The notes under the pieces: model-generated | Seen by the model: only the letters and a program-made list of their open reading frames with translations | Databases searched by the model: none | What the model was told of the DNA's origin: nothing | Assembly: GCA_022826185.1 (NCBI GenBank) | Contig: JAJDVH010000027.1 | Span: 1 to 43,716, forward strand | Reading direction: 5' to 3' | DNA length: 43,716 bases | Origin: Alphaproteobacteria bacterium | GTDB lineage: Bacteria > Pseudomonadota > Alphaproteobacteria > Bin95 | Part shown: in pieces, positions 1 through 43,716 of the stretch | How the letters are laid out: each line of letters starts with the position of its first letter | Numbering within the stretch: position 1 is the first letter of the stretch | Made by a program: the position numbers and the translations under genes

Positions 1-102
1 GGAAGAGGACGCTATGACAGGCATACGAAACGAGCCCAGCCGAAAAAGGACATCTGGCTGCGACCGCTCCGCAAGGACTGGAAGCGGACGCTCAATCGCT
101 GA
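1..102 (+). CDS. C-terminal fragment of unrecognised protein
   Basis: The first 33 codons of frame 1 form an open, strongly basic tail (PKKDIWLRPLRKDWKRTLNR) that ends in TGA at 100-102. Nothing upstream is visible, so this can only be the end of a longer gene entering from the left. I do not recognise the family. It faces the oxidoreductase reading frame on the other strand, and that oxidoreductase stops resembling its family about 35 bases beyond this stop. The tail could therefore belong to whatever displaced the oxidoreductase 3' end, for example a mobile-element protein. That is inference; the frame could also be chance. Confidence 0.25.
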   Translation, partial: GRGRYDRHTKRAQPKKDIWLRPLRKDWKRTLNR

Positions 103-639
103 ATCCATCACCCTCATCACCGCGTGACCGAACGCTTTCACGGTCGCGCCCATCGCCTTGCCGATCTCGACCGCGGTGAGCCCGACGCCGCCGGCTGCGC
201 CATGCACGAGCAGCGTCTCGCCGGCCTTGAGGCCGCCGCGATGATCGAGGCCGATATGGCTCGTGCCGTAAGTGACGGGGAAGCCCGCAGCGGTGACGAA
301 GTCCATGCTCTCCGGCAGGCGGTAAACATGCACGGCCGGAACGCAGACCTGTTCGCGGTAGGCGCCGTAATCCATCACCGCCATCACCCGCTCGCCGATC
401 CCGAAGCCTTCGACGCCGGGTCCGAGCGCGTCGATACGGCCGGCGCATTCGAAGCCGGGGCTGAAGGGGAAACCGGGCCGCGTCTGGTACTGGCCGGCCG
501 CCACAAGGGAGTCGGCGAAGTTCACGCCGACCGCCGCCGCGCGCACCCGCACCTCGCCGGGGCCGGGTTCGTCCGGGGCTATATCCTCGACAGTGACCGC
601 ATCGATCCCGTCGAAGGACCGGCAAAGCACCGCGCGCAT
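1..639 (-). CDS. Zinc-type/quinone oxidoreductase (MDR family), disrupted 3' part
   Basis: Reading leftwards from ATG at 639, the product is a medium-chain NADPH:quinone oxidoreductase. It begins with the GroES-like domain (PGEVRVRAAAVGVNFAD near residues 27-43, then GFECAGRI) and enters the Rossmann fold at HGAAGGVGLTAVEIGKAMGA (about 146-165). After residue 167 (base 139) the expected continuation of the nucleotide-binding domain is absent and an unrelated 46-residue tail runs to the window edge without a stop. The start overlaps the dienelactone hydrolase stop by one base (TGATG), so both belong to one leftward transcript. No active-site zinc Cys/His set is evident, which fits the quinone oxidoreductase branch. 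Either the gene was truncated by an insertion or deletion, or the contig edge is chimeric. Confidence 0.7.
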   Translation of the reverse strand, partial: MRAVLCRSFDGIDAVTVEDIAPDEPGPGEVRVRAAAVGVNFADSLVAAGQYQTRPGFPFSPGFECAGRIDALGPGVEGFGIGERVMAVMDYGAYREQVCVPAVHVYRLPESMDFVTAAGFPVTYGTSHIGLDHRGGLKAGETLLVHGAAGGVGLTAVEIGKAMGATVKAFGHAVMRVMDSAIERPLPVLAERSQPDVLFRLGSFRMPVIASSS

Positions 640-1337
640 CAGCGCAGCACCCGGCCCAGCATCGCCTCGGAGCGCGCGTTGGCGAGCTCCTTCATGGCGG
701 TCACTTCAGTCACCGCGCCTTCGCGGGCGAAAGCGTGGTCCGTGTCGGGATATGTATAGATTTCGGCGCCTTCGCAGCCGGCCAGCGCGGCCGCCGTCGC
801 GTCGCGGACCGGGACGGGCGTCCAGGGGTCGGCCTCGCCGATATGCAGCATGACGGGCCGGGTTATCCGCGCCGCCTCGTCCAGATAGTCCTCGATGCCG
901 ACACCGTAATAGGAGATGTCGCAATCCGCCTCGCCGCGCGCGGCATGCAGGAAGGCGAGCAGCCCGCCAAGGCAATAGCCCTGCGTCGCGACCCTGCCGC
1001 TGCACTCGGGCATTTCCCTGAGCCGAGCGACGGCCGCCGCCGTGTCCGAGACCGCGAGATCGACATTGAAATCCGAGCGCGTCGCGAGCGCCCGGTCCCG
1101 GTGTCCGGGAGTCTCCGGGTCGAGCTCGAATTCCGGGTCGATGCGCCAGTAGAGCTTCGGGCAGACGGCGAGGAAGCCCCTGCCGGCCCAGTAGTCGGCG
1201 ATCGCGCGCATGAAGCGGTTGACGCCGAACACCTCGTTCAGCAGCAGGAGGCCGGGCGCGGGCCCGCTGCCCTCGGGAAAGGCCGCATAGGCGCCGAAGG
1301 TCTCGCCGGCGCGGGTCGTGATCGTGAGCTCGGACAT
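639..1337 (-). CDS. Dienelactone hydrolase family protein
   Basis: This 232-residue alpha/beta-hydrolase of the dienelactone hydrolase family hydrolyses lactone or ester bonds, classically in chlorocatechol breakdown. The nucleophile sits in GYCLGG (Cys122), Asp170 lies in EADPWTP, and His201 lies in DTDHAF, completing the Cys-Asp-His triad; Glu36 in LLNEVFG matches the glutamate that gates the cysteine. Length is normal for the family and no signal peptide is seen. It is the first gene of a leftward pair, overlapping the start of the oxidoreductase by one base. The 122-bp gap to the divergent SDR gene should hold promoters for both. The natural substrate cannot be told from sequence, since many members of this family are general carboxylesterases. 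Confidence 0.9.
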   Translation of the reverse strand: MSELTITTRAGETFGAYAAFPEGSGPAPGLLLLNEVFGVNRFMRAIADYWAGRGFLAVCPKLYWRIDPEFELDPETPGHRDRALATRSDFNVDLAVSDTAAAVARLREMPECSGRVATQGYCLGGLLAFLHAARGEADCDISYYGVGIEDYLDEAARITRPVMLHIGEADPWTPVPVRDATAAALAGCEGAEIYTYPDTDHAFAREGAVTEVTAMKELANARSEAMLGRVLR

Positions 1338-1459
1338 GGAATGGAGGGGTCTCGTTTCGGGGAGTGTTGCCCATTGTAGCAGGCGGTTCCGGCAAGGCGG
1401 ACATGCCGTGCGTTTTGCGGGACAATGGGCGGGCCGGAGAAGCAGGGGGAGGCGAACGC

Positions 1460-2293
1460 ATGGCCGAACTGGAAGGGAAGACCGCCGTCATCACGGGGGG
1501 CGCCAGCGGCATCGGCGAGGCGACGGCGCGACTGTTCGCCGCCGAGGGCGCGCGCGTCGTGATCGCCGACATGCAGCGCGAGCGGGGCGAAGCGCTGGCG
1601 GCGGAACTCGGCGAGGCGGCGCTCTTCGCCCCCTGCGAGGTCCGCGAGGAGGCGGAGGTGAAGGCGGCCGTCGATCTGGCGCTCGACCGCTGGGGACGGC
1701 TCGACTGCATGTTCAACAATGCCGGCTTCGGCGGCGCGCTCGGGCCGCTGGAGGCGATTCCGGCCGAGGAGTTCGACCTTTCCTTCGATGTGCTGGTGCG
1801 CGGCGTGTTCCTCGGCATGAAGCACGCCATCCCGGCGATGAAGGCGCAGGGCTCGGGCAGCATCGTCAACACCGGCAGCATTGCCGGCATCACCGCCGGG
1901 CGCGGGCCGCAGGTCTATTCCGCGGCCAAGGCGGCCGTGGTGCATCTCTCGAAGGTCTCGGCGATGGAGCTCGGCGAGCACTCGGTCCGGGTCAATTGCG
2001 TCTGCCCCGGCTATATCGCGACGCCGCTTTCGGCCAACACGGTCGGCAGGCCGGACAGCCTGATCGAGGAACGGATCGACGACTACGCCCTGCAGCAGCC
2101 GATCCCGCGCGTCGGGCGGCCGCGCGACATCGCCGAGACCGTGCTGTTTCTGGCGAGCGACCGCTCGACTTTCGTCACCGGCCAGGCGATCACCGTGGAC
2201 GGCGGCGCGGCCAGCGGCGTGCTCTGGCGCGACCAGAAACCCTTCTACAAGCAATACCGCCCCATCCGCGTCTATCACCCCGACCGCCGTTAG
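1460..2293 (+). CDS. SDR family NAD(P)-dependent oxidoreductase
   Basis: A classical short-chain dehydrogenase/reductase of 277 residues. The cofactor motif TGGASGIG is at 12-19, an acidic residue follows beta-2 (IADMQRE, Asp37), which favours NAD(H), and NNAG is at about 86-89. The catalytic Ser140, Tyr153 and Lys157 lie in NTGSIAG and YSAAK. The C-terminus carries the usual PGYIATPLS and ITVDGG segments. I chose the ATG at 1460 because GGGGGAGG lies just upstream and the protein then begins in the canonical MAELEGKTAVITGG style; a longer in-frame start at 1364 lacks this. Divergent from the dienelactone hydrolase gene. Substrate unknown; secondary alcohols and ketones are usual for the family. 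Confidence 0.92.
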   Translation: MAELEGKTAVITGGASGIGEATARLFAAEGARVVIADMQRERGEALAAELGEAALFAPCEVREEAEVKAAVDLALDRWGRLDCMFNNAGFGGALGPLEAIPAEEFDLSFDVLVRGVFLGMKHAIPAMKAQGSGSIVNTGSIAGITAGRGPQVYSAAKAAVVHLSKVSAMELGEHSVRVNCVCPGYIATPLSANTVGRPDSLIEERIDDYALQQPIPRVGRPRDIAETVLFLASDRSTFVTGQAITVDGGAASGVLWRDQKPFYKQYRPIRVYHPDRR

Positions 2294-2351
2294 GGCCGGG
2301 GCGTGCGACGCGCGAATTGACATTGAGGCTGCGAGTTTTCATGCTCCATGC

Positions 2352-2582
2352 ATGACGATCTCGCTTCAGATTCGCAATATCCCCCCTTCGCTTCACAAGC
2401 GGCTCAAGGCCCGGGCCGCCACGGAGGGGGTCTCGATGTCCCGATATGTCCTGCGGGAAATCGAGCGGGCGCTTGAGCGCCCGACCCGACGCGAACTGAT
2501 CGAGGCGATCCGGTCGCAGCCGAAGGTTGTGCTGGATCGACCGGTTGCCGACATTCTCCGGGAGGAACGGGACCGGCGCTGA
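2352..2582 (+). CDS. FitA-like ribbon-helix-helix antitoxin
   Basis: A 76-residue protein whose first half (MTISLQIRNIPPSLHKRLKA, then SMSRYVLREIERAL) is the ribbon-helix-helix fold of FitA/VapB-type antitoxins. It should bind its own promoter as a dimer, while its C-terminal tail (about 45-76, RELIEAIRSQPKVV...) wraps round the toxin. Its stop overlaps the toxin start by one base (TGATG), the standard coupled arrangement. In this family the complex represses its own operon; the operator is expected in the 58 bp upstream, after the SDR gene, but I could not identify a clear palindrome there. Chromosomal copies of this type are common and no sign of recent transfer is seen in base composition. 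Confidence 0.85.
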   Translation: MTISLQIRNIPPSLHKRLKARAATEGVSMSRYVLREIERALERPTRRELIEAIRSQPKVVLDRPVADILREERDRR

Positions 2583-2971
2583 TGGTTCTGGATGCGTCCG
2601 GCGCCGTCGAAATGCTGCTCAACACCGACCCGGGCGAGCGGCTCCATGCGCGGCTGCTGGCGGAGACGGAAGGCGTTCATGTTCCGCATCTCATAGATGT
2701 GGAGATTGCCCAGGCACTGCGCCGACTCGTGTTGCGGGGACTATTGGACGCGCGAGCGGGCGCGGCAGCGCTTCGCCGTTGGCAGGACTTCGATATCGAG
2801 CGATACCCGCACGAGCCGCTTCTGGGCCGGGTGTGGGAGCTTCGGTCGAATGTCACGGCTTATGACGCGATTTACGTCGCTTTGGCGGAGGCGCTGTCGA
2901 TGGTGCTCGTCACAGGAGACCGGAGGCTTGCCGGAGTGCCAGGAGCAAGGACTGCGATTGAAGTGGTTTAG
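2582..2971 (+). CDS. PIN domain ribonuclease toxin (VapC/FitB type)
   Basis: This 129-residue PIN-domain protein has the full acidic metal-binding set: Asp4 in MVLDASG, a Glu in DVEIAQALRRL, an Asp in TAYDAIYVALAE and an Asp in LVTGDRRLAG. Such toxins cleave RNA (often tRNA or rRNA) with Mg2+/Mn2+ when the antitoxin is lost. It directly follows and overlaps the ribbon-helix-helix antitoxin gene, so the two are co-translated. Length and residue pattern are normal and the system looks intact. The RNA target cannot be predicted from sequence. Confidence 0.88.
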   Translation: MVLDASGAVEMLLNTDPGERLHARLLAETEGVHVPHLIDVEIAQALRRLVLRGLLDARAGAAALRRWQDFDIERYPHEPLLGRVWELRSNVTAYDAIYVALAEALSMVLVTGDRRLAGVPGARTAIEVV

Positions 2972-3032
2972 CTTGAGTTTCTGGCGAGAACCGACAGGCT
3001 GCGGTGGGCCGGTGGAGCCGTCGTAAGCGAAG

Positions 3033-6000
3033 ATGCCGCTGTTCGACACTCATATCGTCGTGGACTGGTCGGCGCGATCGAAGCCGAGTCCTGCCCGGCC
3101 GAGCCGCGATTCCATCTGGTGGGCGGCGATCCGCGAAGGCTGCGCTCTGGAGCCGCAATATGAGCGGACCCGTAATGACGCGGTCGAAAGCCTCGCCGCC
3201 TTCATCGCCGGGGAACTGGACGCAGGGCGCCGCGTTCTGGCCGGCTTCGATTTTCCGTTCGGCTATCCGGCAAGCGTTGCGGAGCGGCTGACGGGCGAGG
3301 CTTCCGCCCTTGCTGTCTGGGATTGGCTCGCGGAGCGGATTGACGACGAGCCGGACAATGCCAACAACCGCTTTGCGGTAGCCGAGGAAGTGAACCGGTG
3401 CTGGCCGGGGATCGGGCCGTTCTGGGGCCGCCCGGCAGGATGGGAATATCCGGGAATCCCGACACGGCAGAAGGACCGCACCTGCCGGGACGGGCACCCC
3501 CCGGAACGCCGTATCGCCGACCTCCGGGCATCGGGGGCCAAGACCGTGTGGCAACTGGCCTATTCGGGCTCCGTCGGCTCGCAGGTGCTTGTGGGGTTGC
3601 CTGCCTTGAAGCGGCTGCTCGCGAACCCGCGCATCGGCGGGCGCGGCGCGGTCTGGCCCTTCGATACCGGATTGCGAGCGCCGGATACCCGCGAGACGCC
3701 GCTCGTCCTCGCGGAAATCTACCCTTCGCTTCTCAGGAAAGAGGTCGGCGAAAGCCGGCGCGACGGCGAAGTGCTCGACCGCGCGCAGGTTCGCGTCAAT
3801 GCAGCGGCATTTGCGCGGCTGGACAGGCAGGGCGGCCTTGCTCCACTGTTTGCGGGCGCGGTCGGCCTCTCGCCGGTCGAACGCCATCTGATCGAAAAGG
3901 AAGAGGCTTGGATACTCGGCCTCGGCCATGAGGCCGAACTACGCCGTTCCGCAAAATCGAAACGAACGAAAATGTCTAACAAAAAAGCAGCCTGCCGCAT
4001 CGGCGTGGATGTGGGCGGGACCTTTACAGATGTCGTTATCGACCATGCCGGCGGGCGGACCTCCGCCAAGGTGCCGACGACGCCCGATACGCCCGAAACC
4101 GGCGTTATGGACGGCATCGGGGCGGCGCTTGAGCGCGCCGGCGTCGCGCCCGAAGGGGTCGATCTCGTCATTCACGGCACCACGCTCGCCACCAATGCGC
4201 TGATCGAGCGCAAGGGCGCGCGGACCGCGCTGCTGACCACCGAGGGGTTCCGCGACTCCATCGAGATGGCCTATGAGCACCGGTTCGAGCAATACGACCT
4301 CTACATGGAGCGCCCGGAGCCGCTGGTGCCGCGCGAGCTCCGCCTCGGCGTGCCGGAACGGCTGGCGGCGGACGGCTCGACGCTCATGCCGCTCGACGAG
4401 GCGGCGGTCGCCGCCCATGCCGCATTCTTCCGGGAGGAAGGCGTCGAGGCGGTCGCGGTGGGTTTCCTGCATTCCTATGTGGACGACTCCCATGAGCGCC
4501 GGGCGGCTGCAATCCTCAAACGGGAACTGCCGCGAGCCACGATCTGCCTGTCGTCGGAAGTGTCGCCCGAGATACGCGAATATGACCGCCTGTCGACGAC
4601 GGTCGCCAACGCCTATGTCCGCCCGTTGATCGCAGGCTATGTCGGCAGGCTGGAAGCCGCGCTCCGGGAGCGCGGCCTCGGCTGCCCGCTGCTGCTCACC
4701 ATGTCGAGCGGCGCGGTGACGACGGTCCAGACAGCGCAGCGTTTCCCGATCCGGCTGGTCGAGTCGGGGCCGGCGGGCGGCGCGGTGCTTGCCCGCAATG
4801 TCGCCGCCGGGCACGGGCTGGACAAGGCGCTTTCCTTCGACATGGGCGGCACCACGGCGAAGATCTGCCTGATCGACGACTACCGTCCGCAATTGTCCCG
4901 CAATTTCGAGGTGGCGCGGCAATACCGGTTCCTGAAGGGCAGCGGCCTGCCGCTGCGCATCCCGGCCATCGAGATGGTCGAGATCGGCGCGGGCGGCGGC
5001 TCCATCGCGCGCGTCGATGCGCTCCGGCGGATCGTCGTCGGCCCTGACAGCGCGGGCGCCGATCCGGGCCCCGCCTGCTACGGGCGCGGCGGCGGCGCGC
5101 CGACCGTGACCGACGCGGACCTGATGCTCGGCCGCATCGACCCGGCCCGGTTCGCCGGCGGCACCATGGCGCTGGACGGCGACGCCGCCCGGCAAGCGGT
5201 CGGACGCGATGTCGGCGGCCCGCTCGGGATGGCGGACGAGGTGGCCGCGGCCGGCGTCAGCGAGATCGTGGACGAGGCCATGGCCAATGCCGCGCGCGTC
5301 CACGCGATCGAGAGCGGCAAGCCCCTGGGCGGGCGGGCGCTCATCGCGTTCGGCGGCGCGGCCCCGCTCCATGCCGCGCGCCTCGCGACCAAGCTCGGCA
5401 TTGACACGGTGGTCGTGCCGCCGGGAGCCGGAGTGGGCTCCGCAATCGGCTTCCTGTCGGCGCCCATCGCCTATGAAGTGGTGCGCTCGCGCTTCGTCGC
5501 GCTCGATAATTTCGCTCCGGCGATCGTCGATGCGCTGTTCGACGAGATGCGCGCCGAGGCGGAGGCCGTGGTGCGGCTGGGCGCGCCCGATGCCGTGCTG
5601 GAGGAGACCCGGACCGGCTATATGCGCTACCGGGGGCAGGGGCACGAGATTGCCGTCGAACTGCCGGAACAGGCCGATGCGGAGGACTATCGCGAGCGCT
5701 TCGACGCAGCCTACAGGCGCCTCTACGGCCGCACGATCCCGGCGCTGGAGGTGGAGGCGATGTCCTGGAGCCTGGCGCTCAGTGCCGCGGACCGGCTGCC
5801 GCCGCGCCTGCCGCTGGCGCCGCCGAGGGCGGCCGGCGCGCCCGCAGGCAAGCGGACGCTTTACGATACGGAAGCGGGCGGACCGATGGAGGCGGCAGTG
5901 CATGCGCGCGCCGACCTCGCGCCGGGTGTCCGGCTTGCAGGCCCGGCGGTCGTGGTGGAGGATGAGACCGCTACCGTTGCGCCCGAAGGCTTCGATCTCA

Positions 6001-6050
6001 CCGTCGCCGCCTCCGGCGCCCTGGTGCTTACGCGGAGGGGGGCAGCATGA
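3033..6050 (+). CDS. hyuA: Fusion ORF: VVDWSA-type conserved domain + hydantoinase/oxoprolinase subunit A
   Basis: One uninterrupted 1005-codon frame holds what are normally two proteins. Residues 1-300 (VVDWSARSKPSP, then WWAAIREG, FDFPFGYP, EIYPSLLR, EEAWILGLG) match a conserved alphaproteobacterial family sometimes labelled molybdopterin or cobalamin related, but with no proven function. From the internal ATG at 3972 (residue 314) comes a complete 692-residue hydantoinase A: GVDVGGTFTD phosphate loop, HGTTLATNA, ESGPAGGAVLAR, SFDMGGTTAKICL, GAGGGSIARVD. HyuA is the ATP-binding subunit of hydantoinases and 5-oxoprolinases, which open cyclic amides at the expense of ATP. The linker is unusually A-rich and no clear ribosome-binding site precedes 3972, so either a true fusion protein is made or a stop codon was lost. 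The frame ends by overlapping hyuB by 4 nt. Confidence 0.85.
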   Translation: MPLFDTHIVVDWSARSKPSPARPSRDSIWWAAIREGCALEPQYERTRNDAVESLAAFIAGELDAGRRVLAGFDFPFGYPASVAERLTGEASALAVWDWLAERIDDEPDNANNRFAVAEEVNRCWPGIGPFWGRPAGWEYPGIPTRQKDRTCRDGHPPERRIADLRASGAKTVWQLAYSGSVGSQVLVGLPALKRLLANPRIGGRGAVWPFDTGLRAPDTRETPLVLAEIYPSLLRKEVGESRRDGEVLDRAQVRVNAAAFARLDRQGGLAPLFAGAVGLSPVERHLIEKEEAWILGLGHEAELRRSAKSKRTKMSNKKAACRIGVDVGGTFTDVVIDHAGGRTSAKVPTTPDTPETGVMDGIGAALERAGVAPEGVDLVIHGTTLATNALIERKGARTALLTTEGFRDSIEMAYEHRFEQYDLYMERPEPLVPRELRLGVPERLAADGSTLMPLDEAAVAAHAAFFREEGVEAVAVGFLHSYVDDSHERRAAAILKRELPRATICLSSEVSPEIREYDRLSTTVANAYVRPLIAGYVGRLEAALRERGLGCPLLLTMSSGAVTTVQTAQRFPIRLVESGPAGGAVLARNVAAGHGLDKALSFDMGGTTAKICLIDDYRPQLSRNFEVARQYRFLKGSGLPLRIPAIEMVEIGAGGGSIARVDALRRIVVGPDSAGADPGPACYGRGGGAPTVTDADLMLGRIDPARFAGGTMALDGDAARQAVGRDVGGPLGMADEVAAAGVSEIVDEAMANAARVHAIESGKPLGGRALIAFGGAAPLHAARLATKLGIDTVVVPPGAGVGSAIGFLSAPIAYEVVRSRFVALDNFAPAIVDALFDEMRAEAEAVVRLGAPDAVLEETRTGYMRYRGQGHEIAVELPEQADAEDYRERFDAAYRRLYGRTIPALEVEAMSWSLALSAADRLPPRLPLAPPRAAGAPAGKRTLYDTEAGGPMEAAVHARADLAPGVRLAGPAVVVEDETATVAPEGFDLTVAASGALVLTRRGAA

Positions 6051-7735
6051 CCGCTACATTCGATGCCGTGCGCCATCAGGTGATGTGGAACCGGCTGCTT
6101 TCCGTGGTGGAGGAGCAGGCGCAGACGCTGGTGCGGACGGCGTTTTCGACCTCTGCGCGCGAGGCGGGCGACATTTCGGCGGGCGTTTTCGACCTCACCG
6201 GACGGATGCTCGCGCAGGCTGTCACCGGCACGCCCGGCCATGTGAACTCCATGGCGCTCTCGGTGGAGCATTTCGTTGCGAAATTTCCGCCCGAGACCAT
6301 GCGCGAGGGCGATGTCTTCATCACCAACGATCCATGGAAGGGCACCGGCCACCTGAACGATTTCACGGTCGTCTCGCCCACCTTCCGCGACGGGCGGATC
6401 GTGGCGCTGTTCGCATCCACCAGCCATGTCGTCGATGTGGGCGGGCTCGGCCAGGGCCCCGACGCCCGGCAGGTCTATCAGGAGGGCCTGTTCGTGCCGC
6501 TCATGCCGTTCGCCGAGGAGGGGCGGGTGAACGAGTGGTTCCTCGAGATGGTGCGCGCCAATGTGCGCGAGCCGCGCATGGTGATCGGCGACCTCTACGC
6601 GCTCGCCGCCTGCAACGACACCGGCAGCGAGCGGCTGCTGGAGATGATGGACGAATACGGCCTCGAAGACCTTTCCGCGCTGGCGGACTTCATCATTGAC
6701 AGCAGCCGGCAGGCGATGGCCGACGCGATCGATGCCATGCCGCAGGGAAGCTGGACCCATTCCATGACCATCGACGGCTTCGACCGGGAGGTCGAACTGG
6801 TCGCACGGCTGACCGTGGCCGACGGGACGATCGAGGTCGATTTCGACGGCACCTCCGGGCTTTCGGATTTCGGCATCAACTGTCCGCTCTGCTACACCAT
6901 CGCCTATACGAGCTTCGGCGTGAAATGCATCGTCGCGCCGGAGTTGCCGAACAATGCGGGCGCGCTCGACGCCGTAAGGGTAACCGCGCCGGACGGCTGC
7001 ATCCTCAATCCGCCGCATCCCTGCGCCGTCTATGCGCGCTCGAATATCGGCCACATGCTGCCGGACGTCGTGTTCGGCTGCCTGCACCAGGCAATTCCGG
7101 ACCGGGTGCCGGCGGAGGGCTGCTCGGCGCTCTGGACGCTCAGGCTCGGCGCGGGGCAGGGGATCACGGCGCGCGCCGGCTCCCAGTCCACGCCGTTCCA
7201 GATCATGAGCTTCCATTCCGGCGGCGCAGGCGCCCGGCCGGGGCTGGACGGGCTCTCCGCGACGCCCTTCCCCTCCGGCGTGCGCAATGTGCCCGTCGAG
7301 GCGACCGAGGCGATCACGCCGCTCGTGTTCTGGAAGAAGGAACTGCGCCCCGACAGCGGCGGGGCGGGGCGGACGCGCGGCGGCCTCGGCCAGACCATCG
7401 AGGTCGAGAACCGGGAAGGCGCGCCGTTCGGCATCTACGCCACCTTCGAGCGCACGGTGCATGCGGCGCGCGGGCGGGGCGGCGGCGGTCCGGGCGCGCT
7501 CGGGCGCCTCAGCCTGGGTTCGGGCAAGAAGCTCCGCAACAAGGGCTTCCAGGTCGTCCCGGAGGGTGAACGGCTGGTCGTAGAGATGCCGGGCGGCGGC
7601 GGGCTCGGAGACCCGGCGGCGCGCGATCCGGCCGCGGTCGAGCAGGATGTCCGGCGCGGGCTTGTCAGCCCCGAAGCGGCGAAGCAGGACTACGGTTTCG
7701 ATCCGGACTCCAGCCGCACCTCGCCCAGCCGTTGA
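6047..7735 (+). CDS. hyuB: Hydantoinase/oxoprolinase subunit B
   Basis: A 562-residue HyuB-family protein, the partner of HyuA in ATP-dependent cyclic amidases such as N-methylhydantoinase, 5-oxoprolinase and acetophenone carboxylase-like complexes. Typical segments are visible: FSTSAREAGDISAGVFD near 30-46, GTPGHVNSM, DVFITNDPWKGTGHLNDF, SHVVDVGG, and the glycine-rich C-terminal part (GGAGRTRGG, EMPGGGGLGDPAARD). It starts in an ATGA overlap with hyuA, so the subunits are translationally coupled. The last 46 bases overlap the convergent DUF6476 gene. Which ring is the substrate is unknown; no transporter or hydantoin racemase lies next to it. A second hyuAB pair is found at 34.9-38.6 kb. Confidence 0.92.
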   Translation: MTATFDAVRHQVMWNRLLSVVEEQAQTLVRTAFSTSAREAGDISAGVFDLTGRMLAQAVTGTPGHVNSMALSVEHFVAKFPPETMREGDVFITNDPWKGTGHLNDFTVVSPTFRDGRIVALFASTSHVVDVGGLGQGPDARQVYQEGLFVPLMPFAEEGRVNEWFLEMVRANVREPRMVIGDLYALAACNDTGSERLLEMMDEYGLEDLSALADFIIDSSRQAMADAIDAMPQGSWTHSMTIDGFDREVELVARLTVADGTIEVDFDGTSGLSDFGINCPLCYTIAYTSFGVKCIVAPELPNNAGALDAVRVTAPDGCILNPPHPCAVYARSNIGHMLPDVVFGCLHQAIPDRVPAEGCSALWTLRLGAGQGITARAGSQSTPFQIMSFHSGGAGARPGLDGLSATPFPSGVRNVPVEATEAITPLVFWKKELRPDSGGAGRTRGGLGQTIEVENREGAPFGIYATFERTVHAARGRGGGGPGALGRLSLGSGKKLRNKGFQVVPEGERLVVEMPGGGGLGDPAARDPAAVEQDVRRGLVSPEAAKQDYGFDPDSSRTSPSR

Positions 7736-7968
7736 CCGGAGCGCCGGTCGAAGGTCCAGAACAGCACGGCGCCGTCCTCCTCCAGCCGGACGACGAGGTC
7801 GTCGCCGGCCACCCGCCAGTCCTCGATGCGGGCGCCCTCGGGCAGTTGCCAGCGGGTGTCGCTGTCTGCGGCGGGCGCCAGCGACCGATTGACGACGGTA
7901 ACCGCTACGACAGCGACACCGATGACGATCAACACGCCCATTCCTATGACGAGGGCTTTCAGACCCAT
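7690..7968 (-). CDS. DUF6476-like small membrane protein
   Basis: This 92-residue protein has one N-terminal membrane helix (about residues 4-27, ALVIGMGVLIVIGVAVVAVT) and a short soluble domain (WQLPEGARIEDWRVAGDDLV, then VLFWTFDRRSGQRLGEVRL). This matches the small DUF6476-type family found beside rluD/rpoH in alphaproteobacteria; its function is unknown. I chose ATG at 7968 because GGAAG lies about eight bases upstream; a start 60 bases further up is open but would place hydrophilic residues before the helix. The gene overlaps the end of hyuB tail to tail by 46 bp and is divergent from the pseudouridine synthase gene. Confidence 0.75.
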   Translation of the reverse strand: MGLKALVIGMGVLIVIGVAVVAVTVVNRSLAPAADSDTRWQLPEGARIEDWRVAGDDLVVRLEEDGAVLFWTFDRRSGQRLGEVRLESGSKP

Positions 7969-8046
7969 TGAATACTTCCGGCCGTTCGCAGGCGCCGCGG
8001 ATTTGCCATAGTTGCGCGCAAGAGTCATCGGTATGGGGACGGTTCC

Positions 8047-8973
8047 TTGACAGCTGGCGAGGAAATCAGGGTTTTCGAAGCCGTTGCGCCGCCGGATGCC
8101 GACGGCGAGCGGCTCGACCGCGTGCTGGCCCGCGAAATACCGGCGCTTTCGCGTTCCCGCATCCAGGCGCTTGTCGCAGAAGGGCGGGTGACGCCGTCGG
8201 GGCGCAAGGCCGTCGCCGGACAGCTGTACCGCGTGAGCGTTCCGCCGGCGCGGCCGGCCGAGCCCGCGGCCGAGGCGATCCCGCTTGCGGTCGTTCATGA
8301 GGACGAGCACCTGATCGTCGTGGACAAGCCGGCGGGCATGGTGGTGCATCCTGCGCCGGGCCACCCTGGCGGCACGCTGGTGAATGCGCTGCTCGACCAT
8401 TGCGGCCGAAGCCTGACCGGGGTCGGCGGCGTTGCGCGTCCGGGCATCGTCCACCGGCTCGACAAGGACACGTCCGGCCTGATCGTGGCCGCAAAGACGG
8501 AAACGGCCCATGCAGGGCTTCGCGCGCTGTTCGAGACGCACGACATCGACCGCGGCTATCTGGCGCTGGTGCAGGGCCTGCCGTGGCCCGGCACCGGGCG
8601 GGTCGAGGCGCCCATCGGCCGCGACCCGCGCCATCGCAAGCGCATGGCTGTCGTCGAGCGCGGGCGACCGGCCGTCACGCATTACCGGGTGGAGGCCGCA
8701 TTCGGCACGCGCGCGTCCAGCGTCGCCTGCCGGCTGGAGACCGGGCGGACGCACCAGGTCCGGGTCCATCTGGCCCATATCGGCCACGGGGTGATCGGGG
8801 ACCCGCTCTATGGCGGGCGGCGGCGCGGAATGCCCGCCTTTCCACGCCAGGCGCTTCACGCCGCACGGCTCGGTTTCCGCCATCCCGCAACCGGCGCGGA
8901 CATGCAGTTCGAAAGTCCGCCGCCGGCGGACTTCCATGAACTCGCGGTAATGTTGGAAGACTTGAATTTCTAG
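8047..8973 (+). CDS. rluD: RluA/RluD family 23S rRNA pseudouridine synthase
   Basis: A 308-residue pseudouridine synthase with an N-terminal S4 RNA-binding domain (about 20-65) and the RluA catalytic domain. The catalytic Asp139 is in HRLDKDTSGL, followed by RGYLALVQG, GRTHQVRVHLAHIGHGVIGDPLYGG in two adjoining blocks, and a C-terminal HAARLGFRHP. Enzymes of this kind convert U to pseudouridine in helix 69 of 23S rRNA and help ribosome assembly. Translation probably starts at TTG 8047, since the S4 region then has normal length and GGGGACGG precedes it; no ATG suits. Placement immediately before rpoH is a conserved alphaproteobacterial arrangement. RluC-like specificity cannot be excluded. 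Confidence 0.9.
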   Translation: MTAGEEIRVFEAVAPPDADGERLDRVLAREIPALSRSRIQALVAEGRVTPSGRKAVAGQLYRVSVPPARPAEPAAEAIPLAVVHEDEHLIVVDKPAGMVVHPAPGHPGGTLVNALLDHCGRSLTGVGGVARPGIVHRLDKDTSGLIVAAKTETAHAGLRALFETHDIDRGYLALVQGLPWPGTGRVEAPIGRDPRHRKRMAVVERGRPAVTHYRVEAAFGTRASSVACRLETGRTHQVRVHLAHIGHGVIGDPLYGGRRRGMPAFPRQALHAARLGFRHPATGADMQFESPPPADFHELAVMLEDLNF

Positions 8974-8986
8974 CCGTTATCTCTAT
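8961..8986 (+). promoter_or_regulatory. Candidate sigma-32 promoter of rpoH
   Basis: CTTG at 8961-8964 and TCTAT at 8982-8986 are 17 bases apart. This resembles the alphaproteobacterial heat-shock promoter pattern (CTTG, 17-18 bases, CYTAT). It overlaps the last codons of the pseudouridine synthase gene and would start transcription roughly 20 nt before the rpoH ATG. Autoregulation of rpoH by its own sigma factor is known in several alphaproteobacteria. The call rests on pattern only. Confidence 0.4.
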
Positions 8987-9015
8987 GTCTCAAGGGATTG
9001 GAGAGGGTCCAGACC

Positions 9016-9960
9016 ATGGCCGAAAATATCGTTGCCGGCCGCAATATCCCGGCGCTTGGCGGGGAGAACAATCTTTCCCGCTACCTGCATGAAATCCGCC
9101 AGTTCCCGATGCTGGAACAGGACGAGGAATACATGCTGGCGAAGCGCTGGGTCGAGCACCAGGATGTGGACGCGGCGCACCGCCTGGTGACCAGCCACCT
9201 GCGCCTGGTCGCCCGCATCGCCATGGGCTATCGCGGCTACGGCCTGCCGGTGAACGAACTGATCTCCGAAGGCAATGTCGGCATGATGCAGGCGGTCAAG
9301 CGCTTCGACCCGGAAAAGGGCTTCCGGCTCGCCACCTATGCGATGTGGTGGATCCGGGCCTCGATCCAGGAATACATCCTGCATTCCTGGTCGCTGGTGA
9401 AGATCGGCACGACGGCGGCGCAGAAGAAGCTGTTCTTCAACCTGCGCCGCATGAAGCACAGGATTCAGGCTATCGAGGACGGCGACCTGTCGCCCGAGCA
9501 TGTCACGAAGATCGCCGACGAGCTCAGGGTGTCCGAGGATGAGGTCGTGCAGATGAACCGCCGGCTCGCCGCGCCGGACCGCTCGCTGAACGCGCCGATG
9601 CGCATCGAGGGCGAGGGCGAGTGGCAGGACTGGCTTGCCGACGAGAGCGAGAGCCAGGAGACGCTTTACGGCGAACACGAGGAGCTGGAGCGGCGGCGAG
9701 CGATGCTCGCCGGCGCGATGGGCGTGCTGAACGACCGTGAGCGGCGCATCCTGCACGAACGCCGTCTGCGGGAAGACCCGGCGACGCTGGAGGACCTGAG
9801 CCAGGAATTCGGCGTGAGCCGCGAGCGCATCCGTCAGATCGAGGTGCGCGCCTTCGAGAAGCTGCAGCGCGCTGTCCGCGAGGCCGTGGTCAAGGAGCGC
9901 ATGGAAGCCGATCGCGCAGTCGCCTCCGGAGCGGAAACCGCTGCCGCGGCTGCGCCGTAA
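9016..9960 (+). CDS. rpoH: RNA polymerase heat-shock sigma factor RpoH (sigma-32)
   Basis: A 314-residue group 3 sigma factor. Region 2 carries HLRLVARIAMGYRGYGLP, NVGMMQAVKRFDPEKGFRLA and YAMWWIRASIQEYIL (about 60-121). The diagnostic RpoH box QKKLFFNLRR lies at 136-145. Region 4 has the helix-turn-helix TLEDLSQEFGVSRERIRQIE. It directs transcription of chaperone and protease genes. The ATG at 9016 is preceded by GAGAGG at good distance; the in-frame TTG at 8998 is less likely. The C-terminus ends in an Ala-rich stretch. Only 42 bp separate it from the upstream gene, but a sigma-32-like promoter is visible there. An A-rich anti-Shine-Dalgarno thermosensor was not looked for structurally. Confidence 0.96.
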   Translation: MAENIVAGRNIPALGGENNLSRYLHEIRQFPMLEQDEEYMLAKRWVEHQDVDAAHRLVTSHLRLVARIAMGYRGYGLPVNELISEGNVGMMQAVKRFDPEKGFRLATYAMWWIRASIQEYILHSWSLVKIGTTAAQKKLFFNLRRMKHRIQAIEDGDLSPEHVTKIADELRVSEDEVVQMNRRLAAPDRSLNAPMRIEGEGEWQDWLADESESQETLYGEHEELERRRAMLAGAMGVLNDRERRILHERRLREDPATLEDLSQEFGVSRERIRQIEVRAFEKLQRAVREAVVKERMEADRAVASGAETAAAAAP

Positions 9961-9975
9961 CCAAAGGCTCGCGCT

Positions 9976-10614
9976 TCACTCCGCCTTTGAAAACTCTCCG
10001 GTGGCCGGGTCCATCACCCACAGAGTCCCGTCGGCGATGTCGAACCAGGCTCCGTGCAGGCTGAGGCCGCTGCGGCTTTCCAGACCCGACACCCAGGGAA
10101 ATGTCCTGAGATTCGCGACGGAACGGCGGATCGAGGCCCGTTCGAGCGCAGTCTGCCGCTCCGCATCGCTCAGTCCCCCGCGCCCCGCCATCTCCTCGGC
10201 GGCGGGGCGGAGCGGATCCATCCACTTGCCGATGAAGTCGTCCGGGGAAAGCGGCTCCTCCGGCCGGTGGAGCGCCGCACGGATGCCGCCGCAGCGGCTG
10301 TGGCCGAGCACGACGATATGCCGGACCTTCAGGCCCTGCACCGCGAATTCGAGCGCGGCCGAAGTCGAGCGGCAGGCTTGGTCCGGCTCGCAGGGCGGCA
10401 CGAGATTGGCGACATTGCGGACAGTGAAGATCTCGCCCGGCGCGGCATTGAAGATCGTCTCCGGCGCCGCCCGCGAGTCGCAACAGGCGATGACCATGAC
10501 CTCCGGCGCCTGCCCCTGTTCGGCAAGCCGGCGGTAGCGGTCCTGCTCCCGCGCATACCGGTCGTTCCTGAAGCAGCGGTAGCCCTCAAGGAGCGGTTCC
10601 GGGAAACCGGTCAT
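9976..10614 (-). CDS. Beta-class carbonic anhydrase
   Basis: This 212-residue beta-carbonic anhydrase interconverts CO2 and bicarbonate. Zinc ligands are Cys44 (in ACCDSR, with the Asp46-Arg48 dyad), His105 and Cys108 (in GHSRCGG). Further family marks are FTVRNVANLVPP, SAALEFAV, and a C-terminal LHGAWFDIADGTLWVMDP. The ATG at 10614 gives the standard length; an upstream in-frame extension has no family resemblance. It is convergent with rpoH across 15 bp and divergent from the DJ-1/PfpI gene. No signal peptide, so cytoplasmic. Likely a housekeeping supplier of bicarbonate for carboxylases. Confidence 0.93.
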   Translation of the reverse strand: MTGFPEPLLEGYRCFRNDRYAREQDRYRRLAEQGQAPEVMVIACCDSRAAPETIFNAAPGEIFTVRNVANLVPPCEPDQACRSTSAALEFAVQGLKVRHIVVLGHSRCGGIRAALHRPEEPLSPDDFIGKWMDPLRPAAEEMAGRGGLSDAERQTALERASIRRSVANLRTFPWVSGLESRSGLSLHGAWFDIADGTLWVMDPATGEFSKAE

Positions 10615-10738
10615 CGGCGGATAACCTTCCTGGGCGGCGGTTCGTTCGCCGGGCGACGCCCGGCCCGGCTTGAAGCGGATGAAGGGCGCTCCATATCGTC
10701 TGCGAGCGATACTGACAACCGATGGACCCGGAACCGTC

Positions 10739-11428
10739 ATGCCATTCCAGATCGGCCTTCTTCTTTTCCCCAACCTCACCCAGCTCGACATGACGGGCCC
10801 GTACGAGGTGTTCATCAAGTTCCCGGAGTCCCGGGTCCATCTCGTCTGGAAGACCCTCGAGCCGGTCACCGCCGCCGGCGGCATGCAGCTGCTGCCGAGC
10901 GCGACATTCGCCGATTGCCCGCAGCTCGACCTCGTCTGCGTGCCGGGCGGCGCGGGCATGAACGCGCTCATCAACGACGAGGAGACGCTCGACTTCCTGC
11001 GCCGCCAGGCGCCGGGCGCGCGCTATGTCACGTCCGTATGTACGGGATCGCTGGTGCTGGGCGCGGCGGGGTTGCTGCGCGGCAGGCGGGCGACGACGCA
11101 CTGGATGTCGCTCCCGATGCTGGCCGCCTTCGGCTGCGAGCCGGTGGCCGAGCGCGTGGTCGTCGATGGCAATATCATCACCGGCGGCGGCGTTACGGCG
11201 GGGATCGACTTCGCCTTGACGGTTGCAGGCGAGATGCTGGGGGCCGAAGCCGCCGAGCGGATTCAACTCGGCATGGAATACGACCCCCATCCCCCGTTCG
11301 ATGCAGGCAGTCCGGACCGGGCCGCTGCATCCGTTGTCCAGGCCGTGTGCGCAGCGGCCGCCGCGCGGCAGATCGAGCGCGAAACCGAAATCGAGCGCGC
11401 GGCAGCGCGGTTTGCTTCATGCTGGTGA
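10739..11428 (+). CDS. DJ-1/PfpI family protein, isonitrile hydratase-like
   Basis: A 229-residue DJ-1/PfpI-fold protein. The nucleophile elbow is SVCTGSLVLGAAGLLRGR, with the conserved Cys followed by TGS, and the acidic partner is in DMTGPYEVF. PGGAGMNALI and ATTHW complete the pattern. The layout (MPFQIGLLLFPNLTQLDMTG at the start, PPFDAGSPD near the end) is that of isonitrile hydratase-like members, which add water to isonitriles to give N-formamides. Many relatives are uncharacterised, so the reaction is inferred. ATG 10739 is chosen because the family begins right there. It is the last gene of normal base composition before the AT-rich island. Confidence 0.85.
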   Translation: MPFQIGLLLFPNLTQLDMTGPYEVFIKFPESRVHLVWKTLEPVTAAGGMQLLPSATFADCPQLDLVCVPGGAGMNALINDEETLDFLRRQAPGARYVTSVCTGSLVLGAAGLLRGRRATTHWMSLPMLAAFGCEPVAERVVVDGNIITGGGVTAGIDFALTVAGEMLGAEAAERIQLGMEYDPHPPFDAGSPDRAAASVVQAVCAAAAARQIERETEIERAAARFASCW

Positions 11429-11488
11429 CAAGATCCGACCTACTACAACCTTTAGTTCCTCTCCCTTCTCAATGATGTTGTGGTATTC

Positions 11489-11923
11489 TCATGTTCCGTC
11501 AACAATTTCTACACCATTTAGTAAACAAACTTCAGCAAAATCTTTTCTATTGAAACTCAAAATCGCTCTCAAAGATGCACTCTTATCCTCAATTATACTG
11601 CAAAGAATAGAGTCAACCAAGCTAATTTTCTTTCCGAGCCTAACTCCCTGTATCACTGCGTCATAGGACTTTTTCCTATAACGCGTATCGTCAAGAAATA
11701 CCGATTGGCATGACTGAATACAATTATGAAAACGTTCCAATTTTTCAGATCTTCGAGTAAGTCGAGTGTTTATTGTTTCATACAAGACAGGCCAAGGAAC
11801 AATTATCGGGAAAATATCCAACAAGCCCGACAATTCTTGAGCCAATTTATGATACTGATCTCGCTCGTCAAACAGCGCAATGAAGAAACCAGTATCAATC
11901 AATAAATGATCGCCGGCACTCAT
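11489..11923 (-). CDS. PIN domain toxin-like protein
   Basis: This 144-residue PIN-domain protein keeps the acidic residues: Asp in LLIDTGFFIALFDERD, Glu in VLYETINTRL, Asp in SLVDSILCSI and Asp in FNRKDF. It should be a metal-dependent ribonuclease toxin. Its ATG at 11923 overlaps the stop of the upstream 108-residue partner by four bases, the coupling expected of toxin-antitoxin operons. The gene is far more AT-rich than the flanking chromosome and uses many A/T-ending codons, which signals horizontal origin. It differs clearly from the PIN toxin at 2582, so the two are unlikely to share an antitoxin. Confidence 0.8.
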   Translation of the reverse strand: MSAGDHLLIDTGFFIALFDERDQYHKLAQELSGLLDIFPIIVPWPVLYETINTRLTRRSEKLERFHNCIQSCQSVFLDDTRYRKKSYDAVIQGVRLGKKISLVDSILCSIIEDKSASLRAILSFNRKDFAEVCLLNGVEIVDGT

Positions 11924-12246
11924 CGACTTTCGTCATAATCATCTTCTGCTATACTTTCATACCCAATCCAAGGGGCTGACTTTCTCTTTCCGATCAAGTA
12001 TAGCCCCCTTATTTTTTCGGAAGATCTGAAAACAACATAGATACGGGAGCGATGAGTTAATTTGACTACCTCCTCAATGTCTTCCTTCAATGATGCAAGT
12101 AACTCATCCTCTTCCTCATGCTCGAAGTTCAAAAATGCCATGCTCGAACCGCATTCCTTCGCCCCTTGGTCAGCAAGCCAAGTATACAAGCCTTCGTAAT
12201 CGCCATTCACGCCAAGGTCGTACGACAGCCAGATCGCACTAATCAT
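11920..12246 (-). CDS. Unknown small acidic protein, candidate antitoxin of PIN toxin
   Basis: A 108-residue protein of a conserved hypothetical family with the opening MISAIWLSYDLGVNGDYEGL, then YTWLADQGAKECG, RSRIYVVFRSSEKIRG, RKSAPWIGY and a very acidic tail (SIAEDDYDESR). It contains none of the usual antitoxin DNA-binding folds (ribbon-helix-helix, AbrB, Phd, Xre) that I can see. The start at 12246 has an excellent GGGAGGAAA ribosome-binding site; a longer frame to 12303 lacks one. It overlaps the PIN toxin gene by 4 nt and precedes it, the order typical of an antitoxin. Composition is AT-rich like the toxin. The antitoxin role is inference from operon position alone. Confidence 0.7.
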   Translation of the reverse strand: MISAIWLSYDLGVNGDYEGLYTWLADQGAKECGSSMAFLNFEHEEEDELLASLKEDIEEVVKLTHRSRIYVVFRSSEKIRGLYLIGKRKSAPWIGYESIAEDDYDESR

Positions 12247-12386
12247 GATTTCCTCCCGTGACTGCTGCTGAAGTCTCCCACGGTTCGCAGTGGTTGACGC
12301 CACTTGGAATCAAGCCCAAGGGCTGTAACCATAGAATTACAATCATGATCCACGCCTCTGCGCTAGCCGTTTCCCCAGTTTCTAAA

Positions 12387-12953
12387 TCACTTTAAGGGAG
12401 CTTGCCCAGTTATTCGAGTAATCACTTCTACTGCATCGGATAATAATCCGCCCCATTCAGTTAGCCATTCTGGAATTGCATCAGGTGAGACATGGAGCCA
12501 TGCCGTATCGCTACCAGAGCGCCCACCATGTTGCGAAGAAATAACTCCCGCCGACCATTGGCGCAAGATCAAATTCTTTGGCAGAACCCAGCAATGAGCA
12601 TCGAATGGGCTAAGCCCTAAACATACCGCAAATTCATAGTTTTGGTCACGCAGTTGTTGAAACCTATACGATCCACCTTTCCACAATGTACTCATCTTTA
12701 TTTCAGCTCTCTGGCCTGCGATGATTCTGTCAGCCTCAGTGTCTGGAGACCGAACCACATCAAACCCCTTTGTAGCCAAGTATCCTGAGGTTAATTTTTC
12801 TCCGATAGTGCCTGCTTGTCTAGACGGTCTGGTCTTTATCCATGCGAAGGGGCTGTCGTTCCAAGCAGCATCGTCGGCGCTTTGATAGTCAGTTTGGAGG
12901 GTCCGGGAATAGGAAGCCAGTATTTCCACTTCCGGATCTTTGATTCGAGGCAT
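12387..12953 (-). CDS. Putative type II restriction endonuclease
   Basis: This 188-residue protein looks like a PD-(D/E)XK nuclease: GEKLTSGYLATKGFDVV (helix and strand), SPDTEADRII, then AEIKMSTLW with the E-x-K pair, followed by FQQLRDQNYEFAVCLGLSP and CWVLPKNLIL, typical of restriction-enzyme cores. It starts (ATG 12953, with GGTGGAGA upstream) inside the last 65 bases of the DNA methyltransferase gene in another frame, so the two are translationally linked as a restriction-modification system. The gene is AT-rich compared with the methyltransferase, suggesting different origins for the two halves or a recently acquired nuclease. Recognition sequence unknown. Little outside the core is recognisable, so identification leans on context. 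Confidence 0.68.
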   Translation of the reverse strand: MPRIKDPEVEILASYSRTLQTDYQSADDAAWNDSPFAWIKTRPSRQAGTIGEKLTSGYLATKGFDVVRSPDTEADRIIAGQRAEIKMSTLWKGGSYRFQQLRDQNYEFAVCLGLSPFDAHCWVLPKNLILRQWSAGVISSQHGGRSGSDTAWLHVSPDAIPEWLTEWGGLLSDAVEVITRITGQAPLK

Positions 12954-13827
12954 TCCGAGAAGTCTCCACCTGAGGGGGAGGAACAGGACAGCCGGCTTCA
13001 TAGAAGATGGGGCTAGCGTTGACAAGGCGGTGGGCCATAACGCGGACGGCTTCCGGGTTGATGTCCATCAGCACGGCATGCCGGCCGTTGCGGACCGCTG
13101 CTTCGCCCGTCGTGCCGCTGCCGGCGAAGAAGTCGAGCACGCGGTCTCCCGGGTTGGAATGCACACGCACAATCCGGTTGAGAATCGCGACGGGCTTCTG
13201 CGTGGGGTAGCCGGTCTTCTCCCTGCCGTTCGGGCTGACAATCGTCTGCCACCATACGTCGGTGGGCGTCTTGCCGCGCGCGGCCTTCACCGGCCCGACA
13301 AGGCCCGGCGCCATGTAGGGGATGCGGTCAATGTCATCGTAGCGGTAGGTGTAGTTGTCCGGGTCCTTCGCATACCAGAGGATGTTGTCGTGCTTGGCGG
13401 ACCAGCGCCGCTTCGAGCGCGCGCCGTAGTCATAGGCCCAGACGATCTCGTTGATGAAGCACTCGCGCCCGAAGATTTCGTCCAGCAGCACCTTGCAGTA
13501 ATGCGATTCCCGATAGTCGATATGGAGGAAGAAGGAACCCTCCGGCGCGAGCAGCCGGTGCGCCTCCCTCAGACGCGGCTCGATGAACGCCATGAAATCG
13601 TCGAACACGTCGTTCCATGAGGAGGCGCCGAGGCGGACCGTGCGGTAGCGCTTGCCCTGGAAACCAGTGCGGTCGCCCTCGTCGTCGCGGATCGTGCGGA
13701 GCCGCGTGCGGGCCTGCGCCTTGCCGGTGTTGAAGGGCGGGTCGATATAGATGAGGTCGAAGCTGCCGTCCTCGAAGCGGGAGAGCGCCTCCAGATTGTC
13801 GCCCAGGTGGATTTCGAGTTTAGCCAT
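12889..13827 (-). CDS. Site-specific DNA methyltransferase (beta class, N6-adenine/N4-cytosine)
   Basis: A 312-residue amino-methyltransferase with motif IV DPPFNTG near residues 29-35, before motif I DFFAGSGTTGEAA near 235, an order that places it in the beta class. HIDYRESHYCKVLLDEIFG, NEIVWAYDYG, TGYPTQKP and MDINPEAVR are other family blocks. It methylates adenine N6 or cytosine N4 using S-adenosylmethionine. The C-terminal 65 bases overlap the downstream nuclease gene, and the extension (about 290-312) looks poorly conserved. The start lies 9 bp after the VOC gene stop (AGGAT as ribosome site), so it may ride on that transcript. Base composition is closer to the chromosome than the nuclease. 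Confidence 0.9.
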   Translation of the reverse strand: MAKLEIHLGDNLEALSRFEDGSFDLIYIDPPFNTGKAQARTRLRTIRDDEGDRTGFQGKRYRTVRLGASSWNDVFDDFMAFIEPRLREAHRLLAPEGSFFLHIDYRESHYCKVLLDEIFGRECFINEIVWAYDYGARSKRRWSAKHDNILWYAKDPDNYTYRYDDIDRIPYMAPGLVGPVKAARGKTPTDVWWQTIVSPNGREKTGYPTQKPVAILNRIVRVHSNPGDRVLDFFAGSGTTGEAAVRNGRHAVLMDINPEAVRVMAHRLVNASPIFYEAGCPVPPPQVETSRNASNQRSGSGNTGFLFPDPPN

Positions 13828-13836
13828 TTAGATATC

Positions 13837-14712
13837 CTACTCGCGGATCCAGCCGGGACCCCAGAGATTGAGCGTGCGTTCCTCCGCCGGCCAGAGGCGG
13901 GGCGCCATGTCGCGCGGCATATGCTCGATCTCCGCCGAGAGCTCGACCGGGTCGCCGTGCGGGTCCTGGATCATGAAGAACAAATTGTTGCCGGGGCCGT
14001 GGCGGCCGGGGCCCCACCAGATCTTCACCTCATTGTTGGCCAGATGGTCGGCCCAGTCGCGGATATCGGTCCAGCCTCCGGTCTCGTAGGCGTGGTGGTC
14101 GGCCTTGCTTTCCGAGGCGGCGAAGACGGCGAAACTGTGGTGCTCCTCGTCCGAGCGGTAGAACGCCACCCGGCGCGACGAAGGGTCGTCCATGTCCGCC
14201 AGCACATAGTCGGAGGGGGCGAAGCCCAGGACATCCTCGTACCAGCGCATCATGCCGTCGAGATTCCGGCTTGCCACCACCACATGCTGCAGGCGCGCGG
14301 TGAAGCTGCGCCCCGGCACGCCGTTGACCGTCCGGATTGCGGGCAGGTCCGCGCGCGGCAGGCCGAAGACCGAGAGCCAGCCGTCCGGGTCGCGCACCGC
14401 CACCGCATCCGGATCGAACACCGCGGACGGCGACGGCTCCATGTTGATGCCCTGTCCGGCGATGAAGGCGCGCACCGCATCGAGCTGCGTCCGGTCCCGG
14501 AGCCGGAATCCGTGATAGGGCCGCCCGCCCGGCTCGCCTTCGCCCACCACCAGGCGGCGCCCCGGTCCCTGCAGCAGCCGGCTGCCGTCCGGCAGGTCGA
14601 AACTGTCGAAGCCGAGAAGGCCCGCATAAAAGTCGGCGAGCCGGCCCGGGTCGTTGCTGTCGAGGCGCAGATGGTCCAGCGGCGCGGGCCAGATCGGCGA
14701 CTCTGCAGGCAT
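13837..14712 (-). CDS. VOC family protein, extradiol dioxygenase-like
   Basis: This 291-residue protein has two vicinal-oxygen-chelate modules. The N-terminal one (LDHLRLDSNDPGRLADFYAG) looks structural. The C-terminal one carries candidate Fe(II) ligands His in LQHVVVASRNL, His in EEHHSFAVF and Glu in DPVELSAE, matching type I extradiol ring-cleavage dioxygenases such as catechol 2,3-dioxygenase. The metal-binding pattern looks intact, so it is probably catalytic, cleaving an aromatic diol. The ATG at 14712 is preceded by GGGAGG. It is divergent from the isopenicillin-N-synthase-like gene across 84 bp, and the restriction-modification genes follow it closely. Glyoxalase or bleomycin-resistance-like functions share the fold. 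Confidence 0.82.
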   Translation of the reverse strand: MPAESPIWPAPLDHLRLDSNDPGRLADFYAGLLGFDSFDLPDGSRLLQGPGRRLVVGEGEPGGRPYHGFRLRDRTQLDAVRAFIAGQGINMEPSPSAVFDPDAVAVRDPDGWLSVFGLPRADLPAIRTVNGVPGRSFTARLQHVVVASRNLDGMMRWYEDVLGFAPSDYVLADMDDPSSRRVAFYRSDEEHHSFAVFAASESKADHHAYETGGWTDIRDWADHLANNEVKIWWGPGRHGPGNNLFFMIQDPHGDPVELSAEIEHMPRDMAPRLWPAEERTLNLWGPGWIRE

Positions 14713-14796
14713 CGGCTGCCTCCCTTTCTTGCCATCGGGCGCCGGGAGGGGGAATATGGCGCCGGTTTCGCTGACAGTCCGGGAGCATAGGCGAAG

Positions 14797-15780
14797 ATGA
14801 GCGCTGCACCTATTCCGATTATCGATATCGGTCCCGTTCTGCGGGGCGAGCCGGGCGGGCCGGAGCGGGCGGCTGCCGAGCTCTCCGACGCCTGCCGCAA
14901 TGTCGGCTTCTATTACCTGAAGGGACACGGGGTGCCCCGGGCCCTTGTCGATGCGGTCTTCGCAGAGGCGCGGCGTTTCCACGCCCAGCCGCTCGAAGCC
15001 AAGCTCGACCTGAGAGCGGGCGCCAACAATGTCGGCTACATGCCCTATGGCGGCAGCGTTTCGCGCGCATCGCGCATCTATCACGGCGACCGGCCGAACC
15101 GGAACGAGGCCTTCTTCCTGAAACGCGACCTGCCGCACGACCATCCGGACGTGCTGGCGGGCAAGCGTTTCCGCCCGCTGAACCAGTGGCCGGAAGAGGC
15201 GGCGCTGCCGGGCTTCCGCTCGACCGTGCTGGCCTATGCGGACGCGATGGAGCGGGTGGCGATGGAGCTCGTGCCGCTCTACGCCCGCGCACTCGACCTC
15301 GCCCCGGACCATTTCGACGAGGCGTTCGACGACCCGCAATTCACGCTGAGGCTGACGCGCTACGCGGCGCATGAGCATTTCGACGAGGACGAGTTCAGCC
15401 TGGCGCCGCACACGGACAGCTCCTTCATGACGCTGCTGGCGACGACCGACGTGCCCGGCCTCTCGATCCGGCTGCCCTCGGGCGAATGGGTGGACGCGCC
15501 CTCGGAGCCGGACTGCTTCATCGTCAATATCGGCGACCTGGGCCACCGCTGGACCAACGGTCGCTTCCTCTCGACGCCCCACCGGGTCCTCAACCGGTCG
15601 GGCCGCGAGCGCTACGCCATCCCGTTCTTTTTCGACTGCAATATCGACTATGAGATGGTCTGCCTGCCGACCTGCTGCGGCCCCGACGATCCTCCAAAAT
15701 TCCCGCCGACCACCTATATGGACTACATGCTCTGGTTCACCGGCGTGAATTACGCCCATGCGCGGGAAAACGCCGCCTGA
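14797..15780 (+). CDS. Isopenicillin N synthase-like 2OG-Fe(II) oxygenase
   Basis: A 327-residue non-haem iron oxygenase of the isopenicillin N synthase/2-oxoglutarate family. Iron ligands are His205 and Asp207 in HTDSSF and His262 in STPHRV, and Arg272 in RERYAIPFF would bind the 2-oxoglutarate carboxylate. The N-terminal part (IPIIDIGPVLRG, NVGFYYLKGHGVP) is the standard DIOX_N region. Such enzymes hydroxylate or desaturate small molecules. Length and catalytic set are complete. It is divergent from the ring-cleavage dioxygenase gene, so the two could serve one aromatic or plant-metabolite pathway, but that is only suggestive. The substrate is unknown. Confidence 0.9.
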   Translation: MSAAPIPIIDIGPVLRGEPGGPERAAAELSDACRNVGFYYLKGHGVPRALVDAVFAEARRFHAQPLEAKLDLRAGANNVGYMPYGGSVSRASRIYHGDRPNRNEAFFLKRDLPHDHPDVLAGKRFRPLNQWPEEAALPGFRSTVLAYADAMERVAMELVPLYARALDLAPDHFDEAFDDPQFTLRLTRYAAHEHFDEDEFSLAPHTDSSFMTLLATTDVPGLSIRLPSGEWVDAPSEPDCFIVNIGDLGHRWTNGRFLSTPHRVLNRSGRERYAIPFFFDCNIDYEMVCLPTCCGPDDPPKFPPTTYMDYMLWFTGVNYAHARENAA

Positions 15781-15810
15781 GCCGGGGCCGCCAGCCCGAA
15801 CGGAGGACAA

Positions 15811-17277
15811 GTGTCCAGCGCCATGCGTCTCGCCATCGCCCTGATCCTGGTTGCGGCTGCGACAGCCGCTGCGCCGCCGGTCCATGCCCACGGCACGCCG
15901 GACAGTTTCGCCGAGCTCGCCGAGAAGGCCCTGCCGGCGGTCGTCAACATCTCGACGCAACAGACAGTCGAGCAGCGCCGCCGCGGCCCGGACATGCCGC
16001 AGTTCCCGCCCGGCTCTCCCTTCGAGGAGTTCTTCAAGAAATTCTTCGACCAGGAGCCGGGCGAACGCGAAGGCAGGCCGCCGCGCAGGACGACCTCGCT
16101 CGGTTCCGGGTTCATCATCGACCCGTCCGGCATCATCGTCACCAACCACCATGTCATCGACGAGGCGGACGAAATCACGGTCCGCCTGCAGGACGACCGG
16201 GAATTGGCGGCCGAGGTGGTGGGCCGCGATCCCAAGACCGACCTGGCGGTGCTTCGGGTCCAGTCGGACGAGCCGCTTCCTTTCCTTGAGTTCGGGGATT
16301 CGGACAAGACCCGGGTCGGCGACTGGGTCATTGCCATCGGCAATCCGTTCGGGTTCAGCAGCACGGTGACCGCGGGCATCGTCTCCGCCCGAAAGCGCGA
16401 TATCCGGGCCGGGCCCTATGACGATTTCATCCAGACCGATGCGGCGATCAACAAGGGCAATTCCGGCGGGCCGATGCTGAATCTCGAAGGCAAGGTGGTC
16501 GGCGTGAACACGGCGATTACCTCGCCATCGGGCGGCAGCGTCGGCATCGGCTTCGCGGTGCCTTCCTCGCTTGCCGCGCCCGTCATCGACCAGCTCCGCC
16601 GGTTCCGCGAAACCCGGCGCGGCTGGCTCGGCGTTCGCATCCAGAACGTGACGGACGAAATCGCCGCGGCGTTCGAGGGTTTCGGCGAGCCGCGCGGCGC
16701 GCTGGTCGCGGCCGTCGTGCCGGACAGCCCGGCCGACGAGGGCGGCCTCCAGGCCGGCGACATCGTGCTGTCCTTCGACGGCAAGCATGTGGAGAAGATG
16801 CGCGCCCTGCCGCGCATCGTTTCCGATGCCGAGGTGGGCGCGACGGTGCCGGTCGAGGTCTGGCGGAAGGGCGAGACCGTTCGCCTGGAAGTCGTTGTCG
16901 GCCGTCTGGAGGAGAACGACCCTGCCAGCGCCTCGACGGAAAGCGGAACGAAGGAGCATCCGGTCGAGGCATTGGGCCTCGTGGTCGCCCGCCCGAACGA
17001 CGAGCTCCGCAAGGAATACGAACTCGACGAGGAAGTCCTTGAAAGGGGCGGCCTTGTCGTCGTCGGCGTTGCGCCGGGCAGCGACGCCGAACAGAAGGGG
17101 CTTGAGCCGGGCGACCTCATCATCGAGGCCGACCAGGCTGCGGTGAGCCGCCCGACGGAGCTGGAAGAGCGCATTGCCGCGGTGCTCGATGCCGGGCGCC
17201 GGTCGGTCCTGCTGCTTGTGAACCGCGGCGGCGACGACCGGTTCGTGGCCGTGATGCTCAAGACCGAAGCGGAATAG
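15811..17277 (+). CDS. DegP/HtrA-type periplasmic serine protease
   Basis: A 488-residue Do-family protease. A signal peptide (MRLAIALILVAAATAAAPPVHA) directs it to the periplasm. The chymotrypsin-like domain has the triad His114 (TNHHVI), Asp144 (KTDLAVLRV) and Ser218 (INKGNSGGP). Two PDZ domains follow (RRGWLGVRIQNV... near 275-365, and GLVVVGVAPGSDAEQKGLEPGD near 410-470). It degrades or refolds misfolded envelope proteins. Translation starts at GTG 15811, which has GGAGG four bases upstream; the ATG at 15823 is too far from it. A 30-bp gap follows the oxygenase gene and only 5 bp precede the enolase-superfamily gene. Confidence 0.93.
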   Translation: MSSAMRLAIALILVAAATAAAPPVHAHGTPDSFAELAEKALPAVVNISTQQTVEQRRRGPDMPQFPPGSPFEEFFKKFFDQEPGEREGRPPRRTTSLGSGFIIDPSGIIVTNHHVIDEADEITVRLQDDRELAAEVVGRDPKTDLAVLRVQSDEPLPFLEFGDSDKTRVGDWVIAIGNPFGFSSTVTAGIVSARKRDIRAGPYDDFIQTDAAINKGNSGGPMLNLEGKVVGVNTAITSPSGGSVGIGFAVPSSLAAPVIDQLRRFRETRRGWLGVRIQNVTDEIAAAFEGFGEPRGALVAAVVPDSPADEGGLQAGDIVLSFDGKHVEKMRALPRIVSDAEVGATVPVEVWRKGETVRLEVVVGRLEENDPASASTESGTKEHPVEALGLVVARPNDELRKEYELDEEVLERGGLVVVGVAPGSDAEQKGLEPGDLIIEADQAAVSRPTELEERIAAVLDAGRRSVLLLVNRGGDDRFVAVMLKTEAE

Positions 17278-17282
17278 CGGTC

Positions 17283-18434
17283 TTGAGCGGGCAGGGAGCC
17301 GGGGCGATCCGGGTCGCGCGTATCCGGATCGAGGTCTTTCGCGCGCCGATGCCGAATCCGGTGGTGGTTTCGTTCGGCTCCATCACCGAGCGCGCCATCG
17401 CGATGGTCGCCCTCGAAGACGCAGACGGCGCCGTCGGCCGGGGCGATATCTGGGGCAATTTCCCGTCGATCACCATGGAATACCGGGCCCGCCTCGCCGG
17501 CCGGCTGCTGCCGGACCTGCTGCTCGGGCGGACCGTGGACGACATTCCGGCCCACTATGCCGCCATGATGCGGCAATTGCGGGTGCTCGCGATCCAGTCG
17601 GGGGAATACGGCCCGGTCGCCGCCGTCGTCGCAGCGGCCGACCAGGCGCTCTGGGACCTTGCGGCGCGGCGTCGGGGCGTGCCCCTGCGCCGGCTGCTCG
17701 ACCCTGCGGCGCGGGATCGCATTCCCGCCTATGCGAGCGGCCTCAACCCGGATGACGGGCCGGAAATGGCCGGACGGGCGCGCGAGGCGGGCCACCGCAA
17801 CTTCAAGCTCAAGGTCGGTTTCGGGGAAGAGACCGACCGGGGCAATGTGGTCGCGATCCGCCGGGACATGGCGGAGGGCGAACGGCTCTTCGTGGACGCA
17901 AACCAGCGATGGGATCTCGAAGCGGCGGAAAGGGCGGCCGGATGGCTGGCGGATGCGGGCGTCGGCTGGCTGGAGGAACCGATGCGCGCCGACCTGCCGG
18001 ACGAGTGCTGGCAGCGGCTCAGGGCCGCCATGCGCCTGCCGCTGGCGGGCGGCGAAAACCTTGCCGACCACGGGCTGATCGACCGGGCGCTCGGCTGGCT
18101 GGACGTCATGCAGCCCGATGTCGGCAAATGGGGCGGGGTGTCGGACAATGCCGCCATTGCGCGCCGTGCGCTCGGGCGCGGGCGCACCTACTGCCCGCAC
18201 TGGCTGGCCGGCGCGCTCGGCCTGCTCCATTCGGCCAATATCCTGGCGGCGGTCGGCGGCGACGGGCTCCTGGAGATGGACGTGAACCCGAACCCGCTGC
18301 GCGAAGCGGTGCTTGGCGGCGCGCTCAGGGTCCAGGACGGCCATGTCCGCCTGCCGGACGGGCCGGGGCTCGGCGTCGAGACCGACCTCGAAGCGATGGC
18401 CGACTGGCGCGTCGCCTCCGAGGAGTTCGCCTGA
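17283..18434 (+). CDS. Mandelate racemase/muconate lactonizing enzyme family protein
   Basis: This 383-residue enolase-superfamily protein has the N-terminal capping domain and a TIM-barrel with the general base pair Lys175/Lys177 in FKLKVGFG, metal ligands Asp205 (VDANQRW), Glu231 or Glu232 (LEEPM) and Glu258 (GGENL), plus Asp279 and His306 (CPHW). It should abstract a proton alpha to a carboxylate, acting as a racemase or acid-sugar dehydratase. The KxK plus late His set resembles mandelate racemase-type members. The TTG start at 17283 is the best placed but lacks a strong ribosome site, so the exact N-terminus is uncertain. It follows the protease gene by 5 bp. Confidence 0.87.
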   Translation: MSGQGAGAIRVARIRIEVFRAPMPNPVVVSFGSITERAIAMVALEDADGAVGRGDIWGNFPSITMEYRARLAGRLLPDLLLGRTVDDIPAHYAAMMRQLRVLAIQSGEYGPVAAVVAAADQALWDLAARRRGVPLRRLLDPAARDRIPAYASGLNPDDGPEMAGRAREAGHRNFKLKVGFGEETDRGNVVAIRRDMAEGERLFVDANQRWDLEAAERAAGWLADAGVGWLEEPMRADLPDECWQRLRAAMRLPLAGGENLADHGLIDRALGWLDVMQPDVGKWGGVSDNAAIARRALGRGRTYCPHWLAGALGLLHSANILAAVGGDGLLEMDVNPNPLREAVLGGALRVQDGHVRLPDGPGLGVETDLEAMADWRVASEEFA

Positions 18435-18444
18435 GAAGTCCGGG

Positions 18445-19416
18445 CTATGCCTCTTCGCTGAACTCCGGCACGACCCAGAGGGGGTCGGAGCCGCGGGCCA
18501 CGCGCTGCACATTGTCGAAGGCGTTGCGCACCCGCGCCGTGTTGCTCTCGAAAGTCGGGCCCGCGAGATGCGCGGTGAGCGTGACGTTCTCCATGTTGAA
18601 GAGCGGGTTGTCGGCGGGCGGCGGCTCCTCGTCGAACACGTCCAGGCCCGCAGCCGCGATGGCGCCGTCGGCAAGCGCGGCACACAGCGCCGCCTCGTCC
18701 ACGACCGGACCGCGCGAGGTGTTGACGAGTATTGCGGAGGGCTTCATCTGCGAGAGTTCCTCGGCGCCGATGAGGTGGCGGGTCGAGGCGTTCAGCGGCA
18801 CATGCAGCGAGACGATGTCGGCTTCCCGCAGCAGCTCCCGCAACAGGCGGAAACGCACATTGAGCGCATCCTCGCGGTCTTCCGGCAGCCGTTCGATGTC
18901 GTAGTAGATGACCGGCATGCCGAAGGCGAGCGCCAGCCGCGCGGTTTTCTTGCCGATGGTGCCGAGGCCGATTATGCCGAGCGTCCGGCCGCGCATCTCG
19001 TGCAGGCGCGGCGTGCTGTTGCCGCGCCAGTTGCCCGCCGCCACCGTCCGGTGCTGGCGGACGAGCTGGCGCGAGGCCGCAAGCGCCAGCAGGATTGCAT
19101 GTTCGGAAACGGCGGTGGAGTTGGCGCCGCCATTGTTGCAGAGCGGCACGCCCGCCCGCCGGGCGGAGGCGATGTCGGCCTGGTCGTAGCCGGCGCTGAG
19201 AAGCTGGATCAGCCTGAGATTCGGCCCCGCCTCGAACAGGGCGTCATCCACCAGCCCGTCCACGAAGCCCACCAGGTATTCGGCGTCCCGCATCGCCTCC
19301 AGATATTCGGCGCTGCCTGCGGGTACGATGGAGAGCTCGAAGCCCGAAGGGGCTGCTTCCCGCGCGGCAATCGCCGCATCGGGAAAATTGGTGACGAAAA
19401 CGATCCTGGGCTGCAT
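18445..19416 (-). CDS. D-2-hydroxyacid dehydrogenase (NAD-dependent)
   Basis: A 323-residue protein of the D-isomer-specific 2-hydroxyacid dehydrogenase family. The nucleotide-binding motif is GIIGLGTIGKKTARLALAFG, with an acidic residue at the end of beta-2 (YYDIERLP) favouring NAD. The catalytic Arg is in VNTSRGPVVDE, Glu in DVFDEEPP and His in LTAHLAGPT. It reduces 2-keto acids or oxidises D-2-hydroxy acids. The ATG at 19416 is used because the protein then starts MQPRIVFVTNFPD, as in the family; a longer frame to 19461 adds only basic residues. It is convergent with the enolase-superfamily gene (10 bp apart), which makes an acid-sugar or hydroxyacid pathway plausible. Confidence 0.9.
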   Translation of the reverse strand: MQPRIVFVTNFPDAAIAAREAAPSGFELSIVPAGSAEYLEAMRDAEYLVGFVDGLVDDALFEAGPNLRLIQLLSAGYDQADIASARRAGVPLCNNGGANSTAVSEHAILLALAASRQLVRQHRTVAAGNWRGNSTPRLHEMRGRTLGIIGLGTIGKKTARLALAFGMPVIYYDIERLPEDREDALNVRFRLLRELLREADIVSLHVPLNASTRHLIGAEELSQMKPSAILVNTSRGPVVDEAALCAALADGAIAAAGLDVFDEEPPPADNPLFNMENVTLTAHLAGPTFESNTARVRNAFDNVQRVARGSDPLWVVPEFSEEA

Positions 19417-19576
19417 GGGCTCCGTCCGTCGATGGCGGTCATGGTGAACGGCCGCTGTCACCGGCCGATCGGTGGTTCAAGGCAAAAACGGTAGCGGCCG
19501 TCGCACGGCCTGTCTATCCGCGAGAGGCCGTCAGCCGGCGGCCCGTTCCGCCTGTGCAACGCGGCCCCCAACCGCT

Positions 19577-20602
19577 CTAGACGCCCGAGCGCACCTTCGG
19601 GATCACCTCTTCGGCCAGCATCGCCATCTCGTCCAGCACCATGCTTTGCGGCATGCCGGGATACTGGATGCCGAACACGAAATGGTTCACGCCGAAGCGG
19701 CGGATATAGCCGATGATCTGCTCCGCCACCTCGTCGGGCGAGCCGAACAGGAACCGGTCCTTCAGCAGGTCCTCATAGTCCTGGCCGAAATCGCCGTCGC
19801 CCTCCGGCATCACCTTGTCCTGGCCCCATTCCTTGTAGGCGCGGTATTTCGCCATCAGATAGGGCTCGGCAGTGCGGATGGCCTCGTCCCGCGACCGGCC
19901 CACCACGACCTCGCGCATCATCGGCAGCTCCTCCGGCATCGGCTTGCCGGCCTTGTCGAGGGCGCGCTTGTAAACCTCCATCTGCCGGGCCGTTGTGGCC
20001 ACCGTGTTGTGCGGGTTGATGAACCAGGCATCCGTCAGCCGGGCCGCCCGCTCGATCGCCCGGTCGGCATTGGCGCCGACCCAGACGGGCGGCGTCGGTT
20101 TCTGGATGGGCTTGACCGTGCAGGCGGCCTCGATGAGCTCGAAATGCGAGCCCTTCATCGTGACCCGCTCCTCGGTCCACAGCCGGCGAATGGCTTCCAG
20201 GTTCTCGACGAAGCGCGGCACGGCGTCCTTCTGCGTCGTTCCGAAGGCCCGGAATTCCACTTCCCGGTAGCCGAGCCCGACGCCGAAGATGAGCTTGCCG
20301 CCGCTCATGACGTCGATATTCGCGAAAATCTCGGCGACATCGAGCGGCTTGTGCAGCGGCAGCAGGCAGATGCCGCAGAGCAGCCGCAGGGACGGGCACT
20401 CGGCGGTCATGCGGGCGAGGAACGGGACCTGCTGGAAGTCCATCAGCGGCCACGAGCTGTAATGCGAGCCCTTCATGATCGAATCGAATTTGAGCCGTTC
20501 GGCGGCGCGCGCCTGCTCGACCATCTCGTCCCAGTGCAGTTTCGGGTCGTCTCCGACCGGGAACTGTCCCCGGTTCATGATCCCGAACTGAAGCGCCGTC
20601 AT
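19577..20602 (-). CDS. LLM class flavin-dependent oxidoreductase
   Basis: This 341-residue luciferase-like (bacterial TIM-barrel) oxidoreductase has FDSIMKGSHYSSW, LLCGICLLPLHKPLDVAE, FGVGLGYREVEFRAFG, PTPPVWVGANADRAIERAARLTDAW, and LFGSPDEVAEQIIGYIRRFGVNHFV near the C-terminus. Family members use FMN or coenzyme F420. Its ATG overlaps the stop of the cofC-like gene by four bases, so both are made together. That pairing hints that F420 rather than FMN could be the cofactor, though this is inference. Substrate unknown. Confidence 0.9.
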   Translation of the reverse strand: MTALQFGIMNRGQFPVGDDPKLHWDEMVEQARAAERLKFDSIMKGSHYSSWPLMDFQQVPFLARMTAECPSLRLLCGICLLPLHKPLDVAEIFANIDVMSGGKLIFGVGLGYREVEFRAFGTTQKDAVPRFVENLEAIRRLWTEERVTMKGSHFELIEAACTVKPIQKPTPPVWVGANADRAIERAARLTDAWFINPHNTVATTARQMEVYKRALDKAGKPMPEELPMMREVVVGRSRDEAIRTAEPYLMAKYRAYKEWGQDKVMPEGDGDFGQDYEDLLKDRFLFGSPDEVAEQIIGYIRRFGVNHFVFGIQYPGMPQSMVLDEMAMLAEEVIPKVRSGV

Positions 20603-21321
20603 CTATTCCCCTTTTCCCCGGCGAGACGCGCCGGTATGTCCGTGCCGTTCAACCAGGCGAACGCCCGACAGGAGCCGCCCTGCGCAAGCAGCATGCGCAA
20701 ATCCTCGGGCTTGTCCACATCGAGCGCGATGCCGGGCAATCCCGCAAGGATGCGCGGCTCGATCCCGAGCGCGCGCGCCTCGGCCTTGTGCGGCTCGAAG
20801 CTGTCATGGCCGAAGTGAAACCGGATCGCATCGGGCGGCGAGCAGGCCACGCAATTGGTTCCGCGCCCGTCGCCGGCGGGGACCATGCTGACGGCCGGGG
20901 CGGGCCCGTGAGCGGCCAGCACCCGGTCGATTTCGGCCGGCGAGACGAGGGGCACATCGCCCGGCAGGGCCAGGGCGGCGCCCGCGCCGGCCCGGGCGAG
21001 TTCGCGAACGGCGTCGGCGACGGCGGCGCTCTGGCCGCGATTCGCCTTTTCCTCCAGCACCGCGGCGCCGTATCGCGACGCCAGGGACCGCGCCCAGGCG
21101 TCGCGGGTGACGACCAGGATTCCGTTCAGGCCCTCGGCTTCGTCCATGGCCGCCAGAACATCCTCGGCCATTGCGCGAAACAATTGCCGGCGCTCGCTTG
21201 ACGACAACGCCGGAGCGAGACGGGTTTTGGCCTGGTCCGAATCCTTGAGCGGCAAGACTCCCCAGACCGACGCCGCTGTAACATTCCTTAACAAAGTGTG
21301 ACTTGTAGAGCGGTGAAACAC
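20599..21321 (-). CDS. cofC: 2-phospho-L-lactate guanylyltransferase-like protein (CofC)
   Basis: A 240-residue nucleotidyltransferase that resembles CofC, which in F420 synthesis activates a phosphorylated three-carbon acid (phospholactate, phosphoenolpyruvate or 3-phosphoglycerate) with GTP. Core features are WGVLPLKDSDQAKTRLAPAL, LPGDVPLVSPAEID (metal and nucleotide site), GTNCVACSPPDAIRFHFG and LPGIALDVDKPEDLR. The ATG at 21321 lies 11 bases after AAGGAG and adds about 17 residues to the usual start; a TTG at codon 10 is an alternative. It overlaps the LLM oxidoreductase by 4 nt. The remaining F420 genes (cofD, cofE, fbiC) are not in the window. The 54-bp gap to lpxC is a divergent promoter region. 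Confidence 0.85.
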   Translation of the reverse strand: MFHRSTSHTLLRNVTAASVWGVLPLKDSDQAKTRLAPALSSSERRQLFRAMAEDVLAAMDEAEGLNGILVVTRDAWARSLASRYGAAVLEEKANRGQSAAVADAVRELARAGAGAALALPGDVPLVSPAEIDRVLAAHGPAPAVSMVPAGDGRGTNCVACSPPDAIRFHFGHDSFEPHKAEARALGIEPRILAGLPGIALDVDKPEDLRMLLAQGGSCRAFAWLNGTDIPARLAGEKGNR

Positions 21322-21375
21322 CTCGGTATGGTCTCCTTACCGATTCGCCGATTCAGGAAGTCATAATACAACGCA

Positions 21376-22314
21376 ATGAGTGAACGAGAGGGAAAACAGG
21401 TCGAACGTCTCTCGAGATGGGTGGATCGCGGACAGCGTACTTTACGGACGTCGATTGCGTGTGAAGGCATTGGGATTCATAGCGGCCAGAAGGTACATTT
21501 GACATTAGGACCGGCCCCTGCGGGCCATGGATTTGTGTTCCGGCGTCTCGATATCGCCGATAAATCCGGTCTGGTGCCTGCAAGGTGGGACGCGGTTGTC
21601 GATACGACGCTGTGCACGGTCCTGTCCAATCGATACGGAGTCTGCATCCGCACGCCGGAACATCTTCTGGCGGCGCTGGCCGGCGCCGGGATCGACAACG
21701 CCACAATCGAGGTCGATGCGCCGGAGCTGCCGATTATGGACGGCAGTTCGGACGATTTCACATTCCTCATCGGTTGCGTCGGCACGCGGCCCCAGCCCTC
21801 CCGGCCGCGGCGCTGGATCGAAGTGCTGAAGCCGGTCCAGGTGCAGGAGGGCGGTGGTTGGGCCCGGCTGCTGCCGTCTGACAGGTTCAGGGTGTCCTGC
21901 ACGATCGACTACGACCACTCCCATGTGGGCGTCCAGCATTTCGAATTCGATTCGGCGCTCCAGACTTTTCCGGAGGCGGTCGGCCGGGCGCGCACCTTCG
22001 GTTTTCTGCATGAGCTGGAATGGCTGCGCGCGCGCGGATATGCGAAGGGCGCCTCGCTCGACAATGCGGTGGCGATCTCGCCGAACGGCGTGATGAACGA
22101 CGGCGGTTTGCGCTATCCCGACGAGTTGGCCCGCCACAAGGTGCTCGATGTCATCGGCGACCTTGCCCTGGCGGGAGCCCCGATTCTCGGAGCGTTCCAG
22201 GGCCACAGGTCCGGGCACCGGCTCAACAATCTGTTGCTGCGTACCCTGTTCGCCGACGATTCGGCATGGAAATGGGACGGCGCCGAGCCGGAGGTCCGGA
22301 GGGTCGTCGCCTGA
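21376..22314 (+). CDS. lpxC: UDP-3-O-acyl-N-acetylglucosamine deacetylase
   Basis: A 312-residue LpxC, the zinc deacetylase for the committed step of lipid A synthesis. Zinc ligands are His96 (PEHLLAAL), His254 and Asp258 (RHKVLDVIGD); Glu95 and His281 (GHRSGHRLNN) are the catalytic pair. The N-terminus carries about 18 extra residues before RTLRTSIACEGIGIHSG. A weak promoter pattern (TTGTAG, 18 bases, TATGGT at 21303-21332) lies upstream, inside the start of the divergent cofC. In most alphaproteobacteria lpxC sits after ftsZ; here the division genes are absent and cofC/LLM genes lie upstream instead. bamD follows after 65 bp. Confidence 0.96.
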   Translation: MSEREGKQVERLSRWVDRGQRTLRTSIACEGIGIHSGQKVHLTLGPAPAGHGFVFRRLDIADKSGLVPARWDAVVDTTLCTVLSNRYGVCIRTPEHLLAALAGAGIDNATIEVDAPELPIMDGSSDDFTFLIGCVGTRPQPSRPRRWIEVLKPVQVQEGGGWARLLPSDRFRVSCTIDYDHSHVGVQHFEFDSALQTFPEAVGRARTFGFLHELEWLRARGYAKGASLDNAVAISPNGVMNDGGLRYPDELARHKVLDVIGDLALAGAPILGAFQGHRSGHRLNNLLLRTLFADDSAWKWDGAEPEVRRVVA

Positions 22315-22379
22315 ACCTATGCTTCGGCGCGCGCCTGGCATAAACTGAAGCCGCCTTTTCCCGTTGCCATGAGGGTGCC

Positions 22380-23393
22380 GTGAGTCGGGCATACGGTCGT
22401 CTTTGGCGAAATGTCGCCGCTGCCCTGTTGGTGGCCGGAGCGCTTGCCGGTTGCAGCTCCGACAACGCAGAGGAATATGTGGAGCGCTCGGTGGAGGAGC
22501 TCTACAACACCTCGATGGACGCGCTGCTGGCGGGCAATTTCGAGACCGCGGCCGCGCGGTTCGACGAAGTCGAGCGCCAGCATCCCTATTCGGTCTGGGC
22601 GACCAAGGCGCAATTGATGGGGGCTTACGCCCACTACCAGGCGGACGAGTATGACGAGGCGATCGCCGCCCTCCGGCGCTATATCGAGCTTCATCCGGGC
22701 AACCCGGATGTCGCCTATGCCTATTATCTGACCGCGATCGCCTACTATGAACAGATCTCGGATGTCGGACGCGACCAGAGCCTGACGCGCAAGGCCCGGT
22801 CGGCGCTGGAGGCGGTCGTGCGGCGCTTCCCGGGCAGCGATTACGCGAACGACGCCCGCCTCAAGCTCGACCTGACGCGCGACCATCTGGCCGGCAAGGA
22901 GATGAGCATCGGACGCTTCTACCTGCGCCAGGGCCATTTGCTGGCCGCCATCAACCGGTTCCGCGCCGTGGTGGACGAATACCAGACCACCAGCCATGTG
23001 CCGGAAGCGCTGCATCGCCTCGCCGAGGCCTACACCGCCGTCGGGCTGGAGAAGGAGGCGGTGCGCGTTGCCGCGGTGCTCCAGCACAATTATCCGGGCA
23101 ATGAGTGGTACGCGGACAGTTACAGCCTCGTCGAGAAGGGCGAATCGGGCGCGCGCGAGGACGAGGACGGCTGGTTTTCCAGGAACTGGGACGCCGTGTT
23201 CGATCCGGCGAAAACCGTCGGCGGCGGCGGCGACCGGGCCGAGGAGCTGGCGAAGGAACTGATCGAGAAGAGGGCGGCCGAGGACGCGGCCCTCATGGAG
23301 CGCGCCCGGAGGTTGGAGCAGGAGCGCGGCGGCGGGAAAGACGGCGCTCCGCAACCGGCTGCCGAGACGCCTCCGGCAACCCCGAAGGGGTAA
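22380..23393 (+). CDS. bamD: Outer membrane protein assembly factor BamD
   Basis: This 337-residue lipoprotein starts at GTG 22380 and has a signal peptide ending in the lipobox LAGC (Cys near residue 25). Tetratricopeptide-like repeats follow (YNTSMDALLAGNFETAAARF, HPYSVWATKAQLMGAYAHYQ, HPGNPDVAYAYYLTAIAYYE, LRQGHLLAAINRF). BamD is the essential scaffold of the BAM complex that inserts beta-barrel proteins into the outer membrane. Compared with typical BamD (about 245-290 residues) it has a long charged C-terminal extension (about 265-337) that looks like coiled coil and ends Pro/Ala-rich. It is followed by recN after 12 bp, as usual in this group. Confidence 0.94.
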   Translation: MSRAYGRLWRNVAAALLVAGALAGCSSDNAEEYVERSVEELYNTSMDALLAGNFETAAARFDEVERQHPYSVWATKAQLMGAYAHYQADEYDEAIAALRRYIELHPGNPDVAYAYYLTAIAYYEQISDVGRDQSLTRKARSALEAVVRRFPGSDYANDARLKLDLTRDHLAGKEMSIGRFYLRQGHLLAAINRFRAVVDEYQTTSHVPEALHRLAEAYTAVGLEKEAVRVAAVLQHNYPGNEWYADSYSLVEKGESGAREDEDGWFSRNWDAVFDPAKTVGGGGDRAEELAKELIEKRAAEDAALMERARRLEQERGGGKDGAPQPAAETPPATPKG

Positions 23394-23405
23394 CGCCCGG
23401 ACGCC

Positions 23406-28059
<4,654 letters not shown>

Positions 28060-28118
28060 CGAGGCCGGCTACTATCCTGAATAAAGAGCCGCCTACATGA
28101 AAAGGAGGGCGCCTGCCT

Positions 28119-28337
28119 TTGTCGAAAGAGGAAATGATGGTCTTCGGCGGGACCGTGACTGAAAAACTGCCGAACGCGATGTTTCGCGTAAAGCTGGAGA
28201 ACGAACACGAGATTATCGCGCACACCGCAGGAAAGATGCGCAAATTCCGTATCCGGGTGATGGTCGGAGACAGGGTGGATGTCGAGATGACGCCCTATGA
28301 TCTGACCAAGGGGCGGATCACCTTCCGCCACAAGTAA
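28119..28337 (+). CDS. infA: Translation initiation factor IF-1
   Basis: A 72-residue S1-type OB-fold protein with the IF-1 signature blocks [25 protein letters not shown] (in two stretches) and [18 protein letters not shown]. It occupies the ribosomal A site during initiation. Translation appears to start at TTG 28119: [12 protein letters not shown] lines up with the usual AKEELLEF start, and AAGGAGGG lies 11 bases upstream; the ATG at 28134 would cut off conserved residues. The TAA stop forms the first bases of the repeat element that runs to 28540. Confidence 0.96.
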
Positions 28338-28540
28338 TACCGACGGCCTCGATTAGGGACTCATGTCTTCTTCTCGTCATGCCCGGACTTGTTCCGGGTA
28401 TCCATGCGGCCGTCCGGAGTAAGCGGCGAAAGTGGATGCCCGGAACAAGTCCGGGCATGACGGAAGAGCCTGTCGAAGGAGGGCGGTCCGGCGGCGGGCG
28501 CCGAATCCGTCATGGGTTCCGGTCAACGACCGCTGGTATA
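28335..28540. repeat. MITE-like repeat element, copy A
   Basis: About 206 bp bounded by imperfect terminal inverted repeats: the left end begins AATACCGACGGCCTCGATTA and the right end, read on the minus strand, begins TTATACCAGCGGTCGTTGAC. The same two ends bracket copy C at 34646-34872. Inside is a 30-bp inverted repeat (separate entry). It has no coding capacity for a transposase. It fills the space between infA and the convergent HAD gene, forming part of the infA stop and the last codons of the HAD gene. Confidence 0.65.
28375..28462. repeat. 30-bp inverted repeat inside copy A
   Basis: Arms at 28375-28404 and 28433-28462 are reverse complements with a single mismatch, separated by 28 bases. 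The arm starts CGTCATGCCCGGACTTGTTC. This type of palindrome (CGTCAT-CCCGG...CCGGG-ATCCA) recurs widely between genes in alphaproteobacteria. In RNA it would form a long hairpin and could end transcription or protect 3' ends of the convergent infA and HAD messages, but no U-run follows it. Confidence 0.85.
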
Positions 28541-29199
28541 AGTCCGAGCGAGGCCGCGATCGCGTGTTCCAGGGCCGGCCAGGTCGCCGGCCGGCCGTCT
28601 GCTGCGGCTGGCATGTCAACCAGCCCGGCGAGGCGCTCAGTCGCCACGAAATGAAGGCACGCAATGCCGGGCGCCGCCTGCTTGACCGAGACATGGTTGT
28701 TCGGTCCGTCGTCTATGAAGACGGCGGGGGCTCCCGCGCGGGCCGCAAGCCAGGCGGCTGCCGGACCCTTGTCCCCTGAATTGACGACGACCGGGTAGGG
28801 CATCCGATTCCGCGCCAGCGCCACCCGCCGGGCGTCGCGCTGGGCCGCGGGTATATTGGTCAGCACCACGATCTGCACGCCGATACGCGCCAGCCGGCCG
28901 AGCGCTTCCGCCGCGCCCGGCACCGGCGGGATGTCCTCCGCGCGCTCGGCGAAGAACGTCTGCAAGAGGGCGAAGACCTGCGGCTGGTCCAGCACGGCGC
29001 CATCCGATGTCCTGCGGACATTCCCGGTCAGGCGGAAGGAAGACCAGTCGAACGAATAGCCGCGTTCCTCGATGTGGTCCACGAAGGTTTCGACGAAGCG
29101 AAACAACACCTCGTCCGCATCGGAAATCAGCAGCGGGCGGCCGAACTCGACCCCGGCCGCTTCCAGCTGGGCCAGCGTGGCCGCCGGCAGTCCGTTCAT
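28510..29199 (-). CDS. HAD superfamily hydrolase
   Basis: A 229-residue HAD phosphatase. The nucleophile motif is ISDADEVLF (Asp27, with Asp29 as acid/base), motif II is VLTNIP, the lysine is in NSGDKG and motif IV is FIDDGPNN. It probably hydrolyses a small phosphate ester. The last residues and stop (IPAVVDRNP) are encoded by the end of the repeat element at 28335-28540, so the original C-terminus was replaced. The start ATG 29199 overlaps the end of the TPR gene by four bases, so it is the downstream gene of an rpmJ-TPR-HAD transcript. Confidence 0.85.
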   Translation of the reverse strand: MNGLPAATLAQLEAAGVEFGRPLLISDADEVLFRFVETFVDHIEERGYSFDWSSFRLTGNVRRTSDGAVLDQPQVFALLQTFFAERAEDIPPVPGAAEALGRLARIGVQIVVLTNIPAAQRDARRVALARNRMPYPVVVNSGDKGPAAAWLAARAGAPAVFIDDGPNNHVSVKQAAPGIACLHFVATERLAGLVDMPAAADGRPATWPALEHAIAASLGLIPAVVDRNP

Positions 29200-29741
29200 A
29201 TCCGTTTGCCTTTCAGGCGCTCTCCGATCTGGTCTGTCAGAAGGCGGACCCCGTCGAGATAAGGATTGACCTCAAGCGCGCGGCGCAGCCATTCCAGCGC
29301 CTCTTCCTCCCGGCCGATCGCCACCAGGATCATTCCGAGACCCGACAACGCGCCATAGTGCCGGGGCTCCAGATTGAGCACGCTCCGGACATCGGCCACG
29401 GACTCGCGATGGCGCCCCATCATGTAGAGCACCGTGGCCCGCTTGTTCCAGCCTTCCGCGAAGTCCGGCGCCCGTTCGACAATTTCGTTGAAGCGTTCCA
29501 GCGCCCTGTCGAGCGCGCCCCGCTGCATGGCGATCATGCCCTGCGCCATGAGGCGGTTGATCGTCTTGTCTTCGGAATGCAGCCAGAGGATCCAGATGCG
29601 CCGGTCCACCTCCGCCGCTTCCCGGGGTGTCAGGTCTTGCTGAAGACGCTCGAACAGCGCCGGTAATTCGGGATCGTTCTGATCGGCGGCGGCCATGCCG
29701 CCGGAGAGGGCCAGGAGAATTGCGAACGCCAGCGCGCGCAG
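29196..29741 (-). CDS. Exported TPR-repeat protein, probable CTG start
   Basis: Residues after the first ATG (29696) give tetratricopeptide repeats: INRLMAQGMIAMQRGALDRAL, DFAEGWNKRATVLYMMGRHR, HYGALSGLGMILVAIGREEE. Upstream of that ATG the same frame reads LRALAFAILLALSGGMAAAD, a textbook signal peptide that contains no ATG, GTG or TTG before an in-frame stop. Starting at CTG 29741 gives the signal peptide, lies 4 bases after the rpmJ stop and has AAGG eight bases upstream. The product would be a periplasmic protein of 181 residues. Homologues of this TPR family are exported, which supports the call. If CTG is wrong, the ATG at 29696 makes a 166-residue cytoplasmic form. Confidence 0.7.
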   Translation of the reverse strand: MRALAFAILLALSGGMAAADQNDPELPALFERLQQDLTPREAAEVDRRIWILWLHSEDKTINRLMAQGMIAMQRGALDRALERFNEIVERAPDFAEGWNKRATVLYMMGRHRESVADVRSVLNLEPRHYGALSGLGMILVAIGREEEALEWLRRALEVNPYLDGVRLLTDQIGERLKGKRI

Positions 29742-29745
29742 CGGT

Positions 29746-29871
29746 CTAGCCTTGCCGGGCCTTGAACCGGCGGTTCGTCTTGTTGATCACATAGATGCGG
29801 CCACGCCGCCTCACGACCTGTGAGTCCTTGTGGCGTTTCTTCAATGTCTTCAGCGAACGAACGACCTTCAT
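29746..29871 (-). CDS. rpmJ: 50S ribosomal protein L36
   Basis: This gene encodes only 41 residues. From ATG 29871 it reads [20 protein letters not shown], followed by [21 protein letters not shown] and TAG. The [18 protein letters not shown] block is diagnostic for L36 of the alphaproteobacterial, zinc-ligand-free type (the four Cys/His zinc ligands are absent). L36 is a small large-subunit protein. The stop is four bases before the likely CTG start of the TPR gene, so rpmJ-TPR-HAD form a leftward operon. An in-frame ATG two codons further up is also possible. Confidence 0.93.
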
Positions 29872-29899
29872 CCCATCCATCCCGGCCCGGAAGACCCGG

Positions 29900-29929
29900 C
29901 TTCTACCCGTCCGCTTCGTTCGCTGTCAA
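29900..29929 (-). promoter_or_regulatory. Candidate rpmJ promoter
   Basis: On the minus strand TTGACA (29929-29924) and TAGAAG (29905-29900) are 18 bases apart, close to the housekeeping sigma-70 pattern. Transcription would begin about 20 nt before the rpmJ ATG, and no other gene start lies between. Pattern-based only. Confidence 0.5.
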
Positions 29930-29951
29930 GCTGCAGCCGGTGGCCGGCCGC

Positions 29952-30494
29952 TCAGCTCCCCGCCCAGATCGTTGCGCGCGCGATGACGAGACGGAGCGCG
30001 AGATCGAGCACGACGATGCCGACTGCGGGGAAATTCGCGATGCCGAGGCCGTGGCGGGCGAGGCGCCATTTGAACAGCAGGATCCAGAACCAGGCCACCA
30101 TGAACAGCATCGCCGCGATGACTTCCGGCAGTACGCCCGACGTATTCACCATGATGACGAGAGTGAAGACGGCGCTCTGAAGCAGGTTCGCCCAGTTGGT
30201 TGCGATTATGTACCGCCAGTAATTGGCAAAGACCTGCATCCGGTCGGCCAGATAGACGGCGACGAGCGGAAACACGGTCCAGGTCATGATGTAACCGACG
30301 ATGTCCGCCGCAATCAGTTTCCCGGTGACCTCAAGCCCGTGCGGCGCCAGGGCGAGCATCAACAGCGACAGGGGGAACGCGATGACGGCTGCGCGAAACG
30401 AGCGCCAGAAGTCCGGGAGGGCGGAAACCGGTCCGGCATTTCCGCCTGCCAAGGCCAGTGCGGCAGCACAACCGGTCCGAATCTCCCAGAGCAT
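29952..30494 (-). CDS. Hypothetical multi-pass membrane protein
   Basis: A 180-residue protein with roughly four hydrophobic segments: SFRAAVIAFPLSLLMLALA, AADIVGYIMTWTVFPLVAVY, WANLLQSAVFTLVIMVN, and PEVIAAMLFMVAWFWILLF, with a last one at VGIVVLDLALRLVIA. I do not recognise the family by function; no catalytic motif is visible. It starts 23 bp after the dapE stop and in the same direction, so it is probably the third gene of the dapD-dapE transcript. The start is uncertain because its ribosome-binding site is weak. Confidence 0.7.
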   Translation of the reverse strand: MLWEIRTGCAAALALAGGNAGPVSALPDFWRSFRAAVIAFPLSLLMLALAPHGLEVTGKLIAADIVGYIMTWTVFPLVAVYLADRMQVFANYWRYIIATNWANLLQSAVFTLVIMVNTSGVLPEVIAAMLFMVAWFWILLFKWRLARHGLGIANFPAVGIVVLDLALRLVIARATIWAGS

Positions 30495-30517
30495 CCGAAA
30501 CGCTTTCCCGAGCGGCG

Positions 30518-31651
30518 TCAGGAAAGGAAATAGCCTGCGAGCATCTTCTCGTAAACGCGCGTCAGGTTCTCAAGGTCGTCGATCTCCAGATATTCGTCGA
30601 CCTTGTGGGCGGTTTCGCTCACCAGGCCGAGTTCCACCACCGGGCAATAATCCTTGATGAAGCGCGCGTCCGATGTGCCGCCCGAGGTCGAGAGTTCCGG
30701 CGTTCGCCCGGTAATCGCTCGAACGGCCTCGGTCGCAAGGTCCACCAGCGGCCCCGGCGGGGTGAGGAAGGACTCGCCGCTGACGGAGACTTCCAGCGAG
30801 TAGCTGTGGCCCTGCCGGTCGAGCGTCCTTCGCAGCCAGTCTTCGAGCCCCGCCCCGCTATGGGCGTCGTTGAAGCGGATGTTGAAACGGGCCTCCGCAC
30901 GGGCAGGAATCAGGTTGGTGGTCGAATTGCCGACATCGACGCTGGTGACCTGGAGCGACGAGGGCTGGAAATGCCCGGTGCCTTCGTCGAGCGCTGTCGA
31001 TGCGAGGCCGTGCGCCATGGCGAGCAATGGATGGACGGGATTGTCCGCCTGGTCGGGATAGGCGGCATGGCCCTGGACGCCCTCCACCACCAGGCGGCCG
31101 TTCAGGGACCCGCGCCGGCCGATCTTGATCATCTCGCCGAACTGTCCGGGATTGGTCGGCTCGCCCACGACGCAGGCGTCGAGGCGTTCGCCGCGCGCCG
31201 CCAGCCGTTCCAGCATCGGTCTTGTGCCGTTGACCGCCGGCCCCTCCTCGTCGCCGGTGATGAGCAGCGCGATGGAGCCGGGAACCGGGCCGAGGCGCGA
31301 AACGGCCGTGACGAAAGCGGCAATCGCCCCCTTCATGTCCGTTGCGCCGCGCCCGGTGAGGCGCCCGTTGGCGACTGTCGCGGAGAAGGGCGGCGCGCTC
31401 CAGTCGGCGGGGTCGCCCGCAGGCACCACGTCGGTGTGCCCGGCGAAGCAGAACAGCGGCCCCTCGCTGCCGCGCCGGGCGTAGAGATTGTCGATGTCCG
31501 GCGTGCCGGGCGCGCTGAACGGCATGCGCTCGCAGGTGAAGCCGAGCGGCTCCAGGGCCGCCTCCAGCACGTCCAGCGCCCCGGCGTCTTCCGGCGTGAC
31601 GCTCGGACAGCGGATGAGGGCGCGGGCGAGGTCGAGAGCGCCCCCGGACAT
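30518..31651 (-). CDS. dapE: Succinyl-diaminopimelate desuccinylase
   Basis: A 377-residue M20-family metallohydrolase that removes succinate from N-succinyl-LL-diaminopimelate in lysine and peptidoglycan synthesis. Zinc ligands include His72 (AGHTDVVP), Asp105 (GATDMKG) and the catalytic Glu in TGDEEG near 133-137; [11 protein letters not shown] and the late His in ETAHKVDEY complete the set. A dimerisation domain lies at about 180-290 ([22 protein letters not shown]). The ATG at 31651 overlaps the dapD stop by one base, confirming a dapD-dapE operon. Confidence 0.96.
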
Positions 31652-32493
31652 CAGTCGCGCAACAGGTCGTTGATCGCCGTCTTGGCGCGGGTCTGCGCGT
31701 CCACCGTCTTCACGATGACGGCGCAGGAGAGGTTCGGCCCCGGGCTGCCGTCCGGCAGCGGCCGGCCCGGCAGGCTCCCCGGCACGACCACGGCGTAGGG
31801 CGGCACCCGGCCGGTATGCAGCTCGCCGGTGTCGCGGTTCACGATCTTGGTGGTGGCGGAAATGAAGGTGCCCATGGCGAGCACCGCGCCTTCGCCGACG
31901 ATCACGCCTTCCACGACCTCGCTGCGCGCGCCGATGAAGCAGTTGTCCTCGACGATCACCGGCTCGGCCTGGAGCGGCTCCAGCACGCCGCCAAGCCCCA
32001 CGCCGCCGGAGATGTGGCAATTGGCGCCCACCTGCGCGCAGGAGCCGACCGTGGACCAGGTGTCGATCATCGTGTTCTCGCCGACCCGGGCGCCGACATT
32101 CACGAAGCAGGGCATCAGCACCGCGCCCGGCGCGATGTAGGCGGAGCGCCGGACGGCGCAGTTGGGCACGGCGCGGAAGCCGGCCCCGGCGAAGCGCGCC
32201 GCGTCCCAGCCCTCGAATTTGGACGGCACCTTGTCATACCAGGGCGCGCCGTCCGGCCCGCCGGCTACGGGGGCGGAATCGGCGAGGCGGAAGGAGAGCA
32301 GCACGGCTTTCTTGCACCATTGGTTGACATGCCACGCGCCATCCACCCTTTCGGCGACCCGCGCCTCGCCGCGGTCGAGCGCGTCGAGCGCCGCCTCGAT
32401 GGCCTCGCGGGCCTCGCCCTTCGTGTCCGGCCCGATGGCGGCGCGGTCTTCCCAGGCGCGGTCGATTGCGGCCTGCATGGTCCCGTCGGACAT
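31651..32493 (-). CDS. dapD: Tetrahydrodipicolinate N-succinyltransferase
   Basis: This 280-residue DapD transfers succinyl from succinyl-CoA to tetrahydrodipicolinate, the step before DapC and DapE. The N-terminal helical domain (about 1-100) is followed by a left-handed beta-helix of hexapeptide repeats ([20 protein letters not shown], then [19 protein letters not shown]) and a C-terminal tail with [17 protein letters not shown]. Length is normal. It is the first gene of the leftward dap operon; the 114 bp to the divergent HCCA-isomerase-like gene hold its promoter, which I could not pin down. Confidence 0.96.
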
Positions 32494-32607
32494 GGATAGT
32501 CCCTCTCCCCGGAAAGGCCCGGACCATTCCCGAACCGGCCTGTCGTGTCAATGCGGCGGGATCGTGCTCTATAGTGCGGAAAACGCTGAGGAGACCGGGA
32601 GTCCTCC

Positions 32608-33195
32608 ATGCCGAAACGCCTTGAATTCTGGTTCGATGTCGGCTCGCCGACCGCCTATCTCGCCCACACGCAGATGCCCGGCATCGCCGCGCGCACGGGT
32701 GCGGAGATCGTCTGGAAGCCGATGCTTCTGGGCGGCGTGTTCAAGGAGACCGGCAATGCGCCGCCGGGCGACGTGCCCGCCAAGTCCGCCTACTACACTG
32801 TGGACCTGCCGCGCTTCGCCAGGCGCTACGGCGTTCCCTACAAGCGCAACCCGTTCTTCCCGATCATGACGCTCGGCCTCATGCGCGGCTGTCTCGCCGC
32901 CCAGCGCGACGGTTGCTTCAAGACCTATGCCGACGCCGTGTTCACGGCGATGTGGGTCGAGGAGAAGAATACCGGCGACCTCGACGTGCTGCGCGAGGTG
33001 CTCGCCGCCGCCGGCCTCGACGCCGATGCGCTCTTCGCCGCCGCGCAGGAGCCGGCGATCAAGCAGCAATTGATCGACAATACCGGGGAGGCTGTGGCGC
33101 GCGGCGCGTTCGGCGCGCCCACCTTCTTCGTCGGCGACGAGATGTTCTTCGGCCAGGACCGGCTGGATTTCGTCGAGGAGGCGCTGGCCGGCTGA
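32608..33195 (+). CDS. 2-hydroxychromene-2-carboxylate isomerase family (DsbA fold)
   Basis: A 195-residue thioredoxin-fold protein of the kappa-GST/HCCA-isomerase group. The glutathione-activating Ser13 is in FDVGSPTAYLA, and KPMLLGGVFKETGN, GVPYKRNPFFP and GAFGAPTFFVGDEMFFGQDRLDFVEEAL are conserved. In naphthalene breakdown such enzymes isomerise the chromene carboxylate with glutathione; in many bacteria the true role is unknown. It stands alone, divergent from dapD and convergent with the haloacid dehalogenase across 2 bp. Confidence 0.9.
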   Translation: MPKRLEFWFDVGSPTAYLAHTQMPGIAARTGAEIVWKPMLLGGVFKETGNAPPGDVPAKSAYYTVDLPRFARRYGVPYKRNPFFPIMTLGLMRGCLAAQRDGCFKTYADAVFTAMWVEEKNTGDLDVLREVLAAAGLDADALFAAAQEPAIKQQLIDNTGEAVARGAFGAPTFFVGDEMFFGQDRLDFVEEALAG

Positions 33196-33197
33196 CG

Positions 33198-33902
33198 TTA
33201 CGGGCAGCCCAGCCGGTCGGCGAGGTCGATGAAGTCTTCCGCCACGACGGTGAAGCCGGGGTCGGCCTCCAGGTCGGTCGTCTGGCCGGGGCCGTGCTCC
33301 GTCCGGCGGGGCACGAAGGCGGTCGCCATGCCCTGGGCGGCGGCGGCGTGCAGGTCGCCATTATGGGCGGCCGTCATCATCACCTCTTCCGGCGCGAGGC
33401 CGAGCGCGGCGCAGCTCAGCCGGTAGGCGTCCGGCTGCGGCTTGTAGGCCCGCGCGACTTCCGCGCCCAGGATCGTATCCCAGGGCAGCCGGGCATGGCG
33501 GGCCATGTTCACCATGAGCGCGATATTGCCGTTGGAGCAGGTGCCGATGATGTATTTGCGCTTGAGCCGCGACAGGCCGAGCACCGCGTCCGGCCACGGG
33601 TCGAGGCGGTGCCAGGCGCGGTTGAGGTCGTCCTTCTCGGCTTCGCTCAGGCCCTCGACGCCGAACTCCTCCAGCAGGGCCTCCAGGTTCTTCCGGTGCA
33701 GCACGTCGAGGATGGTGTAGGGCCTCGCCCCGCTGCGGACTTCCTCCATCGCGGGCTGGTAGCGGTCCCGCCAGCGCCGCGCGAAACCGTGCCAGTCGAG
33801 ATCGTGTCCCTTCGGCGCCAGCGCCTTCTTGGCCTCGCGGGCCACCGAGCCGCGCCAGTCCACCACCGTGCCGAACACATCGAACAGAAGCGCCTTCACC
33901 AT
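33198..33902 (-). CDS. Haloacid dehalogenase type II
   Basis: A 234-residue L-2-haloacid dehalogenase-type HAD enzyme. The nucleophile is Asp8 in LFDVFGTVVDWR, Arg in the SVARE loop, Ser-Asn in GTCSNGNIALM, Lys in ARAYKPQPDAYR and a late NGDLHAA motif; the family Asp in the usual HxxD position is replaced by the NGD sequence. It displaces halide (or a related leaving group) from 2-halo acids. ATG 33902 follows GGAGGGGAGG. Its upstream region holds the lone repeat end at 33995. Confidence 0.88.
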   Translation of the reverse strand: MVKALLFDVFGTVVDWRGSVAREAKKALAPKGHDLDWHGFARRWRDRYQPAMEEVRSGARPYTILDVLHRKNLEALLEEFGVEGLSEAEKDDLNRAWHRLDPWPDAVLGLSRLKRKYIIGTCSNGNIALMVNMARHARLPWDTILGAEVARAYKPQPDAYRLSCAALGLAPEEVMMTAAHNGDLHAAAAQGMATAFVPRRTEHGPGQTTDLEADPGFTVVAEDFIDLADRLGCP

Positions 33903-33994
33903 CGCCGGTCCTCCCCTCCGCAACCGCGCCGACAGACTGCCTCCGCGCCTCCGCGCCCGCAAGCGCGGGCCGTGCCGGCGAGAGGCGCAATGCG

Positions 33995-34025
33995 TTATAC
34001 CAGCGGTCGCGATTCAGGACTCATG
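33995..34025. repeat. Lone left end of the MITE-like repeat (B)
   Basis: TTATACCAGCGGTCGCGATT followed by CAGGACTCATG matches the left ends of copies A (28335) and C (34646). No partner right end is found in the following 450 bases, so this is a decayed or solo end. It lies in the 583-bp gene-free stretch 33903-34485, which otherwise holds about 150 bp without recognisable features and the direct repeat R1. Confidence 0.55.
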
Positions 34026-34172
34026 TTGAGGGCGTCCGGCTTGCCTCCCCTCCCGCCCGGCATTACCGGATTCACGCATCTGTCTTCGGCGGCTTCGCGG
34101 CGCACGCCCCCGACCGTCGCCCCGGCCCGGAATGCCGGGCAGTACGAAACGGCTCCGCTCCGGTTCCCGTCG

Positions 34173-34440
34173 CCGGCATTCCATGAAAAATCTCCGGCAG
34201 TTTCATTTTTTGTTCCCGGACGGGCTTGACATTTGGCGGTATGGTGTAGAATGAAAGTAGAGAGAGGCGGCTTCCGGGGCCGCCTTTCGGCGTTTCTGCA
34301 GAAAGCGACCGGCTGGGGGCCGAAAAAGCCCCCGGCGGGAACGGACGGGCGAGGTGCGCCCTGCGTCTCGCGCGCGCAATCAGGCGCGCGAACCGCGCCG
34401 GCGCCGACACCCGCCCGCGCCCGCACGCGAAACGCGCGCA
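34173..34440. repeat. Long direct repeat, copy R1
   Basis: Begins CCGGCATTCCATGAAAAA and is nearly identical to 43431-43716 in the same orientation, with small indels. The strongest conservation runs from the promoter hexamers (34226) through about 34430. The two copies bracket the 9-kb catabolic module (34941-43382). No transposase or integrase is present in either copy. Contents are described under the promoter and RNA entries. Confidence 0.85.
34226..34252 (+). promoter_or_regulatory. Candidate promoter in repeat R1
   Basis: TTGACA (34226-34231) and TAGAAT (34247-34252) match sigma-70 hexamers well but with a short 15-base spacer. Both hexamers and spacing are kept in copy R2 although the spacer bases differ. 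Transcription would start near 34259. Confidence 0.5.
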
Positions 34441-34485
34441 AAACAGGGACGCCCCGTCCCGCCCTTTGCCCGAAAGGAGGCACGC
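34259..34485 (+). ncRNA. Candidate structured leader RNA or small RNA (copy 1)
   Basis: Downstream of the candidate promoter lie several hairpins: GGCGGC/GCCGCC at 34266-34284, the palindrome TTTCTGCAGAAA at 34293-34304, GCTGGGGGC/GCCCCCGGC around loop CGAAAAA at 34312-34336, and CGCGCGC/GCGCGCG around AATCAG at 34371-34390. The last two stems are preserved in copy 2 by paired changes. The region ends at AAAGGAGG and the ATG of a small ORF, so it could be a regulatory 5' leader; a free small RNA is also possible. No known riboswitch class is recognised. Confidence 0.45.
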
Positions 34486-34905
34486 ATGACCGCAACCGAC
34501 CCCCGCCCGGCACCGGCCCGTTACGCCGAGAGGCCCACCCCCAACGCCTGCCAAGCGCGAGGGGAGCGCAACGGAAGGCCTCCGGACACGCCCGAATACA
34601 GCGCATGGCGCGAACGGCCGAAGCGCCGCGAAGAGCGCGAAAAGGAATACCAGCGGCATCGACTTCAGACTCATGGGAAGATCACGCCCCCTTTCGTCAC
34701 CCCGGCCCCCGAGCCGGGGTCCATCCCTGACTCGCGCCGCTGCCGCAGTCGGTGGAGAGCAGGCTCGACCGCTGAAGCTGCCGCCAGGACCGAGGCTGGG
34801 CCCCGGCTCGGGGGCCGGGGCGACGGTGGAGGTGGCTCCGCCATCGGTTCCGGTCAACGATCGTTGGTAGAAGACGCCGCGGCGCGCCTCCATGACATCG
34901 CATGA
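34486..34905 (+). CDS. Small basic hypothetical protein, 3' end altered by repeat insertion
   Basis: The ATG at 34486 has an excellent ribosome-binding site (AAAGGAGG, 5 bases upstream). The first 54 residues are hydrophilic and Arg/Pro-rich (DTPEYSAWRERPKRREEREK). From about codon 55 the frame runs into repeat element copy C (EYQRHR... onwards) and goes on to a stop at 34905, giving 139 codons. The original protein was probably about 55-70 residues and has lost its own stop. It follows the conserved leader in repeat R1. I do not recognise the family; whether it is made is uncertain. Confidence 0.4.
   Translation: MTATDPRPAPARYAERPTPNACQARGERNGRPPDTPEYSAWRERPKRREEREKEYQRHRLQTHGKITPPFVTPAPEPGSIPDSRRCRSRWRAGSTAEAAARTEAGPRLGGRGDGGGGSAIGSGQRSLVEDAAARLHDIA
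34646..34872. repeat. MITE-like repeat element, copy C
   Basis: About 227 bp with left end AATACCAGCGGCATCGACTT and, on the minus strand, right end starting TTCTACCAACGATCGTTGAC, matching copy A at 28335-28540. It holds an internal 29-bp inverted repeat at 34695-34723 and 34797-34825 (two mismatches), the same architecture as copy A though the palindrome sequence has diverged. It interrupts the 3' end of the small ORF at 34486. The rest of the stretch to 34940 holds three 10-bp tandem units. Confidence 0.65.
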
Positions 34906-34920
34906 CATTTCATGACACTT
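34891..34920. repeat. Three 10-bp tandem repeats
   Basis: Three consecutive 10-mers each beginning CATGACA (CATGACATCG, CATGACATTT, CATGACACTT). They lie between repeat element C and the stop of hyuB. One turn of helix per unit would suit a protein-binding array, but the run is short. Confidence 0.5.
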
Positions 34921-34940
34921 CGGCAGGGGTTCCCGCCGTT

Positions 34941-36575
34941 CTATTCCGGATTGTTCTCGAAGCCGTCCAGCCGGTCGCGCTCGGCGAGGGCGGCGTCGCG
35001 CTCGGCGGCCGGGCCGTAGCCGCCCCCGCCGCCGGTGCGGACGGTGAGGCGGTCGCCCCGGCTGAGCGGGAACTGCTGCTTCGACCTGAGCGGAATCCTC
35101 TGCCCGCCGCGCTCGACGAAGGTTTCCGCCTTCGCGCCGGGGCCGCCGCCGAACAGGCCCTGGGCGGCGAAGCGGAACCGGTCTCCGTAGGTCGCGAAGG
35201 TCACGCCGTCGTCGAGGATCCGGTAGATGCGCTGGAAGCCCATGCCGCCGCGCTGCCGCCCGCCGCCGCCCGAGGCGGAGCGCAGGCTGTAGTCCTCGAC
35301 GCGGAAGAACGGATAGTCGCTCTCCATCGCCTCGATCGGGATGTTCGAGCAGTTGGACAGCATCGAGTCGACGGCGTCGCAGCCGTCATTCTCCGGCCCC
35401 GCGCCGTAGCCGCCGCCGAAGATCTCCAGATAGATGTTGTAGCCACCGTCATGCTTGTAGCTGAGGCAGCTGACGGTGGTCGTGTCGAAGCCGGGCGCGA
35501 TCACCCTGTCCGGCACGGCCCCGGCGAGCGCGTTCATCACCGCGTTCACCACCCGGTAGCTCGGCAGCAGGCGGGCGCGCACCGGCGCGGGCGGCCGCGG
35601 ATTGACGAGGCAGCCGTATGGGGCGGTCACCGTAATCGCGCGCTCCGCGCCCTCGTTGAAGGGTATGTCGGGGTCGGTCAGCACCGCCTTTATGCAGGCG
35701 ATGGCCGACGAGACCGTGGAGGCGAAGGGGCTGTTCATGTTGGTGGCGACCTGGCCGGCGGTGCCGGAGAAATCGACCGCAATCGAATCGCCCTCGACGG
35801 TGAGCCTGGCGCGGATCGGCACCGGCTCGTCGCCCGCGCCGTCATCGTCCAGCCAGGCCTCGCCGCTATAGGCGCCGTCGGGCGCCGCGCGGATGGCGGC
35901 CCGGATGCGGCGCTCCGAATAGTCGAGCATCTCGTCCATGGCCGCGAACACGGTTTCCGCGCCGAACTTGCGGCAGAGCCCCCTGAGCCGCTCGCCGCCG
36001 ACGGCGTTGGCGGCGAACTGCGCATTGATGTCGCCGATGGTGGCCTCGGGCATGCGCACATTGGCGCGCACCAGCCGCTCGAACGGGCCGCCGTTCCAGT
36101 CGCGCTCGACCGACCAGCGGCTCGGCGGAAAGGTGATGCCTTCCTCATGCACGTCGCCGGCATCGGGGTTGAGGCCGGGCGCGCCGCCGCCGAGGTCGAT
36201 ATGGTGGACGACCGTGGCCGTCACCCCGACCAGCAGGCCGTCCAGGAATATGGGCGAGAACAGGAAGATGTCCGGCAGGTGCTGCCCGCCGGAATAGGGG
36301 TCGTTGTTGACGAGGAAGTCCCCCTCCCGGAGCGTCTCCAGCGGGTGGTGCTCCAGGCAGGCGCGGAAGGTGTGCGTGACGGAGCCGAGCTGGATCGGGA
36401 TGAGGTCCGCCTGGGCCACGACCCGCCCCTTGCGGTCGAGGATCGCGGCCGAACAGTCCTGCGCCTCGCGGACGACCGGGGAATGGGCCGAGCGGATGAG
36501 CTTGATCCCCATTTCGTCGGCCGCGGCGATCAGCGCCTGGGTGATGACGGCCTGGTCCACCGACGAGACCTTCAT
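34941..36575 (-). CDS. hyuB: Hydantoinase B/oxoprolinase family protein (second copy)
   Basis: A 544-residue HyuB protein with ALIAAADEMGIKLIRSAHSP, DFLVNNDPYSGGQHLPDI, VVHHIDLGGGAPGLNP, NMNSPFASTVSSA, and the Gly-rich C-terminal GGGGRQRGGMGFQRIYR and GGGGGYGPAAERD segments. Together with HyuA it should open a cyclic amide or act on a related carboxylation substrate with ATP. ATG 36575 has AAAGGAGG upstream and overlaps the hyuA stop by 4 nt. It is only distantly similar to the hyuB at 6047, so the two complexes probably have different substrates. Confidence 0.92.
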   Translation of the reverse strand: MKVSSVDQAVITQALIAAADEMGIKLIRSAHSPVVREAQDCSAAILDRKGRVVAQADLIPIQLGSVTHTFRACLEHHPLETLREGDFLVNNDPYSGGQHLPDIFLFSPIFLDGLLVGVTATVVHHIDLGGGAPGLNPDAGDVHEEGITFPPSRWSVERDWNGGPFERLVRANVRMPEATIGDINAQFAANAVGGERLRGLCRKFGAETVFAAMDEMLDYSERRIRAAIRAAPDGAYSGEAWLDDDGAGDEPVPIRARLTVEGDSIAVDFSGTAGQVATNMNSPFASTVSSAIACIKAVLTDPDIPFNEGAERAITVTAPYGCLVNPRPPAPVRARLLPSYRVVNAVMNALAGAVPDRVIAPGFDTTTVSCLSYKHDGGYNIYLEIFGGGYGAGPENDGCDAVDSMLSNCSNIPIEAMESDYPFFRVEDYSLRSASGGGGRQRGGMGFQRIYRILDDGVTFATYGDRFRFAAQGLFGGGPGAKAETFVERGGQRIPLRSKQQFPLSRGDRLTVRTGGGGGYGPAAERDAALAERDRLDGFENNPE

Positions 36576-38593
36576 GGGCGCGCCTCCTTTCGCAGGACCG
36601 CATTGCCGTGCCCGTCGCGGGCCGCGGTCCAGCCCGGCGGCACGTAGATCGTCGCGCTGCCATCGTCGATCAGCAGCGGCCCGCGGGCGGCGTCCGGGCC
36701 GAGGTCCGCGCGGGTGAGCAGCCCGGCTTCGAGCGCCTCGCCGCGTTCGGTGAGCCGCGCGCTGCCGCGCCGGGCGGTCCCGTCCGCCTGCGGGGCGCCG
36801 ATTGCCGGCATCGGCGGCGGCGGCGCGCTGACGCCCACCCGGAACGACACGATTTCGACCGGGTCGCCGTGCGGTTTCGCGAACTCGAATATGCGCCGGT
36901 GCGCCTCGGCGAACAGCGCGACCAGGTCCTCCGCGCCGAGCCGTTCGAGGTCCAGGCCGGAGAGCGGCACCGGGACCTCGAAGGCCTGGCCCAGATAGCG
37001 CATGTCCAGCACCCGGTCGAAGTCGGCCCCGGTCTCGACTCCCAGCCCGGCGAGATAGTCGCGCGCCTCCGCCTGCAAGGCTTCGACGGTCGCGCGGATG
37101 TCGGCCATGCCGGCCTCCCTGACCGCGAGCCGCCGGGTCCGGGCCCGGTAATGGACATGGTCGGACAGCAGCAGGCCGGACGCGGACAGCACGCCCGCAT
37201 CGGGCGGCACGACAACGGTCCCGATGGCGAGGTCCTCCGCCACCCGCGCCGCGTGCAGCGGGCCTGCGCCGCCGAAGGGCGCCAGCACATAGTCGCGCGG
37301 GTCGCGCCCGCGTTCGGTGGAGACCCGCTGGATGGCGCGCACGATGCTCATCTCGGCGAGGCGGACCACATTGTCGGCGATTTCCTCGACCGTGACGGCG
37401 AATCGTTCCGCCAGCGGCGCGCATACCCGCCGCGCCGCCTCGCGGTCCACCTCCATGCGGCCGCCGAGAAAGGCGTCGGGCCGGAGCGTGCCGCGGACAA
37501 GGTGCGCATCCGTCACCGTCGGCCGGTCGCCGCCGCGCCCGTAGCAGGCCGGCCCCGGCATCGCCCCGGCCGAGTGCGGGCCGGCCCTCAGCAGCCCGCC
37601 ATCGTCCACCCAGGCGATCGAGCCGCCGCCGGCGCCCACCGTGACGATGTCGATGACCGGCGTCTTCACCGGCAGGCCGTCGATCCGCGTCATCGACGCC
37701 AGTTCCGGGCGCCCGTCGGCAATCAGCGCGACATCGGTGCTGGTGCCGCCCATGTCGAGCGTAATCAGGTTGCGGTAGCCGGCGCCGGCAACGCTGCGCA
37801 CTGCGCCGACCACGCCGGCCGCGGGGCCCGAGAACAGCGCCGAGATGGCGTTGCGCGCCATCGCCTCGGCCGGCATCCGCCCGCCATTGGACTGCATGAT
37901 GGAGAACCGCCCGGCGAACCCGCGCCCGGCCAGCGCGGCGGAAAACCGGCCGACATAGCCCGCCATCACCGGCTGCACATAGGCCGCGAGCGCCGTGGTC
38001 GAGGCGCGCTCATATTCCCGGAATTCCCGCGTCACATCGCTCGAGCAGGTCACCGGCAGCGCCGGGGCCAGCTCGCGAACGATCGACGCGACCGCGCGTT
38101 CGTGCTCCGGATTGGCGTAGGCATGGAGGAAGCAGACGGCCGCCGCCTCGTAATGCCCGTCCGCCAGCGCGCGCCGGACAAGCTCCGCGACCGCAGCGCG
38201 GTCCGGGACCCTGATCGCCGCGCCGTCGGCCGCCATGCGCTCGTCGATCTCGATGACATCGCGCCGCGCCACGACCGGCTCCGGCTTGCGGTAGCGGAGG
38301 TCGTAGATCGCGTCCTTGTCGTGGCGCTGGAGCAGCAGCAGGTCGCGCGTGCCCCTGGTGACGAACAGGCAGACCGCCGCGCCCTTGCGTTCCAGCACGG
38401 CGTTGGTCGCCACGGTCGAGCCGTGGACGAGCTCCTCGATCCCGGCCGGGTCCAGGCCGGCGGCGTCGATGGCGTTCATGGCGCCGAGATCGGGGCTGGC
38501 CGGCGTGCTCGGCACCTTCGCCGTGCGCAGCGACTCCCCGTCCACCGCCACCAGGTCGGTGAAGGTTCCCCCGACTTCAATGCCCACGCGCAT
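36572..38593 (-). CDS. hyuA: Hydantoinase/oxoprolinase subunit A (second copy)
   Basis: This 673-residue ATP-binding HyuA has GIEVGGTFTDLVAV near the start, HGSTVATNAVLERKGA, SGPAAGVVGAV, ITLDMGGTSTDVALI, VGAGGGSIAWVD and FGGAGPLHAARVAEDL. Unlike the copy at 3033 it is a free-standing protein of normal length. ATG 38593 is used because GIEVGG must lie close to the N-terminus. It is divergent from the molybdenum hydroxylase genes across 67 bp, which contain a palindrome. Confidence 0.92.
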   Translation of the reverse strand: MRVGIEVGGTFTDLVAVDGESLRTAKVPSTPASPDLGAMNAIDAAGLDPAGIEELVHGSTVATNAVLERKGAAVCLFVTRGTRDLLLLQRHDKDAIYDLRYRKPEPVVARRDVIEIDERMAADGAAIRVPDRAAVAELVRRALADGHYEAAAVCFLHAYANPEHERAVASIVRELAPALPVTCSSDVTREFREYERASTTALAAYVQPVMAGYVGRFSAALAGRGFAGRFSIMQSNGGRMPAEAMARNAISALFSGPAAGVVGAVRSVAGAGYRNLITLDMGGTSTDVALIADGRPELASMTRIDGLPVKTPVIDIVTVGAGGGSIAWVDDGGLLRAGPHSAGAMPGPACYGRGGDRPTVTDAHLVRGTLRPDAFLGGRMEVDREAARRVCAPLAERFAVTVEEIADNVVRLAEMSIVRAIQRVSTERGRDPRDYVLAPFGGAGPLHAARVAEDLAIGTVVVPPDAGVLSASGLLLSDHVHYRARTRRLAVREAGMADIRATVEALQAEARDYLAGLGVETGADFDRVLDMRYLGQAFEVPVPLSGLDLERLGAEDLVALFAEAHRRIFEFAKPHGDPVEIVSFRVGVSAPPPPMPAIGAPQADGTARRGSARLTERGEALEAGLLTRADLGPDAARGPLLIDDGSATIYVPPGWTAARDGHGNAVLRKEARP

Positions 38594-38629
38594 GCCTGCT
38601 CCCGGTCTCCGGCGCCCGCTGCTAAAGTG

Positions 38630-38649
38630 CATTCGCGAACGCGGGAATG
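38630..38649. promoter_or_regulatory. Candidate operator palindrome between hyuA and Mo-hydroxylase genes
   Basis: CATTCGCGAACGCGGGAATG is an imperfect 20-bp inverted repeat (seven of the eight outermost pairs match) in the middle of the 67-bp divergent gap. A single regulator bound here could control both sides of the catabolic module. No regulator gene is in the window. Confidence 0.3.
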
Positions 38650-38660
38650 GAAGACAGGGA

Positions 38661-39521
38661 GTGAAGGCGCCGCGCTTCTCCTACGTCCGGCCGGAAAGCC
38701 TCGGGAGCGCCCTGGAGCTTCTCGCGGAGCATGGCGACGAGGCCCGCATCCTCGCCGGCGTCCAGAGCCTGATGCCGACCCTGAACATGCGCCTGTCCGA
38801 GCCGCGCCTGCTGATCGACATCAACCGCATCGACGCGCTGAAGGGCATTTCGTTCGAGGACGGGACGGTGAGGATCGGCGCGCTCGCCCGCCATGCCGAG
38901 CTGCTGGCCTCGCCCCTCGTTGCTGAGCACCTGCCCCTGATCGCGGCCGCCATGCCGCATGTCGCCCATGTCGCGGTGCGCAACCGGGGCACGTTCGGCG
39001 GCAGCATCGCGCTCGCCGACCCCGCCGCCGAACTGCCGGCCTGCGCGGTCGCGCTCGACGCCACCTTCGTGCTGGCGAGCCTGCGCGGGCGGCGCACGGT
39101 GCCGGCGCGGTCCTTCTTCCACGGGCTTTACGAGACGGCGCTCGCCGAGGACGAGCTTCTGGTCGAGGCCCGCATCCCGGCCCTCGCCGCCGGCTACCGC
39201 TCGTCCTTCCTGGAGTTCGCCCGGCGCCACGGCGACTTCGCGCTGGCGGGCGTGTGCTGCCACGCCCATGTCGACGGCGCCGTGCTGAGCGACGTCCGCC
39301 TGGCCTGTTTCGGCAGCGAGGACCGGCCGCTGTTCGCCGGGGCCGCCTCGGCCGCGGCCGAAGGCAGGGCATGGTCCGGCGATGTGAAGCAGGCGGTGAA
39401 GGCCGCGCTTGGCGGCGATCTCGACCCGATCGGAAGTTTCCATGCCTCGGCGGCAACCCGCCTGCACCTTGCGCAGGTGCTGACCGGGCGCGCGCTCGAC
39501 CGCATGGTCCGGGCGGGCTGA
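38661..39521 (+). CDS. Molybdenum hydroxylase FAD-binding subunit (CoxM/XdhB type)
   Basis: A 286-residue FAD subunit of the xanthine dehydrogenase/CO dehydrogenase medium-chain family. FAD-binding segments are ILAGVQSLMPTLNMRL (about 29-44) and VRNRGTFGGSIALADPAAELPA, and FLEFARRHGDFALAGVCC lies near the C-terminal domain. It passes electrons from the 2Fe-2S centres to an acceptor. GTG 38661 is the start that gives FSYVRPESLGSALELL at the expected distance. It is the first gene of an M-S-L operon. Confidence 0.92.
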   Translation: MKAPRFSYVRPESLGSALELLAEHGDEARILAGVQSLMPTLNMRLSEPRLLIDINRIDALKGISFEDGTVRIGALARHAELLASPLVAEHLPLIAAAMPHVAHVAVRNRGTFGGSIALADPAAELPACAVALDATFVLASLRGRRTVPARSFFHGLYETALAEDELLVEARIPALAAGYRSSFLEFARRHGDFALAGVCCHAHVDGAVLSDVRLACFGSEDRPLFAGAASAAAEGRAWSGDVKQAVKAALGGDLDPIGSFHASAATRLHLAQVLTGRALDRMVRAG

Positions 39522-39533
39522 GGGAGCGGGGCG

Positions 39534-40013
39534 ATGCAGGAGTTCGCCGACATTGCGCTCACCGTCAACGGCGACGCGGTTGCGAGGCGCGTCGAGACGC
39601 GCCAGCACCTGGTGGACTTCCTGCGCATCGAGCTTGGCCTCACCGGCTCCCATCTCGGCTGCGAGCACGGCGTCTGCGGGGCCTGCACGGTCCGCGTGGA
39701 CGGCGCCGTCGTGCGCGGCTGCCTGATGCTTGCGGTCCAGGCCGACGGGGCCGATGTCTGGACGGTAGAGGGCCTGTCGGACACGGGCGAGATCGCCGAC
39801 CTCCAGCAGGCCTTCATCGAGCGCAACGCGCTCCAGTGCGGCTACTGCACGCCGGGCATGCTGCTGACCGCGGCGGAGATGCTGGAGGCCGGCCGCCGGA
39901 TGACCCGCGCCGAGATCCGCGCGTTCCTTTCGGGCAATTTCTGCCGCTGCACCGGCTACCACGCCATCGTCGACGCCATCGAAACGGCGATGCAGGGGCG
40001 CTTCGGTGGCTGA
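39534..40013 (+). CDS. Molybdenum hydroxylase 2Fe-2S subunit (CoxS type)
   Basis: This 159-residue small subunit has the plant-ferredoxin-type cluster cysteines in GCEHGVCGACTVRVDG plus a downstream Cys (RGCLML), and the second cluster in QCGYCTPGM and FCRCTGYHAIVDA. It connects the molybdenum site to FAD. It starts 12 bp after the FAD subunit and its last codons overlap the large-subunit gene by 8 bases, so the three are tightly coupled. Confidence 0.95.
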   Translation: MQEFADIALTVNGDAVARRVETRQHLVDFLRIELGLTGSHLGCEHGVCGACTVRVDGAVVRGCLMLAVQADGADVWTVEGLSDTGEIADLQQAFIERNALQCGYCTPGMLLTAAEMLEAGRRMTRAEIRAFLSGNFCRCTGYHAIVDAIETAMQGRFGG

Positions 40014-42366
40014 TCCTTCGCCTTCCGTCGGGCGGCCCCTGCCGCGCAGCGCCGCGCGGCGGCTCGCCTTCGGGCGCGGCAGATATGCCGACGACCTCCG
40101 CTTTCCGGGCCTGCTCCACCTCGCCTTCGTCAGAAGCCCCCACGCGCACGCCCGTATCGTGAGGATCGACCCCGCGCCGGCGATTGCCGCCGTGCCGAAC
40201 GCGCGGGTGTTCACCGGCGCGGACATCGCCCGGGTCTGCGGCCCCTGGCAGGCAAGCGTCGACAACCTGCCGACGCTGGTGTCGCCGCCGCAGCACATCG
40301 TCGCGGTGGACCGCGCCGCCTGGCAGGGCGAGCCCGTCGCCGCCGTCGTGGCCGCCAGCCGCGCCGAAGCCGAGGATGCGGCGGCGGAGGTGGTCGTCGA
40401 GTGGGAGCCGCTGCCGGCCGCCGCCATTCGCGACCGCACGCTCGACGCGGACGCCGCGCCGGCCCATCCGGAACTCGGCGGCAATCTGAGCTATGCGACC
40501 CTGATCCGGGCGGGCGATCCGGACGCCGCGCTCGCCGAAGCGGCGCACACGGTGGAGGGCCGTTTCTCCTTCGCGCGCCACACGGGCGTGCCGCTCGAAC
40601 CGAGGGCCGTGATCGCCGACTACGATCCGGGCGAGGGCACGCTCACCGTCCACGGCAGCCACCAGGCGCCGTGGCACCAGCAGGATACGCTGTCGCGCCA
40701 TCTGGGCATCCCCGAGCACCTCGTCCGGGTCGTGACCCCCGACATAGGCGGCGGGTTCGGCATCAAGCTGCACATCTATGGCGAGGAGATCGCGGTCTCC
40801 GCCGTCAGCAGGCTCCTCGGCCGGCCGGTCAAGTATGTGGCCGACCGCATGGAATCCTTCGTCAGCGACGTGCAGGCCCGCGACCAGTCGGTGAGCGCGC
40901 GCATGGGCGTGGACGAAGACGGCGGCATCCGGGGCCTTGCCGTGGACGCGCTCTCCTCCTTCGGCGCCTACGCCGCCTACGGGCGCCCGCCGGTCAATGA
41001 AGGCATGATGACGATCATGATGACGGGCGGGCCCTACGCCAACGGGCATTATGAGGGCCGGCTCCGCATCGCCTTCCAGAACAAGCCGCCCTCGGGCATG
41101 TACCGCGCGGTCGGCCAGCCTATCGCCTGCGCGGTCACCGAGCAGCTTGTCGACTGGGCGGCCGATGCCGCCGGCATCGACCCGGTGGACATGCGGCGGC
41201 GCAACTACTGGACCGACGAGGCCTGTCCGCTCACGACCCCGGGCGGAATCGGGATCCGCCGGCTGAGCCTCGGCCGCTGCCTCGACAGGCTGGTCGCGAT
41301 GATGGATTACGGTGCGCTCCGCGCCGAGCAGGCCGCGCTGCGCCGAAACGGGGTCCATCGCGGCATCGGGGTCGCCACCTTCCTCGAAATGACCTCCATC
41401 GGCCCGGAGCGCTACGGCCCCGCCGGCGCGCATGTCAGCACCCAGGACGGCGCGACGGTGCGCCTCGAACCCTCGGGCGCGGTGCGCTGCGTCACCTCGG
41501 TCGTCGAGATCGGGCAGGGCACGCATGCCGCGCTCGCCCAGATCGTCGCGGACTGCCTCGGCACCGCGCCGCAGCATGTCGCCGTGGTGGGCGGGGATAC
41601 CGCGCTCACTCCCTATGGCGGCGGCGCCTGGGCCTCGCGCGGGTTGACCATCGGCGGCGAGGCCGCATGGCGGGCGGCGCAGGGCCTCAGGCAGAATATC
41701 CTCGAACTCGCGGGGTCGATCCTCCAGGCCGATCCGGCCGGGCTCGACCTCGCGGGCGGCGCGGTCTGCGACCGTGCAACGCGGGAGGCCCGGATAACCC
41801 TCGCCGAGATCGGCCGTATCGGCCATTTCCGCCACGATACGCTGCCGCCGGGGGTGCAGCCGGAGCTCGCCGTCACCCGGCACTATGTTCCCGACGCCGT
41901 GCCCTTCGCGCTCGCCAACGGGGTGCAGGGCTCGTCGCTGGAGGTCGACACGGAGACGGGCGAGGTGCGCCTGCTCGACCATTGGGTCGTCGAGGATTGC
42001 GGACGCATCGTCAACCCGCTGCTGGTCGAGGAGCAGATCAGGGGCGGCGTCGTCCAGGGCATCGGCGGGGCGTTGTTCGAGGAATGCTGTTACGACGGGG
42101 AAGGCCAGATGCTGAACGCGAGCTTCGCCGACTATCTGGTTCCGATGGCGGCGGAAATGCCCGACATCCATGTCGGCCATGTCGAGACGCCGCTGGAAGG
42201 CACCGCGCTCGGTGCCAAGGGCGCGGGCGAGGCGGGAACGGTCGGCGCGCCCGCCGCCGTCCTGCTGGCGGTGAACGACGCCATCAGGCCGCTGGGCGCG
42301 CAGGTCAGCAGCCTTCCGGTCACGCCCGAATCCGTTCTGACGGCCATCGCCGCCGCGCGGGCCTGA
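40006..42366 (+). CDS. Molybdenum hydroxylase large subunit (xanthine dehydrogenase family)
   Basis: A 786-residue molybdopterin-binding subunit. It has the aldehyde oxidase a/b hammerhead domain (about 15-130) and the two-part molybdopterin domain, with GGGFGIKLHIYGEE, SGMYRAVGQP, GQGTHAALAQI and the catalytic Glu in KGAGEAGTVGAP (near 745). The active-site loop lacks the Cys of CO dehydrogenase (AYRCSFR), so it is not a CO dehydrogenase; it hydroxylates a carbon next to nitrogen in a heterocycle or an aldehyde. GTG 40006 starts within the previous gene. The module suggests an N-heterocycle substrate. Confidence 0.93.
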   Translation: MADPSPSVGRPLPRSAARRLAFGRGRYADDLRFPGLLHLAFVRSPHAHARIVRIDPAPAIAAVPNARVFTGADIARVCGPWQASVDNLPTLVSPPQHIVAVDRAAWQGEPVAAVVAASRAEAEDAAAEVVVEWEPLPAAAIRDRTLDADAAPAHPELGGNLSYATLIRAGDPDAALAEAAHTVEGRFSFARHTGVPLEPRAVIADYDPGEGTLTVHGSHQAPWHQQDTLSRHLGIPEHLVRVVTPDIGGGFGIKLHIYGEEIAVSAVSRLLGRPVKYVADRMESFVSDVQARDQSVSARMGVDEDGGIRGLAVDALSSFGAYAAYGRPPVNEGMMTIMMTGGPYANGHYEGRLRIAFQNKPPSGMYRAVGQPIACAVTEQLVDWAADAAGIDPVDMRRRNYWTDEACPLTTPGGIGIRRLSLGRCLDRLVAMMDYGALRAEQAALRRNGVHRGIGVATFLEMTSIGPERYGPAGAHVSTQDGATVRLEPSGAVRCVTSVVEIGQGTHAALAQIVADCLGTAPQHVAVVGGDTALTPYGGGAWASRGLTIGGEAAWRAAQGLRQNILELAGSILQADPAGLDLAGGAVCDRATREARITLAEIGRIGHFRHDTLPPGVQPELAVTRHYVPDAVPFALANGVQGSSLEVDTETGEVRLLDHWVVEDCGRIVNPLLVEEQIRGGVVQGIGGALFEECCYDGEGQMLNASFADYLVPMAAEMPDIHVGHVETPLEGTALGAKGAGEAGTVGAPAAVLLAVNDAIRPLGAQVSSLPVTPESVLTAIAAARA

Positions 42367-42386
42367 CGGGGCGGCGGGAAACTCCG

Positions 42387-43382
42387 ATGGTGGAAGCCCG
42401 GAGGTCCGTTCGCTACCTGTCCGGCGCCGACCTCGACAGGCTCGGCCTCGGCATGGGCGAGCTTGTGGACATTCTGGAAGAGGCGTTCCGGGCGAAGGCG
42501 GCAGGCGAGGTGACGATGCCGCCCAAGATCTTCTTCCACCGCGGCGGCCCGCGCTTCTACAGCTCGATGGTCTGCGCAAGCCCGGCGCTCGGCTATGCCG
42601 GCTGCAAGTGGCAAAGCGGCGATCCGGCCAATCCGGCCATCGGCCTCCCCTACATACAGGGCCTCTATATCCTGACCGAGGACGCCACGGGCCGGATGTG
42701 CGCCGTCATGGATGCGGAGTGGATCACCGGGAAGCGTACCGCCGCCGCGTCGGGGCTGGTCATCCGGCACCTGGCGAAGGCGGGCGGCCGCACCCTCGGC
42801 ATCCTGGGCTGCGGGGTGCAGGCGCGCGCGCATCTGGAGGCGGTCCATGCCGTCCGGCCCCGGTTCGACGAATGCCTCTGCTACGACATCGTTCCGGAAC
42901 GCCGGGACCGGTTCGTTGCGGAGATGACGGGCAGGTTCGGCTTCGGGTCCGTCCGGGGCCTGAGCGGCCCCGAAGAGGTCGCCCGGAACTCGGACGTGCT
43001 GGTGACGGGCGGGCCGATCGAGAAGGACCGCAAGCCGGTCATCCGCCCCGACTGGATCGGGCCGGGCGCGCTGGTCGTCACCATCGACTATGACAGCTAT
43101 GTCACCGACGAGGCGATCCGGGCGATGGACCTCGTGCTCACCGACGACTTCGGGCAGATCGAGGACGCACGGCTGAATGAGGGGAAGTTTCCCGGAGTGG
43201 CCCGCGTGGATTCGACGCTCGCGGAGCTCGTGGCGCATGGCAAGGGCGCCAGGACCTCCGATGCGCAGCGCATTCTGGCCTTCAATCTCGGCATTGCGCT
43301 TGAGGACCTTGCAACCGCGGTCGCACTCCTGGAGCGGGCCAGGCGGGAGGGCGTCGGGACGATGCTGCCCATACGGGCCTGA
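42387..43382 (+). CDS. Ornithine cyclodeaminase/mu-crystallin family protein
   Basis: A 331-residue protein of the OCD family. It has MPPKIFFHRGG, an ADP-binding GILGCGVQARAHLEAVHAVRP, the Lys/Arg pair in DAEWITGKRTAAAS, and DLVLTDDFGQIEDARLNE. Members are NAD(P)-dependent and act as cyclodeaminases, or as ketimine/1-pyrroline-2-carboxylate or alanine-dehydrogenase-type enzymes. It follows the Mo-hydroxylase large subunit by 20 bp and is probably in the same operon. It may handle an imine formed downstream of ring hydroxylation and opening. Substrate unknown. Confidence 0.88.
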   Translation: MVEARRSVRYLSGADLDRLGLGMGELVDILEEAFRAKAAGEVTMPPKIFFHRGGPRFYSSMVCASPALGYAGCKWQSGDPANPAIGLPYIQGLYILTEDATGRMCAVMDAEWITGKRTAAASGLVIRHLAKAGGRTLGILGCGVQARAHLEAVHAVRPRFDECLCYDIVPERRDRFVAEMTGRFGFGSVRGLSGPEEVARNSDVLVTGGPIEKDRKPVIRPDWIGPGALVVTIDYDSYVTDEAIRAMDLVLTDDFGQIEDARLNEGKFPGVARVDSTLAELVAHGKGARTSDAQRILAFNLGIALEDLATAVALLERARREGVGTMLPIRA

Positions 43383-43484
43383 TCGCCGACCCGGCCATAC
43401 CGGCGAAGTGCGGTCCGGACCTCGTTTCCACCGGCATTCCGTGAAAAAATATCCGGCATTTTCATTTTATGTTCCGATAGGGGC

Positions 43485-43511
43485 TTGACTTTCCCCCATA
43501 TGGTGTAGAAT
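43485..43511 (+). promoter_or_regulatory. Candidate promoter in repeat R2
   Basis: TTGACT (43485-43490) and TAGAAT (43506-43511) with a 15-base spacer. Hexamer positions and spacing equal those of copy R1 although spacer bases have changed, which argues that the hexamers are under selection. Confidence 0.5.
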
Positions 43512-43517
43512 GAAAGT

Positions 43518-43716
43518 AGAGAGAGGGGCGGCTTCCGGGGCCGCCTTTCGGCGTTTCTGCAGAAAGCGACCGGCTGGGGCCGCGAAAAAGACCCCGGCGG
43601 GAACGGACGGGCGAGGTGCGTCCGGCGTCTCGCGCGCGCAATCAGGTGCGCGAACCGCGCCGGCGCCGACACCCGCCCGCGCCCGCGCGCCCCCGCCGCC
43701 GCGATACGCGCGAAAC
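43518..43716 (+). ncRNA. Candidate structured leader RNA or small RNA (copy 2, partial)
   Basis: The same hairpin series as copy 1. The third stem is GCTGGGG/CCCCGGC (43573-43579 with 43592-43598), one pair shorter on both sides than in copy 1. The fourth is CGCGCGC with GTGCGCG around AATCAG (43633-43652), where a G.U replaces a G-C pair. The 3' end, including any downstream ORF, lies beyond the window. Confidence 0.45.

Follow-up and report, generated by a model that had tools for sequence, protein, structure and literature searches.

Small interspersed repeats of bacteria, which include MITEs and, for example, Correia/NEMIS in Neisseria, ERIC and YPAL, have been reviewed as high-copy, intergenic sequences that are non-autonomous through internal deletion, are structured when transcribed and in some cases carry promoters or ORFs (PMC2229807). 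Terminal inverted repeats and an A+T-rich composition are usually given as features of MITEs (PMC2229807). BOX elements of Streptococcus pneumoniae have fixed ends, a variable middle and a predicted RNA structure; they proliferate within one species group, some are expressed and some hold ORFs, and in streptococci their modules are ordered boxA-boxB(n)-boxC (PMC3049150). The Bordetella bprJ repeat, found in Betaproteobacteria, is a multicopy sequence of ~90 bp which combines mobile-element features with transcription as a small RNA (PMC3110155).

We analyzed a window of 43,716 nucleotides, which forms an entire contig (G000:C107) of an alphaproteobacterial draft genome (G000; 4.48 Mb, 279 contigs). 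The original prediction had described two near-identical loci in this window, and a global alignment of 34170-34440 against 43431-43716 confirmed both the loci and their positions. Copy 1 (about 34170-34440) and copy 2 (about 43431-43716, cut by the contig end) are near-identical from the AT-rich upstream and promoter region to ~34430, with small indels, and belong to the same dispersed family. The reported sequence differences are also present, with GGGGG/CCCCC in one copy against GGGG/CCCC in the other, and a C to T change in the CAATCAGG(C/T)GCGCG arm. The observation itself is real; its count of two, however, compares with ~110 copies in the draft genome.

The full unit consists of a promoter, a structured leader, an ORF and a CATGACA tail. 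Its 5′ part comprises an AT-rich promoter, a GC-rich leader of ~230 nt and a ribosome site, followed in the 3′ part by an ATG, the ORF and a tail in which CATGACA recurs every ~10 bp. Copies start with an AT-rich stretch, then GTTCCC-N4-GGGCTTGAC and a -10 element of TAGAAT or TATGAT, downstream of which lie hairpin 1, hairpin 2, the core, an AAGGAGG-type ribosome site and the ATG. Leader and ORF are strongly G+C-rich, the unit being AT-rich only upstream of the promoter. Conservation per column across 82 copies is at background level ~80 nt upstream of the anchor and reaches 98-100% in the -35 region. In diverged copies from other species, a CTTGAC/CTTGCA-type -35 and a T/A-rich -10 are kept while the surrounding sequence has changed.

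All features of the two copies lie on the + strand. The AT-rich 5′ end of copy 1 (CATGAAAAAT..TTTCATTTTTTGTTCCC-N4-GGGC, 34175-34225) is kept upstream of the -35 and leads into a promoter predicted at 34226-34252, with TTGACA at 34226-34231 and TAGAAT at 34247-34252. A strict sigma-70 scan omits this promoter because the spacer is 15 nt. The leader then places hairpin 1 at 34262-34288 (arms 34262-34271 and 34279-34288), the predicted hairpin 2 at 34311-34336 (arms 34311-34320 and 34328-34336, GGCTGGGGGC/GCCCCCGGC) and the core domain, taken from a 61-sequence alignment, at 34339-34462, within which GCAATCAGGCGCGCGAACCGCGCC (34376-34399) is near-invariant. A ribosome-binding-site-like AAAGGAGG (34474-34481) precedes the ATG of the copy 1 ORF at 34487; that the leader runs into an ORF with a ribosome site, as had been claimed for this copy, is seen in most copies. 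Copy 2 retains the upstream region, promoter, both hairpins and core (43434-43716, to the contig end), with its promoter predicted from TTGACT (43485-43490) and TAGAAT (43506-43511) and its core 24-mer match at 43638-43661. In three other copies (L017, L243 and L269), AGGAGATGGCATGAATGGGG and unrelated sequence follow the ribosome-site region and replace the usual ORF start.

We compared the leaders of diverged copies for evidence of pairing. Hairpin 1 shows compensatory changes above controls, which is real covariation: across 38 diverged copies, 88.5% of cells are paired, and two-sided changes occur in 29 cells, spread over five of the ten pairs, compared with 11.7 (sd 3.6) in shuffles, a control that ignores the relatedness of copies, and at most 17 in slid-partner controls, which agree. 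Hairpin 2 corresponds to the GGGGG/CCCCC stem that had been proposed as conserved, and, as judged by eye, folds of single diverged copies predict it repeatedly, with arm sequences that differ considerably. The second proposed stem, CGCGCGC/GCGCGCG, had been thought to be kept by matched change; this was not supported, as the core-domain helices that include it (12 predicted pairs) contain no two-sided change in 61 sequences. The core domain is conserved in sequence but not visibly in pairing. The 5′ domain folds with an energy little below that of shuffles (mean z -0.8), so the structure rests on covariation rather than energy. Thus, the leader is structured as predicted, but its statistical support comes from hairpin 1 and not from the two stems originally cited.

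Several other assignments were considered for the leader. Coding sequence was rejected, since the conserved blocks are separated by insertions whose many different lengths are not multiples of three. A long-range GGGA..TCCC pairing around the core, drawn by eye, varies in register between subfamilies and was discarded, as was a guide RNA of the omega-RNA type, for which inspection found neither a variable guide at either leader end nor a linked nuclease. Rfam 15 returned no matches in the window at gathering score, in agreement with the view that no known RNA family fits, and the sole Rfam match among 18 loci of diverged copies is a group II intron adjoining one copy.

We estimated copy number by pattern searches of the draft genome. 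The core 24-mer matches 110 times compared with 0 for the reversed pattern, and ATGAAAGTAGAGAGAGGCGGC, a 21-mer of the 5′ leader, matches 89 times with up to three mismatches compared with 0 reversed; a leader search scored the best 40 of 243 candidates as copies. Many copies lie at contig ends, where the assembly breaks, and the true copy number is therefore uncertain. The core 24-mer occurs 27-94 times in each of six out of seven congeners, and is absent from the seventh (G001) and from two sister-genus genomes. Among the matches listed from 84,980 species genomes the core appears only in uncultured Alphaproteobacteria bins, and the leader has no match in viral contigs, phage or plasmid collections. 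The covariance-model search suggested in the original prediction recovered matches in the own genome, but our model of the core (R1) gave none elsewhere among 289 genomes of the class when the best 12 candidates per genome were scored, which is weak evidence of absence. Copies are more alike within a genome than between congeners, whose neighboring genes are ~95% identical. Of the 40 copies examined that have enough flank in the own genome, 39 are located between predicted genes and the remaining one overlaps a gene call; in 26 of 37 cases, copy and upstream gene share a strand. The family is most likely composed of genus-specific, short mobile DNA elements.

An intact ORF of 323-344 aa is found inside the unit in four genomes (G002, G003, G005 and G006). 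Its N-terminus matches the small-terminase DNA-binding domain Terminase_2 (PF03592) in eight of nine members (best E 1.9e-12), and PDB profile matches also fall on small-terminase DNA-binding domains (E 4e-4). The protein comprises this ~50-residue N-terminal domain and a long acidic C-terminal half; structure prediction yielded a poor model (pLDDT 45.6). The leader lies 125-189 nt upstream of the terminase-like ATG, with its core at 140-189 nt in contigs that reach far enough, and the stop codon is located inside the tail. The ORF is under purifying selection, with dN/dS of 0.15-0.28 between copies over the first 210 codons. In the own genome the gene is seen only as fragments that lie at the ends of contigs, which is what a collapse of near-identical copies in assembly would produce. 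In one copy there (L296, G000:C191), unrelated sequence interrupts the ORF after ~52 codons, possibly another intron or insertion.

A second ORF family, beginning MTATDPRP and up to 202 aa long, follows the same leader, with dN/dS of 0.3-0.8. Copy 1 holds a degenerate member of 139 aa (34487-34906, + strand) which is not an intact gene and contains other inserted dispersed repeats; an intact 202-aa homologue is present in the congener G007 (L076). One of these repeats, ATACCAGCGGTCGCGATTCAGGACTCATG-like, occurs at 33995-34030 and 34648-34680, thus both flanking copy 1 and within its ORF, where a CCCCGGCCCCCGAGCCGGGG palindrome is also inserted; such repeats recur near other copies.

The Terminase_2 domain, together with a weak match of the MTATDPRP ORF to PHROG 31793 (E 8e-5), would fit remnants of a decayed prophage or phage satellite of which the packaging gene and site and the early leader are left. 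However, neither a large terminase nor any other phage gene adjoins the five intact copies checked. The neighbors of intact copies are instead metabolic or transport genes (DAO, CBS, HpcH/HpaI, CoA-transferase, SDR, cyclase and TonB-plug genes). The lack of the leader from phage, plasmid and viral collections and the spread of ~110 copies over separate sites also argue against phage remnants, and we give this origin only a very slight chance.

Most copies carry just a short, frame-shifted ORF remnant between leader and tail. These internally deleted copies vary widely in length, and in all of them both the promoter-leader 5′ end and the CATGACA 3′ end persist; retention of the leader is partly ascertainment, as most copies were found via the leader search, while the tail lay outside that search. 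The tail consists of CATGACA repeats in ~10-bp phase and ends in GCAGGGG. Its motif, CATGACANNNCATGACA, has 259 matches in the genome, whereas its reversed control has 0; the copy 1 tail (34891-34930, + strand) accounts for two of the matches and ends in CTTCGGCAGGGG. The start of a group II intron (Rfam RF02005; L007:1176-1400) lies either within one copy's CATGACA tail or immediately behind it.

In nearly all copies the promoter, leader and ribosome site stay joined to an ATG, two unrelated ORF families use one leader, and hairpin 1 covaries. These features would also fit a leader that acts in cis, riboswitch-like or autoregulatory, to control a large paralogous family that arose by ordinary gene duplication and whose short ORFs are working small proteins. 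In that case the short ORFs would not be expected to run in different frames and end in the tail or in other repeats, as they do. Copies also jump between sites while their flanks stay behind, and their greater likeness within a genome sits poorly with the ~95% identity of neighboring genes between congeners. We consider ordinary duplication of a leader-controlled family unlikely. A multicopy trans-acting sRNA family, with the ~230-nt leader as product and the rest as passenger, draws on the leader being the best conserved part of the unit with a near-invariant core motif, and other bacteria offer examples of small repeats that are transcribed and have mobile features (PMC3110155). Against it, no terminator-like site was found on the + strand within 33900-35000; a ribosome site and ATG, and not a terminator, follow the copy 1 leader, and in the intact form the leader runs into a protein under purifying selection; we regard an sRNA product as very improbable. 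The original prediction had offered these two options, a small-protein-family leader or a multicopy sRNA, and is partly supported: a promoter-leader unit does precede ORFs, but the copies are those of a mobile, mostly deleted cassette.

We searched for empty sites using the flanks of ten copies in five congeners. The cleanest site (L115) is filled in the own genome and empty in G004 (L139), and its 376-bp insert begins ~45 nt before the -35 and runs to ~12 nt past the last CATGACA. This insert has no terminal inverted repeats (local match score 10 compared with a shuffled mean of 10.4), and no clear target duplication is seen at the site. At a second, composite site (L112), empty in G005, the insert is ~655 bp with other repeats on both sides and is flanked by an imperfect ~11-bp repeat, GGCYTGGCGGG. 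At a third site, G003 carries a copy and G004 is empty. Thus, copies insert between genes, at positions that are unoccupied in sister species. Some flanks that are adjacent in congeners adjoin different copies in the own genome, suggesting that copies have recombined with one another. No transposase, integrase, reverse transcriptase or large terminase was found linked to the unit.

Copy 1 itself is located at a rearrangement, as the gene after the HAD-hydrolase gene differs in six congeners, and its site is therefore unusable as an empty-site test. The breakpoint is at ~34000: here the HAD-hydrolase gene is followed by copy 1 and a hydantoinase B gene, and in congener loci reaching past it by a lyase-like gene (MPVSIIDSGIYGNLFG...), or by another gene in G001.

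Covarying inverted repeats are also predicted for hairpins that act as single-stranded DNA, such as attC or HUH-element ends used as recombination or integration sites, with the promoter context incidental. A series of tandem units in G007 (L158, L159 and L160), each of leader core, short ORF and CATGACA, 330-350 bp apart and served by one promoter, does resemble a cassette array. Yet the hairpins lie between a conserved promoter and a ribosome site, the unit has neither a linked integrase nor a HUH nuclease, and the inserted DNA reaches well past the hairpins on both sides. A single-stranded DNA role in place of an RNA one appears quite unlikely.

We propose that the repeat is a genus-specific mobile family which needs its two kept ends and whose deleted copies are mobilized in trans, an explanation that we hold to be probable with moderate confidence. 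The kept ends would be cis-acting parts required by the spreading machinery; since both are retained in deleted copies, these may be mobilized in trans, like non-autonomous transposons. More tentatively, the terminase-like protein could serve the element as its own DNA-binding factor. Since small terminases bind DNA at repeated sites, the CATGACA array is a putative binding site of the protein. The folded leader may act in the transcript, either in translation control or as a mobilization substrate. A stronger version, that terminase-like protein, structured leader and CATGACA array together form the mobility system of a new class of element, with RNA taking part and dozens to about a hundred leader-tail derivatives per genome parasitizing intact copies, is doubtful at present.

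If this proposal is correct, a high-copy mobile family without a transposase carries a terminase-like DNA-binding gene behind a covarying RNA leader, and a phage packaging-protein domain has been reused outside phages. Through its deleted derivatives, each genome would receive promoters and leaders at about a hundred places, where they could rewire neighboring genes, and in these uncultured bacteria the copies would disrupt both assembly and synteny. It would become directly testable whether a DNA element depends on a structured RNA leader to spread.

Comparison with the described systems indicates what the cassette shares with each. It resembles MITEs in being high-copy and intergenic, in its internal-deletion derivatives that keep both ends, and in its empty and filled sites. 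However, it lacks terminal inverted repeats and is GC-rich rather than A+T-rich, one of its ends is a full promoter-leader-ribosome-site unit and the opposite end a tandem-repeat tail, and its coding copy encodes a terminase-like protein instead of a transposase. The cassette is modular like BOX elements, compared here by architecture only, but has a promoter at one end and a middle derived from a 330-aa gene. With bprJ, compared by description and with no sequence similarity claimed, it shares a multicopy repeat with mobile-element features. Its gene product shares the N-terminal ~50-residue DNA-binding domain of phage small terminases (PF03592 Terminase_2; SF6-type, PDB 2cmp and 3zqp), whereas the gene is solitary, encodes an acidic C-terminal half, has no phage neighbors in the copies checked, and occurs in many chromosomal copies with its own RNA leader and CATGACA tail. 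A literature search for a repeat family or mobile element built on a terminase small subunit found nothing relevant, and the combination of promoter, leader, terminase-like gene and tail is unmatched by any described family that we searched. Since the inverted-repeat and A+T-rich features of MITEs do not apply, we have not placed the cassette in a named family; it is most likely a new variant among the small dispersed mobile repeats.
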